DNA of 64,000 nucleotides from Williamsia soli (GTDB lineage: Bacteria; Actinomycetota; Actinomycetes; Mycobacteriales; Mycobacteriaceae), in assembly GCF_017377795.1 (NCBI RefSeq), contig NZ_JAFRDR010000006.1, positions 62,001 to 126,000 on the forward strand, written 5' to 3'. The number at the start of each line of letters is the position of its first letter. Position 1 is the first letter of the stretch. A program made the position numbers and the translations under genes. Below are positions 1-64,000 of this stretch, piece by piece. The notes under the pieces are model-generated. The model made no database searches, was not told where the DNA came from, and saw only the letters and a program-made list of their open reading frames with translations.

Positions 1-1824
1 GATGGCCGTGACGAACAGCATCATCGGTACCCAGCTGTCGATCGGGCCCGCCCGTCCGACACCGAATATCGATGCACCCCAGCCCCACTGGAAAATCGCC
101 ACGATGACGCCGTACGCGGCACCGAGGGAGAGCACATTGACGATCACGGCCTTGACCGGGACGACGATCGACCGGAATGCCAGGACCAGGAGCAGGAACG
201 CTGCCGCGAGCACGGCCGCGATCGACCACGGGAGCAGATCCAGGGTGACTTCCGCGTAGTCGATGGAACCGGCGGTGATGCCTGTGATCTGTACCGACAC
301 ATCGGAGTTCGCGTCGACCGCCTCCGGGATGATCTCCGATCGCAGCCGATTGACGAGATCGGTCGTCGCCTCGTCCTGTGGTCCGCTCTTGGGGATCACC
401 GTCATCACCGCGATCTCCGACCCATCGGTGACCCCGACCGGGACGACCGGGGTGACGCCGTTGTCGATGACGTCAGGATCGGCGGCTATTCGTTCGGAGA
501 GCGTGGTGAGCGTCGCGGCGGGATCACGGCCCTCCGGGTACTTCGCCACGACGATCAGCGGACCGTTCGCCCCGATCCCAAACCCCTCGGTGACGTAGTC
601 GTACGCGACTCGTGTGGTTGCTTCCGTCGACCGGTTGCCGGCATCGGAGAAGCCCAACCGCATCTGGAATGCCGGTATCGAGAGGATCACCAGGACCAGC
701 ACCGCGCCGACGACCCCGACCCAGGGCCGCTGCTGGATCTTCTGGCTCCACTTCTGCGCCCAGACGCCCTCCAGCGCCCGGTCCGGATCCTTGCCGCGGC
801 GTTTGCGCAGCCAGTGCAGAGACAGTCGGTTCACACGGGTGCCGATGACCGAGAGCAGGGCCGGGAGCAGTGACATCGAGGCGACCAGCGTGCCGAGAAT
901 GCCGATGATGGCGGCGAAGGTGAGCGCGGGACCGAGTTCGCCGCCGGAGATGAGGATGCCGCACATCGCGATGATGACGGTGCACCCGGCGAACAGCACT
1001 GAACGGCCGGCACGTTGCATCGCGACCGTCACAGCCCGCTCGGGGTCGAGGCCCTCGTGCAGTCCTGACCGGAAGCGGGTGACGATCAGCAAGGCGTAGT
1101 CGATCCCCACGCCGATGCCGAGGATCAATGTCACCGAGATCGCAAAGTTCGGGATGTTCATAAAGTTCTGGACGATGAACAATATCGACGCCCCGACGCC
1201 GACCCCGAAGAGCGCCGACAGGATCGGGAGACCAGCTGCCACAACCGATCCGAAAGCGACCAGCAGAATGATGAGCGCGAGTAGCACGCCGACGCCCTCG
1301 GCGGCCCCGCTCGGCGGTTGCTCGTCGAAGCGGGGATCACTGAACTCGACTCCGACGCCGGGTATCTCGGTCTTGTCGGCGATCGTCTTGATGCTGTCGA
1401 CGCGATCTTGCACCTCGGAGTCGGTGCCGGTGCCGAGGTCGAGGGTGGTCACCGATATCCGGCCGTCCTGCGAGATCTGCGCGCCGGGCGCATAGGGATC
1501 GCCGACGGTGACGTCAGGTGAGGAATCCCTGATCTCGTCGACCAGGCCGTTCACGGCCTCGGTGACCTCCGGATTGCGGACACCGCCGGGTACCCCCGGG
1601 ACCGCCGCGATGACGATTTGTCCGGCCGTCGCCTCGTCGCCTTGCCCGGCGTTCTCGAGTAGCTGGCCGGCCTTGCCCGACTCGGTCCGGAGGTCGTTGG
1701 TGAAGGTTGTCGTGGTGGGGCCCGCCCACATGGTCGCCGCCGCGATGGCCGCGATGAGGACCACCACCCAGGCCCCGATGACAGACCAGCGCCTGCGAAT
1801 GATGAATGCGATGTAACGGTCCAT
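1..1824 (-). CDS. MMPL family RND transporter (3' end outside window)
   Basis: Inner-membrane proton-driven exporter of the MmpL type; substrates in this family are usually lipids or siderophores. The 608 visible residues begin MDRYIAFIIRRRW with a first membrane helix near residues 12-34. A soluble loop follows, then a block of helices carrying the GIGVGIDYALL motif, whose Asp242-Tyr243 pair matches the proton-relay residues of the family. A second soluble loop and the start of the second helix block follow before the window ends. Frame is open throughout. No Shine-Dalgarno sequence is obvious before the ATG. A strong inverted repeat at 1888-1911 lies 64 bases upstream and is the likely regulatory site. 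The cargo cannot be told from sequence. Confidence 0.93.
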   Translation of the reverse strand, partial: MDRYIAFIIRRRWSVIGAWVVVLIAAIAAATMWAGPTTTTFTNDLRTESGKAGQLLENAGQGDEATAGQIVIAAVPGVPGGVRNPEVTEAVNGLVDEIRDSSPDVTVGDPYAPGAQISQDGRISVTTLDLGTGTDSEVQDRVDSIKTIADKTEIPGVGVEFSDPRFDEQPPSGAAEGVGVLLALIILLVAFGSVVAAGLPILSALFGVGVGASILFIVQNFMNIPNFAISVTLILGIGVGIDYALLIVTRFRSGLHEGLDPERAVTVAMQRAGRSVLFAGCTVIIAMCGILISGGELGPALTFAAIIGILGTLVASMSLLPALLSVIGTRVNRLSLHWLRKRRGKDPDRALEGVWAQKWSQKIQQRPWVGVVGAVLVLVILSIPAFQMRLGFSDAGNRSTEATTRVAYDYVTEGFGIGANGPLIVVAKYPEGRDPAATLTTLSERIAADPDVIDNGVTPVVPVGVTDGSEIAVMTVIPKSGPQDEATTDLVNRLRSEIIPEAVDANSDVSVQITGITAGSIDYAEVTLDLLPWSIAAVLAAAFLLLVLAFRSIVVPVKAVIVNVLSLGAAYGVIVAIFQWGWGASIFGVGRAGPIDSWVPMMLFVTAI

Positions 1825-1887
1825 GTCGTGCTCCCCGGGCAGTGGTCGAGTGGACGTCTCTCATCATTGCCCTGTTCGGAGGGCAGC

Positions 1888-1911
1888 GATATCAGGATTG
1901 ACCCTGATATC
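1888..1911. promoter_or_regulatory. Perfect 9-bp inverted repeat upstream of MMPL gene (putative operator)
   Basis: GATATCAGG and CCTGATATC flank a 6-base spacer (attgac). Size and symmetry fit a TetR-type dimer site. It lies between the divergent MMPL and secreted-protein genes, nearer the MMPL gene. The cognate regulator is not adjacent inside the window and may lie beyond its left edge. Confidence 0.6.
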
Positions 1912-2116
1912 TCCCTGAACTCATCGGTGGATCACACGGTAGACCCGCGTGCGTCGGATGTCTCCCCTCGTCGCGGTCTTGTCCGCCCATCGGGGGACAC
2001 GCACTGTCACCCAGCAGAACCCCTGATCGGCGGGTATGTGCGGGCCGATTTCGGGCGCATCGTTGTCTCATCACCGCACCACGAGGTGAACAGCCACTCG
2101 AGACAAAGGAACGACG

Positions 2117-2611
2117 ATGAAAGCCTCACAGCTCACCCCCGCCCAGACTCGCCTTCGCACCCGGGTGGCCGCCGCCGCCATCGGCGTTGCGGCCGCCGGC
2201 GGAATTGTGGCTGCCGGTGCGGGTGCAGCTCATGCCGGCACGGTGCCGGTGACGAACCCTTCCGAGCCGTCGGTCGCCATGACGATCACCAACCACACCG
2301 ACAAGACCGAGCACCTCGGAGACTCCGGGCCCAACGGTGGCCAATGGGTCCAGGCTCCCCAGCGCGAGCTCGCACCCGGCGCCTCCGAGACCGTCGTGGC
2401 CGTCGCGCCGGGGCAGACCTCGCTGACGGTGAACGTCAATTACCACGTAGGACTGTTCGGCCCGACCGCCGACTACTCGATCGAGAACATGGCCGGCAAC
2501 ACCAATCTGATCAACACCGGGGTCTACAACAACAACTCCGGCCACTACATGATCGACGCCAACATCGCATCGTCCTTCCCGAACGCCAACGTCACCTACG
2601 ACCTGGTCTGA
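2117..2611 (+). CDS. Small secreted protein of unknown function
   Basis: 164 residues. The N-terminus is a long signal peptide: charged residues to about 16, then an Ala/Gly-rich hydrophobic stretch ending AAHA before GTVPVT, so cleavage near residue 41. The mature part (about 124 residues) has no Cys, is rich in Thr, Asn and Ser, and alternates in a way that suggests a beta-sandwich. The start is supported by an AAAGGA-type ribosome site 6-10 bases upstream and the end by a strong terminator. I do not recognise the family. It stands alone between the MMPL gene and a pseudogene. Confidence 0.85.
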   Translation: MKASQLTPAQTRLRTRVAAAAIGVAAAGGIVAAGAGAAHAGTVPVTNPSEPSVAMTITNHTDKTEHLGDSGPNGGQWVQAPQRELAPGASETVVAVAPGQTSLTVNVNYHVGLFGPTADYSIENMAGNTNLINTGVYNNNSGHYMIDANIASSFPNANVTYDLV

Positions 2612-2625
2612 ACAACCAGGTAGGG

Positions 2626-2670
2626 CGGTGCTACCGCCCAGCCCGTCTGGGCGGCAGCACCGTTCGCTTT
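2626..2670 (+). terminator. Rho-independent-type terminator of secreted protein gene
   Basis: A 16-base stem with one mismatch (cggtgctaccgcccag against ctgggcggcagcaccg), 5-base loop, then a T-rich run (ttcgcttt). It begins 15 bases after the stop codon at 2611. Confidence 0.85.
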
Positions 2671-2774
2671 CACACTATGGAGTTGTCAAAGAAGCATGCG
2701 CGGTCCCGACGTCGGTCGGGTGCGGCAGGACTTGAAGCAATCAGTGCTATGGGGTCGAGGGTCGAGGCGTGGGG

Positions 2775-3807
2775 TCAGGCTGCGAGTGTCATGGTGCGGC
2801 GGTTGTATGCGGGTAGGGGTCTTCGGAGTGGGTCTATCTCGGCGGGCGGGATCAACCACGGATGACCATCGCTACCCATCTCGATCTCCCAGTGTCAATT
2901 GTTCGCTTCGGGCTAGGCCTTGATGCGCGCTCTTCGATCGTCACGTGGTCGCTGCGCGCCCGCGTTCCTCACTGCATCCCGCGCGGCCCATCCCTGCGCT
3001 CACGGACTCCTCGCGAATGATGATGGCTTTGCGGACAAGTCCCGTGAACAGTCGTTTCGGCGGGCTCATGTCGATCGGCACCTCTTGGCCGTCCAGGGTG
3101 ATCGAGCTGATGGTCGAGTCACACGCCAGCATGGCGGCGGTGGCTTCGGTGATCGGACCCATCCACTCGAGCGACGCCCGGTTCGGATGGTCGGCCGGCA
3201 CCGATACATTCACTTCGGTCCGCGGCGCCGAAATGAACCCATCCCCGCCGCCCCCACCGCAATCGAGCAGCTGGTGAAAAGCGTCCGCCCGGATCTGTGT
3301 CTTGCTCCGCGGATCCTTGGAACCATCAGGCTGGGGCCGAGGTTTACTCCAGAAGCTCAGTGCCGAGTGCACCTTCTCGGCGATCTGCGCGTCCACATCG
3401 AACCGGCCGACCAGGCGACCTTCACTGACCTCGAAGTCAAAGCTGTTGAGCGAAGGGTCTTCTGCCGGCGGTGGGCCGCCGGTGTCGTGCGCGGTCTGGT
3501 TGCCGAGGCCGCGAGCTAATTTCTCGATCTCGGTCGGTGGCGCGCCGGAGATGACGTGAGACAGGAGTGTGCTCTCGTGCCCGGTTCGTTCCTCCGCCGT
3601 TACTCCCACCTCGGAGCGCCCATCGATGTGATGGAGTCCCTTGACTATCGCGTCGACGTGCTCGGTCGACAGGAATCCACACACTGACAACTGATGCTCC
3701 GTTGCATTACGCAACGTGATCAGATCCTTCACCAGCCGCAGTACGCCCGCCGAATCATCAGGCGCCTTCGGCTCAATCAGAGCGTCGACTGAATCGAGAA
3801 CACTCAT
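2775..3807 (-). pseudogene. Decayed DUF222 / HNH endonuclease gene (13E12-like)
   Basis: Starts MSVLDSVDALIEP with GGGAGGT eight bases upstream. Blocks typical of DUF222 proteins follow: LRNATEHQL, STEHVDAIVKGLHHIDGRSE, the ISAPRTEVNVSVPADHP region, WMGPITEAT and LFTGLVRKAIIIREES. Two deletions are visible. About 50 residues are missing between the ATEH block and STEHVD. The HNH core normally following VRKA..IRD is absent, so the frame reads nonsense to a stop at 2941. The family's C-terminal tail reappears in another frame, downstream of a stop codon: HWEIEMGSDGHPWLIPP, then AYNRRTMTLAA and a stop at 2775. The nuclease cannot be functional. These genes are multicopy in actinomycetes and behave like mobile or self-splicing-associated nuclease families. 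Confidence 0.8.
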
Positions 3808-3840
3808 TGCACAACACCTCCCACGAGAAACCAACAAGGA

Positions 3841-4050
3841 TCAGTCGGCGGCATCTTCCCGGGAAGGGGGCATGTATCCAGATTCGTCATCAGTGGGGCC
3901 GACTGCGTCCAATGTAACCCGTCGAACATATGTACGCAAGGGGTGTGTTGGATCAATTTCGCTGATGCGCAACATCTTTCGCCATTCAAAGGAACGTCGT
4001 AGATCTGGCGACCACAGCGTACCGAAGCCGTCTGACATCGAGAATGTCAA
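3841..4050 (-). CDS. Small hypothetical protein, possibly coupled to the TetR gene
   Basis: 69 residues from a TTG that abuts the TGA stop of the upstream TetR gene (TGATTG), or 65 from an ATG at 4038. Charged, no membrane segment, no Cys. Pro-rich end with a MPPSRED stretch. No clear ribosome site, so translation would rest on coupling. I recognise no family. It could be a chance frame. Confidence 0.35.
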   Translation of the reverse strand: MTFSMSDGFGTLWSPDLRRSFEWRKMLRISEIDPTHPLRTYVRRVTLDAVGPTDDESGYMPPSREDAAD

Positions 4051-4659
4051 TCAAAGTTGAGGCAATACCAGCCGCACCGCGTGGTCGACGACGGCGTCGA
4101 GATCGTCTCCGAGGTTGCCGTTCAGCCATTCCTGCGCGAGTTCGGCCATCGCCCCGGTGTACATCGAGGCACCAACCCGTGCGGCGACCGGATCGGAGGT
4201 CGGTTGGACGTGTCCGCTCTCGGTCAGGACGACGTCGCGCAGCAGGTCCTGGGTGAGCGCGCGACGCGCGGTCAGCACGGGGTTGGCGCGGGCATCGGTG
4301 AAGAGGATGCGTCCACGTCTCGGGTCGATGGAGCTGAACCCCAGTACGGCCTTGATGCCTGCGTGGGTGCGCGCGCGAACGGAAGGGCCGGCTGCGGTGA
4401 TCGCCCGCTCGACATCGGTCGCGAGATCGAGTGCAACCCGGTCGTAGACGGCTCCCAGTAGCTCGCCGGTGTCGGTGAAACTCTCGTAGAAGTAGCGGGT
4501 GTTGAGCTCGCACTCGCGGCACACCGACCGAACGGACAACGCGGCTTCGCCACCGGATCCGAAGAGCGCGAACGCCGCATCGACGAGTAATGCGCGTCGT
4601 TCTGTGCGGCGGTCGTGCAACGGGACGCCGGCCCATCGGGTGGGGGAGGACATCACCAC
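4051..4659 (-). CDS. TetR family transcriptional regulator
   Basis: 202 residues. The N-terminal HTH (about 18-65) includes RALLVDAAFALFGSGGEAALSVRSV and the recognition helix region CELNTRYFYESFTD. The ligand domain is all-helical with no obvious motif. It is divergent from the MpaB-like gene across 104 bases with a repeat-rich operator region (4693-4729), so it most likely represses itself and that gene. The HTH resembles that of the regulator at 8798-9481 (LNxRYFYESF in both), suggesting paralogy. Confidence 0.88.
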   Translation of the reverse strand: MVMSSPTRWAGVPLHDRRTERRALLVDAAFALFGSGGEAALSVRSVCRECELNTRYFYESFTDTGELLGAVYDRVALDLATDVERAITAAGPSVRARTHAGIKAVLGFSSIDPRRGRILFTDARANPVLTARRALTQDLLRDVVLTESGHVQPTSDPVAARVGASMYTGAMAELAQEWLNGNLGDDLDAVVDHAVRLVLPQL

Positions 4660-4692
4660 ACCATAGATCGTTCGGGGTTTCTTCGGTCAAGG

Positions 4693-4729
4693 TCTGGTCA
4701 CGGCCGTCTCCAGAACCTATTCTGGTCAC
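4693..4729. promoter_or_regulatory. Repeat cluster between TetR and MpaB-like genes
   Basis: TCTGGTCAC occurs twice as a direct repeat (4693-4701, 4721-4729). Overlapping the second copy is the inverted repeat CCAGAA-ccta-TTCTGG (4710-4725). It lies in the divergent promoter region and is a likely TetR operator. Confidence 0.5.
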
Positions 4730-4763
4730 AGACGTAGCCAAACCACCGCGGAGGATTGATCTC

Positions 4764-5762
4764 ATGTTGCCGGTCTTGCCCCACCAATTAGCTGGTCACT
4801 GGCTCAATCAGCGCTTCGACGACAACATCCGCAAGAACTACTTCCGCGGAATGGACTTCGCGGGCCCGGAGGGTGACCCGGGCTGGTTCGGACCCGGTAG
4901 CGCAGTTTGGCACGTGCATTCGCACACGTCGGTGTTGATCTTCGGGCTGCAGTGCGCATCCTACCTCGAGCGGCTCGATCCCAGTATCTTCTGGATGGGT
5001 ATGCACCACTCGCGCCTCGTGGAGAAAGACGACGACGGCGAGGCGACCGGTCGGCTTGATCCGGCCGGGATCGCGGTGCGGTTGGGTCACTCGGTTGCGT
5101 TCTTCATCGGAACCGCCTACGGGTCGACGGAGACGGCGGAGCGACTGGCACGCACCGTGCGGGCGATGCATCACACCATCAAAGGCGTTCGCCCCGATGG
5201 ACTCTCCTATGATGCGGACGATCCCGAATGGTTGCGATGGAACTACGCCACTGTCGTGTGGGGCATCGCTACCGCCCACGAGATCTATCATCCGCGCCCG
5301 CTGCGAGGCGACGAGCTGGACCAATATTACGGCGAGTTCGTACGCGTCGGGCATGCGCTGGGCGGTACCGATCTGCCGACCACCAAGGCCGAGACCCTCG
5401 ATTGCCTCAAGTCGTACCTTCCCAAGCTCGGCCTGACCCACGGAAACGCGGTGGCCACCGGCATCAATGTCACCGACCCATTCCAGGGTGCGGTCGACTG
5501 GGCGGTCCGCGACACCATGCCAGATTGGGCCGCGCAACTAGTGATGTACAAGCCGCCCAACATCATCGAGCGCACCGCCCGTCGCACCGCGGTGTGGACC
5601 TCACTCAACGCCTTGCAGACGGCCATGGGTACGGCACCGGAGTTCACGGCGGCGAAGGCGAGGGTGGCCGGCGGGACCACCGTGGCGAACACCCTGCCGA
5701 CCTACGAGCTCGGCACAGATCCTGTACGCGATCGGGAGACCGTGGAAGCGACCATGGCATAG
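4764..5762 (+). CDS. Oxygenase MpaB-family (DUF2236) protein
   Basis: 332 residues from an ATG with GGAGG nine bases upstream; earlier in-frame starts lie antisense to the TetR gene and lack a ribosome site. DUF2236 proteins are heme-dependent oxygenase-like enzymes related to latex-clearing protein and fungal MpaB. Visible family features are the HVHSHTSVLIFGLQ region, GHSVAFFIGTAYGSTETAERL, and the Arg/His block VRAMHHTIKGVRPDG, then WNYATVVWGIATAHEIYHP. The substrate is unknown. It is divergently paired with a TetR gene and convergent with a P450 gene, in a region rich in lipid-type oxidoreductases. Confidence 0.85.
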   Translation: MLPVLPHQLAGHWLNQRFDDNIRKNYFRGMDFAGPEGDPGWFGPGSAVWHVHSHTSVLIFGLQCASYLERLDPSIFWMGMHHSRLVEKDDDGEATGRLDPAGIAVRLGHSVAFFIGTAYGSTETAERLARTVRAMHHTIKGVRPDGLSYDADDPEWLRWNYATVVWGIATAHEIYHPRPLRGDELDQYYGEFVRVGHALGGTDLPTTKAETLDCLKSYLPKLGLTHGNAVATGINVTDPFQGAVDWAVRDTMPDWAAQLVMYKPPNIIERTARRTAVWTSLNALQTAMGTAPEFTAAKARVAGGTTVANTLPTYELGTDPVRDRETVEATMA

Positions 5763-5788
5763 TCGGATTCCTCGTAGCGCGCTGCGCT

Positions 5789-7219
5789 TCAGTTTCGCGT
5801 CAGTCGCATGGGCAATCCGTCTGCGGGTGTCGGGCCGGTTCCCCACGTCATCAGCGGGGTGTACGACTCCGGGACGGTCCAGGCGAAGTCGAGGAGCATC
5901 CTGTGCAGGATCGCCTTCACCGTGAGTCCGGCGAAGTGCATTCCGATGCACTTGTGCGCACCGGCGCCGAAGGGTGACCAGGCGTACCTCTCGAGCTTCT
6001 TGAGGGTGGCCGGATCGTCGAATCGGCTGGGGTCGAACACATCCGGCCGGTCCCACCAAGTGTCTATTCGCATCGACGTGTGGATGCTCAGCGCGATCTC
6101 GGTGCCGCGCGGGATGAAGTGGCCGGCGATACTGGTGTCCGCGGTGGCCTGCCGGAACAGCGTGCCTGCGGGTGCGTACATCCTGATCGACTCCTTGAAG
6201 ACGCCGTCGAGAAGATGCGCCGAGTTGAGTTCCTCGATGGTCGGGTCGTGGGGAAGTCGGCGCGCTTCGTCGCGTAGGTGTTGCTGCAGCTCAGGGTCTT
6301 TGCCGAGATGGTACAGCATCATCGACAAGGCGATGGTGCTCGTGTCGTGCGCTGCCATCAGCAGGAAGATCATGTGATTGGTGATGTCATCATCGCTGAA
6401 CGTGTGTCCCTCCTCCGTCTCGGAGTGGCACAGCACGGTGAAGAGATCATCGCCGGCTCCTGCGCGCCGCTCGGGGATCGCACCACGGAAGTAGCGTTGC
6501 AGTTCGCGTCGTCCTCGGAGGCCGCGGGACCAGCGTCCAGCCGGAAAGGGCTGCCGCACAATGGCTTGTGCGCCGCCCACCGCGTCGTCGAAAGCACGCG
6601 TGAGGAATCGGGCGGTGGCCCCGTCCGCGGGTTCTCCGACGAACACCTGACTCGCCATTGCGAGCAGCAGGCTCTTGACCTGGCCGTAGACCGGGATTCG
6701 ATCTCCCGGCGCCCACGTTGCCAGGGTGCTGTTCACAAGGGGTCGCGTCATGTCGAGATAGCCGACGAGTCGTGCACGGGTGAACGCCTGCTGCATGATT
6801 CGACGATGAAGGAGGTGTTCGTCGAAGTCGAGCAGCATGAGTCCGCGGTGGAAGAAGGGACCGATGACAGGCTTCCAGCCGGCCTCGCTCGAGAAGACCT
6901 TCTCCCTGTCGAGCCACACTTCGTGCAGCGCGTCGGGGCTGACCACCGTGACGACCCGAAACCCCACTGCACCTGTCCAGAACACCGGCCCGAATCGTCG
7001 ATACCGATTGCGTCCGAACTCGAGTGGTTCGGCGATGCTTTCGAGCGCGTGTCCCAGACCGGGCATGCCGTAGCTGCCCATCACCGGCTTGAGGCCGCTG
7101 CCGGCGGGAGGCGTCGCCAGCGGTTGTGCCGCGGCCGGATACATCGACGTCACCCGCGCACCGGTGCGCTGAACGGCGTGAGCGACCGAGGCTCGCGAGA
7201 GCAGATCTGCAGTCTTCAT
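5789..7219 (-). CDS. Cytochrome P450
   Basis: 476 residues. I-helix motif LMAAHDTS near residues 287-294, ExxR in the K helix (KESIRMYAPAG), and heme loop FGAGAHKCIG with the thiolate Cys424. The long N-terminus and K-helix context resemble CYP51/CYP136-like or class E types acting on sterols or lipids rather than the short CYP105/107 group. The ATG overlaps the stop of the SDR gene upstream (ATGA), so the 228-residue protein, SDR and P450 form one operon. Redox partners are not encoded nearby. Confidence 0.93.
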   Translation of the reverse strand: MKTADLLSRASVAHAVQRTGARVTSMYPAAAQPLATPPAGSGLKPVMGSYGMPGLGHALESIAEPLEFGRNRYRRFGPVFWTGAVGFRVVTVVSPDALHEVWLDREKVFSSEAGWKPVIGPFFHRGLMLLDFDEHLLHRRIMQQAFTRARLVGYLDMTRPLVNSTLATWAPGDRIPVYGQVKSLLLAMASQVFVGEPADGATARFLTRAFDDAVGGAQAIVRQPFPAGRWSRGLRGRRELQRYFRGAIPERRAGAGDDLFTVLCHSETEEGHTFSDDDITNHMIFLLMAAHDTSTIALSMMLYHLGKDPELQQHLRDEARRLPHDPTIEELNSAHLLDGVFKESIRMYAPAGTLFRQATADTSIAGHFIPRGTEIALSIHTSMRIDTWWDRPDVFDPSRFDDPATLKKLERYAWSPFGAGAHKCIGMHFAGLTVKAILHRMLLDFAWTVPESYTPLMTWGTGPTPADGLPMRLTRN

Positions 7220-8019
7220 GTCGTCCTGTCGAGGTAGGCCTTGCGTTGGCCGGGGTCGAAGGCGCCGGGTTCTCTTCCCCCGACCAGGCGCTTGGCGCCG
7301 AGCAGGATGTTCTCGGGAACTCCCTGCTCGACGAGACCCATCGGGGCCAGCCAGCGTGGCACCGTTACCTCTGGACGACCGTGGCGGGTGCTGGTGACGA
7401 TGGCCTGTGCGACGTCTTCGGGTTCCAGGGTCGGCTGGAGCCTCAATGTGACACCGGACGTCAGGTCGGTGCGGGTGGCGGCAGGCATCACCGTGGTCAG
7501 GGTGACCCCGGTCCCGATCAGCTCGGCGCGGATCGCTCGCGACAACGCGACAACCCCGAACTTGGAGGCGCAGTAGGTGGCCATCCCAGGAGTCGACACC
7601 TTGCCGGCCATGGACGACACGTTGACGATATGCCCCCGGCCACGAGCAATCATGTCGGGCAACACAAGCCGCGTTCCGGTGACCACGGCACCAAGATTGA
7701 TGGCCAGTTCACGGTGCAGCGCGTCGAGGCCGTGCTCGACGAACCGCCCCATGAGCTGGATCCCTGCATTGTTCACGAACACGTCGATGTCGCCGCCGTC
7801 GGCGGTGGCCACCAAGAAGTCTCGGAAGCTCGACGTATCGGTCACATCCAGATGGTGGGACCGTGCGCCGATCTCACCGGCGGTCGTCGTGGCGGCGTCG
7901 AGGTCGATGTCTCCGATGGTGACGATCGCGCCGCGTGCTGCCATCGCCGCAGCAGTTGCCTTACCGATCCCGCGTGCTCCGCCTGTCACACCAACTCGAG
8001 CACCATCGAGTTCGATCAC
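7216..8019 (-). CDS. Short-chain dehydrogenase/reductase (SDR)
   Basis: 267 residues. NAD(P)-binding TGGARGIGKA near the N-terminus, NNAG at about 85-88, catalytic Ser in NVSSMAG, and YCASK active-site pair. An Asp after strand 2 (GDIDLDAA) favours NAD+. It overlaps the genes on both sides by 4 bases, so it is the middle gene of the 8702-5789 operon and probably acts on a substrate or product of the P450. Confidence 0.92.
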   Translation of the reverse strand: MIELDGARVGVTGGARGIGKATAAAMAARGAIVTIGDIDLDAATTTAGEIGARSHHLDVTDTSSFRDFLVATADGGDIDVFVNNAGIQLMGRFVEHGLDALHRELAINLGAVVTGTRLVLPDMIARGRGHIVNVSSMAGKVSTPGMATYCASKFGVVALSRAIRAELIGTGVTLTTVMPAATRTDLTSGVTLRLQPTLEPEDVAQAIVTSTRHGRPEVTVPRWLAPMGLVEQGVPENILLGAKRLVGGREPGAFDPGQRKAYLDRTT

Positions 8020-8702
8020 AGCGGGCTGCCGATCGGCTCGCGCAACGCAAAGTGCGCGATGAGACGAACCTCTCCCGACCGCATGGTGAGTAGCGCACGG
8101 CCGAGGTAGACCCCGGGCACGATCTCGACGATCTCGTCGCGGGTTCGCCTGATGGGGAAGGTTCGAACGCTGGGATTGTTGTACGCGGGAACCCCGTAGT
8201 CGAGGGCGCGGACCATCACCCGGGGCTCGATGCGACCCTCCTCGATCGAATGGTCGAAGTCAAAACCTTCCACCTCCCCGTCGACACGACGCAATCCCCG
8301 GTACCCGACAGCGACGATCGGCATGGCCAGGCGAGCGATTGAGGCGAGACGGTTGAAGCCTGTACCGGCCCGGAGGTCGAACGTCTTTCCTTGCCAAGTC
8401 GGATTGATGCGCATCAGCGGATTGGCCAGGTGTGCCTCCGGGATCCCGAAGAGTTTCCCGACGATGAGGCCCTCGAGTTTGCCGTCGGGACCCTCTGGTG
8501 CCGTGCCTTCGCCGAAGAGGATTCTCAACGCAGGCAGATCGTTTCGATCGCCGAGTTCCCTGATGTACTGCCAGGTCGCGGCCCGGGCGACGGTGGGGCG
8601 GGTCTGAGCCAACCCGCGCAGGTCGACGAGCATCGCAGAGACCGCCGAAGCCTCTCGCGCAGCCGTCACGGGTGAGTCGACCTGCTGTGCTGGTGCAGAC
8701 AT
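8016..8702 (-). CDS. Conserved hypothetical protein, first gene of P450 operon
   Basis: 228 residues, no signal peptide or membrane segment. It starts with GGAGGT nine bases upstream. The central part has WQGKTFDLRAGTGFNRLASI and the end has PRVMVRALDYGVPAYNNPSVRTFPIRR followed by a strand-rich tail. The W-x-GK-x-F element and the strand-rich end recall GXWXG/DUF4334 lipocalin-like proteins, but I cannot assign it with confidence. Overlap with the SDR gene implies a role in the same pathway, perhaps as a hydrophobic-ligand carrier (inference). Confidence 0.85.
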   Translation of the reverse strand: MSAPAQQVDSPVTAAREASAVSAMLVDLRGLAQTRPTVARAATWQYIRELGDRNDLPALRILFGEGTAPEGPDGKLEGLIVGKLFGIPEAHLANPLMRINPTWQGKTFDLRAGTGFNRLASIARLAMPIVAVGYRGLRRVDGEVEGFDFDHSIEEGRIEPRVMVRALDYGVPAYNNPSVRTFPIRRTRDEIVEIVPGVYLGRALLTMRSGEVRLIAHFALREPIGSPL

Positions 8703-8713
8703 TGGGACCTCCG

Positions 8714-8767
8714 AATCTGGTACGGATCAGTGCCAATTAGCACTGTGGGACGAAACGGTACCAGATT
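8714..8767. promoter_or_regulatory. Nested inverted repeats in TetR / P450-operon divergent promoter
   Basis: Outer perfect 10-base arms AATCTGGTAC (8714-8723) and GTACCAGATT (8758-8767) enclose an inner perfect repeat CAGTGC-caatta-GCACTG (8728-8745). The region lies between the divergent P450 operon and the TetR gene at 8798, the most likely binder. Confidence 0.65.
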
Positions 8768-8797
8768 GGATGGGCCCGTCAAGACGCGTTTCGGTCG

Positions 8798-9481
8798 GTG
8801 AATGCGAAACTTGCGAGCGTGACTGGTGGCGGTGAGCGCAACTATGCGGGCACAAGTGCAGCGGCTCGCGTCGAGAAGAGGCGCGCGAGTTTGCTGGACG
8901 CTGCCCTCACCGAGATGGCGCAGAGTCGCTGGCGTTCGGCGACTGTCGCGAGCGTGTGCACCGAGGCGCGGTTGAACAAGCGCTACTTCTACGAGAGTTT
9001 CGACGATCTCGATCAGCTCGCCGACGCGGTCATCGACATGGTCGCCGGCGAAGTGGTTGTTGCCGCCGTCGGTGGCTTCATCGCGACCGCGGAGTCTCCG
9101 CTGGACGAGCAGGCGCGCACGGTGGTCGCCGCAGTGGTCGACGTACTCGGCGAGGACCGACGCAAAGCGTTGGTGCTGCTGGGCGGCGTATCCACTGCGA
9201 CGAGTCAGGACGACAAGCGGAGAGCGGCGATCTCAGGGCTGACAACGGTGCTGGTCGATCATGCGCGGAAGATTCATGACGTTGCGCTCGAGCGGGATTC
9301 GCTCGCCGCAACCGGTCCGGCGTTCGTCATCGGTGGAACAGCCCAAACGATCTTGTCGTGGGTCAACGGAGACCTGTCGATCAGTCGTGAGCAGTTGATT
9401 GAAGACATTGCTGCCCTGTGGCTGACGCTGGGGGAGGCTGCGTCCGGGATCGCCCGATCGCGAATCGAGCTGGAAGAATAA
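8798..9481 (+). CDS. TetR family transcriptional regulator
   Basis: 227 residues. HTH at about 25-70 (RRASLLDAALTEMAQSRWRSAT, then LNKRYFYESFDDLDQLADAV). Helical ligand domain with no recognised signature. Divergent from the P450 operon with nested operators between them. Its last 101 bases overlap the 3' end of the convergent serine hydrolase gene. The exact start is uncertain because no strong ribosome site is visible. Confidence 0.88.
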   Translation: MNAKLASVTGGGERNYAGTSAAARVEKRRASLLDAALTEMAQSRWRSATVASVCTEARLNKRYFYESFDDLDQLADAVIDMVAGEVVVAAVGGFIATAESPLDEQARTVVAAVVDVLGEDRRKALVLLGGVSTATSQDDKRRAAISGLTTVLVDHARKIHDVALERDSLAATGPAFVIGGTAQTILSWVNGDLSISREQLIEDIAALWLTLGEAASGIARSRIELEE

Positions 9482-10847
9482 GTAGCGCCGCGGCGAGTGA
9501 CCATGTGATGAGGGACGCGATCAGCATGATCGCGGCGTCGGGCATCCAGATCCGCATCACCCGAAGGTTGATGCCAAAGAGGCTGGGCAGCAACCAGAGT
9601 GCGCCGATGATCACGATGGCGGCGGCAGCCATCGTCCAGCGCAGTCCACGTCGGGCCGGACGCCACCAGGACGCGATGGCTATCACGAGACCGAGTGCCG
9701 CGAGTGTTGAGACCAGCGAGGGGAGAGCCGTGAGCAGCGGGTCAGCGCCTGCCGCCGTCGGCGATCGTCCATCGAGTATCAGCAGCAGGTTCTCGGCGAT
9801 CGAGGCGAGTGCAGGGGCCTTCGCTTCGCTGTAGGCGTTGGCCAGGATGACCACGGCCTGGCCTTCTGGTCCGAGCATCACGTGGGCGAAATAGCCTGGC
9901 GTTGCCCCGGTGTGGTGCACCAGCGGTCCGAGATCTGACGGTGTGATTCGCCAGCCGTAGCCGTACTCGTCGTCACCGGCGTCGACGCGGGGGTCATGGA
10001 GCTGTCGTAGCGCGTCCGGGCTCAGGACATCCGGGGCGCCACCGTTCTGAGCCCGTGCGTAGCGGACCATGTCGTCGAGTGTCGACGCGACGTAACCGTA
10101 TGGCGTCCCCGAGTCATCGAACCCGGATGAGTGGCTGCGCGGCGTTCCCCACCAATACCTGTGTCCTGCAGAGAGATTCGCTGCGGCTTCGGACGTCGTC
10201 GCGGTGTGGTGCATTCCCAACGGTTCCACCAGGTCTGATCTGAGGGCCTCGCCGAAGGGCCGGCCGTCGAGTTCTTCGATCAATGCGCCGAGGATCAGGT
10301 AGTTGGCGTCGCTGTACTCGTAGCGCCCACGGGTGCCGGAGTGTTCGAGGTCCTCTGCTGCGTGTCGGACCGCGCCATCGGTGTTGTCGAAGCGTTCCGC
10401 GACTGCGAGTCCGTCAGCGGTTGAGTAACCGCTGGTGTGGGTGAGCAACTGCTCAACCGTCGGCGAGGCGTCCGCGAGCCAGGGCAGATGGTTGCTGATC
10501 GGCTCGGACAGGGCCAGCTCGCCCCTGTTGACGCGCTGCACGATCAACGCCGCAGTCATGGACTTCGCCACCGATCCGATCAGAAATGGGGTGTCGGGGC
10601 GGATGGGCGCGCCGTTGCCGTCGTCGCCGTTCAGCCACTCGAATCGCGTGGCGTCCGGCGTGACGACGGCCGCCGCCATCCCCGGAATGTTCTGGTCGAC
10701 TGCGACTGCGGAGAGGTACGCAGCAAGATCGGCATTCGTGTCTGGGGCCACCGGGCTGGGTGCGGCGGCCGAAGGGCAGGCTGCCGTCAGCGCGACGACA
10801 CCAAGGGTCACCAGGCAACCGAGGATCAGGTGTCGGATCTTTCTCAC
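9381..10847 (-). CDS. Beta-lactamase-like serine hydrolase lipoprotein with C-terminal membrane helices
   Basis: 488 residues from a GTG with GGAG eight bases upstream; the alternative ATG-type start further up lies in the operator. Lipoprotein signal ends LTAAC. The catalytic domain belongs to the class C beta-lactamase/PBP4*/esterase family: SVAK nucleophile motif near residue 85, YSDAN second motif, and HHTGATPGY third-motif region. After about residue 370 come three to four hydrophobic helices. The protein is therefore outer-face anchored twice. Likely a peptidase or esterase, not a resistance enzyme. Divergent from a TetR gene. Confidence 0.88.
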   Translation of the reverse strand: MRKIRHLILGCLVTLGVVALTAACPSAAAPSPVAPDTNADLAAYLSAVAVDQNIPGMAAAVVTPDATRFEWLNGDDGNGAPIRPDTPFLIGSVAKSMTAALIVQRVNRGELALSEPISNHLPWLADASPTVEQLLTHTSGYSTADGLAVAERFDNTDGAVRHAAEDLEHSGTRGRYEYSDANYLILGALIEELDGRPFGEALRSDLVEPLGMHHTATTSEAAANLSAGHRYWWGTPRSHSSGFDDSGTPYGYVASTLDDMVRYARAQNGGAPDVLSPDALRQLHDPRVDAGDDEYGYGWRITPSDLGPLVHHTGATPGYFAHVMLGPEGQAVVILANAYSEAKAPALASIAENLLLILDGRSPTAAGADPLLTALPSLVSTLAALGLVIAIASWWRPARRGLRWTMAAAAIVIIGALWLLPSLFGINLRVMRIWMPDAAIMLIASLITWSLAAALLILPARFAIGRSRTQPPPASATGQQCLQSTAHD

Positions 10848-10862
10848 GGGTTTTCTCCATTC

Positions 10863-10926
10863 CAATACGACCATATTGTTTTCTCAATATAGCCATATTG
10901 TTTTGGATCGCAAGGGGGCCTAGAGT
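10863..10926. promoter_or_regulatory. ATATTG repeat operator and TetR promoter
   Basis: ATATTG-ttttct-CAATAT (10873-10890) is a perfect inverted repeat, and a third ATATTG follows at 10895-10900; both ATATTG copies are followed by tttt. TAGAGT at 10921-10926, seven bases before the TetR ATG, is a plausible -10 box for a leaderless message. The AT-rich block stands out in a GC-rich region. Confidence 0.55.
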
Positions 10927-10933
10927 CGGGGGC

Positions 10934-11572
10934 ATGGCACGCACGGCGAACCACGACGAACGGCGGACGCAGATTCTGGGGGGCGTGCGCGCCGTAGCCA
11001 CCAGTTCGGGGATCGGGCGGGTGACGGTAGCTCGTGCAGCCGAAGCGGCCGGTGTGTCCGTGGGTTTGGTCCAGCACTACTACGGATCGAAAGAAGACTT
11101 GCTCATCGACACATTCGCGTCGGTGCGCGCTGACGTGCTCACCAGGATCGACGCCGAGATCGCGCGGGCTGAAAAGCGTGGGGCCCGCGTCGAGGAAATG
11201 CTTTTCGACGGCTTGGGAGAGTTGCTACCGATCGGTGCGCGTAAACGGGATGAGGTGTATGTCGCGCACGCGTTCGCCGGACTGGCTCTGGAAGACGCCA
11301 AGCTCCGCGGGCATTTGCGAACGGCGAATGAACAACTGCAGGAGCGGGTCGCCACGGGTCTGACCAACGGCAAGGAATGCGGTGAGGTCGATCCGGGTCT
11401 TGACGTCGATGAAGCCGCCTACGCGTTGGTGGCGTTGACCGACGGTCTTGCCGCGCAGTTGCTGATCCACGCAGGCGCGGCTCAGAGAAAGTGGGCGCTC
11501 GACTCGATTCGGGCACGCGCCGGCGAGCTGTGTCCCGGGGAGTGTGGGCACCGCCGGGTCAACGGCGGATGA
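10934..11572 (+). CDS. TetR family transcriptional regulator
   Basis: 212 residues. HTH at about 8-55 with VTVARAAEAAGVSVGLVQHYYGSKEDLLIDTF, close to BetI-type regulators (VQHYF-type recognition helix). C-terminal domain is BetI-like (TetR_C_6 style). Divergent from the serine hydrolase gene with the ATATTG operator between them, so probable local repressor. Confidence 0.88.
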   Translation: MARTANHDERRTQILGGVRAVATSSGIGRVTVARAAEAAGVSVGLVQHYYGSKEDLLIDTFASVRADVLTRIDAEIARAEKRGARVEEMLFDGLGELLPIGARKRDEVYVAHAFAGLALEDAKLRGHLRTANEQLQERVATGLTNGKECGEVDPGLDVDEAAYALVALTDGLAAQLLIHAGAAQRKWALDSIRARAGELCPGECGHRRVNGG

Positions 11573-11689
11573 GGCCCGGCACCCGAAGATGTTCGATCCC
11601 TCAGGCGTCTAAGCGCTGAAAAATGTGATCTGAACCACATTAACCCCACCTGTCACAGCGGGAACGCGAACAACGGTTCAGAGCGAGTG

Positions 11690-12820
11690 TTACGGCGTCG
11701 CCGCGTACGCCGCAGCGAGGTCGATCCGCAACCAGCCGCCGTCGGGGCCGGACTTGTCGAGCGGGTAGCCGGCCGGGATGGCTGTCTGCTCGAGGATTCC
11801 CAGGCGTTGCTGATCGGTCAGGTGCGGGAACTTGGTCCGCAGGAGCGCGGCGGCCTCGGCCGGGATCCGGTTTTGCTGCCCGGGGTTGACCTGCGGAAGC
11901 CCGTATGTCATCAGCGTCTGGTGCTCGGACACGGCCTGCTCGGTGGTCAGGTACGGCGTATCGGTGGCGATGAATTGGGCCAGCGGCACCCCCGTGGCCT
12001 TCTCGAGTTGTTCACGAAGTTCGGTGCCTGCCTCGTCGATCAGGTGGTCGAAGCCGGGGTCGGAAAGGCGGGCCGCGGTGAGGTCCATGGCCATGAGCCT
12101 TCCGCCCATCACGTCGAGCGGGTAGTGGACGCCGAGAACGACGCGTCCTAGTCCGATCTCGCCTGCGCGGGCGATGATCTGGGGGCCGAGTTCTGGCAGC
12201 CACGACGCCAGGAGCGCACCCTTCCAGTACCCCATGTTCGCGTGACCCGACGGGTACGAGCCGTTGCCTTCGAGTTCGGAGTAGAGGTGGCCGCCGGGCT
12301 CGTCATACCGCTTGATACTGGCCGGTGCCGCCACGAACGGTCGCGGATTGTTGAAGAACTGCTTTTCGGGCAAGGTCGTTCCCGACGGCAGACCGGCGCG
12401 AGCCAGGTCACCCTCGGCCAGCGCGGCAACCTTCGGCAGTTTGCCGTCGTCCAACAGCTCCAGGAAGACGGGGCCCAGCTTTTCGCCGAGCGCCGTGGCA
12501 AGCGAGACCAGGCGGTCGTCGTAGTTGATCTCGATCGCGTCCTGCTGCGCCTCCGGCGTCGCCTCATTGTTGATACGCACGACGGTCTGTAGGTTCTGCG
12601 CCATCAGGGCTGGGTTCTTGGCGCGAAGCTCGGTGAAGCCGTCCAGGACCGGCAGATACGTGCCGCCCGCCGGGAGGTCCGACGGGTACGGACCGATCAG
12701 CTGGGCAGGGGTGAAGCTCTGCGGCGCCGTATCCGCGGTGGCAACCCCGCTGACCGGAAGAACGAGGGCGACGGCCGCCAGCATCGTCAAGACGATGGAG
12801 CGTGAACGCGAGAACGACAT
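11690..12820 (-). CDS. Secreted PAP2-family phosphatase
   Basis: 376 residues from the ATG giving MSFSRSRSIVLTMLAAVALVL, a signal peptide ending near ATADTA; a longer frame upstream lacks support. The PAP2/class A acid phosphatase motifs are in order: K-x6-RP (KQFFNNPRPF), PSGH (YPSGHANMGY) and the R-x5-H-x3-D box (GRVVLGVHYPLDVMGGR). Together these form the vanadate/phosphate-binding site with the nucleophilic His. Likely hydrolyses phosphate monoesters or lipid pyrophosphates outside the membrane. It stands alone, ending in the gap after the TetR gene. Confidence 0.88.
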   Translation of the reverse strand: MSFSRSRSIVLTMLAAVALVLPVSGVATADTAPQSFTPAQLIGPYPSDLPAGGTYLPVLDGFTELRAKNPALMAQNLQTVVRINNEATPEAQQDAIEINYDDRLVSLATALGEKLGPVFLELLDDGKLPKVAALAEGDLARAGLPSGTTLPEKQFFNNPRPFVAAPASIKRYDEPGGHLYSELEGNGSYPSGHANMGYWKGALLASWLPELGPQIIARAGEIGLGRVVLGVHYPLDVMGGRLMAMDLTAARLSDPGFDHLIDEAGTELREQLEKATGVPLAQFIATDTPYLTTEQAVSEHQTLMTYGLPQVNPGQQNRIPAEAAALLRTKFPHLTDQQRLGILEQTAIPAGYPLDKSGPDGGWLRIDLAAAYAATP

Positions 12821-12979
12821 GACCAGGATATTTCCCGAACCCGACCGCGGGCACAAGTTTACGAATCGCTGATCGGGATGCGTACTGGGCGAACGCCGAA
12901 CCGGTCGCCGCGATGTGGAGCGGTATTCATCTGGCGGCAACCCCAGGGCCGCTGGCAAGAGCGACGGCGCGGCACGTGG

Positions 12980-13052
12980 TGCCCCCTCTCGGGCTCGAAC
13001 CGAGGACCTGCGGATTAAAAGTCCGTAGCTCTACCAACTGAGCTAAAGGGGC
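12980..13052 (-). tRNA. tRNA-Lys (TTT anticodon)
   Basis: Full cloverleaf: acceptor GCCCCTT with AGGGGGC, D-arm GCTC...GAGC, anticodon loop CTTTTAA, T-arm CTCGG-TTCGAGC-CCGAG, discriminator A. CCA is not encoded. Confidence 0.97.
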
Positions 13053-13269
13053 GTGCCCCGTAACCGTCGGTTTCAGGGCGTCACGAAGTTTACAGATGAG
13101 GTGCGCGTAGATGAAAACGGGGCAGTGCCATTGTCTCAAGGTCTCACGCTGGCGCACACCTTGGTTCCTGTCGCGCCGGATCAAACCGGTTCGCGGAGCA
13201 CCAAAGGGTGCGGCCGCCGCGTGCGACCGAGGCGTCGAAATGGCAGAAAACCAAGGTTGACGTGCTGAT

Positions 13270-13299
13270 TTGGGATTTGCCGCATCGGTGTCATATTCT
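13270..13299 (+). promoter_or_regulatory. Candidate promoter of the tRNA-Glu gene
   Basis: TTGGGA at 13270-13275 and TATTCT at 13294-13299 separated by 18 bases, starting 56 bases before tRNA-Glu. Confidence 0.4.
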
Positions 13300-13325
13300 G
13301 ATTCAGCTCCCAACGGAGATTACCG

Positions 13326-13398
13326 GCCCCCTTCGTCTAGCGGCCTAGGACGCCGCCCTTTCAAGGCGGTAGCGCGGGTTCGAATCCCGTAGGGGGTA
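13326..13398 (+). tRNA. tRNA-Glu (TTC anticodon)
   Basis: Acceptor GCCCCCT paired with AGGGGGT, anticodon stem CCGCC/GGCGG around CTTTCAA, T-arm GCGGG-TTCGAAT-CCCGT. Discriminator A. Confidence 0.96.
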
Positions 13399-13436
13399 CG
13401 CATGGCCATAGTGACGTATGGCTGAGCACAAAGCAT

Positions 13437-13510
13437 GGCCCTGTGGCGCAGTTGGTTAGCGCGCCGCCCTGTCACGGCGGAGGTCGCGGGTTCGAGTCCC
13501 GTCAGGGTCG
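13437..13510 (+). tRNA. tRNA-Asp (GTC anticodon)
   Basis: 74 nt. Anticodon loop CTGTCAC between CCGCC and GGCGG; T-arm GCGGG-TTCGAGT-CCCGT; discriminator G as usual for tRNA-Asp. Confidence 0.96.
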
Positions 13511-13580
13511 CTTTACCGTCTCCGGTTCGCCGGAGGCCGCAAGACAGCAGTAGGTGTGGCATTCGGTTCGAGTGCCGTCC

Positions 13581-13657
13581 GGCCAGGTAGCTCAGTTGGT
13601 ACGAGCGTCCGCCTGAAAAGCGGAAGGTCGTCGGTTCGATCCCGACTCTGGCCACCA
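13581..13657 (+). tRNA. tRNA-Phe (GAA anticodon)
   Basis: Acceptor GGCCAGG/TCTGGCC, anticodon loop CTGAAAA, T-arm GTCGG-TTCGATC-CCGAC. CCA is encoded at 13655-13657. Third gene of a Glu-Asp-Phe cluster reading the same way, a common actinobacterial arrangement. Confidence 0.96.
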
Positions 13658-13687
13658 TCAGTTTCAGGTCACAGGCTCAAAGCCTTC

Positions 13688-13716
13688 AATCCGGTCCTCC
13701 ACGAGGGCCGGATTTT
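13688..13716 (+). terminator. Terminator of the tRNA cluster
   Basis: 12-base stem AATCCGGTCCTC against GAGGGCCGGATT (one G-T pair) with a 3-base loop followed by TT, 31 bases after tRNA-Phe. Confidence 0.8.
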
Positions 13717-14019
13717 CGCGCCATGGGGCCACGTTGTTTGCCAGAGCAGGCCAGGCGGACCCTCTTCGGAGCGATCTCCTCAAGTGGTACGGACGTAGTT
13801 CGCGAACGGCCGATTACACGATTTGCTGAGGGGCTCCCCGCGATGCCATCGACGGCCACTGTGTGGGCTGAAGAACTCCACGTAGGACGAAATGTGGTGC
13901 GTCAACTGCCGATGACGGCGTAGCCGTCGGGTCCGGGTTGTGGGTTCCGGCTCGTGCCTGCGTGATGGCGGATGTTCTCGCGGTGCCTGTTCTGTGGGGT
14001 GGTTTGGGTGGTGGCCAGA
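13717..14019. other. Non-coding stretch after tRNA cluster
   Basis: No frame with a plausible start, codon use or family resemblance on either strand. Nothing further recognised. Confidence 0.5.
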
Positions 14020-14739
14020 TCATGGGTGTGGTCTCTTCATTGTGTGGTCGGAGGTGAGGGCGAAGTCGACGGCTGCCGTGGCGTGCAGTTGTGCCGAGGG
14101 GAAGGTGGGGATGTCGAAATCGGCGGGGTCGAGGAGTAGCTCTATTTCGGTGCAGCCGAGGACGATGCCGTGGCTGCCGGCGGCGAGCAGTCGGTCAACG
14201 ATGGCGCGCATTGTCTGTCGTGAGTGCGGGACTATGAGGCCGCGGCACAGTTCGGTGTAAATGATGCGGTCGATCTCGGCGCGGTCATCCGCGTCGGGGA
14301 CGACCAGCTTCACTCCGTGCGCGGCGATCCGGTCACGTAGGAACGGTTGTTCCATCGTGAACGAGGTCGCCAGCAGTCCGACGTGAGTGATTCCCTCGGC
14401 GAGGATTGCTCGTGCTGTGGTGTCCCCGATGTGTAGGAACGGCACCGCGATGGCATTTTCGATAGCGGGTGCGACGTGATGCATCGTGTTTGTGCACAGC
14501 ACGATCGCGTCGGCGCCCGCGGTCTGCAGCCGTTGTGCTGCGGCGCTGAGTTTGGCGCCGACGGTTGCCCAGTCGCCACGCAGCTTGTGTCGTTCGATGT
14601 CGTCGAAGTCGACTGACTCGAGGAGGATCCTGGCTGAATGCAGTCCGCCCAGGCGTCGGGCGATGTCCTCATTGAGGTAGCGGTAGTACTCCGCGGTGCT
14701 GACCCAGCTCATTCCGCCGATAAGGCCGAGAGTGCGCAC
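14020..14739 (-). CDS. Aspartate/glutamate racemase family protein
   Basis: 239 residues from a GTG with AAAGGA eight bases upstream; the long frame further upstream is antisense to the GNAT gene. The family catalytic cysteine pair is present: Cys82 in LCTNTMHH and Cys196 in GCTEI. Gly-rich start GLIGGMSW matches YgeA-like broad-specificity amino-acid racemases. It is the last gene of an operon with a GNAT acetyltransferase and a nucleoside deoxyribosyltransferase-like protein. Confidence 0.92.
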   Translation of the reverse strand: MRTLGLIGGMSWVSTAEYYRYLNEDIARRLGGLHSARILLESVDFDDIERHKLRGDWATVGAKLSAAAQRLQTAGADAIVLCTNTMHHVAPAIENAIAVPFLHIGDTTARAILAEGITHVGLLATSFTMEQPFLRDRIAAHGVKLVVPDADDRAEIDRIIYTELCRGLIVPHSRQTMRAIVDRLLAAGSHGIVLGCTEIELLLDPADFDIPTFPSAQLHATAAVDFALTSDHTMKRPHP

Positions 14740-14774
14740 TGTACGGTCCTTTCGTTGGCCGGGCGTGCCGGTGC

Positions 14775-15239
14775 TCAGTGTCGGGGTGGTCTGGGGCGGG
14801 CGGTGCGCCGAAGGTGCAGGATGGGGAACGGTCTGCCGTCGGAGTCGAGCGGGGAACGTCCGACCGGGTCGAAACCGCGGCGTCGGTAAAAGGCGACCGC
14901 GCCCGGATTCTGTTCGTTGACGTCGACGTCCACCGCGCCAACCTCGTTTGCGAGGTGGTTGAGGAGGGCCGATCCGACTCCCTGGGCGTGCACGCGTGGG
15001 TCTACGAACAACATCTCGAGGCGGTGGCCCGACGTTCCGCTGAATCCGACGATGTCGCCGTCGTGTTGTGCGACGACGACGTGGACCGCTGGCAAGAAGT
15101 GGGATGCCAAGCGCCGTTCGTAATCGTCGATGTCGGTGGGGGTCAGAAAGTGGTGTGTCGCTTCGACAGCCGTACGCCACACCGCGACTACTCGATCGGT
15201 GTCGCGTGGCGCACCGTCTCGAAGAACGGTGTCAGGCAT
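14775..15239 (-). CDS. GNAT family N-acetyltransferase
   Basis: 154 residues starting MPDTVLRDG; the ATG overlaps the stop of the upstream gene by 8 bases. Single GNAT domain with the acetyl-CoA pyrophosphate loop (VHAQGVGSALLNHL) and the late VNEQNPGAVAFYRRRGF motif. Size and motifs resemble YjaB/PhnO-like small-molecule acetyltransferases. Substrate unknown. Confidence 0.9.
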   Translation of the reverse strand: MPDTVLRDGAPRDTDRVVAVWRTAVEATHHFLTPTDIDDYERRLASHFLPAVHVVVAQHDGDIVGFSGTSGHRLEMLFVDPRVHAQGVGSALLNHLANEVGAVDVDVNEQNPGAVAFYRRRGFDPVGRSPLDSDGRPFPILHLRRTARPRPPRH

Positions 15240-15624
15240 CGGTATCCGCCTCGCCATCAGGTAGTGCAGCCGGAACTTCGTCGAGTGTCCGATAGACGGG
15301 AATACCGCGTTCGCGCGCGAGAGCGACGTCGGCGTCCGCGCCCCGTGATTCGCCTGGCAGTCGCAGGACGGCGTCGCAGTGCGCCAGAAGTCGGTGCGCT
15401 GTCGGGTACAGCACCTGTTCGGCGATGGGGTCGCTGAGGCTACCGGCGCCGGCGCCGGCGAGCACGGGTAGCGCCACCCACTCGCCGATCATCGGCACGT
15501 GGCCCTTTGCGAACAGGGGCCACGCGGCCTGTTCGAGGCGGTGCAGATTACGCCGGAGGAGGTCGGGGTCGTCGTTGGTGCCGGACCTATAGGGTCCGGC
15601 GATCAGGATCAATTGGGATGGCAT
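15232..15624 (-). CDS. Nucleoside 2-deoxyribosyltransferase-like (DUF4406) protein
   Basis: 130 residues from the ATG starting MPSQLILIAGPYRSGT; a longer frame upstream overlaps the DeoR gene and lacks support. Fold signals are the initial strand with AGPYRSG, the MIGEW stretch, a CDAVLRLPGESRGADADV block (substrate-binding Glu/Asp region) and the closing GIPVYRTLDEVP. Divergent from a DeoR regulator, which fits control of nucleoside or sugar metabolism. Confidence 0.8.
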   Translation of the reverse strand: MPSQLILIAGPYRSGTNDDPDLLRRNLHRLEQAAWPLFAKGHVPMIGEWVALPVLAGAGAGSLSDPIAEQVLYPTAHRLLAHCDAVLRLPGESRGADADVALARERGIPVYRTLDEVPAALPDGEADTDA

Positions 15625-15646
15625 GAACGCACTGTAGTATGGAAGA

Positions 15647-15663
15647 ACAAGGATAAACAAGGA
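15647..15663. promoter_or_regulatory. ACAAGGA direct repeats before DeoR gene
   Basis: ACAAGGA at 15647-15653 and 15657-15663, exactly ten bases apart, in the 46-base gap between divergent genes. The second copy is also part of the ribosome site (AAGGAGG) of the DeoR gene. DeoR proteins often bind such direct repeats; this is inference. Confidence 0.35.
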
Positions 15664-15670
15664 GGAATGT

Positions 15671-16423
15671 GTGCTGAGTGCGCAACGGCGTGAAGTGCTT
15701 TTGGAAAAGTTGCGAGACGAGGGTCGGATCGTGGCTCGCGAGAGCGCGGCGCAATTGGGCGTTACCGAGGACATGATCAGACGCGACCTGCGTGAGTTGG
15801 CCGCTGCCGGACTGTTGCAGCGCGTCTACGGTGGTGCGCTGCCGGCATCACCGGCCGTCGTCGACGTGGCCGCCCGGACAGCGGTCGCGCCGGATGGCAA
15901 ACGCCGTGTCGCGGCGGCCGCTGCGACACGCATTACCGAGGGATCGGTGGCCGTCATCGATGGGGGGACGACGGCCCTGGCGGTGGTGGCCGCGTTACCC
16001 CGCGATCTTCGCGCGACGGTGGTCACGCACAGCCCGGCGGTGGCTGTGGCGTTGATCGAGCACCGGGCGGTCACGGTGGAACTCATAGGCGGGCGGCTCT
16101 ATCGACACTCGATGGTCGCCTGCGGGTCTGTTGCTCTCGACAGTATTCGGGAGGTTCGCGCAGACATGTTCTTCATGGGCGTCACAGGAGTGCACGCCGA
16201 GGCGGGATTGACCACTGGCGACCGGGAGGAAGCTGCGATGAAGCGAGCATTCGCCGCACACGCAGGCGACACTTACGTCCTGGCCAGCTCCGAGAAAATC
16301 GGCGCCGCGTCGCCGTTCGAGGTGATTCCCCTCGGCGAGGTCAGCGCGGTTATCACCGACGCCGAGACCGGGCCCGCCCTCGATGCACTCGCCGACATCG
16401 ACGTTCCGATTGTCCGAGCGTGA
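15671..16423 (+). CDS. DeoR/GlpR family transcriptional regulator
   Basis: 250 residues from GTG with AAGGAGG just upstream. N-terminal HTH (about 3-56: AQRREVLLEKLRDEGRIVAR, then SAAQLGVTEDMIRRDLREL). The sugar-isomerase-like sensor domain has the family blocks VIDGGTTALAVV, VVTHSPAVAVAL, FFMGVTGVHAEAGLTT and LASSEKIG. DeoR members sense sugar phosphates. Divergent from the racemase/GNAT/deoxyribosyltransferase operon, its likely target. Confidence 0.93.
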   Translation: MLSAQRREVLLEKLRDEGRIVARESAAQLGVTEDMIRRDLRELAAAGLLQRVYGGALPASPAVVDVAARTAVAPDGKRRVAAAAATRITEGSVAVIDGGTTALAVVAALPRDLRATVVTHSPAVAVALIEHRAVTVELIGGRLYRHSMVACGSVALDSIREVRADMFFMGVTGVHAEAGLTTGDREEAAMKRAFAAHAGDTYVLASSEKIGAASPFEVIPLGEVSAVITDAETGPALDALADIDVPIVRA

Positions 16424-16779
16424 CGAGGCCCACCCGGTCTGTCCGTAATTGCAGGCCTACCTATTGTTTCGTCGCTGGAGACGAAATGCATTGCTTTACA
16501 GTGGCTTACGCCGGTAGATATCGGCATTGGCTAAAGGCTCTGGCCTTGATAGGTCATCGTCACTGACGAACCCGGGACGCGTTCACGGCAAACCTCGCTG
16601 ACGATGACGCCGTTCTTTCGATGTCGGCGGCTGCTTTTGTCGAGTCGTCGGGTGGCGGTGAATGAAGTTGCCGACGCGGGTGCCGCGGACGCAGTTCTCG
16701 GCTTCGAGTTGCAAGGTGGGTTCCGCTGCAACGTGTATAAGACGGCAGAAAGCATCCAGTCCTGGGGACCGCAATCCGC
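16424..16779. other. Intergenic region without assignable gene
   Basis: About 350 bases between the DeoR gene and a DUF1801 gene. A minus-strand frame at 16531-16755 has no start signal or family likeness. I see no confident element. Confidence 0.4.
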
Positions 16780-16785
16780 TATTAT
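16780..16785 (+). promoter_or_regulatory. -10 box of leaderless DUF1801 gene
   Basis: TATTAT ends six bases before the ATG at 16792, so transcription should start at or next to the start codon. Confidence 0.55.
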
Positions 16786-16791
16786 GACCTG

Positions 16792-17133
16792 ATGGGTAGC
16801 GACTGGCGGGAATCCCGGGTGGGTGAAGTGCGGTCACTGATCATGCGGGCCGAGCCCGACGCCGTCGAAGAAGTCAAGTGGCGTAAGCCCTCCAATCCCG
16901 AAGGCGTGCCGACATTCTCGCTCGACGGTCTCATCTGCACACTCGAGACCTACAAGGACAAGGTGAAAGTCACCTTTGCCAAAGGCGCGACCCTCCCGGA
17001 TCCAGCGAAGCTGTTCAACGCGAGTCTCGGTGCCGGTGTCCGGCGCGCGATCGACATCAACGAGGAAGATACGCTCGACGCTGATGCTTTCGTGGCGTTG
17101 GTGCGTGCCGCGGTGGCACTGAATCGGGGCTAG
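16792..17133 (+). CDS. DUF1801 domain protein
   Basis: 113 residues. Whole-length DUF1801 (YdhG-like) domain: DAVEEVKWRKPS near the start, TFSLDGLICTLETYKDKVKVTFAKG centrally, then the Asp/Glu-rich end. Small soluble proteins of this family have an unknown role. The start codon is placed by the -10 box six bases upstream; no ribosome site is present. Confidence 0.88.
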   Translation: MGSDWRESRVGEVRSLIMRAEPDAVEEVKWRKPSNPEGVPTFSLDGLICTLETYKDKVKVTFAKGATLPDPAKLFNASLGAGVRRAIDINEEDTLDADAFVALVRAAVALNRG

Positions 17134-17216
17134 TCGATCGTGACCTCGCCGAACTGATGTATCGCGTCTGGCCGGCGCCGGCGTCGAACGCCGTGGTCGA
17201 CCACTACCCGGAATGC

Positions 17217-17453
17217 TCAGTCATCAGGCAGGGCAGCAAATGCCTTCTTTGTGTTTCGGTACCAGCCCAACCCGGCGATTGGGCGCTTCCACCGGGCCTT
17301 CATGTCGTTCAACGCGCTTTCATGGGTGGTGTCGCCGTTCTCCACCATTTCCTTCAGGTGGCGATCCTGCGCGTGGATCACGTCGTCGGCCTTGTCGCCG
17401 CGCAGTTCGGCATCGCATGGCCCACCCAGTTGTCTGCATGTCATCATTTTCAT
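17217..17453 (-). CDS. DUF1059 domain protein
   Basis: 78 residues, ATG with GGAGG ten bases upstream. The N-terminal MTCRQLGGPCDAELRGDKADD and the C-terminal RPIAGLGWYRNTKKAFAALP match the DUF1059 pattern, with the two conserved Cys. A stand-alone small protein of unknown function. Confidence 0.88.
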   Translation of the reverse strand: MKMMTCRQLGGPCDAELRGDKADDVIHAQDRHLKEMVENGDTTHESALNDMKARWKRPIAGLGWYRNTKKAFAALPDD

Positions 17454-17753
17454 CAGATCCCGACCTCCAAGTCTGTCTGGGACATCTCGTGTTCGACGTC
17501 CCTGCCGGTAACGCTATTCGCGACTCTGATGTCGGCGCTTCTCGATTCCTGATCGATGCGAGCGGCAGAGCAGCCGAGGTGCAGTGCATGCACGGCAGAG
17601 CTTACGAAAAACTGCGTTGCACATTAAAGTTCGTGCATTCAATGATCGGTGTCGAGGCGATCTTCGCCGGCCCTTGCGAGTTGCGACCGTTGTCACACGG
17701 TGACGTATCGCGGAGAGGCGGCTTACCACTGATTGATCCGACAACGAACATTT
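17454..17753. other. Intergenic region upstream of catabolic block
   Basis: No gene recognised. The right end holds the promoter and palindrome described at 17751-17784. Confidence 0.45.
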
Positions 17754-17784
17754 CATTGACCGATAGTCAACGAATGTGTACTCT
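17751..17784 (+). promoter_or_regulatory. Promoter with TTGAC-N5-GTCAA palindrome (left boundary of catabolic block)
   Basis: TTGAC-cgata-GTCAA (17756-17770) is the core of imperfect 10-base arms (17751-17775). The -35 box TTGACC (17756-17761) lies inside it and TACTCT (17779-17784) follows after 17 bases. The same layout occurs at 25342-25375 on the other strand. A repressor bound here would cover the -35 box. Confidence 0.75.
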
Positions 17785-17863
17785 GAGAGGGCATCGAAAT
17801 CGTGCGCGCGGGGGCGGCGCAAAGTTGTCGACCCAATTCGCGTCTACCTGGTAGGAGTTGACC

Positions 17864-18502
17864 TTGGCTACTCTTCCTGCCCACCGTGGTGTGAAAGCCG
17901 GTCGCGTCGCCCCGGCCGTGATCGCGCATTGGGTGGTGAAATCCACAAGGCGTAGTGAGCTAATTGACTGGTATGGACGGGTTTTCGGTGCGCGCGTGGT
18001 TCACGACGACGGGCAGGTGACCTTCTTGACCTGGGATGGCGAGTCGCACAGACTCGCTGTTGTCTCGGTTCCGACCGTGTTCAGGTACCTGTTCCCGCTA
18101 GCCAAACTGCGACGCAAGATGCTCGGCCTGGACCATATTGCATTCACCGTCCCTACTCTGGAGGGTCTGCTGGAGGACTACGTCCGGCTCAGAAAGCAAG
18201 GGATTCGCCCTGTTTGGGCGATCAATCACGGGCCCACGATCTCGTTGTACTACGAAGATCCCGACGGCACGCGTCTGGAGTTCCAGGTCGAGAACTTTCC
18301 GACGCCGGAGGAGACGGCCGAGTTCTTCGCCGGCGATGAGTTCGCCGAGAACCCGATCGGCGTCAACATCGATCCTGATTATTTGCTCAGTCAGCTCCGG
18401 AATGGTGCCACACAAGAGCTTCTGCGGCGCCGCGAGGCGGGGGTGCGTCCTGGGCGCAAGATCGTTGCGAACAAGAAGACGCTGAATTTCAAGACACTGT
18501 GA
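17864..18502 (+). CDS. VOC-family protein, probable single-domain extradiol dioxygenase
   Basis: 212 residues from a TTG with GGAG six bases upstream. Two beta-alpha-beta3 modules: 19-70 and 88-145. A plausible 2-His-1-Glu metal triad is His22 (AVIAHWVV), His91 (GLDHIAF) and Glu139 (TRLEFQVE), as in type I extradiol dioxygenases, but the protein is shorter than the usual 290-residue two-domain enzymes. The EDPDGTRLEF end motif is characteristic. First gene after the palindrome promoter, followed by an FAH hydrolase, which suggests ring cleavage then hydrolysis (inference). A non-dioxygenase VOC role is possible. Confidence 0.85.
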   Translation: MATLPAHRGVKAGRVAPAVIAHWVVKSTRRSELIDWYGRVFGARVVHDDGQVTFLTWDGESHRLAVVSVPTVFRYLFPLAKLRRKMLGLDHIAFTVPTLEGLLEDYVRLRKQGIRPVWAINHGPTISLYYEDPDGTRLEFQVENFPTPEETAEFFAGDEFAENPIGVNIDPDYLLSQLRNGATQELLRRREAGVRPGRKIVANKKTLNFKTL

Positions 18503-18531
18503 GGACTGTAGTAGATGGAGGCCGAAGTCCG

Positions 18532-19458
18532 TTGAGCATAAGCGTGATACGCACTACAGAAGCTTGGTGGCGGGTTGAGGGCGGCGTCGCGACCCAGGTG
18601 AACACAGCTGCAATCACGACTGCCGACTTACTTGCCGATCGCCCGGCATTAGACGCAGCGGTGGGCGGTGATACTCCGGTCGGCACGTTGGCGGCGTTGT
18701 CTCCGGTCACCACGCCGTGTCGTGTCGTCGCTCAGTTGCTGAACTATCGGTCGCATGCGGTCGACGCCCGCGCCGACGTGGACAGCCTGCAGCCGACATT
18801 CTTTCGAAAGTCGTCTGCGTCGATCAGCGGTCCCACCGATCCTATCCGGACCCCGCCCGAAGTCGGATTGCTCGACTACGAGATCGAATTGGGGCTGGTC
18901 ATCGGTGCGCACATTCCGATCAACCAGGTGGTGACCCCTGAGTTGTTGAGCGACTTCGTGGCCGGAATTGTCGTGACCAATGATGTATCCGCTCGAGAGA
19001 TTCAGTTGACGAAGGTGCAGGTGTACGAGAGCAAGTCGTACCCGACATTCACCCCTGTCGGTCCACGACTGGTGCTGCTCGAACCGGGTGAGTTCGCACG
19101 GATCCCCGAACTGCGAATGACACTATCGGTCAACGGCGAGGTGCGACAGGACCAGGTCATCGGCGACGACCTTCTCACCCCGCCGGCGGCGGCGCTGACC
19201 CGGTTAGCGCGTTTTCAGACGTTGGCGCCCGGCGACCTACTGCTCACGGGAACGCCGGTAGGGACGGCCATCTCGGCACCTCCGGCACTGGTACAGAAGC
19301 TGGGTGAACTGCTGCCCGCGGCGTTGAAATGGAAACTGTTCTTCTCCCGCCAGGCACGCAATCCGAAGTACCTGTCGACAGATGATGTGGTCACCGCTCG
19401 CATCGCGACCGCGGACAGCGCTCTAGACCTCGGAACGCAGAACAATGTCATCTGGTGA
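18532..19458 (+). CDS. Fumarylacetoacetate hydrolase family protein
   Basis: 308 residues from TTG at 18532, placed by GGAGG at 18517-18521; a GTG at 18499 would overlap the upstream stop but lacks a ribosome site. FAH C-terminal domain with the metal-binding acidic residues in LLDYEIELGLVIG and VVTNDVSAREIQ, then KSYPTFTPVGPRLV and the LLTGTPVG loop. Such enzymes hydrolyse or decarboxylate acylpyruvate-like ring-cleavage products. It sits 29 bases after the VOC gene in the same unit. Confidence 0.9.
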   Translation: MSISVIRTTEAWWRVEGGVATQVNTAAITTADLLADRPALDAAVGGDTPVGTLAALSPVTTPCRVVAQLLNYRSHAVDARADVDSLQPTFFRKSSASISGPTDPIRTPPEVGLLDYEIELGLVIGAHIPINQVVTPELLSDFVAGIVVTNDVSAREIQLTKVQVYESKSYPTFTPVGPRLVLLEPGEFARIPELRMTLSVNGEVRQDQVIGDDLLTPPAAALTRLARFQTLAPGDLLLTGTPVGTAISAPPALVQKLGELLPAALKWKLFFSRQARNPKYLSTDDVVTARIATADSALDLGTQNNVIW

Positions 19459-19534
19459 CTTTCGGTTCCGGCACACGGGCGAGACTGAGACCTATTCCGG
19501 GCGTTGTACTCCCTCAACGAATTAGGAGATAGTT

Positions 19535-20341
19535 GTGAATGTCCGTACTGCCTTGGTGACGGGGGCGTCCTCAGGTATCGGTCAGGCCACCGCTGAACGG
19601 TTGGTTGCCGAAGGTTTTCGGGTGTACGGCACCAGCCGGAACCCCGCTGCCATCCCTGCCGGCGCACGTGTCGACGGCGTGCGTTACGTTCCTCTCGAGT
19701 TGGGGAGCGCCGAAAGTGCGGAGCAGTGCATCGCAGAGGTGGGTGCGGTGGACGTACTGATCAACAACGCAGGTGAAAGCCAGAACGGTCCGCTCGAAGA
19801 CCTACCGATGGACGCGATCGAGCGCGTATTCACCACCAATGTGGTTGCGCCAGTGCTTCTGACACAACTCGTACTGCCCGGGATGCGACAACGCGGATAC
19901 GGGCGAGTGGTGATGGTCGGGTCGATGCTGGCCAGCTTTCCGCTGGCGTACCGGTCGTCGTATGTGGCTTCCAAGGCAGCGCTGAAAGCTTTCTCGACGG
20001 CAGCGAGGGGTGAGGTCGCCCCGTTCGGCATCAGACTCGTGACAGTGGAGCCTGGCTCGATCAACACGGGTATCAGCGAGCGGCGCACCAAGTACATCGC
20101 CGACAACTCGGTGTACGGACCAGATTTCCAGCAGGTGCTGGATGCTCTGGATCAGAACGAGAAGCGGGGGATCTCGGCCGAACGAGTGGCGCATACGATT
20201 GTTTCGGTAGTCCTACATCGACGCCCGCGATCGTTCTACGCAGTCGGAAGCCACGCGCCGTTGGTATTTGCGGCCCGTAGAACATTGACCGAGGGTGGCA
20301 TCAACAGGCTCAGTAATCTGTCGCACGGTCTTCGCCGCTGA
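19535..20341 (+). CDS. Short-chain dehydrogenase/reductase (SDR)
   Basis: 268 residues from GTG with AGGAG eight bases upstream. Classical SDR motifs: TGASSGIGQ at 9-17, NNAGES, Ser of MVGSMLA, YVASK pair. The basic residues after strand 2 (GTSRNP) favour NADP(H). Resembles 17-beta-HSD-like and retinol-dehydrogenase-like SDRs. Third gene of the left arm of the catabolic block. Confidence 0.92.
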   Translation: MNVRTALVTGASSGIGQATAERLVAEGFRVYGTSRNPAAIPAGARVDGVRYVPLELGSAESAEQCIAEVGAVDVLINNAGESQNGPLEDLPMDAIERVFTTNVVAPVLLTQLVLPGMRQRGYGRVVMVGSMLASFPLAYRSSYVASKAALKAFSTAARGEVAPFGIRLVTVEPGSINTGISERRTKYIADNSVYGPDFQQVLDALDQNEKRGISAERVAHTIVSVVLHRRPRSFYAVGSHAPLVFAARRTLTEGGINRLSNLSHGLRR

Positions 20342-20419
20342 TCCGACACTTCTCAGCCGAATCGGTGCGCCGTGCTGAAACGACCGGCCATGAGTAACAG
20401 CCGGCCCTACGCTGTGGGG

Positions 20420-21178
20420 ATGGACGTTGTGCCAAGGCTCCTGGTGGGAGCGACTGTTGCTGTTGCACGGCGATACCATCGGATGCGGATTCGTCTGCCC
20501 CGCGAGATGCCGACCGGGCCGGTGCTGTTCGTGGCCAACCACGGGTTCGGCGGAGTATTTGATCTGAACGTGTTGGCGTTCGCCGCGGCGTATGACCGGC
20601 TCGGTGATCGTCGTCGAGTTACGATCCTGACCCATGCCATTGCCTGGAAGCTGGGTGTCGGCAGGCTGGTCAACATGTTCGACGGGATACCGGCCGACCA
20701 CGACGCGGCATTGCGCGCGCTGGACTCGGGCGACCACGTCCTCGTATTCCCTGGGGGCGACATCGACGGGTTCAAATCATGGAGGGACCGCAACAAGATC
20801 ATGTTTGGGGGCCGGGCCGGCTTCGCGCGGCTGGCGATCGACGCCGGCGTACCCGTTGTCCCGGTGGTCACCGCCGGCGCGGGGGAGTCATTGTTCGTCC
20901 TCAGTAGCGGACGAAGCGTTGCACAGCGATTTGGTCTCGACAAGGCGTTGCGGCTGAAGACTTTCCCTGTCTCGGTCTCGTTGCCCTGGGGCCTCAATGT
21001 CGGGTTGGTTGGATTGCTGCCGTATCTGCCGTTGCCGACGAAGATCACGACAGCCGTGCTCCCTGCGATGCGTGCTGAGGATGGGGAGACTGCCGAAGTC
21101 TTCAGCCACCGTGTTCATGCCGTGATGGATCGTGAGCTCACCGCGATGACGGCCGACCGGATCCCGTTGATCGGATAG
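20420..21178 (+). CDS. Lysophospholipid/glycerol acyltransferase-like protein
   Basis: 252 residues. The start chosen is the ATG six bases after a TACGCT -10 box (20408-20413), i.e. leaderless; in-frame starts at 20372 and 20390 have no ribosome site. Acyltransferase block I is FVANHGFGGVFDLN (His and Asp, spaced wider than the common HX4D). PlsC block III is FPGGDIDGFKSW. The central PVVPVVTAGAGES also fits the family. Likely acylates a lipid alcohol at the membrane. It may be a separate unit lying inside the catabolic block. Confidence 0.8.
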   Translation: MDVVPRLLVGATVAVARRYHRMRIRLPREMPTGPVLFVANHGFGGVFDLNVLAFAAAYDRLGDRRRVTILTHAIAWKLGVGRLVNMFDGIPADHDAALRALDSGDHVLVFPGGDIDGFKSWRDRNKIMFGGRAGFARLAIDAGVPVVPVVTAGAGESLFVLSSGRSVAQRFGLDKALRLKTFPVSVSLPWGLNVGLVGLLPYLPLPTKITTAVLPAMRAEDGETAEVFSHRVHAVMDRELTAMTADRIPLIG

Positions 21179-21258
21179 CGAATGGCCGCCATTCGTCGAC
21201 GTTCCCGTTCCCCACACTGATCAACAAGCGTGTCGGCCGCCTACGTCCGAAGGGGGTT

Positions 21259-21906
21259 CTACTTCAACGACGCCAGTGCAGCCGCGGTATCCGCGTCGGG
21301 ATCGAGCACGCTCGCCGACGACAGACACCCGACTATGAGCGATTCCATCCAATCCACCACCTGCGTGAGATCGAAATCGTCGGGATTGTTGAGCCACTGG
21401 ATGCTCGCTTCATCAATTGCTCCGACCGTCACACGCCCAACGAATCGCAGCGCACGGTTGTTCTGATCGAGGCCGAGCAGCATCGCAAGACCGCCGAGCA
21501 CATCCCAACGAGCGGCCTCATAGATCTCCCACGCCTGAGGGTCTGCGCCGCGACCGCCCAGCACCAACCGGAGAGCCAGGCCACGGTGGTCCCGTAAATA
21601 GGTGAGGTGCTGTTCGAGGGCCGACCGCAGCAGTGCTCCCGCCGAGGCCCCGGTCACACCGGCAAAAGCGGCGTTCATCTGCTCGGCAGAGGCCCGTACA
21701 GCCTCGAGGTACATGCCGCGCTTGCTCTTGAAGTAGTGGAAGAGCAGTCCATGCGCAACCCCTGCCCGCTCGGCAATGTCTGCGACCGTCACCTGGTCGT
21801 AGTCCTTTTCAGCGAACACCTCGACGGCGATCGAGATCAGGCGCCGCTTGGTCTCCGCTTTCTGGGCCGCGCGCTTACCGGGTTTGACAGCTGAAGGCCG
21901 GGACAC
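21259..21906 (-). CDS. TetR family regulator within catabolic block
   Basis: 215 residues from the second of two tandem GTGs, placed by GGAGG six bases upstream. HTH around 19-66: AETKRRLISIAVEVFAEKDY, then ADIAERAGVAHGLLFHYFKSKRGMYLEAV. Ligand domain of TetR_C type. It sits at the meeting point of the two convergent gene sets, 190 bases after the P450. It is the only regulator in the block and so the best candidate to bind the palindromes at 17756 and 25351. Confidence 0.9.
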   Translation of the reverse strand: MSRPSAVKPGKRAAQKAETKRRLISIAVEVFAEKDYDQVTVADIAERAGVAHGLLFHYFKSKRGMYLEAVRASAEQMNAAFAGVTGASAGALLRSALEQHLTYLRDHRGLALRLVLGGRGADPQAWEIYEAARWDVLGGLAMLLGLDQNNRALRFVGRVTVGAIDEASIQWLNNPDDFDLTQVVDWMESLIVGCLSSASVLDPDADTAAALASLK

Positions 21907-22099
21907 CACATACCTCCGTCAGTTTTCCGTAAGAGCCAGCGTCGTCGCCTGAGTGTGGCTGTCACGGCCGCGTCTTGGCTCACCATCGTCGCGCACGTCC
22001 TCCGACACAAACGATCCTAACGGGACAGCGGGCGGCTACCGCGGCGTCCTCGGATGGGCGCACCAAAGGCACCCGGTCGATCGACGATGCACGACTCGA

Positions 22100-23407
22100 T
22101 CAAACTGGTGTTGGACGTGTCTCCGGCCCCAGATTCACCGGAAGTGTCGACCAGCCGTGCAGAACTCGGGTGTCACGTCGCACTGCGTCACCCGCTGAGG
22201 TGAGGTGGGGGAATCGGTCGAACAGGGTCTTCAGACCTACTTCTGTCTCCGCTTTGGCCAGCGAGGCACCAAGACAGTAGTGGCGGCCACCTGAGAACGA
22301 CAGGTGTTTGGTTGCGTTTTCGCGGGTGACGTCAAAGCGATACGGATCGTCAAACACCTCGGGGTCGCGGTTGGCGCCGGCGAGAATGAGCACGACATGA
22401 TCGCCCTGACGCAAAGATCGGCCTTCAAGCGCCACATCATGCTTGGCCCTGCGGGCGGTCAGCTGTACCGGCGATTCCAGACGAAGCATCTCCTCGACCG
22501 CGTTCGGCCAGCGTGCAGGGTCTCGCCGGAGGATGTCGAGCTGGTCGGGGTTGTCGAGTAGGAGGCGAATGCCGTTTCCGAGAAGGTTGACAGTGGTCTC
22601 GAATCCGGCCGCCAGAACCAGCCCCGCGGTGGCGCGAAGTTCGTCGTCGGTCAGCCCGACGCCGTCGTCGGTGGCCATGATCAGCTCGCTCATCAGATCG
22701 TCGCCCGGGTGGCGACGCAGATCGTCCAGGTGGGCGGCCAACCATGCGTCAAAACGCTCCAGGCCGTCCTCGACACGCAGGAATTGATTCCACGACAATC
22801 CGATGTCGAGGCTGGGAGCTGCCTGTTCCCCGAACTCCAGCACGCGCTGGCGTTCAGCGTCGGGGACGCCCAGAATGGTGCTGATCACCGCGACCGGTAG
22901 CTGCGCGCAGTACCTGCTGATGATGTCGATGTCGTCGGCGTGGGAACCGATGTCGTCCAAGAGGCGCTCTGCCTTGACTTGCACCATATCGCGCATCTTG
23001 ACAACGGCACGGGGGGTGAACACCGAAGAGACCAATTTACGGTACCGGGTGTGCTCAGGTGGTTCGACTGCCAGCAGCGACGGGGGCTTGAGCGGGTGAA
23101 GCGCCGTCGAGCGGGTCCTTCTCTCGGCCCATCGCAGAGGCCCCGGCAGGTTGGCACCGAGTTCGGTCACCCGAAAGTCATCTGATCGCAGCAGATCGTG
23201 CGCCACGCGATGAGATACCGAGATGTGATTGATCCGCGTCTTGACCAACGGCCCTGACGCTCTGATTCTTTCGAAAACCGGCCGTGGATTCGCTCGGGCG
23301 GCTGGATCGGCGAGCAGCATCGCCTGCAGATCGCCGGCGTGAGCCGCCCTGGTCAACATATAGCGCACAACGCCGTGCGCGGCGATCCACCTGAGATGAG
23401 TCTTCAT
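22100..23407 (-). CDS. Cytochrome P450
   Basis: 435 residues. I-helix AAGFETT, K-helix ExxR in VEEMLRLESPVQ, heme loop FSGGRHYCLGA with Cys378, and an AGANRDPEVFDDP region typical of bacterial CYP families of the 105/107/125/142 type. It follows the SRPBCC gene by 60 bases in the right arm of the catabolic block. Probably hydroxylates the pathway substrate; ferredoxin and reductase must come from elsewhere. Confidence 0.93.
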   Translation of the reverse strand: MKTHLRWIAAHGVVRYMLTRAAHAGDLQAMLLADPAARANPRPVFERIRASGPLVKTRINHISVSHRVAHDLLRSDDFRVTELGANLPGPLRWAERRTRSTALHPLKPPSLLAVEPPEHTRYRKLVSSVFTPRAVVKMRDMVQVKAERLLDDIGSHADDIDIISRYCAQLPVAVISTILGVPDAERQRVLEFGEQAAPSLDIGLSWNQFLRVEDGLERFDAWLAAHLDDLRRHPGDDLMSELIMATDDGVGLTDDELRATAGLVLAAGFETTVNLLGNGIRLLLDNPDQLDILRRDPARWPNAVEEMLRLESPVQLTARRAKHDVALEGRSLRQGDHVVLILAGANRDPEVFDDPYRFDVTRENATKHLSFSGGRHYCLGASLAKAETEVGLKTLFDRFPHLTSAGDAVRRDTRVLHGWSTLPVNLGPETRPTPV

Positions 23408-23467
23408 GGCTGGGCCCCTCTCGCCGGCCCGGCGGGCATTCGGGCCCGCGAGACCGTTAGTAGTGTG

Positions 23468-23902
23468 TTATTCGACCAGTACGCTGAGCGTGTCCAGCGA
23501 CTTGTCGAGCTGTTTGCCGAACGCCTTCTGAATGATCTTTCCCAGAGGACCGAACAGGATCGAGCTATCGAAAATGACGTGTAGCGTTGCGACGCAGTCA
23601 TTGTCACCGTCGGGATCGACAGTGAAATCGAGTTGCACGGTCGATCCCGTGCTCCCGGACCCTTCCAGTTGCACATAACGCGGTGCGTCGTAGGCGGAGG
23701 TGGTGAAGTCGATGGTGTCCACGACGCCTTTGATGGTGACCACTTCGATGATTCGGGTACCGACGGTCAGTTCTGTGGGCGGCTCGGCGCCCCACCGGGT
23801 GTGCAGAGCGTTCCATTCTTCGAAACGGGAGGGGTCAGAGATCACCGCCCAAGCCTTTTCCTGGCTGGTGTGAAGTTTTCTGGTGGTGGTGATCTCGGGC
23901 AT
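23468..23902 (-). CDS. SRPBCC (START-like) family protein
   Basis: 144 residues starting MPEITTTRKLHTSQEKAWAVI with AGGAA eight bases upstream; longer frames overlap the upstream gene antisense to nothing useful. Helix-grip features: initial strand, AWAVISDPSRFEEWN helix, and a long C-terminal helix KAFGKQLDKSLDTL. Such proteins bind hydrophobic ligands. Between the monooxygenase and P450 genes it may carry or shield an intermediate (inference). Confidence 0.88.
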   Translation of the reverse strand: MPEITTTRKLHTSQEKAWAVISDPSRFEEWNALHTRWGAEPPTELTVGTRIIEVVTIKGVVDTIDFTTSAYDAPRYVQLEGSGSTGSTVQLDFTVDPDGDNDCVATLHVIFDSSILFGPLGKIIQKAFGKQLDKSLDTLSVLVE

Positions 23903-23976
23903 CGCTGTTCCTGAATGTCTGTGGCTGACGGATGATGACGTGTTCGTTGGCGGGGAGATCCGCGCACGACGGCCTG

Positions 23977-25173
23977 TCAGATGATGGCGGTGATGTGGTC
24001 GCGTTGGCCGAGCAGTGCCTTGCCGTAGGTTTCCATCGAGACCTGCGGCAGCATGACCGCATGTCGTGCACCGACGTTCGAATCGCGCCAAACGCGCTGC
24101 ATGGCGTTGACTTCGGCGAAACTCCCGGCTCCATACGCATCGAGGAGTGTGTTGATGGCGCTGGTGATGTTGCGCAACGCGACTGCGGAATCCGCACGCA
24201 TCCTGGCCCTGGCGGCAAAATCGGGATAGACGTTCTGTTCTGCGTAGCGCTGTACGTCAGCGGTCGCCCGATAGGCATGAAGGTGGGCAGTGTCGATCTT
24301 CGTGGCGGCATCAGCGATGAGCAGTTGAAAGGCCACCGACTCTGCTTGACGCTCGATGTTGGTGTAGGCCAATGTCTTGGTGGCCGCCTTGGTCACCGCG
24401 AGATCGAGCGCAGCACGACCCAGGCCCAGCTGAGGCCCGACCAACACGAGTACCAGCATGGGGCCAAAGGCAGACCGGTAGAACGCGGAGTCGGGATGGT
24501 CTGCCATGTACGTACCCGACATCACCGGGAGCATGGAGATCAATCGATGCTCGGGCACGAACACGTCTTCGGCGACAATGGTGTTACTACCCGAGGCGCG
24601 CATGCCGGCCACATGCCAGGTGTCTTCGACCTGAACATCGGTGCGGGGGAGGAGGATCATTGCCTGGTCTTCTTCGTCGCCGTCGTCATCGAGCACCCAC
24701 ACTCCACCGCCCATCCACTCGGCGTGCAAGCTCGCTGACGCGTACGGCCACTGGCCGGTGACGCGGTAGCCGCCGTCGACCTTTCGAGCCTCACCGCCCG
24801 GTGAGACCACACCGCACAGGATCTTGTCTGGTCCGTCAGCATAGATCTCGTCCACCGTCTGGCGGGGATACATACAGGTCGACCACGACTGGATGTTCGA
24901 TAAGGTTGTGACCCATGATGTTCCGCCATCGGCTTCCGCGATCAGCGCTGACAGTTCGAGCATGGATGTGAGTCCGGCTTCGAGTCCGCCGTGACGTCGC
25001 GGAGCGGCCAGCCGGAACGCGCCGGCATCTCGGAGCGCTTCGATGACCACCGGATCTACTCGTCGTTCCCGCTCATTGGCCGCCGAATGTTGCTTGATCA
25101 GCGGCAGTAGTTCTCTGACGTTGGCCAGCACGTTGTCGGCAGAATCGATCTGAGGTGATTGTGTTGTGATCAT
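23977..25173 (-). CDS. Acyl-CoA-dehydrogenase-fold flavin monooxygenase (group D type)
   Basis: 398 residues from ATG with GGGAGGA nine bases upstream. N-terminal acyl-CoA dehydrogenase domain with EADGGTSWVTTLSNIQSW, the middle strand domain (GYRVTGQWPYASASLHAEW and DTWHVAGMRASGSNTIV), and a helical C-terminal domain (LGRAALDLAVTKA; RAYGAGSF-like end). The G-GMRASGS segment and missing catalytic Glu pattern fit the HsaA/HpaH-like two-component phenol hydroxylases or dibenzothiophene DszC relatives, not beta-oxidation. A reductase partner is not present nearby. First gene of the right arm. Confidence 0.87.
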   Translation of the reverse strand: MITTQSPQIDSADNVLANVRELLPLIKQHSAANERERRVDPVVIEALRDAGAFRLAAPRRHGGLEAGLTSMLELSALIAEADGGTSWVTTLSNIQSWSTCMYPRQTVDEIYADGPDKILCGVVSPGGEARKVDGGYRVTGQWPYASASLHAEWMGGGVWVLDDDGDEEDQAMILLPRTDVQVEDTWHVAGMRASGSNTIVAEDVFVPEHRLISMLPVMSGTYMADHPDSAFYRSAFGPMLVLVLVGPQLGLGRAALDLAVTKAATKTLAYTNIERQAESVAFQLLIADAATKIDTAHLHAYRATADVQRYAEQNVYPDFAARARMRADSAVALRNITSAINTLLDAYGAGSFAEVNAMQRVWRDSNVGARHAVMLPQVSMETYGKALLGQRDHITAII

Positions 25174-25341
25174 GAGATGGTCCTCCCGTAGTTCGCGCAT
25201 TCGGTTGTAAGAGCGGCGTTCTGCTGACCCGGCCAGCGTGTGTCAACGCGATTGGCGCAGCACCAGCGACGCGCATTCCCGTTCGGGACAGGTGGCCGAT
25301 TCTGCGGGTGAGACGGAGTTGGCGGTGAGGTCCATGGCACG

Positions 25342-25375
25342 ACGGTACAATTTCGTTGACTATAAGTCAACGAAA
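25342..25375 (-). promoter_or_regulatory. Promoter with perfect palindrome (right boundary of catabolic block)
   Basis: TTTCGTTGAC and GTCAACGAAA flank TATAA (25351-25375), ten perfect base pairs per arm. On the minus strand TTGACT (25370-25365) is a -35 box and TACCGT (25347-25342) follows after 17 bases. Transcription would run into the monooxygenase gene with a leader of about 155 bases. Same core and same -35 overlap as at 17751-17784. Confidence 0.78.
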
Positions 25376-25473
25376 ATCTCACGCTCGATGCGATCGTTGC
25401 CGCGAGCGGTGACCGAGATGCCGTTTCGAGGCGCCAGGGCGAGGGCACCTTGTTTCAGCTCGTAGCAGGTTCC

Positions 25474-26454
25474 CTATCCGCGCGTCGAATCTTCTGCAGT
25501 AGCGGCTGCGCTGCGTCTGGAAAACCCCTCCAACTTCGTTGGATTCATCACCCAATGCAGGTGCGTGATACCGGAAGGCGTGGCCGTGGCGGCGAGCAGG
25601 GTGTAGCGCACGCCGTCTCGGGACAGCAGAATGGCAGGCGCTCCGTTCGCCTGCACCCAGGTGATCTGCGCGCCCGTCCAGAAATGTGAGGAGAAAGCTG
25701 CGACGAACTTCGCCACTCGCTCGTCGCCCATGATCGGAATACGCGCGGCGAGAACGTCTTTTACTCCGCCGCCATCGGAGTTGCTGACGACGTCGGCGGT
25801 GAGCAATGCGGTGAGGGCCTCGAGGTCGCCCGTCTGCGCGGCATCGACGAACGCAGTGAGTAGTCGCCGATGGTCTGAGGTGCTCACCGGCGCGCTGCTC
25901 TCGGCCGCGATGTGTTTGCGTGCTCGGGTGACGAGCTGACGTGCGTTCGCTTCCGTCACTTCGATGATCTCGCCGATCTGGCGGTACGGATAGTCGAAGG
26001 ATTCCCGCAGGACATACGCGGCCCGCTCGGTCGGTGAGAGCTTCTCGAGCAGCAGCAGAACCGCGAACCCGAGGGCTTCGCCTCGTACGGCTCCCAGAGC
26101 TGGGTCTGCGCTGGTGTCGACGGGTTCGGGCAGCCACGGCCCGATGTAGGTTTCATGCCTGGCCCGGGCCGACTGTCCTGCGTTGATCGCCAACCGGGTC
26201 GTGGTGGTGGAGAGGAACGCTGCGGTGTTCTCGACTGTGGATCTGTCGTACGCCTGCCACCGCAGCCATACGTCCTGCACAATGTCTTCGGCTTCAGAGG
26301 CGCTGCCCAACATCCGATACGCGATCCCGAACAACCTGGGTCGTACGAGGTTGAACTCGTCGGCGGCGTGGTCGAGTTCGGAACGGGGATTAGGAGGAAT
26401 CGCGATCAGCCCGCCTGTACGCCAGCGCCGACTGGCCGTTGACCCACTCCACAC
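25474..26454 (-). CDS. sigJ: ECF41-type sigma factor with SnoaL-like C-terminal domain
   Basis: 326 residues if started at the GTG at 26454, the last canonical in-frame start before the conserved region. Sigma2 (FGIAYRMLGSASEAEDIVQDVWLRW), linker motif WLPEP, sigma4 (LSPTERAAYVLRESFDYPY, then IGEIIEVTEANARQLVTRA), and a SnoaL-like extension with DGGGV and a terminal NPTKL. These three motifs are the ECF41 hallmarks (WLPEP, DGGGR, NPDKV types), and the extension takes the place of an anti-sigma factor. Mycobacterial SigJ belongs here. Probably co-transcribed with the NmrA-like gene upstream. Confidence 0.9.
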   Translation of the reverse strand: MWSGSTASRRWRTGGLIAIPPNPRSELDHAADEFNLVRPRLFGIAYRMLGSASEAEDIVQDVWLRWQAYDRSTVENTAAFLSTTTTRLAINAGQSARARHETYIGPWLPEPVDTSADPALGAVRGEALGFAVLLLLEKLSPTERAAYVLRESFDYPYRQIGEIIEVTEANARQLVTRARKHIAAESSAPVSTSDHRRLLTAFVDAAQTGDLEALTALLTADVVSNSDGGGVKDVLAARIPIMGDERVAKFVAAFSSHFWTGAQITWVQANGAPAILLSRDGVRYTLLAATATPSGITHLHWVMNPTKLEGFSRRSAAATAEDSTRG

Positions 26455-26650
26455 ACACCGAACTCTGCTGACCGGTGGCGGGTTCGACCAGAAGACTGCT
26501 GACACTCCCTGGCCCGGTTAGTTCGCCTTCTCCGTCGACGACAGCGACGACGTGCGCCGCCAGCAGTGTGCGCACCGTCGCCGCATCACTGATTCTGCAT
26601 GCTGCGGCGACGGCGACTATCGCGGCGTCGTGGGCGTTCGATGTCTGCAC
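26390..26650 (-). pseudogene. Truncated SnoaL-like protein fragment overlapping sigma gene
   Basis: 86 residues from GTG at 26650 (HDAAIVAVAAACRISDAATV, then VVDGEGELTGPG and VEWVNGQSALAYRRADRDSS). It resembles the first two thirds of stand-alone SnoaL-like proteins of about 130-140 residues, which usually continue through a strand and a VLNPDKL-type end. That end is missing, and the frame stops inside the sigma gene's 5' region. A deletion that joined it to the sigma gene would explain both this and the absent normal start of the sigma gene. Confidence 0.5.
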
Positions 26651-26756
26651 TATTCGGCGAGCTCTTCCGCGGTGTCGACAGCTCGCACCGGGGATGCGAT
26701 GTCGATCTGTGGCGCGGTCCTGCCGTCCGAGAAACACAACAGTCGACGGCGATTGA

Positions 26757-27521
26757 TCACGGCTTGGGGCCGCTGACGACATCAACCGCGAGCCACGCCT
26801 CGAACGTGGTTTCCGCGTGCTGGGCGTCGGCACTCGGAAGGAGTTCGCGATCGGCCAAGCGGGCTCCGAAGTAGAGGGCGTCGTCGTCGACGACGACCGT
26901 GCGGGGGTCATGGTGCGCTTCGAGGCCGCGGGCAACGAAGTCCGCGAGCGTGAACACTTCCGGACCACCGATCTCGACAGTGCCGTTCAGCGGCGCTCCG
27001 ACGCTGACGCGTGCGACTGCGCTCGCGACCTCGTCTGCCGCGATCGGTTGGATCGACGCCGACGACAAGCGCACCTGATCACCAGAAGTCGCCCCGTGAG
27101 CGATGGACTTGAAGAACTCGAAGAACTGCGTCGCGTGGACAACGGAGTAGGGGATCTTCGATTCCTTGATCAATTCCTCCTGCTTCACCTTGGCTCGCAT
27201 GTAGCCGCTGTCGGTGAGTCGCTCGGTTCCGACAACCGACAGTGCGACGTGGTGACGCACACCGGCTGTGGACTCTGCGGCGAGAATGTTCGTCGTTGCG
27301 CGCGTGAAGAAGTCGAGAACAGCCGCGTCTTCGAATGACGGAGAGTTGGAGACGTCGACGACGACATCGGCTCCGACGAGGACGTCATCCAGGCCCTCAC
27401 CTGTGCGGGTATCGACGCCGGAGTTGGGTGACGCAGCGATAGCATCGTGCCCGAGCTCTCGGAGCTTGGTGACGAGCTTCGATCCGATCAGGCCTGTACC
27501 GCCGATGACAACAATTCTCAT
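26757..27521 (-). CDS. NmrA-like atypical SDR (NAD(P)-binding oxidoreductase)
   Basis: 254 residues. Begins MRIVVIGGTGLIGSKLV, the atypical SDR GxxGxxG fold; GVRHHVALSVVGTERL and YMRAKVKQEELIKESKIPYSVVHATQFFEFF replace the classic YxxxK pair, as in NmrA-like/SDR_a5 proteins. ECF41 sigma factors are typically encoded beside an oxidoreductase, epimerase or carboxymuconolactone decarboxylase that is their target, and this gene fits that role. It has the ECF41-like promoter at 27578-27604. Confidence 0.92.
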   Translation of the reverse strand: MRIVVIGGTGLIGSKLVTKLRELGHDAIAASPNSGVDTRTGEGLDDVLVGADVVVDVSNSPSFEDAAVLDFFTRATTNILAAESTAGVRHHVALSVVGTERLTDSGYMRAKVKQEELIKESKIPYSVVHATQFFEFFKSIAHGATSGDQVRLSSASIQPIAADEVASAVARVSVGAPLNGTVEIGGPEVFTLADFVARGLEAHHDPRTVVVDDDALYFGARLADRELLPSADAQHAETTFEAWLAVDVVSGPKP

Positions 27522-27577
27522 GAGATCTCTTCCGCTGTGCGCCGGACGCCGTGGCTGGCTGCCCGGTCACTGCATTC

Positions 27578-27604
27578 GACCGAACAGCTGCCCCATTTGT
27601 GACA
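27578..27604 (-). promoter_or_regulatory. ECF41-type promoter upstream of NmrA-like gene
   Basis: Minus strand reads TGTCACA (27604-27598), 16 bases, then GGTC (27581-27578). The ECF41 promoter I recall is TGTCACA-N16-CGTC, so this matches except one base of the -10. It lies 57 bases upstream of the start codon of the gene next to the ECF41 factor. Confidence 0.7.
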
Positions 27605-27746
27605 GCTCGCGGCTGGCACTTCGTGTCGTCCCTCCGCGGACCTTCTCATGGCCGGTTCGCCGGTTCGCGACGAGCGAGCAATCGCGATCTCCCGTGACAA
27701 TTCGGGCTGCCGCAATCCGTCTACTACCGGCGAGCCATCGTGGTGT

Positions 27747-27944
27747 CTAAGTGTCTGCGCGTGAAGTGGTGCGCGTGGACTGGATCGCCGCGGTGATCGC
27801 GGCAGCGATGAGCCAGATGAAGATGCGGTTACCGGTTTCGCGGGTGGACAGATCGCCGCTACCGAGCAGCGCGACCAGGCCGGCCAAAATGAGTAGAAGC
27901 CATGGCAGCGCGGTTGAGCGATACACAGTCATACCGGTGATCAT
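27747..27944 (-). CDS. Small membrane protein
   Basis: 65 residues (or 61 from the second ATG at 27932). Two hydrophobic helices, LPWLLLILAGLVALLGS and FIWLIAAAITAAI, joined by a short charged loop. No ribosome site. A Pro/Tyr-rich frame immediately upstream (28113 to about 27945, one base out of phase) has the look of a cytoplasmic N-terminus for such proteins, so a frameshift is possible. Confidence 0.5.
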   Translation of the reverse strand: MITGMTVYRSTALPWLLLILAGLVALLGSGDLSTRETGNRIFIWLIAAAITAAIQSTRTTSRADT

Positions 27945-28119
27945 CTACGTTCGGGCTCCGGTGGTGGTACATCGGGTCAGTGTCTGATGCCGCGTAGTAG
28001 GCACCGTAACCCGTTCTGCTATCGGAATACCCCAGTGCTGGTGACACCGGTGGCGGGGTCCTCGGAAATGGGGTCTGGCCACCCCAAGGCGCGGCAGATA
28101 CGTTGGGACGCATGACGTC

Positions 28120-28530
28120 ATGGCCGCAGATCAGAGGACTGACCTACAGCACGATTGGCCGCACCAAAGAATTGAAGCAGGAGAGAGTCATTCGAGTAGT
28201 GCCGAGGGGTACGGTGTGCGGCTCGGCCACGTGACAACCAAGATTTTCGCGAGCGACCCGGCTCGTGCTCTGGCGGGAATCGCGACCAGCACCTCATTGC
28301 CCAAAGAGTCCTACACCGTGACGAGCGGATTCTGGTTCGCCACACGGATGGCTCAGGATGCTGCGCGCGACCCGCAGGCTTGTGTGGAGTTGCACCTGTC
28401 GGATGGTCAGGAACAGGCGTATTGGACAGGTGTAGGCACGATCTCGAGCCCGTGCCCGTGGGTTGTGCCGTCGGTGTGGAGGGAAAATGGCAGCGGCGCC
28501 GGCTGGGTACGAGGTCAAGCAGGCGAGTAG
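28120..28530 (+). CDS. Hypothetical protein, uncertain
   Basis: 136 residues. Moderate GC preference at third codon positions from about 28200 on. Contains TKIFASDPARALAGIATSTS and FWFATRMAQDAARDPQACVEL, which read like real protein, but I know no family. No ribosome site. A second plus frame starting at 28112 (MTSWPQIRGL) covers the first 120 bases and looks equally plausible, so the locus may be a frameshifted gene. Confidence 0.3.
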   Translation: MAADQRTDLQHDWPHQRIEAGESHSSSAEGYGVRLGHVTTKIFASDPARALAGIATSTSLPKESYTVTSGFWFATRMAQDAARDPQACVELHLSDGQEQAYWTGVGTISSPCPWVVPSVWRENGSGAGWVRGQAGE

Positions 28531-28671
28531 ATGCACCGGCTGCTAGTCGGCGTCCGCAAGCACGGACGTTGTCCACCGAACAATGCCTATCCATTCATCG
28601 CGAGGTTGACGGCGACGTGACGGTATCGGAGTCGAACGCGAGGAAGTCATCCGGTGAGTGGTGATGCCGGG

Positions 28672-29199
28672 TCAGGGCCAAGTCTGTTCCTGACTCAGCC
28701 GCGCGGTGATACGCGAAGTTGCCCACAAAGCAAGCGGAATGGACAACATGGCGAACTTCGTCAGGGCAGCCTTGCGGGCGCGTGCTGCGTACACCTGCCG
28801 GTCTCCGCCCCGCAAGATGTTCAGCAACGCGACGCCTTCGCATGCGTCAGCGGCAACAGCGGTCGCGCAGGAAACTTGGGCCACCGGTCCGAATCGAATG
28901 CCGGACCACTGCTCGATTCGACGGTTGGCATCTTCGGAGAGCAACGCTGTGAACGCGCCGTAGCTACACATGTAGCCGAAGTCGAGCCACAATGACTTGC
29001 GGGCAGCTGCCGTCCCTGTCGGGCCCCACATGTCGAGAATCGCTGTCGCGCGCTGCTCGCTACCCGCCAACTCGAACGCGATGATGCCCGGGCCGCCTGT
29101 TGCATGCATCGCCCGCTCGAGTCGAAGCATCAGCACTGTCGCAGCCAGCCACGTTCCGAACGCCCAACGGGTCGCCACCGTAATCTCTGAGTCGGTCAT
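28672..29199 (-). CDS. Conserved membrane protein
   Basis: 175 residues starting MTDSEITVATRWAFGTWL; alternative ATGs lie 9 and 27 bases upstream, none with a clear ribosome site. Probable helices: WLAATVLMLRL, YMCSYGAFTALL, CATAVAADACEGVALLNIL and FAMLSIPLALWATSRITARL. A HATGGPGIIAFELAGS stretch follows the first helix. No family recognised, though the pattern is that of conserved actinobacterial membrane proteins. Confidence 0.78.
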   Translation of the reverse strand: MTDSEITVATRWAFGTWLAATVLMLRLERAMHATGGPGIIAFELAGSEQRATAILDMWGPTGTAAARKSLWLDFGYMCSYGAFTALLSEDANRRIEQWSGIRFGPVAQVSCATAVAADACEGVALLNILRGGDRQVYAARARKAALTKFAMLSIPLALWATSRITARLSQEQTWP

Positions 29200-29409
29200 C
29201 GAACGCATCGACCTTGCAACCGCCATGCGCAAGAGGCTAACCCGCGCGGGTGCGTCTCACTCAGATGTCAGCAAACGTTGCGCCGACGTCCATGGTCTGT
29301 TAAAAACCCAATCGTCGAGTGGTGCCTCGCCGGCGGAAGACAGGCAGTGGCCGAAATTGTCAACCGGCGCAAAAGAAGCCTTTCTCGGGCCGTGCCGATG
29401 GACCCGGAG

Positions 29410-29814
29410 TCACGTCGGCACACGTCTCGATCTGCCCCGGTGGCGTCGTGACATCGGCGAGCCGGGAGGCACCGCGGCGTTCACGACCTGCGACCATTCG
29501 GCGCGCTTCTGCCTGTCCAAGTCCTGGTTTGAGGGAAAAGACTGCTCAGGGTAGTGGCTGCGTTGGTCGTCGAAGATCATCTGCCAATAGGCAACTGAGT
29601 CATCAACCGTCACGTTAGCCAGATGCGCGTCGAGGCAGGTCGCGGAGGGGTCCTTCAGCGCACCGACAGGCGGTTCAGTGAAGTATCGCTGCTGCGAGAC
29701 CTCCTGAGTCGCCGTCACATCGCGCAGACTGACCTCAGAACTGCAGGCACTCAACAGGATTACGGCGGCGCCTAGGGCGATGACGGCGAGTGCGGGAACG
29801 AACCGGAATGCCAT
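29410..29814 (-). CDS. Lipoprotein of unknown function
   Basis: 134 residues with AAGGGA ten bases upstream. Signal peptide with lipobox LSAC near residue 24, so exported and lipid-anchored. Mature part contains the single Cys of SATCLDAHLANVTVDDSVAYW and ends in a very basic RSRRVPT tail. No known domain. Third of three small exported-protein genes read in the same direction. Confidence 0.78.
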   Translation of the reverse strand: MAFRFVPALAVIALGAAVILLSACSSEVSLRDVTATQEVSQQRYFTEPPVGALKDPSATCLDAHLANVTVDDSVAYWQMIFDDQRSHYPEQSFPSNQDLDRQKRAEWSQVVNAAVPPGSPMSRRHRGRSRRVPT

Positions 29815-29852
29815 CGTTGGGTCCCTTCGGCTGGGCGTCGCCGGTTGGCGCG

Positions 29853-30110
29853 TCACTGCTGAAGGTATCCGGGGTTGGGACCGGTGGTCCAGGTGTAGTC
29901 GTGTCCACCGTCGCGTTCGGTGATGGTGAGTGTTTCACCGTCGACGGCGAGAGTGATGGGAAGTTGCGGGACGGTGTCGTCGGGGGCTGCAGCGTCTATT
30001 GCGAGTACAGCGACGAATCCGAGAAGGACTGTCAGAATGGGCACTCTCATGTTCGCGGCAGTGGTCGTCACGGCACCCCGCATTCCTGCGCGCGCATCTC
30101 GTAAAGGCAT
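29853..30110 (-). CDS. Small exported or membrane-anchored protein
   Basis: 85 residues from ATG 30110, or 65 from ATG 30050 (MRVPILTVLLGFVAVLAI). One hydrophobic helix serves as signal or anchor, followed by a short strand-rich domain: PITLAVDGETLTITERDGGHDYTW. No ribosome site separates the choices. Its stop is 39 bases before the lipoprotein start, suggesting one unit. Confidence 0.6.
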   Translation of the reverse strand: MPLRDARAGMRGAVTTTAANMRVPILTVLLGFVAVLAIDAAAPDDTVPQLPITLAVDGETLTITERDGGHDYTWTTGPNPGYLQQ

Positions 30111-30157
30111 TGTGTTGATGACAGATTCGAAACGCGTGGTCACGAGGTCCAGATGCT

Positions 30158-30604
30158 TCAGGGTGCGACGAGGCAGGCGGGGCCCAGCGGGGTGGCAGGC
30201 TTGACGGTGACGGTCTGGATGGGTCCGCCTGCGGACGTTTGATAGGCCATCAATGAATGTTCCCCGGGTGCGGTGGGCGTCCACAGGGTGACTTTGTGGC
30301 CCGCGATCACCGGCGTGCTGTAGTAGGGGTCGATGGTCCAGACCAGTTCCCCAGGAAACATCACAGATTTGTTGGTGTAGTCGACGATATCGGTGCGTGG
30401 CTCGACAGGTCTTTCGGTGCGGGCCACGACCACATAGGTGCAGCCCACGCCAAAGGGTGTGGTCGGTCCGGTGCTCAGACCGGGGATCACAGTGAGATCA
30501 ACGACCTCTGCGCCAGCGGTAGGCGCCAGCCACGCGCTCGCGCCAACACACACCGCCGCGGCCAGAGGGGCAACACCGATCCATCGGGACAGTTTCATGT
30601 CCAT
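30158..30604 (-). CDS. Secreted protein of unknown function
   Basis: 148 residues. Signal peptide from MKLSRWIGVAPLAAAVCVGASAW to about AGA at residue 32. The mature domain is beta-rich with two Cys (GCTYVVVA and ACLVAP), which could form a disulfide bridge, and has an Ig-like look: PTAPGEHSLMAYQTSAGG. First gene of the three-gene exported set ending at 29410. Confidence 0.78.
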   Translation of the reverse strand: MDMKLSRWIGVAPLAAAVCVGASAWLAPTAGAEVVDLTVIPGLSTGPTTPFGVGCTYVVVARTERPVEPRTDIVDYTNKSVMFPGELVWTIDPYYSTPVIAGHKVTLWTPTAPGEHSLMAYQTSAGGPIQTVTVKPATPLGPACLVAP

Positions 30605-30962
30605 GGAGTCGTCGTTCGGGTGCTACCCGTTACTGCCCGCCCACGAAAAGTTCGGACCTGCACATGATGGCGGAAGCCGCTGCCTATGAACGGAATCCAT
30701 CGCCGCGCCGCTGGCAATGGACGGGCGGGCCTTGTCCATCGAACGGATTCTGTTGGTTTGGTTTCGAGTGTGAAACTATGCGCGGAGACCGATTTTTCGG
30801 GGCGCGGGGCGATGTTGTCGTAACTCGCGATGATGGGTGATCTGGCGCCGCCGGTTCGGATTCCAGCAGCAAACGCTCGCAAGGTGACTGATGCTCTGCC
30901 GCTGTTGTTGATATCGGTGTCGTGATCGTCATGCATGTTTCAGGTCAGGGAGGGGTTCGCAG
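30605..30962. other. Intergenic region
   Basis: Divergent promoter space between the secreted-protein operon and the PLDc_N gene. Short frames here have no start signals or family likeness. Confidence 0.45.
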
Positions 30963-31337
30963 GTGCCGTATTTGGGTTTGATTGTGTTGGTGGTGATGGT
31001 GGCGGCGTTGATCGACATCATCGGCAGCGAAGTGGGGGTGCGGGGGTTGCCGCGTTGGGGGTGGTTGTTGTTGGTGATTGTGTTGCCGTTGGTGGGTTCG
31101 ATCGTGTGGTTTGTCGCTGGTCGACCCCTCAAGAGCGGTGGCTACGGCCGACCGGTGGGGTCGGGGCGTGCGACGGCACTGGGATTTCCGGAGTACGACG
31201 AACCGGGCCGTTTCGAACCTCAGGACCCGGCCGCCGATGAAGAGTTCTTGCGGCAGGTCCGGGCGCGGGCGCAAGAGCAACGCCGCCAGGGCGAACTCGA
31301 ACGTCGCCGTCGGCAACAAGGCGACACCACCGAGTGA
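30963..31337 (+). CDS. PLDc_N-domain small membrane protein
   Basis: 124 residues from GTG with GGGAGG about nine bases upstream. Two helices (LIVLVVMVAALIDII and WLLLVIVLPLVGSIVWFV) form the phospholipase D N-terminal-type membrane domain, with VAGRP after the second helix as usual. A charged Arg/Gln-rich cytoplasmic tail follows. Function unknown; found widely in actinomycetes. Confidence 0.88.
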   Translation: MPYLGLIVLVVMVAALIDIIGSEVGVRGLPRWGWLLLVIVLPLVGSIVWFVAGRPLKSGGYGRPVGSGRATALGFPEYDEPGRFEPQDPAADEEFLRQVRARAQEQRRQGELERRRRQQGDTTE

Positions 31338-31509
31338 TGCGTCCAGATCACCACCTATTGATTGAAGGTAATGTTGTCCACCGACCCCGCAATGCTACCG
31401 CGACTACCGCCAGCACCAGGGGGGTTGTCGGGCTTGGCTCGAGGTCAACGATGACAACCCCACCGCCGAAAGTTGTTGTAATCCCTGATATTGGTGGCGC
31501 CGCCGGGTG

Positions 31510-32190
31510 CTAATGGGGTAGACCGGGGGCCTGGGTGTTGTTGTAGGTGGCCTGGGGTCGGGGTCTCCACGCGCCGAGAGGTTTGCTTATGCCGGCACCG
31601 GGACGCCACCAGCGCGGGGAGAGTTGCTGGTAGCGGTGACGCAGGTGATGTGCAGGGTGCCAATGGAACTCGTCGATGGGGTACAGCCGAATGGGGATCA
31701 CGGGCGCGCCGTCGGGCCTCACATCGGCTGCGGTGGTGAGCGGTTGGTAGTCGATGATGGGGTTCAGCGGAGCCCGCAGGGCGAGCGGACGCGGCCCGGT
31801 GCGGGTGGGCCGCTTCCACGTGATGACCACGTACAGCGCAGCGATCTGTGCGTCGTCGACACGGTGCGTGACGGTGATGGGTTGGTCGGTCGCGGTGAGC
31901 GTCTGACCCGGCCATAGGTCAGCGACGATGGTGCCGTCGTAGTGCGTCAGAGAACCTTCCAGATCGATCCAGAGGCCGGGGCCCAGTGCGGTGACTGCGA
32001 CGGTGATGTCGCGGGCCGCCTCCGTTCCGCCTGGCGGGCGTATGGGATGCGGGGCAGGGTCGATGATCAGCTCCAGATTACGACCCGAACCCAATGAGTC
32101 ATCGGCGTCGATCCGGAGCCAGATCCCGCACACGACCATCGCAAGGATTGCCACCGATACTGCCATCACGATCAAAAGAATCCACCCCAT
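31510..32190 (-). CDS. Single-pass membrane protein of unknown function
   Basis: 226 residues. One N-terminal helix (ILLIVMAVSVAILAMVVCGIWL), then a beta-rich domain and a Pro/Arg/Trp-rich tail (HRYQQLSPRWWRPG). The ATG lies six bases after a TATAGT -10 box (32202-32197) and there is no ribosome site, so it is probably leaderless. Divergent from another leaderless membrane-protein gene at 32260. Confidence 0.78.
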   Translation of the reverse strand: MGWILLIVMAVSVAILAMVVCGIWLRIDADDSLGSGRNLELIIDPAPHPIRPPGGTEAARDITVAVTALGPGLWIDLEGSLTHYDGTIVADLWPGQTLTATDQPITVTHRVDDAQIAALYVVITWKRPTRTGPRPLALRAPLNPIIDYQPLTTAADVRPDGAPVIPIRLYPIDEFHWHPAHHLRHRYQQLSPRWWRPGAGISKPLGAWRPRPQATYNNTQAPGLPH

Positions 32191-32259
32191 TCAGACACTA
32201 TAGAGCGCTGAAAACATCTGGCTGCGAACACGAGGAGAGTTGCGGGCTAGGCTCCAGTT

Positions 32260-32685
32260 GTGTTGTCCCTGAGAGTGGTCTGGTGGAGTTTGGCCTTCGC
32301 GGCAGTGGTGTTCACGGTCTGGACTGCGATGTCGCCTGCGGGCGGAGTGTCGTTGTCGTGTTCGAAGTCGGGCCAGTTGGATCTCGAAGGAAGCCGAGCG
32401 GCGCTGCAGTGTGATGATTCGATCGTGCGGGTGGAGGGCGTGTGGCCACTGGTTCAGCTTGGACAATTGCTCGCTATCCCACCCGCTGTCGCGGCCTTGG
32501 TGATGAGACGTTGGGTTTCGTGGTTGGTTGTCTTCACCTTTCTGGTGCTGACGTTTATCGCGGTAGCGAACTGGTCGTCGTTTTGGGTCTCATTGGGTTT
32601 TGCCGTTCCTATGTTCGCAGTCGGACTATTGGCCGCCTCGGTGCAGCAGATCCTTCAACCCGCGCAGTCAGAAAGGTTCGCTTGA
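32260..32685 (+). CDS. Membrane protein of unknown function
   Basis: 141 residues from GTG. The first helix is WWSLAFAAVVFTVWTAM. A periplasmic loop follows with two Cys (SCSKSGQ and LQCDDS), then three helices (LGQLLAIPPAVAALVM, WLVVFTFLVLTFIAVA, FAVPMFAVGLLAAS). TAGGCT at 32248-32253 is six bases before the GTG, with no ribosome site. No family recognised. Confidence 0.75.
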   Translation: MLSLRVVWWSLAFAAVVFTVWTAMSPAGGVSLSCSKSGQLDLEGSRAALQCDDSIVRVEGVWPLVQLGQLLAIPPAVAALVMRRWVSWLVVFTFLVLTFIAVANWSSFWVSLGFAVPMFAVGLLAASVQQILQPAQSERFA

Positions 32686-32895
32686 TGGGTTCGAATTGCT
32701 GATCGGTCCAATGCTTTCGGATGCCGAGACCGGAAGATGACGAACATTTTCCAGTCGTCTTCGAAGAGACGAACGTGATGCAACTTCTTGCGCGGCGATC
32801 CGGCCTGGATCTACTCGGCAGACGGGCGCGGTCGTGCAGCCCTCAGGCGTTGGTCTGCAACCGGATTCGTGTGCCCACGGCCTCAACGAGGTGTT

Positions 32896-33321
32896 TCAGC
32901 TCGAAGACCCGACGATCGCGGTCACGCGGATTTCCACACGCATGTCGGCGAGACCGAGGACCGTGACCCCGGTTTCGGTCCAGATCGGCGCGCGGCCGTC
33001 GAGGCGGCGGCGGAACTGTTCAGACATCACGCGGTTGTGGTCCTCACCGATGGCGTCATCTCCTGGCGCGACCTTGTGGTACGAGTTGACATGGATGACG
33101 TCCTTCCATGTCGCGCCCACGGTTGCGAGCGTGCGCTCTACGTTGTCGAACGCCTGAATGATCTCGTCTTCGATTGAGGAAGGAATGGCGAGGTCGTCGT
33201 CGACCCCTGCCTGGCCGGAGATTTCGACGCGGTCGTCGACGCGGACGGCTCCGCTGTAGCCGCGGGCTTCGTGCAGCTTTTCGCCGAAGCCTGGGGTGAT
33301 GCCGAAGGTGACGGTGCTCAT
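32896..33321 (-). CDS. RidA family protein
   Basis: 141 residues. RidA/YjgF fold with ISGQAGVDDD near the pocket, AFDNVERTLATVGATWKDV, and the closing RAPIWTETGVTVLGLADMRVEIRVTAIV. Pocket Arg of the enamine deaminases may be retained at the DMRVEI strand, but the usual P-A-R-S/T-x-V-x-V is changed to APIWTETGVTV, so classical imine deaminase activity is uncertain. Divergent from a MarR gene with paired operators between. Confidence 0.9.
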   Translation of the reverse strand: MSTVTFGITPGFGEKLHEARGYSGAVRVDDRVEISGQAGVDDDLAIPSSIEDEIIQAFDNVERTLATVGATWKDVIHVNSYHKVAPGDDAIGEDHNRVMSEQFRRRLDGRAPIWTETGVTVLGLADMRVEIRVTAIVGSSS

Positions 33322-33360
33322 GGGTGTGTCCTTTGATCAATGTCGGCGCGTCTCGGATTG

Positions 33361-33408
33361 AGTTCACGCTTGAAGTCATACTAGCTCTATTGACTTCACG
33401 CGTAAAGT
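33361..33408. promoter_or_regulatory. Two MarR-type operators between RidA and MarR genes
   Basis: ACTTCACGCGTAAAGT (33393-33408) is near-palindromic. A related AGTTCACGCTTGAAGT lies at 33361-33376. The copies are 32 bases apart, three helical turns. A TAGTAT -10-like box on the minus strand lies between them. Confidence 0.65.
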
Positions 33409-33440
33409 AAGAGCACTGAGTCGGGGGGTTGGGAACGATC

Positions 33441-33950
33441 ATGAGCAGCAATAAAGCGGCCGCAAGCGATGACGGGGAACACGAGAGTGGTGCAGACGTA
33501 CGCTGGCTCGATGACCAGGAAAAAGCCGCCTGGACGGGGTTGATCTCGCTGGTGTTACTGCTACCCGGAAAGCTCGAGCCGCCGCTCCGGAAGGAGCACG
33601 GCCTCACCCTGTTCGAGTACCTCGTGCTCAGTCATCTCTCGGAGGCACCGCAGCGCACGCTGCGGATGGGGGAACTGGCCTTCCTCGCCAGCGGATCGCT
33701 GTCACGGCTGTCGAATGTGATCAAACGCTGTGAGCAACGCGGCTGGGTGGTGCGGGCCCCTGATCCTGTCGATGGCAGATACACCCTCGCCGAGCTCACT
33801 GACGACGGTTTCGAGATCGTGGAGCTGGCAGCACCTACACATATGCGCGCCGTGCGCGGCATGATTCTCGATCAGCTCGACGCGACGGACCAGAAGGCTC
33901 TCGCCCGCATCGCGCAGAAACTGCACATCGTCCCCGATGACTTCGCCTGA
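33441..33950 (+). CDS. MarR family transcriptional regulator
   Basis: 169 residues. Winged HTH of MarR type: LFEYLVLSHLSEAPQRTLRMGELAFLASGSLSRLSNVIKRC, then wing RGWVVRAPDPVDGRYTLAELTDDG. Close in layout to the MarR gene at 43251-43772. Likely autorepressor and controller of the divergent ridA-like gene. Confidence 0.9.
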   Translation: MSSNKAAASDDGEHESGADVRWLDDQEKAAWTGLISLVLLLPGKLEPPLRKEHGLTLFEYLVLSHLSEAPQRTLRMGELAFLASGSLSRLSNVIKRCEQRGWVVRAPDPVDGRYTLAELTDDGFEIVELAAPTHMRAVRGMILDQLDATDQKALARIAQKLHIVPDDFA

Positions 33951-33974
33951 CACCGCTGGAAGGTCGTTCGAGGC

Positions 33975-34382
33975 CTAGGTTGTGGCGTGCGCTTCGTATG
34001 GCGCCCAGGGCGTTTCGCGGAGTGCGGGACAGTGTTCCGGGGTGGGGTGGTGCGCGATGTGGATCATCTGGTCGAGGGCGTCGCGTGCGGCGGCCAGATC
34101 CGCCATGGCGGTGGTGATCCGGTCGCGTTCTGCTGTCAGGATGCCGAAAGCCTCGGGGGAGGCCTGCCCGGTGTCGACGCAGGGAAGCAGCTGCAGGACG
34201 GTTCGGCTCGACAGCCCCGCGGTGAAGAACTGCTGAATCAGTTTCACGCGCTCGATGGCCGATTCGGGGTAGGTCCGCTGGCCGCTGAGGGTGCGTTCGG
34301 AATGAAGCAGCCCCTGCTCTTCGTAGTAGCGCAGGGCGCGGGTGCTGACCCCCGCGCGGAGTGCGACGTCGCCTATTCGCAA
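33975..34382 (-). CDS. MerR family transcriptional regulator
   Basis: 135 residues from TTG placed by AGGAGG eight bases upstream; a GTG nine bases earlier overlaps that ribosome site. MerR HTH: MRIGDVALRAGVSTRALRYYEEQGLL, then the second helix pair to about 70 and a dimerisation coiled coil. No Cys pattern for metals apart from one late HCP, so probably a small-molecule or redox sensor. Divergent from an SDR gene over an 18-base dyad. Confidence 0.9.
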   Translation of the reverse strand: MRIGDVALRAGVSTRALRYYEEQGLLHSERTLSGQRTYPESAIERVKLIQQFFTAGLSSRTVLQLLPCVDTGQASPEAFGILTAERDRITTAMADLAAARDALDQMIHIAHHPTPEHCPALRETPWAPYEAHATT

Positions 34383-34426
34383 CCGATTCACCTCCTGTGA
34401 CCAGGCAATCCACGGTCGGACTTGCC

Positions 34427-34444
34427 CTTGACGTCAACGTGAAG
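34427..34444. promoter_or_regulatory. MerR-type dyad between MerR and SDR genes
   Basis: CTTnACGTnnACGTnAAG symmetry (14 of 18 positions). It includes TTGACG, a -35 box for the SDR gene. MerR proteins bind between -35 and -10 boxes and untwist the DNA. Confidence 0.55.
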
Positions 34445-34518
34445 TTCTAGATTAGCCGATGTCGGGCCGCATACGGCCGGATCAGCACAGGAACTCTCTC
34501 AGAAAGCAAGGTCCCCCA

Positions 34519-35244
34519 ATGGACGTCAACAACCAGATCGCGCTCGTCACCGGAGCAAACCGCGGCATCGGCCGCCAGTTCGTCCTCGAGTTGCTCGACC
34601 GCGGTGTGAGCAAGGTGTACGCGACGGCTCGCCGTCCGGAGACACTGGACTTCGCCGACAACCGGGTGGTGCCGGTGCGGCTCGACCTTCTCGACCACGA
34701 GTCCGTCGTCGCAGCGGCAGCCACGGCGTCGGATGTCACCCTGCTCGTCAACAATGCCGGTATCTCAACCGGTGCGTCGCTCATCACCGGTGACCTGGCG
34801 GAGATCCGTCGCGAGATGGACACGCACTTCTGGGGCACGTTGGACGTCATCCGCGAGTTCACTCCCGCCTTGGCAGTGAACGGTGGCGGCGCGATCGTGA
34901 ACGTCCTGTCCGCGCTGTCGTGGTTCGCAACGCCCAGTACCGGTTCGTACTCCGCCGCCAAGGCTGCCGAGTGGAACATGACGAACGGTGTGCGTTTGGA
35001 ACTTTCATCTCAGGGCACGTTCGTGCAGGGTGTACTGCTCGGCGCCGCTGACACCGATATCGCGGCAGGGTATGACGGGCCGAAGATCGATCCCCGTGAG
35101 GTTCCGCGCTGCTCACTCGACGGCCTCGGCGAGGGCTCGATCGAAGTCATCGTCGACGACTGGACCTCAATGGTGAAGGCCTCACTCGCCGGAGACCCTG
35201 CCACGTTCTACGCGCAGATGAGCGAACTCCTCGGCGCCGGCTGA
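34519..35244 (+). CDS. Short-chain dehydrogenase/reductase (SDR)
   Basis: 241 residues from ATG, AAGG nine bases upstream. TGANRGIGRQF nucleotide loop, NNAGIS, active-site YSAAK. The ATARRPE segment after strand 2 favours NADP(H). Resembles C-factor-like/cis-retinol-type SDRs. Probable MerR target. Confidence 0.92.
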   Translation: MDVNNQIALVTGANRGIGRQFVLELLDRGVSKVYATARRPETLDFADNRVVPVRLDLLDHESVVAAAATASDVTLLVNNAGISTGASLITGDLAEIRREMDTHFWGTLDVIREFTPALAVNGGGAIVNVLSALSWFATPSTGSYSAAKAAEWNMTNGVRLELSSQGTFVQGVLLGAADTDIAAGYDGPKIDPREVPRCSLDGLGEGSIEVIVDDWTSMVKASLAGDPATFYAQMSELLGAG

Positions 35245-35309
35245 CCAGTTGACCCGGCGTGGCACGCGAGGTCCGGTGCATTGACTGCCAGTGTCTCTAG
35301 GCTGTGGAC

Positions 35310-36578
35310 ATGGAGCATGTCATCTGGTGGCAGGTGTACCCGCTGGGGTTCGTGGGAGCCGAGGCGACGTCGATCGAGGGAACGGAGCACCGGCTGGAAC
35401 GGATTGTCGATTGGTTCGACTATCTGCTCGAGCTCGGATGCAACGGCTTGTCGCTGGGCCCGGTCTTCGCGTCGTCGACGCACGGCTACGACACGATCGA
35501 CCACTTCCGGATCGATTCTCGGCTGGGCGAGACCGAAGATCTCGAACGGCTGATCGCGGCGGCGCACGACCGCGGCATCAAGGTGATGCTCGACGGGGTC
35601 TTCAACCACGTCGGCCGGGACCACCCGAAGTTCCGTGAGGCGCTGCGGGACGGGCCGACTTCGGAAGCAGGACAGTGGTTTCGGTGGAATGGTGACAAGC
35701 CTGTTGCTTTCGAGGGCCACGACATCCTGGTCACGCTCAACCATGACAACCCGGCCGTGCGGCAGTACATCACCGACGTGATGACGCACTGGCTCGACCG
35801 CGGGATCGACGCTTGGCGCCTCGACGCCGCCTATGCCATCGCTCCCGCGTTGTTCCGGGCGGTGCTGCCTTCGGCGCGCGAACGGGCGCCGAAGGCCTGG
35901 TTCGTCGGGGAGATGATCCATGGTGACTACGAGGGTTACGTCGCTGCCTCGGGTCTCGACTCGGTGACTCAGTACGAGCTCTGGAAAGCGATGTGGAGTT
36001 CGCTGAACGACGAGAACCTCTTCGAACTGGGCCATGCCATCGAGCGCAACAACGGCATGCTGGAGACCTTCGTGCCGGCGACGTTCGTCGGCAACCATGA
36101 CGTGACGCGCATCGCGAGCACCCTCTCGGACGAGCGGGTCATTCCGGTCGCGGTGGCTCTGCTGTTTTTTCTTGCCGGCGTCCCGAGCGTCTACTACGGC
36201 GACGAGCAGGGTTTCCGCGGCGTCAAGGAGGAGCGGGTCGGTGGTGACGACGCCATACGTCCCGTCTTTCCCTCTGGCCCAGATGATCTCGCGCCGTACG
36301 GGCGTGGTCTGTTCGAGCTACACCAGGCGCTGATCGGCGTGCGGCGCCGCCATTCGTGGCTGCACAGTGCACATACAGAGGTGCATGACTTGAGTAATCA
36401 GTCAGCGACTCTGATCTCCAGAGGCAGCGGTGAGGAACTCGTCTTGACGATCGATCTCACCCGATTGGATTCAGATCCTGAACCCCACGGGTTGGTGGAC
36501 GGCAGCCGTCATGTCGTGGCCAGCGGTTCAGGTTGGTCGATCGCCGAGTCTGTCTCACCGGCGGCGGAAGGTCGGTAG
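35310..36578 (+). CDS. GH13 alpha-amylase family protein
   Basis: 422 residues. The (beta/alpha)8 conserved regions are all present: DGVFNHVG (region I), GIDAWRLDAA with the catalytic Asp (II), FVGEMIHG with the acid/base Glu (III), and TFVGNHDVTRI (IV). No signal peptide, so cytoplasmic; likely acts on malto- or isomalto-oligosaccharides, trehalose or sucrose-type substrates, not starch. Shorter than most GH13 enzymes, with only a small C-terminal domain. TAGGCT lies six bases before the ATG: leaderless. Confidence 0.92.
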   Translation: MEHVIWWQVYPLGFVGAEATSIEGTEHRLERIVDWFDYLLELGCNGLSLGPVFASSTHGYDTIDHFRIDSRLGETEDLERLIAAAHDRGIKVMLDGVFNHVGRDHPKFREALRDGPTSEAGQWFRWNGDKPVAFEGHDILVTLNHDNPAVRQYITDVMTHWLDRGIDAWRLDAAYAIAPALFRAVLPSARERAPKAWFVGEMIHGDYEGYVAASGLDSVTQYELWKAMWSSLNDENLFELGHAIERNNGMLETFVPATFVGNHDVTRIASTLSDERVIPVAVALLFFLAGVPSVYYGDEQGFRGVKEERVGGDDAIRPVFPSGPDDLAPYGRGLFELHQALIGVRRRHSWLHSAHTEVHDLSNQSATLISRGSGEELVLTIDLTRLDSDPEPHGLVDGSRHVVASGSGWSIAESVSPAAEGR

Positions 36579-36667
36579 TTTCGGCTTGTGATGCCGCCCG
36601 CTCACTCGGATCGACGTGAGTGATCACACCGCGACCGGTGCCGAAACCATGCCTACCGTTGGGGCAT

Positions 36668-37348
36668 ATGCGCGAATTGTTCACTCCACATGCCCGACTG
36701 TCCTGGATACTGGGCGGACTTGCCGGTCTGGTGGGCGCTGCCGCCTTCACGAATACCGCCGGCTACTTCGTGACCTTCATGACCGGCAACACCGAACGCG
36801 CCGCCGTGGGATTCTTTTCGGGCCAGAATGCGCTGGCAGGTGCAGCTGTCCTGCTGGTCTTGGTTTTTGTTGCAGGAGTGGTGATTGCGTCGTTGTGCCG
36901 CCGCCATCTGTGGCGAGATCACCCGCACGGAGCGACTGTCCTCACCACTGTGGCTCTGTCGATTGCGTCGTTGGTCGATGTCCTGATGACGGGTTGGAGT
37001 GCCCCGCAAGTTCAGTTCGTGCCCATCTTGTTCATTTCGTTCGCGATGGGCGCGCTCAATACGTCTTTCGTCAAGAACGGTGAAGTCTCCATTCCGTTGA
37101 GCTATGTGACCGGCACTCTCGTCAAGATGGGCCAAGGTATCGAACGGCATATCAGCGGTGGCTCCGCGAAGGAATGGCTCGAGTACTTCCTTCTGTACGC
37201 AGCATTCACCCTGGGCGCGGTGACCGGAGGCGTCATGAGCCTGGTCATCACCGGACCTCAGGTGCTGATTGCAGCGACGACTGTCTGCGCAGTGACCACG
37301 CTGTACACGTACCGGCGCACCGAGGAGAACTCCACGGTCCTCGGATGA
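36668..37348 (+). CDS. DUF1275 (YoaK-type) membrane protein
   Basis: 226 residues, about six helices. N-terminal GLVGAAAFTNTAGYFVTFMTGNTERAA is the family signature (usually FxSFMTGN). The later SYVTGTLVKMGQGI block is also conserved. Inner-membrane protein of unknown transport role. Earlier in-frame starts lack any signal; a TACCGT box eight bases upstream suggests a very short leader. Confidence 0.9.
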   Translation: MRELFTPHARLSWILGGLAGLVGAAAFTNTAGYFVTFMTGNTERAAVGFFSGQNALAGAAVLLVLVFVAGVVIASLCRRHLWRDHPHGATVLTTVALSIASLVDVLMTGWSAPQVQFVPILFISFAMGALNTSFVKNGEVSIPLSYVTGTLVKMGQGIERHISGGSAKEWLEYFLLYAAFTLGAVTGGVMSLVITGPQVLIAATTVCAVTTLYTYRRTEENSTVLG

Positions 37349-37683
37349 CGTAGCGGGTGCCGCGCTTGGTCCACCACATTCGTCCCCGAGTCGGGATGCC
37401 GAGGGGAATATGCCCTTGATCGGCCGCTAGGAGGCCGAATCTGGTGGTCTAGCGAAACAATTCACGTGCCGAGTGGCCCCTTGCCCACCCTCGCCCTCGT
37501 TCGATCAGCACTCGGTGATGTGATGTGCGCATTGCGCTGATCTGCCTGAGATGTGCTGAGCTGCAATGTCCTTCCGAGTGTGTGCTCGGAGCGTTGCTCA
37601 CCACGCAGGAGATGGGCCGAAATCCGTCGACCCGCGGCACGTGCTCACCTCGAACAAGGGCTACCACTACCCGGCAGCGATGA
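37349..37683. other. Intergenic region
   Basis: No credible gene. A weak inverted repeat near 37380-37410 (tcccc...gggga) may terminate the DUF1275 gene. Confidence 0.4.
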
Positions 37684-38157
37684 TCATTCCTCGATCAGGT
37701 CGTATTCCCAGTTGGCCTGTTGGATCTCCAGGTCGATGTTCCGAATGCGCTGGGCAAGATCGTCCGCTGTGGCCCTCAACTCTGAAACGGGCAGCGCCGC
37801 TACGTAAACGAGCTCTGAACGCAGCTGCCGTTGTCCGAATCGATCGGATTCTCGCCCCGACGCGGCGTCGGCGGCCGACGAGGTCACCTTGTGCCGCATC
37901 CGCAGCACATCCCGGTGCGCGAGCGCGGCCGTGACGGTCTGATCGCGCACCGACGCCGTGCTGTTGGTCCGATTGATCCTGCGGATGAGAACTTCCAATC
38001 GGTCGAAGACCGCACTGAGCTCCGACAGCAGCGCCGACGCGTCCTCTGCTGGTGATTCACCGTCTTGATAACGCGCGTTGGCCAGGATCCGAGACTTCAG
38101 ATGCTCGGACCGGCGTATCAGTTCCCCTCGTTCAGCGAGGGCTTCCGCGAGCTTCAT
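37684..38157 (-). CDS. DIP1984 family protein
   Basis: 157 residues, almost entirely helical coiled coil: MKLAEALAERGELIRRSEHLKSRILANARYQ at the start, LIRRINRTNSTA in the middle, and a long helix ending LEIQQANWEYDLIEE. This is the DIP1984/septicolysin-like family, whose function is unknown. A single-gene unit, convergent with nothing recognised on its right. Confidence 0.88.
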   Translation of the reverse strand: MKLAEALAERGELIRRSEHLKSRILANARYQDGESPAEDASALLSELSAVFDRLEVLIRRINRTNSTASVRDQTVTAALAHRDVLRMRHKVTSSAADAASGRESDRFGQRQLRSELVYVAALPVSELRATADDLAQRIRNIDLEIQQANWEYDLIEE

Positions 38158-38438
38158 GATCTACGCTCCGGGGTCGAAGTGCCGGAAGCGGAAAACGTGG
38201 GGGCGCTCATGCGCCTTTCGACGTATCGAATGTGTTCATTCACAACAAGTACCACATTGCGGCCATCATCGGAACCCTCGGGGCGGCGTCCGACTCGTGC
38301 AGCAGACCTCGGAGCCTCGCCGGGGTCTCGCGGTAGGTTGTCGTGATGATGCTTGTCGGAGCGAGTCTCGGCGTTTGCCTTATCGAAGGGATCCGCCGGC
38401 AGCTGATTCGACACCAGGACAGACAGATTGGACCACGA

Positions 38439-39431
38439 ATGACGATTCTCCCCGTTGCCGAACTGCACCTCCACCTCGAGGGAACGCTCGAACCCGAGAC
38501 GATTTTCAGTCTTGCCGAGCGGAACAAGATCGCACTCCCGTACGCGGACGTCGATGAACTGAGAGCACGGTTCGACTTCGCCGACCTGCAGTCGTTTCTC
38601 GATCTCTACTACGCCAACATGTCCACCTTGCAGACCGCCGCCGATTTCGCCGAGATGACCAATGCGTATCTGACGCGTGCGGCGCTTGCAGGCGTCCGGC
38701 ATGCCGAGGTCTTCGTCGACCCGCAGGCTCACCTCCTGCGCGGTATCGCATTGGAAGAAGTGATGGAAGGAATCACCTCAGCGCTCGATGCATCCGTCGC
38801 AAACCACGGTGTCAGCACCGGCCTGATCGTCTCGATGCTGCGTGACCAGAGCGCAGAGTCGGCCATGGACGTCCTCGATGACGTGATCGCGCTGGGAACC
38901 CCGATCCTCGGAATCGGACTCGATTCGGCTGAAGTCGGGCATCCGCCGTCCAAGTTCGTCGACGTGTACGCGAAAGCGCGCGCCGAGGGTCTTCATCTCG
39001 TCGCACACGCAGGGGAAGAGGGTCCGCCGGGATACATCTGGGAGGCACTCGACCTGCTCGGTGTCGAACGGATCGACCACGGGATCAGATGTCTCGAGGA
39101 TGCGCGGCTCGTCGACCGCCTGGTGACTGAGCGGGTCCCTCTGACCGTGTGTCCACTCTCCAACGTCAGCCTGAAAGCCGTTGATCACCTGTCCAACCAT
39201 CCTCTTGCCGCCATGCTCCACAGAGGACTGAACGTGTCGGTAAACTCCGACGATCCGTCCTACTTCGGTGGCTACGTCGACGACAACCTCGCTGGGGTGC
39301 GCGACGCGCTTGCTCTCGATGCCGACGATCTTGTGACGTTGGCACGGAACTCGGTCTCCGCATCCTTCGCAGGGGATGGCCGAAAAGCTGAGATCCTGGC
39401 AGAAATCACGGTAGCGGCACGGACCCTGTGA
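38439..39431 (+). CDS. Adenosine/adenine deaminase family enzyme, probably adenine deaminase
   Basis: 330 residues. Zn ligands His10 and His12 in AELHLHLEGTLEPE, a later His in VAHAGEEGPP with the catalytic Glu, and the Asp pair in VNSDDPSYFGGY. The TLEPE start and NSDDPSYFGGY pattern are those of the fungal/bacterial type 2 adenine deaminases, while adenosine deaminases usually show NTDDP. Converts adenine to hypoxanthine for salvage. A longer frame upstream is not supported. Confidence 0.88.
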   Translation: MTILPVAELHLHLEGTLEPETIFSLAERNKIALPYADVDELRARFDFADLQSFLDLYYANMSTLQTAADFAEMTNAYLTRAALAGVRHAEVFVDPQAHLLRGIALEEVMEGITSALDASVANHGVSTGLIVSMLRDQSAESAMDVLDDVIALGTPILGIGLDSAEVGHPPSKFVDVYAKARAEGLHLVAHAGEEGPPGYIWEALDLLGVERIDHGIRCLEDARLVDRLVTERVPLTVCPLSNVSLKAVDHLSNHPLAAMLHRGLNVSVNSDDPSYFGGYVDDNLAGVRDALALDADDLVTLARNSVSASFAGDGRKAEILAEITVAARTL

Positions 39432-39516
39432 GTGTCGTGATCGAGCGCGGTTACGTCTCCCGTTCGTAGTCTGAAACTCTGCACTGCAACAATTCTCAGT
39501 CGGATTCGCGCGAGCG

Positions 39517-39547
39517 TAGACTGGTGACAACACCCGAAAGCGGGTGT
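39517..39547 (+). promoter_or_regulatory. Promoter -10 and 5'-end hairpin of DCC-family gene
   Basis: TAGACT (39517-39522) as -10. A perfect 7-base hairpin ACACCCG-aaag-CGGGTGT (39530-39547) would sit at the very 5' end of the message, upstream of the AAGGGGGA ribosome site. Confidence 0.45.
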
Positions 39548-39574
39548 CTCGGTGTGTGAGTTAAGGGGGAGCTG

Positions 39575-40012
39575 ATGTCCGATCGTCCGGTCGTTCTGTA
39601 CGACGGGGTGTGTGGCTTCTGCAACCACGCTGTGCAATTCCTGCTGCGGATCGACCGTCGCGGGGAACTGCGCTTCGCCGCGCTGCAGAGTGACTTCGCC
39701 GGCGGCGTCATTGCTCGCCATCCCGACCTGGCATCAATGGATTCCCTTGTGTACGTCGGTAATCCCGAGACTGCAGCAGAATACGTGGCCGTGCGGTCTG
39801 ACGGTGCGTTACGTGTGATCGCTCACGCCGGTCGGCCCTGGCGGTGGTTGCAGATTGCTGCGATCATCCCTCGTCCCGTGCGAGACCGGCTTTATGACGG
39901 GTTCGCAGCCATCCGCTATCGCGTGTTCGGCAAGCTCGACACCTGCCCGATTCCGTCACCGGAAGTTCGCGCGCGATTCCTGGACCAGGGCGACCCGGCA
40001 CAGAGTATCTGA
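39575..40012 (+). CDS. DCC-family (DUF393) thiol-disulfide oxidoreductase-like protein
   Basis: 145 residues from ATG with AAGGGGGA upstream. Signature YDGVCGFCN carries the CxxC-like pair at the N-terminus of a thioredoxin-like fold; later LRFAALQSDFA and YDGFAAIRYRVFGK match the family. Cytoplasmic, substrate unknown. Confidence 0.9.
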   Translation: MSDRPVVLYDGVCGFCNHAVQFLLRIDRRGELRFAALQSDFAGGVIARHPDLASMDSLVYVGNPETAAEYVAVRSDGALRVIAHAGRPWRWLQIAAIIPRPVRDRLYDGFAAIRYRVFGKLDTCPIPSPEVRARFLDQGDPAQSI

Positions 40013-40022
40013 CCTGGCCCGA

Positions 40023-40283
40023 TCAGTCATCGCGCGCCGATCGTGTCACGACAGTGGATGCAGTCGATTCGTGCCCTTCATCGGGCTCCCAACGTAGGAG
40101 ATCGCCTGGCTGGCAGTCGAGAACGTCGCAGATCGCGGCCAATGTCGTGAATCGCACCGCCTTGGCGCGTCCGTTCTTGAGGACGGCGAGATTGGCTGGG
40201 GTGATGCCGATCAGTTCGGCGAGAACGCCGACCGCCATCTTGCGTCGGGCGAGCATGACGTCGATGTCGACGACGATCGGCAT
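40023..40283 (-). CDS. XRE/Cro-type HTH regulator
   Basis: 86 residues. Compact HTH: MLARRKMAVGVLAELIGITPANLAVLKNGRAKAVRFTTLAAICDVLDCQPGDLL, the YozG-like type that partners DUF2975 membrane proteins. The ATG overlaps the upstream stop by one base (TGATG). Likely autoregulates through the palindrome at 40838-40860. Confidence 0.92.
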   Translation of the reverse strand: MPIVVDIDVMLARRKMAVGVLAELIGITPANLAVLKNGRAKAVRFTTLAAICDVLDCQPGDLLRWEPDEGHESTASTVVTRSARDD

Positions 40284-40789
40284 CAGATGACCTCGTCGAG
40301 CTCGGATTGCAGATGCTTGGCCTCACGGTCGAGAGCGACCGCTTGGGCCAGTAGCGCGCGCAGAACGTAGACGACGAGGGCGACTCCGCCCACGACGAGA
40401 GCCGCACCGCAGATGAGGCCGACCAGGCCTGGGGCCACCTCGTCACCTGGAGAGCTGTGGTTGGCGAACCGTGCCACCACTGCAATGGCGAAGATCATTA
40501 CCGCTCCTGCGGTGATCGCGCCGATGACGCCGTCGACGTAACGGAAGGAGGCGTGCGAGAAGACGGTTCCGCGGCGAATCATGGTCAGCAGCCGCCAGAT
40601 ACAGATCGCGATCACCTGCAGGGAGGCAACACCCAGCACACCGATGACCGCCAGCGATACCCGGATACCTGCGGGGGCGTCGTCCATGTCGAACCACAGC
40701 ACCGGCGCAATGGCTATCTGCACCACCAAAGAACCCGCGAGTGCGATCGCGATGACGGCACGTAACGCCAATACAGCCAACTTACCCAT
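40283..40789 (-). CDS. DUF2975 membrane protein
   Basis: 168 residues, four helices: AVIAIALAGSLVVQIAIAPV, VSLAVIGVLGVASLQVIAICIW, VIGAITAGAVMIFAIAVVA and VGLICGAALVVGGVALVVYVL, with a charged C-terminal helix (DREAKHLQSELDEVI). Gene pair DUF2975-XRE is a conserved module of unknown role. Confidence 0.9.
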   Translation of the reverse strand: MGKLAVLALRAVIAIALAGSLVVQIAIAPVLWFDMDDAPAGIRVSLAVIGVLGVASLQVIAICIWRLLTMIRRGTVFSHASFRYVDGVIGAITAGAVMIFAIAVVARFANHSSPGDEVAPGLVGLICGAALVVGGVALVVYVLRALLAQAVALDREAKHLQSELDEVI

Positions 40790-40837
40790 GTGTAACCCCT
40801 CAGTCTGTCCCGCCCGTTTCGGTCGAGGAACAACCTG

Positions 40838-40860
40838 AATCTATCGTAAAACGATAGATT
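40838..40860. promoter_or_regulatory. Perfect palindrome upstream of DUF2975-XRE operon
   Basis: AATCTATCGT-aaa-ACGATAGATT: ten-base perfect arms around three bases. Lies 48 bases before the DUF2975 start. It also lies upstream of the divergent PPOX gene, whose -10 box is at 40907. Probable XRE operator. Confidence 0.72.
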
Positions 40861-40918
40861 TGGCCACCAAAGTAAAGCCCTTGGTGATGCAGGACGTCGT
40901 AATCGTCATAATCGAGGC

Positions 40919-41350
40919 ATGACTGCCGATCCATTCGATCCGCGCGAACTGCTGGCGAACAGCAAGCTGGGGGTGCTGGCGACGATCAAGTCCGATGGCC
41001 GTCCACAGCTGTCTCCCGTCACGCCGTTCTACGACCGGGCCGACGAGTCCATCTACATCTCCGCCACAGACGGTCGCGCCAAGACCCGCAACCTGCGCCG
41101 AGATCCGCGTGGTGTACTCGAGGTCACCAGTGCCGACGGTCGGTCCTGGGCGACCGCTGAAGGGAGCGTGACCATTATCGGGCCGGGCACCGATCCGCAC
41201 GGTCCTGAGGTGGAAGCGCTGGTCGGTTACTACCGCGCTGCGGCTGGAGAACATCCTGACTGGGACGAGTATCGGTCGGTGATGGTGTCCGACCGACGGG
41301 TTCTGGTGACGATCCACGTCGATCACGTCTACGGAGAACACATCGGCTGA
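40919..41350 (+). CDS. PPOX-class flavin/F420-dependent oxidoreductase
   Basis: 143 residues. Split beta-barrel of the pyridoxamine-phosphate-oxidase type: KLGVLATIKSDGRPQLSPVTPFYD, ISATDGRAKTRNLRRDPRGVLEV, GSVTIIG. Mycobacterial relatives (Rv1155/TIGR03618) bind F420. CATAAT (40907-40912) is six bases before the ATG: leaderless. Ends six bases from the convergent SDR gene. Confidence 0.9.
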   Translation: MTADPFDPRELLANSKLGVLATIKSDGRPQLSPVTPFYDRADESIYISATDGRAKTRNLRRDPRGVLEVTSADGRSWATAEGSVTIIGPGTDPHGPEVEALVGYYRAAAGEHPDWDEYRSVMVSDRRVLVTIHVDHVYGEHIG

Positions 41351-41356
41351 TCGCCG

Positions 41357-42280
41357 TCAGGCATTCCAGCTGTCGGGGGACGTGCCGTCGACGTCGGTGA
41401 AACCGTATTCGCGAGCCAATTCCGCTGAACTGACCGACTTCTGATTCCACCGCGCCCGATTCGGGTCCGCGGCGATTGCGGCGACCGCGCGGCCGACGTA
41501 GCGCGGTGATTCGGAGGACGCGAAGGCCGGTGGCGCGGTCGGCAGGCCATCACCCCGGTTGTCCTGCAGGGCGTCGCGCCAGGTGGCTTCGGTGACCTGC
41601 CAATTGTCGAGCATCATCTCCGAGCGGAGCCAACCAGGCGTGATTGCCACGGCAGTGGCGCCACGCTCGGCCAATTCGTGACCTTGCGAGTAGGCGAGCC
41701 GGTTGACCGCCACCTTCGCCAAGTCGTAGAACACCGATATCCGGTAGCGGCCGGCGTTGTATTCCGCTGTGCCATCAGTGATTTCCACCAACAGGCCGCC
41801 CGGCTCTTCGACAAGTAGGGGTAGCAGGTGATGCGAGGTGATCAGATGGGTATCGATGCCGAGCCGCAGAATGCGGAGACCACGATCCAGGTTGTGTTCC
41901 CAAATCGGGGTATTCCACTCCGGGGGAGCGCCTTTCAGTATCTCTGCGCCCCAGATGTCGTTGACGAGGACATCGATACGACCGTAGTCGCGCCGTAATT
42001 TCTCAGCGAGCTTGTGCACCTGCGGCGGATCGAGATGGTCGACCTGCATTGCCACGCCGGCGCCGCCGAGTCGGGTGACGAGTTCCGCGGTCTCTTCGAT
42101 GGTCTCGGGACGGTCGTAGTCAGAGTCGATTCCACCGCTACGGCTGCTGCGACCGGTGCAGATGACCGTCGCACCGGCCTCTCCGAGACCCGCCGCTATG
42201 CCGCGGCCGGCGCCCCGGGTGGCGCCGGCCACGACGGCAACCTTGCCGCTCAATGCCTTGGAAGAAACTCGTGGGCCCAT
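41357..42280 (-). CDS. Short-chain dehydrogenase/reductase (SDR)
   Basis: 307 residues starting MGPRVSSKALSGKVAVVAGATRGAGRGIA. Glycine loop AGATRGAGRGI, LVNDIWGAE replacing the NNAG motif, and YDLAK as YxxxK pair. The long segment 180-290 and NDIWG pattern fit the DHRS1-like SDR subgroup. Monocistronic, start 42280 chosen because the longer N-terminus is unlike the fold. Confidence 0.9.
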   Translation of the reverse strand: MGPRVSSKALSGKVAVVAGATRGAGRGIAAGLGEAGATVICTGRSSRSGGIDSDYDRPETIEETAELVTRLGGAGVAMQVDHLDPPQVHKLAEKLRRDYGRIDVLVNDIWGAEILKGAPPEWNTPIWEHNLDRGLRILRLGIDTHLITSHHLLPLLVEEPGGLLVEITDGTAEYNAGRYRISVFYDLAKVAVNRLAYSQGHELAERGATAVAITPGWLRSEMMLDNWQVTEATWRDALQDNRGDGLPTAPPAFASSESPRYVGRAVAAIAADPNRARWNQKSVSSAELAREYGFTDVDGTSPDSWNA

Positions 42281-42452
42281 GCATGTGAGACTGGCAACAG
42301 AACCGACGCGGGTCAATGCTCGTGCAGGATTCGGTCACCCACCCGAACGCCCGATTGGATCCACGCGCGGGTGGCCGGCTACGTCGGCTCCGATGATTTT
42401 GCGCTGTCGCTCGAGTCGGCATTGGTGTATCGCATTCGATGAAGGAGGAACC

Positions 42453-42800
42453 ATGCAGATCACGCACACGCTGTCGGTCATGAAAGTCCGCGATCACGAT
42501 GCTGCCGTCGATTGGTACACGGCCCTTTTCGGGCGGGGACCGGATCGACGCCCGATGCCGCCGTCCGCCGAATGGGATCTCGGGTCCGGTCGCGGTGTCC
42601 AGGTGTATCTCGATCCCGATCACGCCGGTGCCCACGACATGATCATCGGTGTCGCCGATCTGGACGAGGCGCTCGTGGAATTGAGTGGCCGCGGGATCGA
42701 TGGGGAGGCGTACACCGTGCCGTCTGGGCAGTTCAGGCTCGCCACGCTGGCCGACCCGTCCGGGAACTCGGTTGTGCTGGCTCACGAAGAAGCTGCCTGA
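42453..42800 (+). CDS. VOC (glyoxalase-like) protein
   Basis: 115 residues from ATG with AAGGAGG five bases upstream. Single VOC module pair: MKVRDHDAAVDWYTALFG, GVQVYLDPDHAGAHDMIIGVADLDEAL and the end ATLADPSGNSVVL. Metal ligands are poorly conserved (Asp/Ser in place of His/Glu), so a binding or resistance-type role is as likely as catalysis. Confidence 0.88.
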   Translation: MQITHTLSVMKVRDHDAAVDWYTALFGRGPDRRPMPPSAEWDLGSGRGVQVYLDPDHAGAHDMIIGVADLDEALVELSGRGIDGEAYTVPSGQFRLATLADPSGNSVVLAHEEAA

Positions 42801-42945
42801 GCACGAGCCGGTACGACGACTCCGGCCGGCGAGTTGCCCCTCGTCGGTCTCCGCAATGACCGACATGACCACCGACCTGACGTTCGACCGGATGGACCGA
42901 ACGGCATCAGCTGCCACTCTCGGCGGCATTGGCTACGATCCCGCC

Positions 42946-43239
42946 ATGGACAAAGGGGTGGCCGGACGACTGGCCGAAGATCGACTCGTGGAGTGGAGTC
43001 GAGCAGTGAGCTATGACGAGCTCGTATGGGCGGACAACAATGAGTCGACCACCAGGCGGCAGGTGTCGCAGGATGGTGTGGACTACACCATTGAGTCGAC
43101 GGTGTATCGCGAGCAGGGGGCGAACGTGTACACGATGGCGGTGCGCGTCAGCGAGGTCAAGAAGAGTTCGTTCTTTCGTAAGTCGGTTTCTCGATACGGC
43201 CGTATGTTTCCCGACGGGCGGTTCGTCGAAGGCGCGTGA
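42946..43239 (+). CDS. Small hypothetical protein
   Basis: 97 residues. Start chosen at the ATG six bases after TACGAT (42934-42939), a leaderless pattern; an in-frame ATG at 42857 has no signals. Soluble, strand-rich: GVDYTIESTVYREQGANVYTMAVRVSEVKKSSFF, resembling small actinobacterial proteins of unknown role. Convergent with a MarR gene 11 bases away. Confidence 0.65.
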   Translation: MDKGVAGRLAEDRLVEWSRAVSYDELVWADNNESTTRRQVSQDGVDYTIESTVYREQGANVYTMAVRVSEVKKSSFFRKSVSRYGRMFPDGRFVEGA

Positions 43240-43250
43240 GGCCCTCGGCA

Positions 43251-43772
43251 TCAACCCGCTTGTCGGCGGTCGATGGCGGCGGAAAGGGTGTCGGCCAGAG
43301 CAGGGTCTGCGGCGGAGACGACACGGCGAGCGGCCGCGCCGAGGTGTTCGAGTTGGTCGGCCTCCAGGGCGTCGATGACAAGTCGCCGGACCTCGCGGAC
43401 GTGTGAGGGCGCAATACGTTGTAGCTCATGCCATCCCGCTTCGGTCAGTATCGCCTCTGTGCGACGGCCTGCGCCGCCGCAGGAGCGCCGCTCGACCCAC
43501 CCCGCACTTTCCAGTCGCGACACCGCGTGCGACAACCGCGACAGTGATCCTCGTGCCAGCCCGGCAAGGTCGCTCATCCCCTGTACGTGATCGGGGGCGT
43601 CAGACAGCGATACCAGGATGCTGTACTCAAAGAAATTGATTCCGGCCTCGTGTTTGAGCTGTGCGTCGAGTTTGCCGGGCAGGGTCATGATCAGCGCGAC
43701 CAGTGATGCCCAATCGCGTTGCTGATCGTGGGAAAGCCACGCTTCGCCCGTCTCGTCCTGGTGGTCGGTCAC
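43251..43772 (-). CDS. MarR family transcriptional regulator
   Basis: 173 residues. MarR winged HTH: FFEYSILVSLSDAPDHVQGMSDLAGLARGSLSRLSHAVSRLESAGWVERRSC, wing GGAGRRTEAILTEAG. Closely resembles the MarR at 33441 (same DQ--W---I-L---LPGKL N-terminus). Faces the azoreductase gene across two operators. Confidence 0.92.
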   Translation of the reverse strand: MTDHQDETGEAWLSHDQQRDWASLVALIMTLPGKLDAQLKHEAGINFFEYSILVSLSDAPDHVQGMSDLAGLARGSLSRLSHAVSRLESAGWVERRSCGGAGRRTEAILTEAGWHELQRIAPSHVREVRRLVIDALEADQLEHLGAAARRVVSAADPALADTLSAAIDRRQAG

Positions 43773-43785
43773 CCGTCCATCCTAT

Positions 43786-43840
43786 CGAAGTTGAACATTC
43801 AACAAGGATGGGTATAGTCGAACTTGCACGTTCAAGTTCG
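43786..43840. promoter_or_regulatory. Two palindromic operators over the azoreductase promoter
   Basis: GTTGAACATTCAAC (43790-43803) contains the -35 TTGAAC (43791-43796). TATAGT (43813-43818) is the -10 after 16 bases. The second site CGAACTTG-cacg-... to CAAGTTCG (43819-43840) covers the start of transcription. Centres are 33 bases apart. Confidence 0.75.
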
Positions 43841-43877
43841 GAAGATCTGCCCCATTCCCTTTCACCGAGGAGTCCCC

Positions 43878-44525
43878 ATGACCCTGTTTCGTCTCGACGC
43901 CAGCATTCGTGTCGAGGGTTCACACAGCCGCGCGATTGCCGACATCGTCGAACAGGAGTGGCGGGCGGGTCATCCCGACGACAGCGTCGTCCGGCGACAC
44001 GTCGGAACCGAGCCCATCCCTGCCACCACCTGGGGGACTGCTGCCTTCGCCGGATACACGCCAGAAGATCAGCGCACGCCCGAGCAGCGAGAAGCGCTGG
44101 GGCTGGCCGCGACCCTTGGCGACGAGTTGATCGCCGCCGACGCGTACCTGTTCGCAGTGCCGTTGTACAATTTCGGGGTCTCGCAGCACTTCAAAACCTG
44201 GGTTGACCTAGTCGTCACCGATCCGCGATTCGGGCCGACCAGCACGTCGCCGATCGCCGGTCGACCTGCAGTGCTCGTGACCGTCCAGGGCGGCAACTAT
44301 ATGGCGGGCACACCGCGCGAGGGCTGGGACCATGCCACGGGGTGGATCAAGCGCGTCCTCGCCGACGTGTGGAACCTGGATCTCGACGTTGTCGAAGCCC
44401 CGTTCACCCTGGTCGGTGTGAACCCTGTCCTCGACGAGTTCAAGGATCTCGCCGCGAGTCTGCGTTCCGATGCCGACGCGCTCGCCACGAAACACGGCCA
44501 GGCGCTTGCCGCGCCCCGCAGCTGA
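43878..44525 (+). CDS. azoR: FMN-dependent NADH:quinone/azo reductase
   Basis: 215 residues from ATG with GAGGAG eight bases upstream. Flavodoxin-like fold: LFRLDASIRVEGSHSRAIAD phosphate loop, FAVPLYNFGVSQHFKTWVDLV (the FMN-binding PxYNFxxP-type motif), VTVQGGNYMAG. AzoR family enzymes reduce quinones or azo dyes, and MarR-controlled copies respond to electrophiles. First and only gene after the double operator. Confidence 0.92.
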   Translation: MTLFRLDASIRVEGSHSRAIADIVEQEWRAGHPDDSVVRRHVGTEPIPATTWGTAAFAGYTPEDQRTPEQREALGLAATLGDELIAADAYLFAVPLYNFGVSQHFKTWVDLVVTDPRFGPTSTSPIAGRPAVLVTVQGGNYMAGTPREGWDHATGWIKRVLADVWNLDLDVVEAPFTLVGVNPVLDEFKDLAASLRSDADALATKHGQALAAPRS

Positions 44526-44531
44526 CGACCG

Positions 44532-45011
44532 CTACCGTTCGGCGAGCGCGGCCAGCCGGTCGATCGACGCCTTCAGGTTGTCGGCCGTGGTCGCTCGGGC
44601 TCTGACCAAGCGCTTGCTGTCAGTCAGATTCGACCAATCGTAGGTGTGCGTCACACGGGTACGGCTGTCCTCGAGCGGTTCGAGCTCCCAGCGCCACAGG
44701 TGACCCGGCGGCTCGTGACCTGCTTCCGAGGGGAGCCACGCGATGAGGCGTCCTTCGTCGAACTCCACGATGTGGTTCTCCCGGTCGGCTCCCGTGGTAA
44801 GAGTCATCGTGAACACATCACCCACTGCGCGGACACGTTGATCGGCTGAAGCCGACGTCAGGTTGTCATTGCCGTCCCAGCTTGGCTGCAGTGACGGGTC
44901 AGCGATCAGCTCGAAGATCTGCTCGGCGTTGGTTGCGATGTCGCGGGACGCGCTCACCACCCGGTTTTCGACGTTCTCGGCCATCTTCAGATCCAAGCAT
45001 TTGTTCGCCAT
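44532..45011 (-). CDS. SRPBCC family protein
   Basis: 159 residues from ATG with GAGG nine bases upstream (150 if started at 44984). Helix-grip fold: VVSASRDIATNAEQIFELIADPSLQPSWDGND, strands HLWRWELEPLEDSRTRVTHTYDW, and a C-terminal helix ATTADNLKASIDRLAAL. Ligand unknown. Convergent with azoR. Confidence 0.88.
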   Translation of the reverse strand: MANKCLDLKMAENVENRVVSASRDIATNAEQIFELIADPSLQPSWDGNDNLTSASADQRVRAVGDVFTMTLTTGADRENHIVEFDEGRLIAWLPSEAGHEPPGHLWRWELEPLEDSRTRVTHTYDWSNLTDSKRLVRARATTADNLKASIDRLAALAER

Positions 45012-45120
45012 CGGGCCAACCTCGCAACGTCCGCGTGCTGAGTATCATCAGCGCGTGGGGGTCCACAGTGGTATGTGGGCGTCCCGAAAGTCGTGACAGC
45101 AGAGCCTTTCTTCGTCCAGC

Positions 45121-46614
45121 TCAGGTGCCGCAGAAGGTTTGGAACGATTCGCTGAACACCGGGGGAGCAGGTGTTGCGTAGTCAGCCCAGTCGTCGCGGC
45201 GGTCGAACGGATGGGTGACGATCTCCAGCAACTTTTCGAAAGGAGCGAGATCACCGTTGGTGGCGGCCTTCAGCGCTGCATCGAGCTGATGGTTTCGGGG
45301 GATGTACAGCGGGTTGACCGCGTCCATCGCGTCCGCGGCGTCGTCGCGGTCATACCTGGCAAGTTCCGAGCGCCAGCGCGTGAGCCAGGAACCGAGCTGC
45401 TCGCGCGGGATGAGGACGTCCAGCGCGGTTGATTCCCCACGGAGTTCGCCTGCGAGTGCTCTGAACGTGCCGGTCCAGTCAGCGCTGTGGGTCGTCATCA
45501 ATGCCAGCAGGTCATCGATCAGGGCCGGGTCGATTTTTTCACCACCCACGCCGAGCTTCGCCGACATGCCGGCCGCATAGTGCCTCTGGAATCGCTCGTC
45601 GAAGGAGTCGAGCACTGTCGTGACCGCGGCGATCGCGTCGTCGGGCGTGGAATCGATCAGTGTCAGAAGCGTTTCCGCCAGTCGTGCCAGGTTCCACTTC
45701 AGGACAGCAGGCTGGTTTCCGAACGCGTAACGGGCACCCTGGTCGATGGAGCTGAACACCGCGGCCGGGTCGAAAGAGTCGAGGAACGCGCACGGTCCGT
45801 AGTCGATGGTCTGCCCGGAGATGGTGGTGTTGTCGGTGTTCATGACGCCGTGCACGAATCCGGTGAGCATCCACTGCGCCACCAGAGCGGCCTGCGCCTC
45901 GACCACGGCGTCGAAGAACGCCAGGTACCGCTTCTCGGTAGGCAGTTCGGTCAACGCCGGATAGTGGCGTGCAATCGCATAGTCGGCGAGGGTTTGCAGG
46001 ACCTCGCCCTGCCGGACCGCGAACTCGAATGTGCCCACCCGCAGGTGGCTGGCCGCGACTCTGGCGAGCACGGCCCCAGGCTCCGCGCCGGTTCGACGAA
46101 TGTCCCGGCCCGTCGCGACCACCGACAACGCTCGCGTGGTGGGGATACCGAGTGCGTGCATGGCCTCGCTGACCAGGTATTCGCGCAGCATCGGGCCGAC
46201 GGCGGCGAACCCATCGCCACCTCGGGAAAAGGGTGTCGGCCCAGACCCTTTCAGGTGCAGGTCCACGCGTTCGCCGTTGTCGCCGACGAGCTCGCCGACC
46301 AGTAGCGCGCGGCCATCTCCGAGTAGCGGTGTGTAACCACCGAATTGGTGGCCGGCGTAGGCCATCGCGACGGGAGTGGCGCCGACAGGCGCTGATGCTC
46401 CCGACAAGACCTCGACGCCGTCGACGCTTCGAAGGACGTCTACATCGAGTCCCAGGGAGATGGCCAGCGGCTCGTTGACGACCAGTAACCGTGGGTCAGG
46501 CGCGTCCGCACCCTGCCAGGGCACAGCCAGAGCGCTCAGTTGCTCGGCGAACGTGCTTTCCAAGCCGGTGATCGCTGGGTTGGTGCCCACTGCGGAGCTC
46601 GGTGTTGTAGCCAT
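45121..46614 (-). CDS. selO: Protein adenylyltransferase SelO (YdiU/UPF0061)
   Basis: 497 residues. Pseudokinase-fold AMPylase with the family start (PDPRLLVVN; AYAGHQFGGYTPLLGDGRA), LHLKGSGPTPFSRGGDG (Lys-containing nucleotide loop), REYLVSEAMHALGIPTTRAL, GFVHGVMNTDNTTISGQTIDYGPCAFLD (catalytic loop and DYG metal site), and a C-terminal FCGT where relatives have Cys or selenocysteine. TAACCT lies six bases before the second of two tandem ATGs (46614), so that one is preferred. Role in redox-linked protein AMPylation. Confidence 0.93.
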   Translation of the reverse strand: MATTPSSAVGTNPAITGLESTFAEQLSALAVPWQGADAPDPRLLVVNEPLAISLGLDVDVLRSVDGVEVLSGASAPVGATPVAMAYAGHQFGGYTPLLGDGRALLVGELVGDNGERVDLHLKGSGPTPFSRGGDGFAAVGPMLREYLVSEAMHALGIPTTRALSVVATGRDIRRTGAEPGAVLARVAASHLRVGTFEFAVRQGEVLQTLADYAIARHYPALTELPTEKRYLAFFDAVVEAQAALVAQWMLTGFVHGVMNTDNTTISGQTIDYGPCAFLDSFDPAAVFSSIDQGARYAFGNQPAVLKWNLARLAETLLTLIDSTPDDAIAAVTTVLDSFDERFQRHYAAGMSAKLGVGGEKIDPALIDDLLALMTTHSADWTGTFRALAGELRGESTALDVLIPREQLGSWLTRWRSELARYDRDDAADAMDAVNPLYIPRNHQLDAALKAATNGDLAPFEKLLEIVTHPFDRRDDWADYATPAPPVFSESFQTFCGT

Positions 46615-46661
46615 CATTCGAGGTTAGCCACTCCAGTGCTGTATGCGGTGCCGCCCAGATG

Positions 46662-46913
46662 TCAGAGCAGGTCGAAGACGCGGCTGAACAGCCCGACGGC
46701 AATGATCAGGACGATAAATACCGCGACAGAGATGACGGCGATGGGCAGTGCTCGGCCGCGCTGCGGCGGTTCGTGGTTCGGACCACCGACGCCGGTCTCG
46801 GCCGGAGGGGTGTCACCGGGTGTGACGCTGCCGCCCGCTTCCAGTCCCGCGGTGTCGTTCGGTTCGGGGTTCTGCGGTTCGAACGCAAAGTCTTCTGACT
46901 CTCGATTGGGCAT
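46662..46913 (-). CDS. DUF6480 family small membrane protein
   Basis: 83 residues. N-terminal LEAGGSVTPGDTPPAETGVGG motif is characteristic, followed by one C-terminal helix (LPIAVISVAVFIVLIIAVGLF). Tail-anchored topology. Function unknown. No ribosome site. Confidence 0.82.
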   Translation of the reverse strand: MPNRESEDFAFEPQNPEPNDTAGLEAGGSVTPGDTPPAETGVGGPNHEPPQRGRALPIAVISVAVFIVLIIAVGLFSRVFDLL

Positions 46914-46964
46914 GGTGGCTGAGTACCCGATCCCTCAGATGCCAACCAGTGGCGGCAGCCGAGG

Positions 46965-48254
46965 TCAGGGGATAGGTGTCGGTGCCAGGCTGTTGCCGCG
47001 CGGGATGGTCGCGCAATTGCTGTGGGTGGGCAGGCCGGCGAACCGCTCGGTCAGGAATTGCAGCCCCTGGGCCTCGAACGGAGCAAAGGCTTCGGCGTGG
47101 GTGAGTCCGTTGAACTGGGAGTAGGTCACGTCGACGCCCCGGCCGCAGTACTCGTGTGCCAGACCGACGACGTCGTCGGTGATCATGATGGTGTCGCCGA
47201 GCGCGTTCGCCTTGCCGACCCCCAGGAGCAGCGGAGTACGCGGGGTGCCCTGGCTACCCATGATGTTGTCATCGATCGCCGCGACGACTTCGGGAACGTC
47301 GAGCAAGGAGTCATACGGCGCCTTGACCATCGACGCGTCGGTCAGGGTCGGGTACTTCGAGGCGAAGTTGGCGATGCATTCGGAGCTGACCTGCTGGGTC
47401 ACCTGTTGGCCGTACGGGGACAGGAACGTGCTCGTATCGAGGTTGTACGTCCGTTGATAGGCGACGACGAGTGCGGGGATGACGCCTGCCCACTGCTTGC
47501 TGCCACTGACATAGGGCAAGTTGTGCGCGAGGTCGACAGGCAGGCCGCCCGCCGCGGCGCCGACGATGTTCAGTTCGGGTGAGTACTTCGGTGCTATCTC
47601 AGCACCCCACTGAGTGGGAACCGAGCCCCCGGAATAGCCGACCAGGCCGACCGGTGTCGAGGAGGGAGCTCCGAGAAATGCCTGAGCCGCGCGGACCCCG
47701 TCGAGCATTGCGTAACCCGACTGTCGGCCGATGGTCCATTCGAGTTCCTCGCCCTCGTAGTCGGGCGCGACGACGGTGTATCCGGCGGCGAGGTACCCGG
47801 CGATGAGATTCTGCTCGCCGAAGGCGATGAGGTTCGTCGACCCGCCGCTCAGGGTGTAGGAGGGGTCGCACTGGGAACCGAGTGCGTCATACGCCATCTG
47901 GTACGACACAATTTTTGTCGGGCCGGGTACCAGCGGCCGCAGGACTGTTGCGACGGTGACAGCGCCGCGCCCTTGCTGATCAGTTGTCCGGTACAGCACC
48001 TGATTGCCGGTGATTGGGGTGTCGAGACTGGGCGTTCGAAAGTTCATCGGTCGCGAGCGCAGCACGGTGCCGGGCGCGATGCCGTCCAGGGGTCCGTCAT
48101 AGCTGTAGAAGGGATCTGCCGAGGGCAACGGCGAGCCCGGGCCTGGATCGGCCTGTGCTGCTGGAACGCTCGCCACTGCCAGCGTCCCGGTGATGAGGGC
48201 GGCAACAGCCAACAGACGCAGGGCGAAGGCGCGAACAATGAGCATGGCGATCAT
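46965..48254 (-). CDS. Secreted lipase (LIP family, PF03583-type)
   Basis: 429 residues. Signal peptide with ALRLLAVAALITGTLAVASV and cleavage near AQA at about 35. Alpha/beta hydrolase with nucleophile elbow GYSGGS, DYEGE oxyanion-side region (VVAPDYEGEELEW) and catalytic His in FNGLTHAEAFAP. Two Cys pairs possible (SQCDPS, SSECIA, EYCGRG, SNCATI). Typical of exported triacylglycerol lipases of mycolata. Divergent from the mycolyltransferase gene. Confidence 0.92.
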   Translation of the reverse strand: MIAMLIVRAFALRLLAVAALITGTLAVASVPAAQADPGPGSPLPSADPFYSYDGPLDGIAPGTVLRSRPMNFRTPSLDTPITGNQVLYRTTDQQGRGAVTVATVLRPLVPGPTKIVSYQMAYDALGSQCDPSYTLSGGSTNLIAFGEQNLIAGYLAAGYTVVAPDYEGEELEWTIGRQSGYAMLDGVRAAQAFLGAPSSTPVGLVGYSGGSVPTQWGAEIAPKYSPELNIVGAAAGGLPVDLAHNLPYVSGSKQWAGVIPALVVAYQRTYNLDTSTFLSPYGQQVTQQVSSECIANFASKYPTLTDASMVKAPYDSLLDVPEVVAAIDDNIMGSQGTPRTPLLLGVGKANALGDTIMITDDVVGLAHEYCGRGVDVTYSQFNGLTHAEAFAPFEAQGLQFLTERFAGLPTHSNCATIPRGNSLAPTPIP

Positions 48255-48394
48255 TTAAACACCGACACGGCACATCGGAACCAAATCGAGACAATCGAAC
48301 GCAGTGAATCGGGCGGTAACGATTTGTCGATGTGTGGCGACAACTCCTGAAGCACTTGTTTCGGTCGGGACCGAGATCAGGAGAGCTCCCTCGC

Positions 48395-49837
48395 ATGCCA
48401 AGTTCGTTCAACCAGTTCGGTCACTCCGTCCCCGCCTGGAAGGTCGTCGGTGAGGCCCGGCACGCGTCCCCCGAGGCGCCGCGGCGTCGCCGCGGACCCC
48501 GCGTGCTGGTTCTCGGTGCGATCGTGGCCGTGTTGAGCATCGCGCTCACCGCCCTCAGTTCGCTGCTGTTCTCCTTCGGCACCGCAGGTGCAGTTGCCGG
48601 CCAGCCGGACAAACTCCGTCCCGGGTGTACCTGGGACTCCTCGGCCTACTACGTGCAGAACTGCCAGGTCTGGTCGACATCCCAGAACAAGTACGTCATG
48701 GTGCAGATCCGCGCCTCCGAGGGCAGCAACCGGGGCGTCTACCTACTCGACGGGATGCGGGCTCGCGAGGACCGCTCCGCGTGGACGACAGACGTCAAGG
48801 CCGCGCAGGTCTACGACCGCAGCACCGACACCACACTTGTCATGCCGGTCGGCGGAGCGTCGTCGTTCTACACGGACTGGGACGCCGGCGCCGGTGACAA
48901 GAACGCCACCATCAAGCAAGAAACGTTCCTGACCGACGAACTGCCCGCGTATCTCGCCGAGAACTTCGGGGTCAGCCCGTCCAACAACGCGATCATCGGT
49001 CTGTCGATGTCCGCCGGGCCGGCCGTCACCCTGGCCGAACGCCACCCCGAGCAGTTCAAGGTGGTGCAGGCGATGTCGGGCTACTACCAGACAGACAATC
49101 CCGTTGGTGCGCTGGGTGTTTTCGCGTCTCAGACGCTCGTGTCGAACTACACGAACGGCATCGTCAACATGTGGGGTGCCCCGGGTAGCAGCCGGTGGAC
49201 AGAGAACGATCCGTCTAAGAACGTCAGCAAGCTCAAGGACAACGGGCAGGTGCTGATCATCTCGTCCGGCAACGGCTTCCTCACCCCGGGCGAACTGGCC
49301 AAGTTGGCGCCCCAGGACCAGATCAGCGCGATCGCCCTCGAGATGCTGTCGGCCGTGTCGACCATCCTGATGCAGATCCAGGCTGCGCAAAGCGGGGCGA
49401 ACGTCGTCGTGTTGCCGAACTACGGCGGCCACACCTGGGAGAACTGGGGACGCGCTCTGCGAGACGGACGGGACGAGGTGACTCAGACACTGCGGAATAC
49501 GCCGCCCGTCACCGCGAAGACCCAGGTCGTCGACGCGGCAGGCGGCGAGGTTGCCGGCGGCACGGCGAAGGCCACCAATGCTGCGCTGCGTGCCGCAGAC
49601 GAGCCCTCTGTGCTCCCGGCAGACGTACCCGCGACCACGGAGTCCAGCGTGGCACCATCGGGCGCCGAATCCGCGACCCCGACGGAGTCCCCGGTATCGG
49701 CCACCTCCACCCCGTCGGAAACAACTGGCGCCGATGCGGAATCGACCGAGTCCACGCCGACGTCCACCGACACCTCGGCAACGACCACTCCCACCACTCC
49801 GACCACCACCACGACGTCGACGTCCCCGGCGCGCTGA
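48395..49837 (+). CDS. Antigen-85-type mycolyltransferase / esterase with Ser/Thr-rich tail
   Basis: 480 residues from ATG with AGGAG eleven bases upstream. N-terminal basic stretch RRRRGPRVLV then a signal/anchor helix to about 66. Catalytic alpha/beta domain of the Fbp/Cmt family: VYLLDGMRAREDRSAW, VMPVGGASSFYTDW, nucleophile GLSMSAGPA, and His in GGHTWENWG. Transfers mycolic acids to trehalose or arabinogalactan in the cell envelope. The last ~90 residues are low-complexity Thr/Ser/Pro/Glu, unusual for the family and likely a wall-spanning or O-glycosylated stalk. Confidence 0.92.
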   Translation: MPSSFNQFGHSVPAWKVVGEARHASPEAPRRRRGPRVLVLGAIVAVLSIALTALSSLLFSFGTAGAVAGQPDKLRPGCTWDSSAYYVQNCQVWSTSQNKYVMVQIRASEGSNRGVYLLDGMRAREDRSAWTTDVKAAQVYDRSTDTTLVMPVGGASSFYTDWDAGAGDKNATIKQETFLTDELPAYLAENFGVSPSNNAIIGLSMSAGPAVTLAERHPEQFKVVQAMSGYYQTDNPVGALGVFASQTLVSNYTNGIVNMWGAPGSSRWTENDPSKNVSKLKDNGQVLIISSGNGFLTPGELAKLAPQDQISAIALEMLSAVSTILMQIQAAQSGANVVVLPNYGGHTWENWGRALRDGRDEVTQTLRNTPPVTAKTQVVDAAGGEVAGGTAKATNAALRAADEPSVLPADVPATTESSVAPSGAESATPTESPVSATSTPSETTGADAESTESTPTSTDTSATTTPTTPTTTTTSTSPAR

Positions 49838-49859
49838 CTCGACCGCACGTCGCTCACAG

Positions 49860-49904
49860 AACTTCGTCCCGCTCGTGAAATAGTGCGAGCGAGACGAAGT
49901 TTTG
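49860..49904 (+). terminator. Long-stem terminator of mycolyltransferase gene
   Basis: AACTTCGTCCCGCTCG pairs with CGAGCGAGACGAAGTT (one mismatch) around a 10-base loop, ending in TTT; begins 23 bases after the stop. Confidence 0.85.
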
Positions 49905-49951
49905 CGAGCGTGACCTAGAGATCGCGACTGAACGAGCAAGGGTGTGGCGCT

Positions 49952-50350
49952 GTGTCCGGCAGGTGGTACCGCAGCGTGCTGGTCCGTTTCTACCTCGTGG
50001 GCGGCGCCAGCGCGCTCGCGTATGTGGTGTTGTTCGTCCTGCTGCGATTCGTCATGCCGTCGCAGCTCGCGAATGTGTTGGCGCTGCTGATTTCTGCGGT
50101 CGCCAATACCGCGGTCAACCGGCGATTCACTTTCGGGGTCCGCGGCACTGACGACCTCATGCGGCATTATCTGCAGGGCCTCGCCGTGTTCGCTGTGGGA
50201 CTCGCAGTCACCGGTGGAGCGTTGTGGCTCTTGCACATCTGGATATCCGATCCATCGCGAGTTCAGGAGGTCTCCGTACTGGTGGTGGCGAATCTCGTAG
50301 CCACAGTGGTTCGCTTTGTGGGCCTGAGGCGTGTGTTCGCACCGACCTGA
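49952..50350 (+). CDS. GtrA family membrane protein
   Basis: 132 residues, four helices. FYLVGGASALAYVVLFVLL start and the NTAVNRRFTF motif after helix 2 identify GtrA, a family that moves polyprenyl-linked sugars or assists cell-wall glycan synthesis. GTG start with AAGGG about 14 bases upstream. The final VVRFVGLRRVFA is also typical. Confidence 0.92.
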   Translation: MSGRWYRSVLVRFYLVGGASALAYVVLFVLLRFVMPSQLANVLALLISAVANTAVNRRFTFGVRGTDDLMRHYLQGLAVFAVGLAVTGGALWLLHIWISDPSRVQEVSVLVVANLVATVVRFVGLRRVFAPT

Positions 50351-50410
50351 CCCGGTGAACGGCGGCGTGGGCCGACGTGAAGGTGCAAACGGTGACCCTG
50401 CGACGGGGTA

Positions 50411-50848
50411 CTACTCAATTCGGGCGGATTCCCCCGCAGGGCGTCGTCGTCGGGTCAGGATGAGAGAGACCGCCAGCAACCAGATGACGGCGAGAGCGAT
50501 GACAACGCTGACGCCGTAAGGACGATCGAGGATGGTCGCGTTGTCGGGTGTCTTGTCCGGAGAACGTGGTAGCAGTACGGGCAGCGAGAGGATGACCACG
50601 ACCAGGCTCGCTGAGACGGCGAGCAGCGCGGGCGGCCACCACCGTTGTGGCAAGACTCTTTTCGCGGCGTAGCCGAGGGCGATGCATGCCGGTGCGAAGA
50701 GGGCGTCGTGAACGATCAGCCCGCCCGCGAGCCAGAAGACGATGGAGAGCTGATCTGCACGCGGCATGTCCCAGAGCTGTGAGAGTCCGTACCACCCCAA
50801 CGCCAGCGCTGTCAGGATCAGGATCGCCCGGATGAGGCGCAGCTTCAT
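50411..50848 (-). CDS. Membrane protein, coupled to molybdopterin oxidoreductase
   Basis: 145 residues; the ATG overlaps the upstream stop (ATGA). Four helices: AILILTALALGWYGLS, VFWLAGGLIVHDALFAPACIALGY, LLAVSASLVVVILSLPVLL, GVSVVIALAVIWLLAVSLIL. No known domain. Its coupling suggests a partner of the oxidoreductase, perhaps a quinone-side or assembly subunit (inference). Confidence 0.82.
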   Translation of the reverse strand: MKLRLIRAILILTALALGWYGLSQLWDMPRADQLSIVFWLAGGLIVHDALFAPACIALGYAAKRVLPQRWWPPALLAVSASLVVVILSLPVLLPRSPDKTPDNATILDRPYGVSVVIALAVIWLLAVSLILTRRRRPAGESARIE

Positions 50849-52023
50849 AAGATCTCGATTCGTGTCAGCCACTTCGTCTGCAGCACCCCGGGCCGGTTCG
50901 GTGCGATGAGCCGGCACGGGTAGCCGTGGTCGACGATCAACTGCTCGCCGTGCAACCTGAGGGCGACGAGCGAGAGTGGATCGTCAGCGGTGTTCGCGGG
51001 CAGTGTGCTCACTCCGTAGAGTCCGGCCTCCAGTGAGATGAACCGGACGTCGCGGTGTCGGTCTCCGCCGACGAGCGCCACGAGATCGCGTACCTGGACT
51101 CCACCCCACATACCGGTCGCGCTCCACCCTTCCACGCACGCAATCGGAAGGGCGCTTTCGTGTTGCGGCATGGCCCGCAGCTGTTCGAGGGTCAGTTCTT
51201 TCGTCACGTTTCCGTTGCTGATGATCAGCCGGTAGTCGGGATCGCGCGCCGACTCTTGGACTCCCGCCGCTGATGCCGTTCGGTTGATCGGAATACCTTG
51301 TGGTCCTTCGCCTGAACGCGGCGCGAGAAACGCGAACCAGCGCAGGAAGGGCACGGTTTGTCCGGCAAAGGCCAGCACAGCGAGGGACCCGACGGCGACG
51401 GTGCCCCGAAGAACCGTGCGCCGTGACACCACCCCGCGCTCCGGTGCCGGTTCGCTCGTGGTTCTGTGCGCCTCGGACGTCGTGCCAGTCGTGTTGATCG
51501 GTGCGGTCGACTCGACTGGACTACCCAGGGCGCGTTGGATGATCGGCAGTTTGACGGCTATGTGTACCAGGATCGATGCCACCACCAGAAACGACATGGC
51601 GTAGTGGGTGGTGGTGAAGAAGAACGTCCATGGATACCACTGGGCGGTGTTGAGCAATCCGGTCAGGAGCTGAAAGATCGTCGAGCTCACCAGGACTGCG
51701 ATCGAGGCGCGCTCGACAGCTCGTGCAGGTGTCCCGATCACGGGCTTGACGAAGAGCTTCGGGTAGACGAGTTGGAGTTTGACCAGCAGCAGCGGGATGG
51801 CCACGACGCCGGTGATCACGTGCAGTCCCTGCGTGGTCTGGTAGAGCCACACCGGACGGGACGGCCAGTAGAACCATCCGGGAGGGTGTTGTATCCAATG
51901 ACTGAGCATCCCGGTCAGGAAACACACGGCGATACAGATCCCGAGCAGCATTCCGACGCGCGCAACAAGTCGGGGACTGCGCAGACCGGTATCGCGATCG
52001 GCGTCCTCATCGAGGGTGTTCAT
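50845..52023 (-). CDS. Membrane-bound molybdopterin-dependent oxidoreductase
   Basis: 392 residues in three parts. Residues about 18-150: four-helix cytochrome b-like domain with several His (WIQHPPGW, GLHVITGVV, THYAMSF, ILVHIAVKL). Residues about 185-220: an internal helix after SRRTVLRG, reminiscent of a Tat signal. Residues about 245-392: Oxidored_molyb (SUOX/YedY-type) domain with the molybdenum-ligand Cys in IACVEGWSATGMWGGV and YPCRLIAPNRPGVLQTKW. A natural fusion of a YedY-like catalytic part with its YedZ-like membrane partner. The substrate may be a sulfoxide. Confidence 0.92.
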   Translation of the reverse strand: MNTLDEDADRDTGLRSPRLVARVGMLLGICIAVCFLTGMLSHWIQHPPGWFYWPSRPVWLYQTTQGLHVITGVVAIPLLLVKLQLVYPKLFVKPVIGTPARAVERASIAVLVSSTIFQLLTGLLNTAQWYPWTFFFTTTHYAMSFLVVASILVHIAVKLPIIQRALGSPVESTAPINTTGTTSEAHRTTSEPAPERGVVSRRTVLRGTVAVGSLAVLAFAGQTVPFLRWFAFLAPRSGEGPQGIPINRTASAAGVQESARDPDYRLIISNGNVTKELTLEQLRAMPQHESALPIACVEGWSATGMWGGVQVRDLVALVGGDRHRDVRFISLEAGLYGVSTLPANTADDPLSLVALRLHGEQLIVDHGYPCRLIAPNRPGVLQTKWLTRIEIL

Positions 52024-52157
52024 CGGCTCATCGACCTCGCGTGTCGGGGCCGAGACCCATCCGGGCGGGAAGAGGCTGCGAATACCCAGTACACGACACG
52101 CTCGCAGGTGGCCGTGGCCTGGGCCGATGACTCGATGTGGGAAGTGGTGAACGCCCG

Positions 52158-52397
52158 ATGAGCAGCCGGGAACTCATTCTCGACGACCTCATGTTGGCTC
52201 GGAACGATCCCGCGCTGGCTTCGTTGCGAGACGGCGGGTTGTTCGACGACCTCGCAGCGCTTCATGCACGCGCGCACGGCGAGAACGTACGAGGGGTGGT
52301 GTCCGCAGGATGGATCGGACCGAGCACCGTTCGGATCTGTTACGACGTGGAAGAGTGCGCAGTCGTCACCGGTAAGCCCCATGCTCGACATCGGTGA
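52158..52397 (+). CDS. Small hypothetical protein
   Basis: 79 residues from ATG: MSSRELILDDLMLARNDPAL, then a strand pair near the end with two features, RICYDVEECAVV. High GC at third positions supports coding. No ribosome site; ends one base from the convergent methyltransferase gene. No family recognised. Confidence 0.55.
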   Translation: MSSRELILDDLMLARNDPALASLRDGGLFDDLAALHARAHGENVRGVVSAGWIGPSTVRICYDVEECAVVTGKPHARHR

Positions 52398-53063
52398 TCA
52401 CCGCCCGGTGAGTTCCATCAAACCGCGACCGCCGATGGTCTCACAGCGATAATGCAGCCCGACCGTCTCGGCGAGTTCGCGGGCGTAGTCGATGCCGACC
52501 CGCGCCCAGGGAAACCAGTCGCCGTAAGAGCTTTCGGTTTCGACGCGAGCGGCACCCCGCCAGAGCCCGGCCAGACCGGAGTCGAGTTCGACGATGATCG
52601 ACCCGCCTGCCGCGACCAGCTCGGACGCTCGTCTTGCCACGCGATCGGGATCTCCGCCGATGCCGATGTTCCCATCCAGCAACAGCACGTGTCGCCAACG
52701 ACCCTCGCCGGGTAGGCGATCGAACAGACTGCGCCGGATGGCAACTCCGCCCTGCGCGCGGGTCATGCTCACAGCTTGATCGCTGTGGTCCACGCCCAGT
52801 GCCGCGATACCGTTGCCGGTCAACCGATGCACGAGCCGACCGGGACCACATCCGAGATCAACCGTCGGCCCGAGACATTTGTCGGCCACCCGGCGATCGA
52901 ACTCCGAGTCCGAACCGACGAGGCTCGTACCGAGCCATCGATCTACCGGCAACAGATTTCGTGTGCCGTCGGCGTGCCTGAGCCACGTGCGCTCACCGGC
53001 AAGCCCCTCGGAGACGGCGCCGTCGAAATATACGGTGTCCGAGGACTCATCCGCGACGGTCAT
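52398..53063 (-). CDS. Class I SAM-dependent methyltransferase
   Basis: 221 residues. SAM-binding VDLGCGPGRLVHRL (motif I), LGVDHSDQAV (motif II acidic loop), VLLLDGNIGIGG (motif IV). ATG overlaps the stop of the DUF2064 gene (ATGA). Last gene of a GT2/DUF2064/methyltransferase operon; likely methylates a sugar or polyprenyl-linked product. Confidence 0.92.
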   Translation of the reverse strand: MTVADESSDTVYFDGAVSEGLAGERTWLRHADGTRNLLPVDRWLGTSLVGSDSEFDRRVADKCLGPTVDLGCGPGRLVHRLTGNGIAALGVDHSDQAVSMTRAQGGVAIRRSLFDRLPGEGRWRHVLLLDGNIGIGGDPDRVARRASELVAAGGSIIVELDSGLAGLWRGAARVETESSYGDWFPWARVGIDYARELAETVGLHYRCETIGGRGLMELTGR

Positions 53064-53740
53064 GATGATCGTTCCATCAGAGTCGCAGCGGTTCCCGCGA
53101 ATCGGCTGCCGGGTGCACATCGTCGCGCGACCCCGTCGATGTCCTCGGGGTGGTCGACGTCGCACAGTTCGGGTAGCTCGGTCACCCGGAGCCCTCCTGA
53201 CTCCAGTGCTGCTCGGGTTGCCGCGCCGGTTTCGGCTGACGACATCGGTACGCCGGTGAGGGTGTGCGCGCCGCGGGCGTCGTGGAGTCCCAGCCCCCAC
53301 CACCCGCCATCGGTGGCGGGGCCGAGGACACAGTCCGTCTCTTCCAGTGCTGCCAATGCGGCCCGGAACTGACCGGCGGTGATCTGGGGAGTGTCCATCC
53401 CGACCTGAAAGACCGCACCGTGGACCACGTCGTCGGTGTCGCGATGCGCATTCTGGAGCCGTTCACCAAAGGTGTTGCCGTGCTGGGCGATCAGCGTGGT
53501 GTGGCGCAGTCGCCATCCGATCTCCTCGCCGGCGACGGCGTCACCGAGAGCGCCGGTCATCGCGACGACGACCGGCGCGGTCCCCACCGACAACGCGGTG
53601 TCGAGGGTGTCGAGAAGTGCGGCCGCCGCGAGCTCGGCCGCTTCGATCTCCGAAAACTTCTCGGTGAGGCGGGTTTTGACCTGTCCTGGTACCGGCGCCT
53701 TGGCGACGATCAGGATTCCTTGCGGCGTGTCAGTGAGCAA
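53060..53740 (-). CDS. DUF2064 glycosyltransferase-like protein (TIGR04282)
   Basis: 226 residues. GT-A fold start GILIVAKAPVPGQVKTRL, HGNTFGERLQNA, VGMDTPQI (metal-binding Asp region) and VLGPATDGGWWGLG are the family blocks. Related to nucleotidyl- or glycosyltransferases. Overlaps the GT2 gene by 11 bases. Resembles my memory of Rv0540. Confidence 0.9.
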   Translation of the reverse strand: MLTDTPQGILIVAKAPVPGQVKTRLTEKFSEIEAAELAAAALLDTLDTALSVGTAPVVVAMTGALGDAVAGEEIGWRLRHTTLIAQHGNTFGERLQNAHRDTDDVVHGAVFQVGMDTPQITAGQFRAALAALEETDCVLGPATDGGWWGLGLHDARGAHTLTGVPMSSAETGAATRAALESGGLRVTELPELCDVDHPEDIDGVARRCAPGSRFAGTAATLMERSS

Positions 53741-54425
53741 CTCTCTCCTCCATCTGGTGAAGAACGGTCAGGAAGTCACGGGTGGCCCGCAGCGTTCCCT
53801 TCAGTGATCCCGACACTTTTGATCTGCCACCCGACCGCGGCCGATACGTGATGTCCAATTCTGTTATCTGCCAGCGGGCGGCGCCTGCTCGCGCAAGGAG
53901 TTCGACCGGGTACCCGAAACGGCGGTCCGTGATTTCCAGACCCACGAGATCGTCACGCCGGACCGCCCGCATCGGTCCGATGTCGTGAATGGGTATGCGG
54001 TAACGGTTTCTGAGGCGCCACGCTATCCACTGGGTACCGAGTCGAGAATGCAGAGGCCATGTGCGGCGGTCGACGGGCCGGCGTCGCCCGACGGCGAGAT
54101 CGGCGCCGGCGGCCACGGCGGCAACCAGTTGGGTGAGGTCGGCGGGATCCATCGATCCGTCACCGTCGATGGTGCAGACGATCTCCGTGGTGCACGCTTC
54201 GATACCGGCGTGCACAGCCGATCCATAACCGGGAATCGGTTGACAGACAACGGTGCAACCCAGCGCAGCAGCGACGTCGGCGGTGCCGTCGACGCTGCCG
54301 TTGTCGACGACGAGTGCATCGATTCCGGCCGGCAGGGCGCGGATGATCGCAGGCAAGGACTCGGCTTCGTCGCGGCAGGGGATCACGACGGTGGCACTGA
54401 CCCGTGATGCGCTCTGCTGTCCCAT
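53730..54425 (-). CDS. Glycosyltransferase family 2 (dolichyl-phosphate-sugar synthase-like)
   Basis: 231 residues starting MGQQSASRVSATVVIPCRDEAESL. GT2 motifs: PCRDEAESLP, VVDNGSVDGTADVA, CTIDGDGSMDPADL (DxD metal site), and the RRDDLVGL acceptor region. Soluble, acts on polyprenyl phosphate at the inner leaflet. First gene of its operon; resembles Rv0539 of M. tuberculosis from memory. Divergent from the large membrane protein gene. Confidence 0.93.
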   Translation of the reverse strand: MGQQSASRVSATVVIPCRDEAESLPAIIRALPAGIDALVVDNGSVDGTADVAAALGCTVVCQPIPGYGSAVHAGIEACTTEIVCTIDGDGSMDPADLTQLVAAVAAGADLAVGRRRPVDRRTWPLHSRLGTQWIAWRLRNRYRIPIHDIGPMRAVRRDDLVGLEITDRRFGYPVELLARAGAARWQITELDITYRPRSGGRSKVSGSLKGTLRATRDFLTVLHQMEERVAH

Positions 54426-54525
54426 GTCTTCGACGCTAGGGGCGGCTGGTGCACATAGCCAGCAGAATCCGGTGACGGAAGAGTGACGTCTGCGCCGAAG
54501 TGTCAACGATGCCGGAAACGAAGCC

Positions 54526-54531
54526 TAGGTT
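54526..54531 (+). promoter_or_regulatory. -10 box of leaderless membrane-protein gene
   Basis: TAGGTT lies six bases before the GTG at 54538; no ribosome site follows. Confidence 0.5.
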
Positions 54532-54537
54532 GTAAGG

Positions 54538-55905
54538 GTGACCGAAACCCTGAACACCCTCTCGGATTCAGACACGTCAGGACACCAGCGCTGGATCAGC
54601 CGGGGAGATCTGCTATCGCTGCTGGCCGCAACAGCCTTGCTGACGACCGCAGTTGTCGCGCCCATCGTCGGTGACACCGCGTGGCGCATCAACATCTTTG
54701 CGCTCGCACCACCGCTGTTCGGGGAATACGGACCGCATTTCGGATACGGATCGGTGGCCGCGGTCCTCGTCGCGCTTGCCGTCATCGCGTACGGCCCTAC
54801 GCTGGCGACCCGATTGTCGTGGAGGTCGATCATCTTCACCGCCATGGCGACCTGCCTGGCGTGGACCTTCTCGTTGGCGATGATCGACGGCTGGGACCGC
54901 GGGTTCGCAGGCCGGTTGATCAGGCCGGACGAATACCTTGCCGAAGTGCCAGGTGTCTCGAGCATCACCGGCATGCTCGACGGATTCTCCGGGCGAATCC
55001 TGGACTTCCAGCCGGACTCGTGGACCACACATGTGTCCGGCCATCCTCCGGGATCGCTGCTGACATTCGTCTTGCTCGACCGGATCGGTCTCGGCGGCGG
55101 CGCCTGGGCGGCCATCTGGGTCGTCCTCGTCGGGTGCAGTGCGGCAGGTGCGTTGCTGATCACCACCGCGCGCCTGAGCGATGAGGCGACGGCGCGGCGG
55201 ATCGCACCCTTCATCGCGTTGACCCCGGGTGCAGTCTGGATGGGGGTGTCAGCCGATGGCTATTACATGGGCGTCGCAGCCTGGGGGATCGCGCTCCTGG
55301 CCATCGCCGCGACCACGTCCGGCCCGCGAGCAGTGGCAGCTGCCGTGGGGAGCGGGCTGGTCCTGGGGTTCGCGATCTTCCTGAACTACGGACTCGTTCT
55401 CATGGGTCTCGTCGCCATCGCAGTCCTCGTCGTCGCCCGGGTGTGGCGACCGGTTGTGTACGCCGTCCCGGCTGCGCTGGCTGTCGTCGGGATCTTCGCC
55501 GCGTTCGGTTTCTGGTGGCTCGACGGTTACCACCTGGTCGTCGAGCGCTACTACCAGGGCGTCGCGACGCAGCGGCCGTTCTCGTACTGGGGCTGGGCGA
55601 ACTTCGCCTCGGCACTCTGCGCGGTCGGTCCGGCGGCCGCGGTGGGCATCGGCCGCGCTGTCCGACCAGGATTGATCCGACGTCGCGAGGCCGTGGTGCT
55701 GCTGGCGTTGGCGGGTCTGCTGGCGATGATCGTCGCCGACGTCAGTGCGCTGAGCAAGGCCGAGGTCGAGCGGATCTGGCTGCCGTTCAGCGTATGGCTG
55801 CTGGTCGCGACGGCCCTGTTGCCCCGACGATCCCACCGGTTCTGGCTGGCCGGTCAGGCCATCACGGCCTTGCTGATCAACCACCTCGTGTGGACCTATT
55901 GGTAG
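54538..55905 (+). CDS. Polytopic membrane protein (Rv0541c-like, possible GT-C type)
   Basis: 455 residues, about eleven helices. Conserved-looking elements are an early Asp (VVAPIVGDTAWRIN), the loop GHPPGSLLTF, and SADGYYMGVAAWG. The size and the acidic first loop recall GT-C polyprenyl-phosphosugar transferases, but no clear motif proves it. It faces the GT2 gene, whose product could supply its lipid-linked sugar (inference). Confidence 0.85.
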   Translation: MTETLNTLSDSDTSGHQRWISRGDLLSLLAATALLTTAVVAPIVGDTAWRINIFALAPPLFGEYGPHFGYGSVAAVLVALAVIAYGPTLATRLSWRSIIFTAMATCLAWTFSLAMIDGWDRGFAGRLIRPDEYLAEVPGVSSITGMLDGFSGRILDFQPDSWTTHVSGHPPGSLLTFVLLDRIGLGGGAWAAIWVVLVGCSAAGALLITTARLSDEATARRIAPFIALTPGAVWMGVSADGYYMGVAAWGIALLAIAATTSGPRAVAAAVGSGLVLGFAIFLNYGLVLMGLVAIAVLVVARVWRPVVYAVPAALAVVGIFAAFGFWWLDGYHLVVERYYQGVATQRPFSYWGWANFASALCAVGPAAAVGIGRAVRPGLIRRREAVVLLALAGLLAMIVADVSALSKAEVERIWLPFSVWLLVATALLPRRSHRFWLAGQAITALLINHLVWTYW

Positions 55906-55910
55906 AAGAC

Positions 55911-56618
55911 ATGTTTGCTGGTGTGGTGCGAGTTCTGATGGCCGATGACGATCCGATCGTCAGCGACGTGGTGCGTCGGTACCTCGAGCGCGATGGGCTG
56001 CAGGTGGCGCTGGTCGGCGCCGGGGACGCCGCGCTCGAACATCTGCAGAACCACCAGATCGACCTCGTGATCCTCGACGTGATGATGCCCGGCCGTACCG
56101 GCATCGAGGTGCTGACCGACATCCGAAGCGGGCCTCATGCCGGGATGCCTGTCATCCTGCTGACGGCGTCCGGTGAGGAAGAAGATCGCCTGGTCGGATT
56201 GGCCGCGGGTGCAGACGATTACGTCATCAAGCCGTTCAGCCCGCGGGAGCTGGCGCTGCGGGTGCAGTCGGTGTTGCGGCGCAGTGTCGCGAACTGGTCG
56301 GGCCCCGCGGCGGCCGACGACCTTGCCGACGGCTTAGTCGTGATGGATGCAGAAGCACGCAGCGTCACGGTGGCCGGCGCACCCGTCAGCACGACCAAAC
56401 GCGAGTTCGATCTCCTGCGCTTCTTCCTGTCCCACCGTGACGCGGTGTTCAGCCGCGAACAATTGCTCTCCCAGGTCTGGGGATGGTCGTTCGGCGACTT
56501 GTCGACCGTGACTGTGCACGTCAAGCGGTTGCGCGCCAAGCTCGGCGACTGCGATTCGTTGGAGACCGTGTGGGGTCAGGGCTATCGGTGGGTCTCCGCA
56601 TCGGTCAGTGAACGGTGA
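55911..56618 (+). CDS. OmpR/PhoB-type response regulator
   Basis: 235 residues from ATG (AGAAG just upstream). Receiver domain with acidic pair in MADDDP, phosphoacceptor Asp56 in VILDVMMPG and Lys in DYVIKPFSP. Winged-helix DNA-binding domain: [53 protein letters not shown]. Runs into the kinase gene after four bases. Confidence 0.95.
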
Positions 56619-56622
56619 TCTG

Positions 56623-57720
56623 ATGCCCACCGACATTCCGCAGATCGTCGGACTCTCGCTGCTCTGGTCGGCGCCGGTGGTGCTCCTGGGGACCTTCTTG
56701 CTGCTGGGTCTGCGGCGGTTGTCGCTGGTGACGAGCACCGTGGTCCTGGTCCTGATCCCGCCGGTGGCGATTCTGATGGGCGTCATCGGGGTCAGCGGGT
56801 TCATGTTCACCGACGACCTCAAACGCACCGCGACCGTCCTTGCCTCGGTCGCGATCATCGTCATCCCAGCGGCGGTTCTGCTCGCCCGGTTCCAGGCGCG
56901 ACGCACGGTCTGGGAGCGGCACGCCCGGGAGCAGGAGCGGGCGGCCGAACAGTCACGTCGCGAGCTGATCGCCTGGGTCAGCCATGACCTTCGCACCCCG
57001 CTCGCCGACATCCGGGCCATGGCCGAGGCGCTGGCCGATGGCGTGGTCTCCGACACCGACGAGGTATCGACGTTCGCGCGTCAGATCGACAAGGACGCCA
57101 TGCGGCTGTCGGGGATGGTCGACGACCTGTTCGAGATGTCCAAGATCAACGCCGGCGCCCTGCGGCTCGAACGCGAGAACCTGGATCTACGTGAGGTGGT
57201 CGACGAAGTCGTCGCGGGGTGCGCCGCCGCTGCCGACCGAGCCGATATCCGACTGCGGCCAGTCATGCCGGAGGACGCGGTCATGGTCGACGCCGATGGT
57301 CGAGCAGTGTCTCGGGTGCTCACCAACCTCGTCATCAATGCGATCGCGCACACGCCCAACGGTTGCCCCGTGGAGATCGAGGTGGGGCGGCGGGATTCGC
57401 ACGCGTTCCTCCGGGTCGATGACGCCGGTCCCGGAATCGCCGAACACGAGATGGCGCGGATCTTCGAGATCGCCTATCGCGGTATATCCGCGCGGACGCC
57501 CACGGACGACAAGGGCATACCGGTCGGCTCTGGAATGGGACTGGCGATCGCCGAGGGTCTGGTCTCCGCACATGGCGGCCGGATCTCGGTGTCGAATCGG
57601 GACCCGGGCAGCCGGTTCGAGGTGCACCTGCCCGTTCCCGGCGGCCCTCCGGTTCCGAAAGCTCCCGAGATCAGCGCAGAGGCGCCGTCGCGAACTCGCG
57701 CAGGCCCTGCTCCGGCATGA
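56623..57720 (+). CDS. Sensor histidine kinase
   Basis: 365 residues. Three N-terminal helices ([65 protein letters not shown]) with almost no outside loop, so it probably senses the membrane. HisKA with His121 in SHDLRTPL; HATPase with N box [20 protein letters not shown] and [13 protein letters not shown]. The end overlaps the convergent epimerase gene by 50 bases. A GTG at 56608 is the alternative start. Confidence 0.94.
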
Positions 57721-58711
57721 TCGAGGCGCGGAAGCCGAGCGTGGCGGCTGCCAATGCTGGGTCGGCCACGATGTGGCGGACGTCGCCAGGCCGATAACGG
57801 CCGGTGGTCACCGGCGCCGGACCGGCGATGCCGGTGGTGAGCGATTCAGCGACCTGTTTGATCGAAATCGGCTGTCCCGAACACACGTTGAACGCCTCGA
57901 ACCGGCCGCTGCCCGTGTCGGGAGCGAGTCTTTCGATGGCCGCGACGTTGGCGGCGGCGATATCGCTGACATGGACGAAATCTCGCATCTGGCCGCCGTC
58001 CTCGAACACCGTCGGCGCCTGACGGGCCTCGAGCTGTGACCGGAAGATGGCCGCCACGCCGGCGTACGGGGTGTCCCGGGGCATGTGCGGGCCGTACACA
58101 TTGTGGTAGCGCAACGCTGTCACCGCACCTCCGGTCTCCAAGGACCAGGCGCGGCAATAGGATTCCTGCGCCGCCTTGCTTGCCGCGTAGTAGCTACGCG
58201 GTGCCAGCGGAGCATCTTCGGGGGTCAGTGCCCACTCGGCGGGCTCGCCGCCGGGCAGGTATCGCTCGAATCTGCCGGCCTCGAGATCGGCGGTGCTGCG
58301 CGGCGGCGGGTCCACGATCGCCCCGAGGCCATCGCGGTAGGTGCCGTCGCCGTAGACGACCATCGATGATGCGAGCACCATTCGTCGGCATCGTGTTTCG
58401 AACATGGCCGCCAGTAGCCGCGCGGTGACGAGGTCATTGTCGGCCGCGTAGTCGGGGGCATCGCGGGCATCGACACCGGCACCGACCCGAGCGGCCTGAT
58501 GGCAGACGACGTCCACCCCGTCGAGCAGTTCGACCAGTGATGCCTGCCGAAGATCGGCGACCAGTACGCCGTCGGGTGCGATGGCGTCCGACCCGTGTGC
58601 GGCAGGAATCATGCCGTCCACCGCGACGACGTCGTGGCCGCGTTCGGTCAACGTGGACCTGATGTGGGACCCGATGAATCCGGCGGCGCCGGTCAGCAAC
58701 ACCCGGGTCAC
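57671..58711 (-). CDS. NAD-dependent epimerase/dehydratase
   Basis: 346 residues from GTG overlapping the mtnP stop (GTGA). Extended [21 protein letters not shown] (acidic, NAD+), Ser-containing [21 protein letters not shown] (Tyr/Lys), [13 protein letters not shown]. Likely a UDP-sugar 4-epimerase or dehydratase; M. tuberculosis has galE3 next to its MTA phosphorylase, as I recall. May feed sugar to the neighbouring glycosyltransferase operon. Confidence 0.92.
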
Positions 58712-59511
58712 AGCTCTGCCTCCATCAGAGAGGAGATGTCGTGTTCGCCGCGTGCGCATGGACATTCGGGTTCCGCTGCAGCCACACCGATTGCTCTGAC
58801 GAGTACCTCGCGAACATGTTGGAGCCCGCGCTCGAACACCGCGAATACCTCCGACGCGGTGACCCCGTCGCCGGCCACCAGGCCCGCGTCGGTGTCGGTG
58901 ACCAACGCGATGGCCGCGTAACACATCTGGAGTTCGCGAGCCAGGACTGCTTCGGGGTGCCCGGTCATGTTCACCAAGGTCCACCCTTGCCGGGCGTACC
59001 ACTGGCTTTCGGCTCTCGTGGAGAAGCGTGGACCTTCGACGACCACCATCGTCCCGTCGGGAACCGCGTCCGGTGCGGCTGTGGCGGCTGCGCGACGCAG
59101 CGTCGGACAATAAGGATCGGCGAATCCTACGTGGATGGCGGGGCCGTCGAAGAAGGTCTGTGCGCGACTGGTCGTCCGGTCGACGAGCTGATCGGGAATG
59201 ACCATCGTCCCTGGTGCGAGGTCGGGGCTGAGTCCACCCACGGCACAGGGCGCGAACACCTGCCGGACACCCACCGACCGCAACGCCCACGCGTTGGCCC
59301 GATACGGAACGGTATGCGGCGCGTATTCATGCGAAAGCCCGTGGCGGGGCAGGAACGCCACCGGTACCCCGCCGACATCGCCGATGGTGACAGCGGCACT
59401 CGGGTCGCCGTACGGAGTTCTGACCTCGACCTGCTCGGCACCGGAATCGAAGAACGAATAGAAGCCGGATCCGCCGATGATTCCGACACGGGGTGCTGTG
59501 GCAGCGCTCAT
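58708..59511 (-). CDS. mtnP: S-methyl-5'-thioadenosine phosphorylase
   Basis: 267 residues starting MSAATAPRVGIIGGSGFYSF. Family blocks: phosphate-binding GGSGFY and FLPRHGLSHEYAPHTVPYRAN, APCAVGGLSPDLAPGTMVIPDQLVDRT, GPRFSTRAES, and substrate-binding VNMTGHPEAVLARELQMCYA. Here NMTGHPEAVLA rather than NMTxxPE(A/V)xLAxE is a normal variant. Cleaves methylthioadenosine to adenine and methylthioribose-1-phosphate. The adenine released can enter salvage, for which the deaminase at 38439 is a candidate. Confidence 0.94.
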   Translation of the reverse strand: MSAATAPRVGIIGGSGFYSFFDSGAEQVEVRTPYGDPSAAVTIGDVGGVPVAFLPRHGLSHEYAPHTVPYRANAWALRSVGVRQVFAPCAVGGLSPDLAPGTMVIPDQLVDRTTSRAQTFFDGPAIHVGFADPYCPTLRRAAATAAPDAVPDGTMVVVEGPRFSTRAESQWYARQGWTLVNMTGHPEAVLARELQMCYAAIALVTDTDAGLVAGDGVTASEVFAVFERGLQHVREVLVRAIGVAAAEPECPCARGEHDISSLMEAEL

Positions 59512-59680
59512 GAATCCAGCCTGCCTCACCGGGCACTCGACTGACGAGTCGCAGGGGCGACGTCACAGATTCGTAATACGAGACCGGCCCGTATCTCCGC
59601 CTCTGGTGCCGGACCATCAGGTGTTCGCGTATGAGCCGCCCGGGCCACGATCGTTCGGCCGACGTCGACAAGGGCTAGGA

Positions 59681-60865
59681 CTATTCGGGCACGCGCAATA
59701 TCAGCGCCGATCCTTGTCCGCCACCGCCGCACAGCGCTGCGGCCCCGACGCCACCGCCTCGACGTCCCAGCTCGAGCGCCAGGTGCAAAGCAATTCTGGC
59801 ACCGGACATCCCGAGAGGGTGCCCAATGGCGATGGCGCCGCCGTTGACGTTGACCCGCGTGTGGTCCAGCCCGAGATCACGCGTCGACGCGATGCCGACA
59901 GCCGCAAAGGCCTCGTTGATCTCGACGAGATCGAGCGTTGTGGGGTCGATACCCTCGGTGGCGCACGCAGCGGCGATGGCACGCGCGGGTTGCAGTTGGA
60001 GCGTCGAATCAGGCCCCGCGACCATCCCGTGGGCACCGATCTCCGCGAGCGGGGTGAGCCCGAGAGCGAGCGCCTTGGCTTTGCTCATCACGACGACCGC
60101 GGCGGCGCCGTCGTTGATGGTGGATGCGTTGCCCGCGGTGATGGTGCCCTCCGAGGAGAACGCGGGTCGCAGACGCGCGAGAGCGGTCGGTGTCGTGTCG
60201 GCGCGGACACCCTCATCATGGGCGAAGATGACCGGCTCGCCTGTGCGTTGCGGGACGGTCACGGGGACAACCTCGTCCGCGAACAGTCCGTTCTTCCAAG
60301 CGGTGGCCGCCCGCTGGTGCGACGCGGCAGCGAACTCGTCCTGGTCGGCGCGGGCCAGCGGGTTGATGCTGTCGGTGAGAGCGCCCATGGCCTGGTCGGT
60401 GAAGATGTCGTGGAGCCCGTCGTAGGCGAGGTGGTCGCGCATGGTCACCTGGCCGTACTTGAAACCCGTGCGGGACTTCTCGAGCATGTGCGGGGCCTGG
60501 GTCATGGATTCTTGCCCACCGGCGACCACGATGTCGACGACACCTGCCCGGATGATCTGATCGGCGAGCGCGATCGCGTCGATACCGGACAGGCACACCT
60601 TGTTGATGGTCAAGGCGGGCACCGACATCGGGATGCCCCCGGCCACCGCGGCTTGCCGGGCGGGGATCTGCCCAGCCCCCGCCGTGAGGACCTGGCCCAT
60701 GATGACGTACTGCACCTGATCGCCTGTGATTCCGGCTTTGTCGAGCGCCGCCCTGATCGCGATGCCACCGAGGTCGGAACCGGAGAACCCTGACAGTGAA
60801 CCCATGAGACGTCCGACAGGTGTGCGCGCTCCGGCGACGATGACCGAAGGCGTCATGTCGCTCAT
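59681..60865 (-). CDS. Acetyl-CoA C-acetyltransferase (thiolase)
   Basis: 394 residues. Nucleophile Cys91 in [44 protein letters not shown] with the catalytic His, and CGGGGQG with the second Cys. ATG overlaps the CoA-transferase B stop (ATGA). Thiolytic cleavage of acetoacetyl-CoA to two acetyl-CoA fits best with the CoA-transferase genes; a 3-oxoadipyl-CoA thiolase is possible. Confidence 0.94.
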
Positions 60866-61524
60866 GAGATTTCGACATCCAGAGTGGCACCGGTGGCCGC
60901 GACGACGTCGTCGGCGCTCACGCCGGGTGCAAGCTCCCGCAGGACGAGGCTGCCGTCGCCGACGACGTCGATGACCGCGAGGTTCGTGATGATGCGGTCG
61001 ACCACACGCTCTCCGGTCAGCGGCAGAGTGCAGTCGTCGAGGATCTTCGGGCTGCCGCTGCGGTCGGTGTGCTCCATGAGGACGATGACCCGGGCCGCGC
61101 CGTGGACGAGGTCCATCGCCCCGCCCATGCCTTTGACCATCTTGCCGGGGACCATCCAGTTGGCGAGGTCGCCGTGGCGTGAGACCTGCATGCCACCGAG
61201 GACGGCGGTGTCGATGTGTCCGCCGCGAATCATGCCGAAGGACAACGAGGAATCGAAGAATGCTGCACCCGGATTGACGGTGACGGTTTCTTTCCCCGCG
61301 TTGATCAGATCGGCGTCGACCGCGTCGTCGGCCGGATACGGGCCGGTGCCGAGGATGCCGTTCTCCGAGTGCAGGGTGACCTGTACGCCGGAGGTCAAGA
61401 AGCCCGGAATCAGTGTGGGCAGCCCTATTCCGAGGTTGACGTACTCTCCGTCGATCATGTCGGCGGCGGCACGCGCGGCCATCTGGTCTCTGGTCCATCC
61501 CTTGACAGTGGTCGGTGCGCTCAT
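60862..61524 (-). CDS. scoB: 3-oxoacid CoA-transferase subunit B
   Basis: 220 residues. [10 protein letters not shown] and the active-site Glu54 in [14 protein letters not shown], then [20 protein letters not shown] overlaps the subunit A stop. Moves CoA from succinyl-CoA to acetoacetate or 3-oxoadipate; sequence alone does not separate ScoB from PcaJ. Confidence 0.94.
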
Positions 61525-62288
61525 CGGGTTGCTCCTGCGGTCGCTGTGACGGTGCGTTTTTCGATGCGCTTGTCCTGCGGTCCGGTGTGCACGATCCGCT
61601 GAACGAAGACGCCGGGTAGATGAACCGCTGCAGGATCGATCTCGCCTGGTTGCACCAGCTTCTCGACCTGCGCGATGGTGATGCGGCCCGCCATGGCTGC
61701 GAGGGGGTTGAAGTTCATCGCTGTTTTCTCGAAGACGAGGTTGCCCTCGGTGTCGCCGACTGCGGCATGAACCAACGCGAAGTCGGCGTTGATCGACTCC
61801 TCCAGGACGTAACGTTTCTCGCCGAACGTCCGGGTTTCCTTGGGCGGCGAGGAGATGGCGATCGATCCGTCGGCGGCATAGCGCCATGGCATTCCGCCTT
61901 CGGAGATCGGGCTCCCGACACCGGCTGGGGTGAAGAACGCGGGTATCCCGGTGCCACCGGCGCGTAGGCGCTCGGCGAGGGTGCCCTGCGGGGTGAGTTC
62001 GACTTCGAGTTCGCCGGCGAGGTACTGACGCGCGAACTCCTTGTTCTCACCGACGTACGAGGCGGTGACGCGGCGGATACGGCCCAGCGACAGCAAGATG
62101 CCGAGACCGTGGTCGTCGACGCCGCAGTTGTTGGAGAACACCTCGAGGTCGCTCGCCCCGGCGTCGGCGATGGCGCCGATCAGGGCATCAGGAATGCCGC
62201 ACAATCCGAACCCGCCGACCGCCAGAGTCGCGGCGTCCCGGATGTCCGCGACCGCTTCGGCCGCCGAACCCACAACTTTCGATGCCAT
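61521..62288 (-). CDS. scoA: 3-oxoacid CoA-transferase subunit A
   Basis: 255 residues starting [13 protein letters not shown] with GGGAG ten bases upstream. CoA-binding [73 protein letters not shown]. First gene of the A-B-thiolase operon, divergent from an IclR regulator 164 bases away. Confidence 0.94.
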
Positions 62289-62400
62289 CAATGCTCCCAC
62301 TTGTTCACTGGACAGACGATCTGCGCTATGGGCCCAGTGAAGGTTTCCGCAGCTCGCAGATCAAGTATTTGGGGCCAAGACGAGTCCAATTGATCGCAGT

Positions 62401-62436
62401 GTGAACGCTCGAGGCTGTTGCGTTCACTGAGTGAAC
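62401..62436. promoter_or_regulatory. IclR operator candidates
   Basis: GTTCACTGAGTGAAC (62422-62436) is a perfect 7-base inverted repeat around one base. GTGAACG (62401) and CGTTCAC (62421) make a wider repeat. A GTTCACTG half site also occurs at 62304, near the scoA start. Confidence 0.6.
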
Positions 62437-62452
62437 ACGCGAGACTTGGTGC

Positions 62453-63217
62453 ATGGCTGATCTGGACAACCCAAGCGTGGTGGCGCGTGTCGGTTCCCTG
62501 CTGCGAGCCGTCGGTGCCGCCGAACCCGCCGGTGCATCGACCACAAACTTGGCCAAGGCCGCCGGTATCGCTCGTCCGACCGCCCATCGTCTGCTGACCT
62601 CGCTGTCGGGTGAAGGCCTGATCGATCGGGACATGAAGACCGGACGCTGGGCGCTCGGACCGGAGTTGTACCTGCTCGGCGCGAGCGCCGCGAATCGCTA
62701 CGACATCACCGGCCAGGCCCGCGACATCCTCGACGGTCTCGCACGTGACACCGGAGAAAGCGCGTTCCTTTCCGCACGCCGCGGCGACGAAACCGTTTGT
62801 GTGCTGAGTCAAGAAGGTAGCTTCCCGCTGCGTTCGCACGTCCTGCACGAGGGCATCCGTTTTCCGCTGGGGGTCGCTTCCGCAGGCTTGGTGATCCTCG
62901 CCCATCTGCCCGCTCGGGACGTTGACGGCTTCTTCTCGCGGACCGCACTCGAAAGCACCTGGGGTGAGATGCATTCGGAGTCATCGATCCGGCGGCGGAT
63001 AGCGGCGACGCTGCAGAGTGGATACGCCGTCAACCCGGGGCTGCTCGTCGAGGGAAGTTACGGTATCGGGTCGGCCGTGTTCGACCGATCAGGCCGTCCG
63101 GCCTGGGCGCTGAGCCTGACCGGGGTGCAGACGCGGTTCCGGCCGGAGCGGCTACCGACGTTGGGTGCAACGCTTTTGGATGCGGCACACCTGTTGTCGA
63201 CGCGGCTTCGGCTCTAG
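62453..63217 (+). CDS. IclR family transcriptional regulator
   Basis: 254 residues. HTH around 8-65: ARVGSLLRAVGAAEPAGASTTNLAKAAGIARPTAHRLLTSLSGEGLI. IclR effector domain with FLSARRGDETVCVLSQEG, FPLGVASAGLVILAHL and YAVNPGLLVEGSYGIGSAVFD. Divergent from scoAB-thiolase; expected effector is the oxoacid or a precursor. Confidence 0.94.
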   Translation: MADLDNPSVVARVGSLLRAVGAAEPAGASTTNLAKAAGIARPTAHRLLTSLSGEGLIDRDMKTGRWALGPELYLLGASAANRYDITGQARDILDGLARDTGESAFLSARRGDETVCVLSQEGSFPLRSHVLHEGIRFPLGVASAGLVILAHLPARDVDGFFSRTALESTWGEMHSESSIRRRIAATLQSGYAVNPGLLVEGSYGIGSAVFDRSGRPAWALSLTGVQTRFRPERLPTLGATLLDAAHLLSTRLRL

Positions 63218-63393
63218 TGTGTCCGACTGCGAGTGTGTCCGATTGCGTAGCGCTCGAACCTGTTCAATTCAGGAATGATTTCCCGTACAGTTATCAGGTA
63301 AGTCGATGCGATTGCCGCGGCAGTGGTATTGACCAGGTATTCGGGTTCAGCCCCAACAGGTCGGATGCTACTCACAATCGAGCACTGTGACAC

Positions 63394-64000
63394 CTAGCGC
63401 AGAAATGGCGTCCGAGCGGTGAGCGGCGCTGCGCCCGGTCCGGCCAGCGCTTCTTCTGACACCACCCGCCCCGACACCGCGAGCAGCAGATCGATGGCCC
63501 GGCCGCGCACCGCCAGGCCATCTTCGGGCCCCATTGCCAGCTCGGTGTCGGTCGTGATCAGTCGCAACCCTTCGATGCGCTCTCGTCCGCCGCCGAACCG
63601 AACCGAGGTTCTGGACTGATAGTCCAGCGCGTCGATGACGGAAGCAGTGGGATAGTTCGACTTGATCTGCAACGGGCGACGGATGTCTTCCCCGTGGACG
63701 AACGCCTCGACCAGTCGCGTGGCCGGGTTCGCGGGCGGCGTGCGCGTCGATGTGACCACCGCACGCATCGCTTCCAGGGTGTCGCGGGGGTTGTCGCATC
63801 TGGTCTTGGAGATCCCGGAGGCGTTGTCGTCGTCGAAATCGAAACGCGCCACGATCATTCGCCGGACGAAGCTGAGTCTGGAGGTCCCCGCGGAGTCGAT
63901 CAGGTGTGCCACGACGTCGTGCACATCCCAACCCGGGCACAGTGACGGCGTCGCCCACGAGCGGTCGGCCAGTTGACCCAGGTCTTCGACGAGCCGCGCT
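63394..64000 (-). CDS. Mycothiol-dependent maleylpyruvate isomerase family protein (5' end outside window)
   Basis: About 202 residues visible, N-terminus cut off. DinB-like MDMPI_N domain: SLCPGWDVHDVVAHL (metal-binding His pattern), RSFVRRM-like SRLSFVRRMIVARFDFDD, VEAFVHGEDIRRPL with the second His, and a short C-terminal domain. TIGR03083 proteins use mycothiol or bind metals for small-molecule isomerisation or detoxification. Frame stays open to the window edge. Confidence 0.85.
   Translation of the reverse strand, partial: ARLVEDLGQLADRSWATPSLCPGWDVHDVVAHLIDSAGTSRLSFVRRMIVARFDFDDDNASGISKTRCDNPRDTLEAMRAVVTSTRTPPANPATRLVEAFVHGEDIRRPLQIKSNYPTASVIDALDYQSRTSVRFGGGRERIEGLRLITTDTELAMGPEDGLAVRGRAIDLLLAVSGRVVSEEALAGPGAAPLTARTPFLR

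Follow-up and report, generated by a model that had tools for sequence, protein, structure and literature searches.

In mycobacteria and rhodococci, KstR, KstR2 and BkaR are TetR-family repressors of catabolic regulons whose palindromic operators lie in promoters. The catabolic block described here, located in a 64-kb stretch of Williamsia soli DNA referred to as the window, resembles these systems in having a TetR-family regulator, acting as a dimer, a palindromic operator in nearby catabolic promoters and probable release by a pathway compound, features which belong to the general picture of KstR, KstR2 and BkaR and are predicted here. However, the TetR of the window reaches only 28 bits against the NCBIfam equivalog cut-off of 280 for KstR, it also stays below those for MftR (57 of 225 bits), FadR (53 of 200) and FasR (41 of 330), and its operator sequence probably differs from the motifs of KstR and KstR2. 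The ring-opening module of cholesterol degradation, HsaA/HsaB-HsaC-HsaD, comprises a group D flavin monooxygenase, extradiol cleavage and a hydrolase. The block, which is a probable aromatic ring-cleavage cluster, likewise has a group D flavin monooxygenase followed by predicted extradiol cleavage and hydrolysis, but the cleavage is assigned to a small VOC protein and the hydrolysis to an FAH-fold protein, both by prediction. The monooxygenase belongs to the same superfamily as HsaA without being its equivalog (3-HSA hydroxylase), with 256.7 bits against the cut-off of 450 for NCBIfam NF045629, and, in contrast to HsaA/HsaB, the adjoining reductase is only a remnant; its gene is intact in W. 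muralis.

In Rhodococcus sp. B50, the aed cluster for estrogen degradation contains a P450 and a meta-cleavage dioxygenase (PMC12507874). The block, too, combines a P450 with a predicted cleavage dioxygenase in an actinobacterium, but its Pfam matches include neither an enoyl-CoA hydratase nor a thiolase. Assignment to an estrogen pathway was considered and not adopted, as the likeness to the aed cluster is one of gene descriptions. Balhana et al. (2015; PMC4482099) predicted palindromic TetR operators by comparison across mycobacteria and examined 30 conserved divergent TetRs, which they list under their M. tuberculosis gene numbers; the strings TTGAC and GTCAA are absent from the text of that paper, whose motif logos are figures. 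Literature searches for the operator motif strings and on VOC/FAH in Williamsia gave no match.

The features of the block (window 17751-25375) are compiled in Table 1. The VOC protein matches the Glyoxalase/dioxygenase superfamily and contains, read by eye in its translation, candidate H, H and E residues for the iron site of a type I extradiol dioxygenase; a Shine-Dalgarno-like GGAG, also seen by eye, would place the start of its gene perhaps at 17864. For the acyltransferase, a PHROGs search gave no match. The TetR gene had been placed at 21259-21906 by the sequence-only reading; its frame covers 21259-21909, and the earlier coordinate 21906 marks another GTG, one codon downstream of the first. 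Its product matches TetR_N (PF00440) with 60.8 bits against a cut-off of 24, and the AlphaFold model (mean pLDDT 87) shows the all-helical fold of TetR proteins, including the ligand domain at the C-terminus, and matches TetR structures in Foldseek, FasR among them. Residues A52-H58 are invariant across 22 aligned homologues (of 40). In a sample of 345 genomes covering the class, the group of this TetR was met at E 1e-25 in four, each from the family of the window.

Table 1. Operators, promoters and genes of the catabolic block (positions in the window).
Feature	Position	Strand	Remarks
Operator 1	17751-17775	+	TTTCATTGACCGATAGTCAACGAAT; imperfect palindrome TTTCATTGAC-N5-GTCAACGAAT, 8/10 arm pairs
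Promoter 1	17756-17784	+	-35 TTGACC (17756-17761) inside operator 1; 17-base spacer; -10 TACTCT (17779-17784); predicted start near 17791
VOC-superfamily protein, probable single-domain extradiol dioxygenase (predicted role)	17858-18502	+	PF00903, 35.1 bits
Fumarylacetoacetate-hydrolase-fold (FAH) protein	18499-19458	+	probable hydrolase/isomerase of a ring-cleavage product (predicted role)
Short-chain dehydrogenase/reductase (SDR)	19535-20341	+	Pfam
Acyltransferase	20372-21178	+	PF01553; weaker DAGAT match
TetR-family regulator (proposed to repress through both operators)	21259-21909	-	GTG start; recognition helix region VAHGLLFHYF
Cytochrome P450	22100-23407	-	
SRPBCC / polyketide-cyclase-like protein	23468-23902	-	
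HsaA-like group D flavin monooxygenase, oxygenase component	23977-25200	-	start perhaps 25173 (by eye)
Flavin reductase gene remnant	25243-25335	-	extent read by eye; ATG 6 bases past -10 of promoter 2
Promoter 2	25342-25370	-	-35 TTGACT (25370-25365) inside operator 2; 17-base spacer; -10 TACCGT (25347-25342); predicted start near 25335
Operator 2	25351-25375	-	perfect-arm palindrome TTTCGTTGAC-N5-GTCAACGAAA, 10-base arms

Near-identical palindromes lie at 17756 (+) and 25370 (-), with both promoters directed inward, and in each promoter the -35 box lies within the palindrome and the -10 box follows after exactly 17 bases, all of which the sequence-only reading had described correctly. No other place in the window has arms that pair 10/10 around a 5-base loop, as those of operator 2 do. 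When the two promoters are aligned on the core, 27 of 39 positions are identical, and the next-best matches in the window reach 24 (site 2, opposite strand) and 22 (an unrelated place at 5910); upstream of tetR in the window, no operator was found. The core TTGAC-N5-GTCAA by itself is unremarkable. It is not significant in the window, where three sites with at most one mismatch were found against 1.56 expected, a number reached by 18 of 100 shuffles, and not clearly so in the genome, with eight exact sites against four for the reversed control; one of the eight sits inside a tRNA-Pro gene, and only four have a -10 at a spacing of 16-18. The extended 25-mer, at up to three mismatches, occurs in the genome solely at the two sites flanking the block (control 0). 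The refutation test set by the sequence-only reading for its own interpretation, a palindrome frequent in the genome at unrelated genes, therefore did not refute it.

Among 301 genomes of the Mycobacteriaceae, the 25-mer with at most two mismatches has six sites in five genomes, its own included, all of them within 4 kb of the best match to the TetR at 21259 (60-100% identity). Since the reversed control also has matches in 3 of the 301 genomes, it is the linkage to the TetR and not the count that bears the argument. With the pattern of core plus promoter, 20 of the 301 genomes yield 23 sites in total, and the reversed control yields none. All 23 have a TetR no more than 6.2 kb away: at 14 sites a TetR helix-turn-helix lies inside the 3-kb locus (binomial about 9e-11, with 110 TetR genes in 5.3 Mb as the assumed background), and for the remaining nine the TetR match is found within 6.2 kb. 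At 21 of the 23 sites, the recognition helix of the TetR starts with V/T-AHGL; the TetR of loci L168 and L173 carries another helix, LAPRTAFHHF.

Starting from the regulator, 36 loci picked by TetR homology and mutually related contain 49 exact cores against 0.93 expected at the density of the window's own genome, although this choice of loci means that the probabilities overstate independence. Every other spacer from 0 to 12 gives 0 or 1 site, and four control palindromes give 0, 0, 0 and 2. The extended motif predicts the TetR in 5 of 5 genomes and the TetR predicts the exact core in 29 of 36 loci (33 if sites with one mismatch and a -10 at the right distance also count), which lends weight to the earlier proposal of one regulon with one repressor and the TetR at 21259 as its candidate; by this comparison, a single repressor for both sites is strongly supported. 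No acceptable site was found in loci L148, L154 and L160; for L148, one lies just beyond its stretch (L047:19047), and in L160 the FAH-VOC pair of genome G107 begins without an operator. A -10 at a spacing of 16-18 follows 44 of 51 sites, compared with 0.6% of random places, and is missing from the other seven. In the seven closest loci, among which gene order varies, sites lie upstream of HsaA or its reductase in all five loci that have it and upstream of the VOC/FAH pair in 5 of 5; no site precedes the P450 of L049 and L050. On plasmids, both the HsaA-like protein and the TetR have relatives of less than 60% identity only, and the exact core is absent from the three plasmid loci examined; in two of these (L161 and L162) there is a core with one mismatch, followed by a -10 at the right distance.

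Given the observed sites, promoter geometry, recurrence and linkage to the TetR subfamily, the TetR of 21259-21909 very probably binds both operators and occludes both promoters, so that two converging operons would form one inducible ring-cleavage regulon. The left operon would comprise the VOC, FAH, SDR and acyltransferase genes and the right operon those of the HsaA-like monooxygenase, the SRPBCC protein and the P450, perhaps also tetR. A TetR dimer would occupy each operator, approximately TTCRTTGAC-N5-GTCAAYGAA, and would keep RNA polymerase off both promoters, since the -35 box coincides with the left half-site and the operator extends nearly to the -10. Once its C-terminal pocket is filled by a pathway substrate or intermediate, the TetR would release the DNA and allow joint expression of both arms. 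Judged by its enzymes, the pathway would hydroxylate a compound of phenolic or terpenoid/steroid-like type, the VOC dioxygenase would open the ring and the FAH protein would carry out a hydrolysis. As similar switches recur near related repressor genes, this switch is conventional though sound. This reading joins two promoters and a hitherto unassigned TetR in one specific, cheaply testable regulon, supplies this TetR group with a usable operator motif, flags scattered VOC, FAH and monooxygenase genes which possibly belong to the same pathways, and offers a compact inducible promoter-operator as a potential expression tool for actinobacteria.

The tetR gene may carry its own promoter. In loci L057, L059, L145 and L146, tetR and a divergent gene flank the operator, with neither a VOC homologue nor a close FAH homologue nearby, and the -10 is directed at the divergent gene and not at tetR. 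The idea that tetR always belongs to an operator-controlled unit was dropped because of this orientation and because tetR in genome G131 travels together with some 115 bases of upstream sequence.

As candidates for the regulator of the block, eight further regulatory proteins of the window were compared with the TetR at 21259 in the 20 loci L045-L064 and rejected; in all of these loci the latter has relatives by construction, because the loci were chosen by that TetR. At E 1e-15, no relatives in these loci were found for the TetR at 4054, the TetR-like protein at 8798 (no Pfam match), the DeoR at 15671, the MerR-like protein at 33975 and the IclR-like protein at 62453. The SigJ-like sigma factor at 25477 has relatives in one locus and the MarR-like proteins at 33429 and 43251 in two each; the TetR-like, MerR-like, IclR-like and MarR-like proteins were named by eye.

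Control of both operators by another regulator, either a global one or a TetR from elsewhere such as the AHG-helix TetR on contig C7, with the local TetR controlling something else or cross-reacting, is unlikely. The core also adjoins other TetR genes of the same genome (L164:8891, L165:8492 and L166:9877) and the C7 TetR has a similar helix, VAHGLVSYHF, but the C7 site (L164:8891) differs in its flanks, which lack YGAA, and the extended motif is found solely near the TetR of 21259 and its nearest relatives. Of the 38 half-sites in the window-like TetR group, 36, 25, 27 and 26 carry the flanking bases Y, G, A and A, respectively, a preference not shown by the YYF-helix group, in a count for which the analyst drew the groups, excluded L168 and L173 from the YYF group and omitted HYF2-locus sites bearing the flanks of a second (YYF) TetR. 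That the TetR is an activator or dual regulator is still less probable: a few relatives activate, and FasR, one of the fold matches, is labelled an activator by NCBIfam, but the operator spans the -35 and the spacer, a placement suited to occlusion. Least credible is that the palindromes are mainly strong sigma-A-type promoters without a dedicated repressor, their symmetry incidental or due to shared ancestry of the catabolic genes; although the half-site includes a consensus-like -35, the sites are conserved along with the genes downstream, and a VOC, FAH, HsaA or P450 relative at 18 of the 23 motif-first loci confounds gene ancestry with the regulator, both arms are conserved, even the half-site without a -35 role, only spacer 5 is enriched (49 sites against 0 or 1), and the site remains next to tetR despite different divergent genes in L057, L145 and L146.

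For the favoured reading, repression of both promoters by the local TetR, the core is common to a wider TetR group, and specificity is therefore probably carried by the flanking bases. The HYF3 and HHF groups share the flank YGA with the window-like group, the YYF and HYF2 groups have other flanks, and the rule breaks down for HYF2, a TetR group with the same helix. More tentatively, and with the chances slightly against it, the TetR subfamily with the V/T-A-H-G-L helix may run parallel ring-cleavage regulons in Mycobacteriaceae with a single, rigid cassette of promoter and operator, in which TTGACT-N3-AGTCAA also serves as the -35 and the -10 lies at 17-18 bp, several switches coexisting in a genome and being kept apart by group-specific core flanks and, in four loci, by the tandem operators that are found there 17 bp apart.

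The palindrome TTGAC-N5-GTCAA lies at both ends of the catabolic block of Williamsia soli, at the places where the sequence-only reading had put it. Within the window, the 15-base core was found three times at up to one mismatch against 1.56 expected, which alone is not significant, and in the own genome (6.07 Mb, 25 contigs; the window is G000:C22:62001-126000) it occurs eight times as opposed to four for the reversed control, the motif read backwards, with a -10 at a spacing of 16-18 beside four of the eight. The genome scan proposed in the earlier reading found the extended 25-mer, allowing up to three mismatches, at the ends of the block and nowhere else (control 0), and site 2 is the only palindrome in the window with 10 of 10 arm positions paired around a 5-base loop. 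One of the eight genomic cores is probably coincidental because it lies inside a tRNA-Pro gene. The coordinates of these and other features are collected in the table.

Positions of the operators, the regulator and neighbouring features (window coordinates unless a locus, L, or genome and contig, G and C, is named; L046 is Williamsia muralis)
Feature	Position	Strand	Remark
Operator 1	17751-17775	+	
Operator 2	25351-25375	-	
TetR gene	21259-21909	-	
tetR with ~115 upstream bases	21259-22024; L045:9670-10433		inverted in place in related genome G131, 84% identity
SRPBCC gene	23468-23902	-	
Flavin reductase remnant	25243-25335		also a short remnant only in L045
Whole flavin reductase	L046:13896-14432		between operator 2 and monooxygenase
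Transketolase-like and Lrp/AsnC-type regulator genes	L046:5886-8958		separate SDR from acyltransferase
Core match in tRNA-Pro gene	G000:C18:20933-20947		
Second island, own genome	L164:7977-13632 (G000:C7)		TetR, exact core and -10
Sites of divergent VOC/FAH and HsaA	L051:7658, 7793		one site apiece
Tandem exact cores, 17 bp apart	L052:7822/7839; L054:8360/8377; L056:8145/8162; L062:7592/7609		between SRPBCC and HsaA genes

Starting from the regulator, 36 loci were searched, which take in all 39 matches (E 1e-30) to the window's TetR outside the own genome. They contain 49 exact cores in 29 loci, as opposed to 0.93 expected from the own-genome density; no other spacer length in the range 0-12 between the half-sites yielded more than one, and the counts for four control palindromes were 0, 0, 0 and 2. 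Together with the two sites of the window, 44 of 51 sites have a TANNNT at a spacing of 16-18 in either direction; random positions, scored alike, have one in 0.6% of cases. Seven loci lack an exact core: an intergenic site with one mismatch and a -10 at 17-18 is present in L059, L064, L146 and L150, and L148, L154 and L160 have no acceptable site even at one mismatch; the FAH-VOC pair of L160 (genome G107) starts without one. The Poisson and binomial figures take related loci as independent and partly assume the TetR density, and are indicative only.

The reverse search, from motif to regulator, used 301 genomes, including the own genome, of the family, which we take to be Mycobacteriaceae in GTDB; relatives of the window's TetR at E 1e-30 are present in 33 of them. 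The 25-mer with up to two mismatches occurs at six sites in five genomes (reversed control in three), and from each of the six it is less than 4 kb to the gene that matches the window's TetR best. The pattern TTGACT-N3-AGTCAA with TANNNT at 17 was found at 23 sites in 20 genomes (reversed control 0), with a TetR helix-turn-helix inside the 3-kb locus at 14 sites and a homologue of the window's TetR at most 6.2 kb away at the other nine. The recognition helix of the nearby TetR opens with V/T-A-H-G-L at 21 sites, the exceptions being L168 and L173. A VOC, FAH, HsaA or P450 relative is also present in 18 of the 23 loci; a weak SDR match alone is found in four (L181, L182, L183, L185), and L167 has the TetR and nothing else of the block, so that the effect of the regulator is in part confounded with the ancestry of the genes. 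In four loci (L057, L059, L145 and L146), tetR and a divergent gene flank the site and the -10 faces the latter; VOC and close FAH homologues are absent nearby, L059 having an HsaA-like gene and L145 a short FAH match (33%). Relatives of eight other regulators of the window, tested against 20 loci, were rare or absent. The earlier reading has the facts of the block right, and its choice of the TetR as candidate regulator of both operators is probably right, judging from comparative linkage in both directions.

The seven closest loci (L045-L051) differ in gene order. A core, exact or with one mismatch, precedes HsaA or the reductase in all five loci having either within the stretch covered (L045-L048, L051), the VOC/FAH pair in all five having it (L045, L046, L049-L051), and SDR or P450 in L049-L051; the P450 of L049 and L050 has no such core upstream.

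The flanks were compared between TetR groups, which we labelled after the end of the recognition helix. At the 19 sites of the window-like group, GTCAA is followed by Y, G, A and A in 36, 25, 27 and 26 of 38 half-sites, respectively. The YGA flank is also preferred in the HHF (10 sites) and HYF3 (12 sites) groups, and is not preferred in the YYF group (9 sites) or, despite an identical recognition helix, in HYF2 (16 sites, a count blurred by tandem sites), so that a flank code is a hypothesis with one clear exception. We tentatively propose that the V/T-A-H-G-L subfamily uses one promoter-operator cassette for parallel ring-cleavage regulons in Mycobacteriaceae, with switches told apart by their flanks and tandem operators in four loci; the HYF2 exception lowered our confidence from even to slightly below. 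The tandem spacing suggests two dimers side by side. A further TetR of the own genome (VAHGLVSYHF), on contig C7, adjoins an exact core that has a -10 and different flanks, and the second VOC/FAH island there also encodes SnoaL-like (by eye), VOC (32%) and FAH (38%) proteins.

The -35 box is the left half-site and the operator reaches almost to the -10, and a TetR dimer bound there should therefore keep RNA polymerase off the promoter; repression and induction by the window's TetR would follow by analogy with the family. Its nearest fold match is an uncharacterised Streptomyces TetR (2qib), next comes FadR and, further down, FasR; these likenesses are not close enough to point to an inducer. 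W. muralis and two further genomes have a flavin reductase as the first gene past operator 2. Its ATG lies 6 bases past the -10 in L046 and L047, and L048 has an in-frame GTG at 3 and an ATG, read by eye, at 6 bases; this is consistent with leaderless initiation and lends support to the assigned promoter. Since only a remnant adjoins the monooxygenase of the window, this enzyme is presumably served by a reductase encoded elsewhere; the best other relative in the own genome is 40% identical.

No paper in the literature searched contains the operator motif strings. The text of a mycobacterial TetR survey contains neither TTGAC nor GTCAA, and its motif logos, which are figures outside the text compared, may include a match to the operator (PMC4482099). 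Switches of this type are well known; the novelty is in the particular operator with which this TetR is proposed to pair and in how widely the pair occurs.

According to Pfam and NCBIfam, the plus strand of the block carries VOC, FAH, SDR and acyltransferase genes and the minus strand HsaA-like monooxygenase, SRPBCC, P450 and TetR genes. Among solved relatives of the monooxygenase, XiaF is the best, and next come a putative hydroxylase (3afe) and 3-HSA hydroxylase (2rfq); the FAH protein is similar to diketo-deoxyrhamnonate hydrolase and to hydroxyheptadienedioate isomerases. The enzyme set would suit a putative pathway of aromatic ring hydroxylation, extradiol cleavage and C-C hydrolysis. With 132.6 bits, the SRPBCC protein exceeds the threshold of 100 bits that NCBIfam sets for 'Rv0910 family toxin', a label that is probably misleading in this setting; its gene lies within a probable catabolic operon, with flanking gaps of about 60-75 bases in which a separate small gene would not fit.
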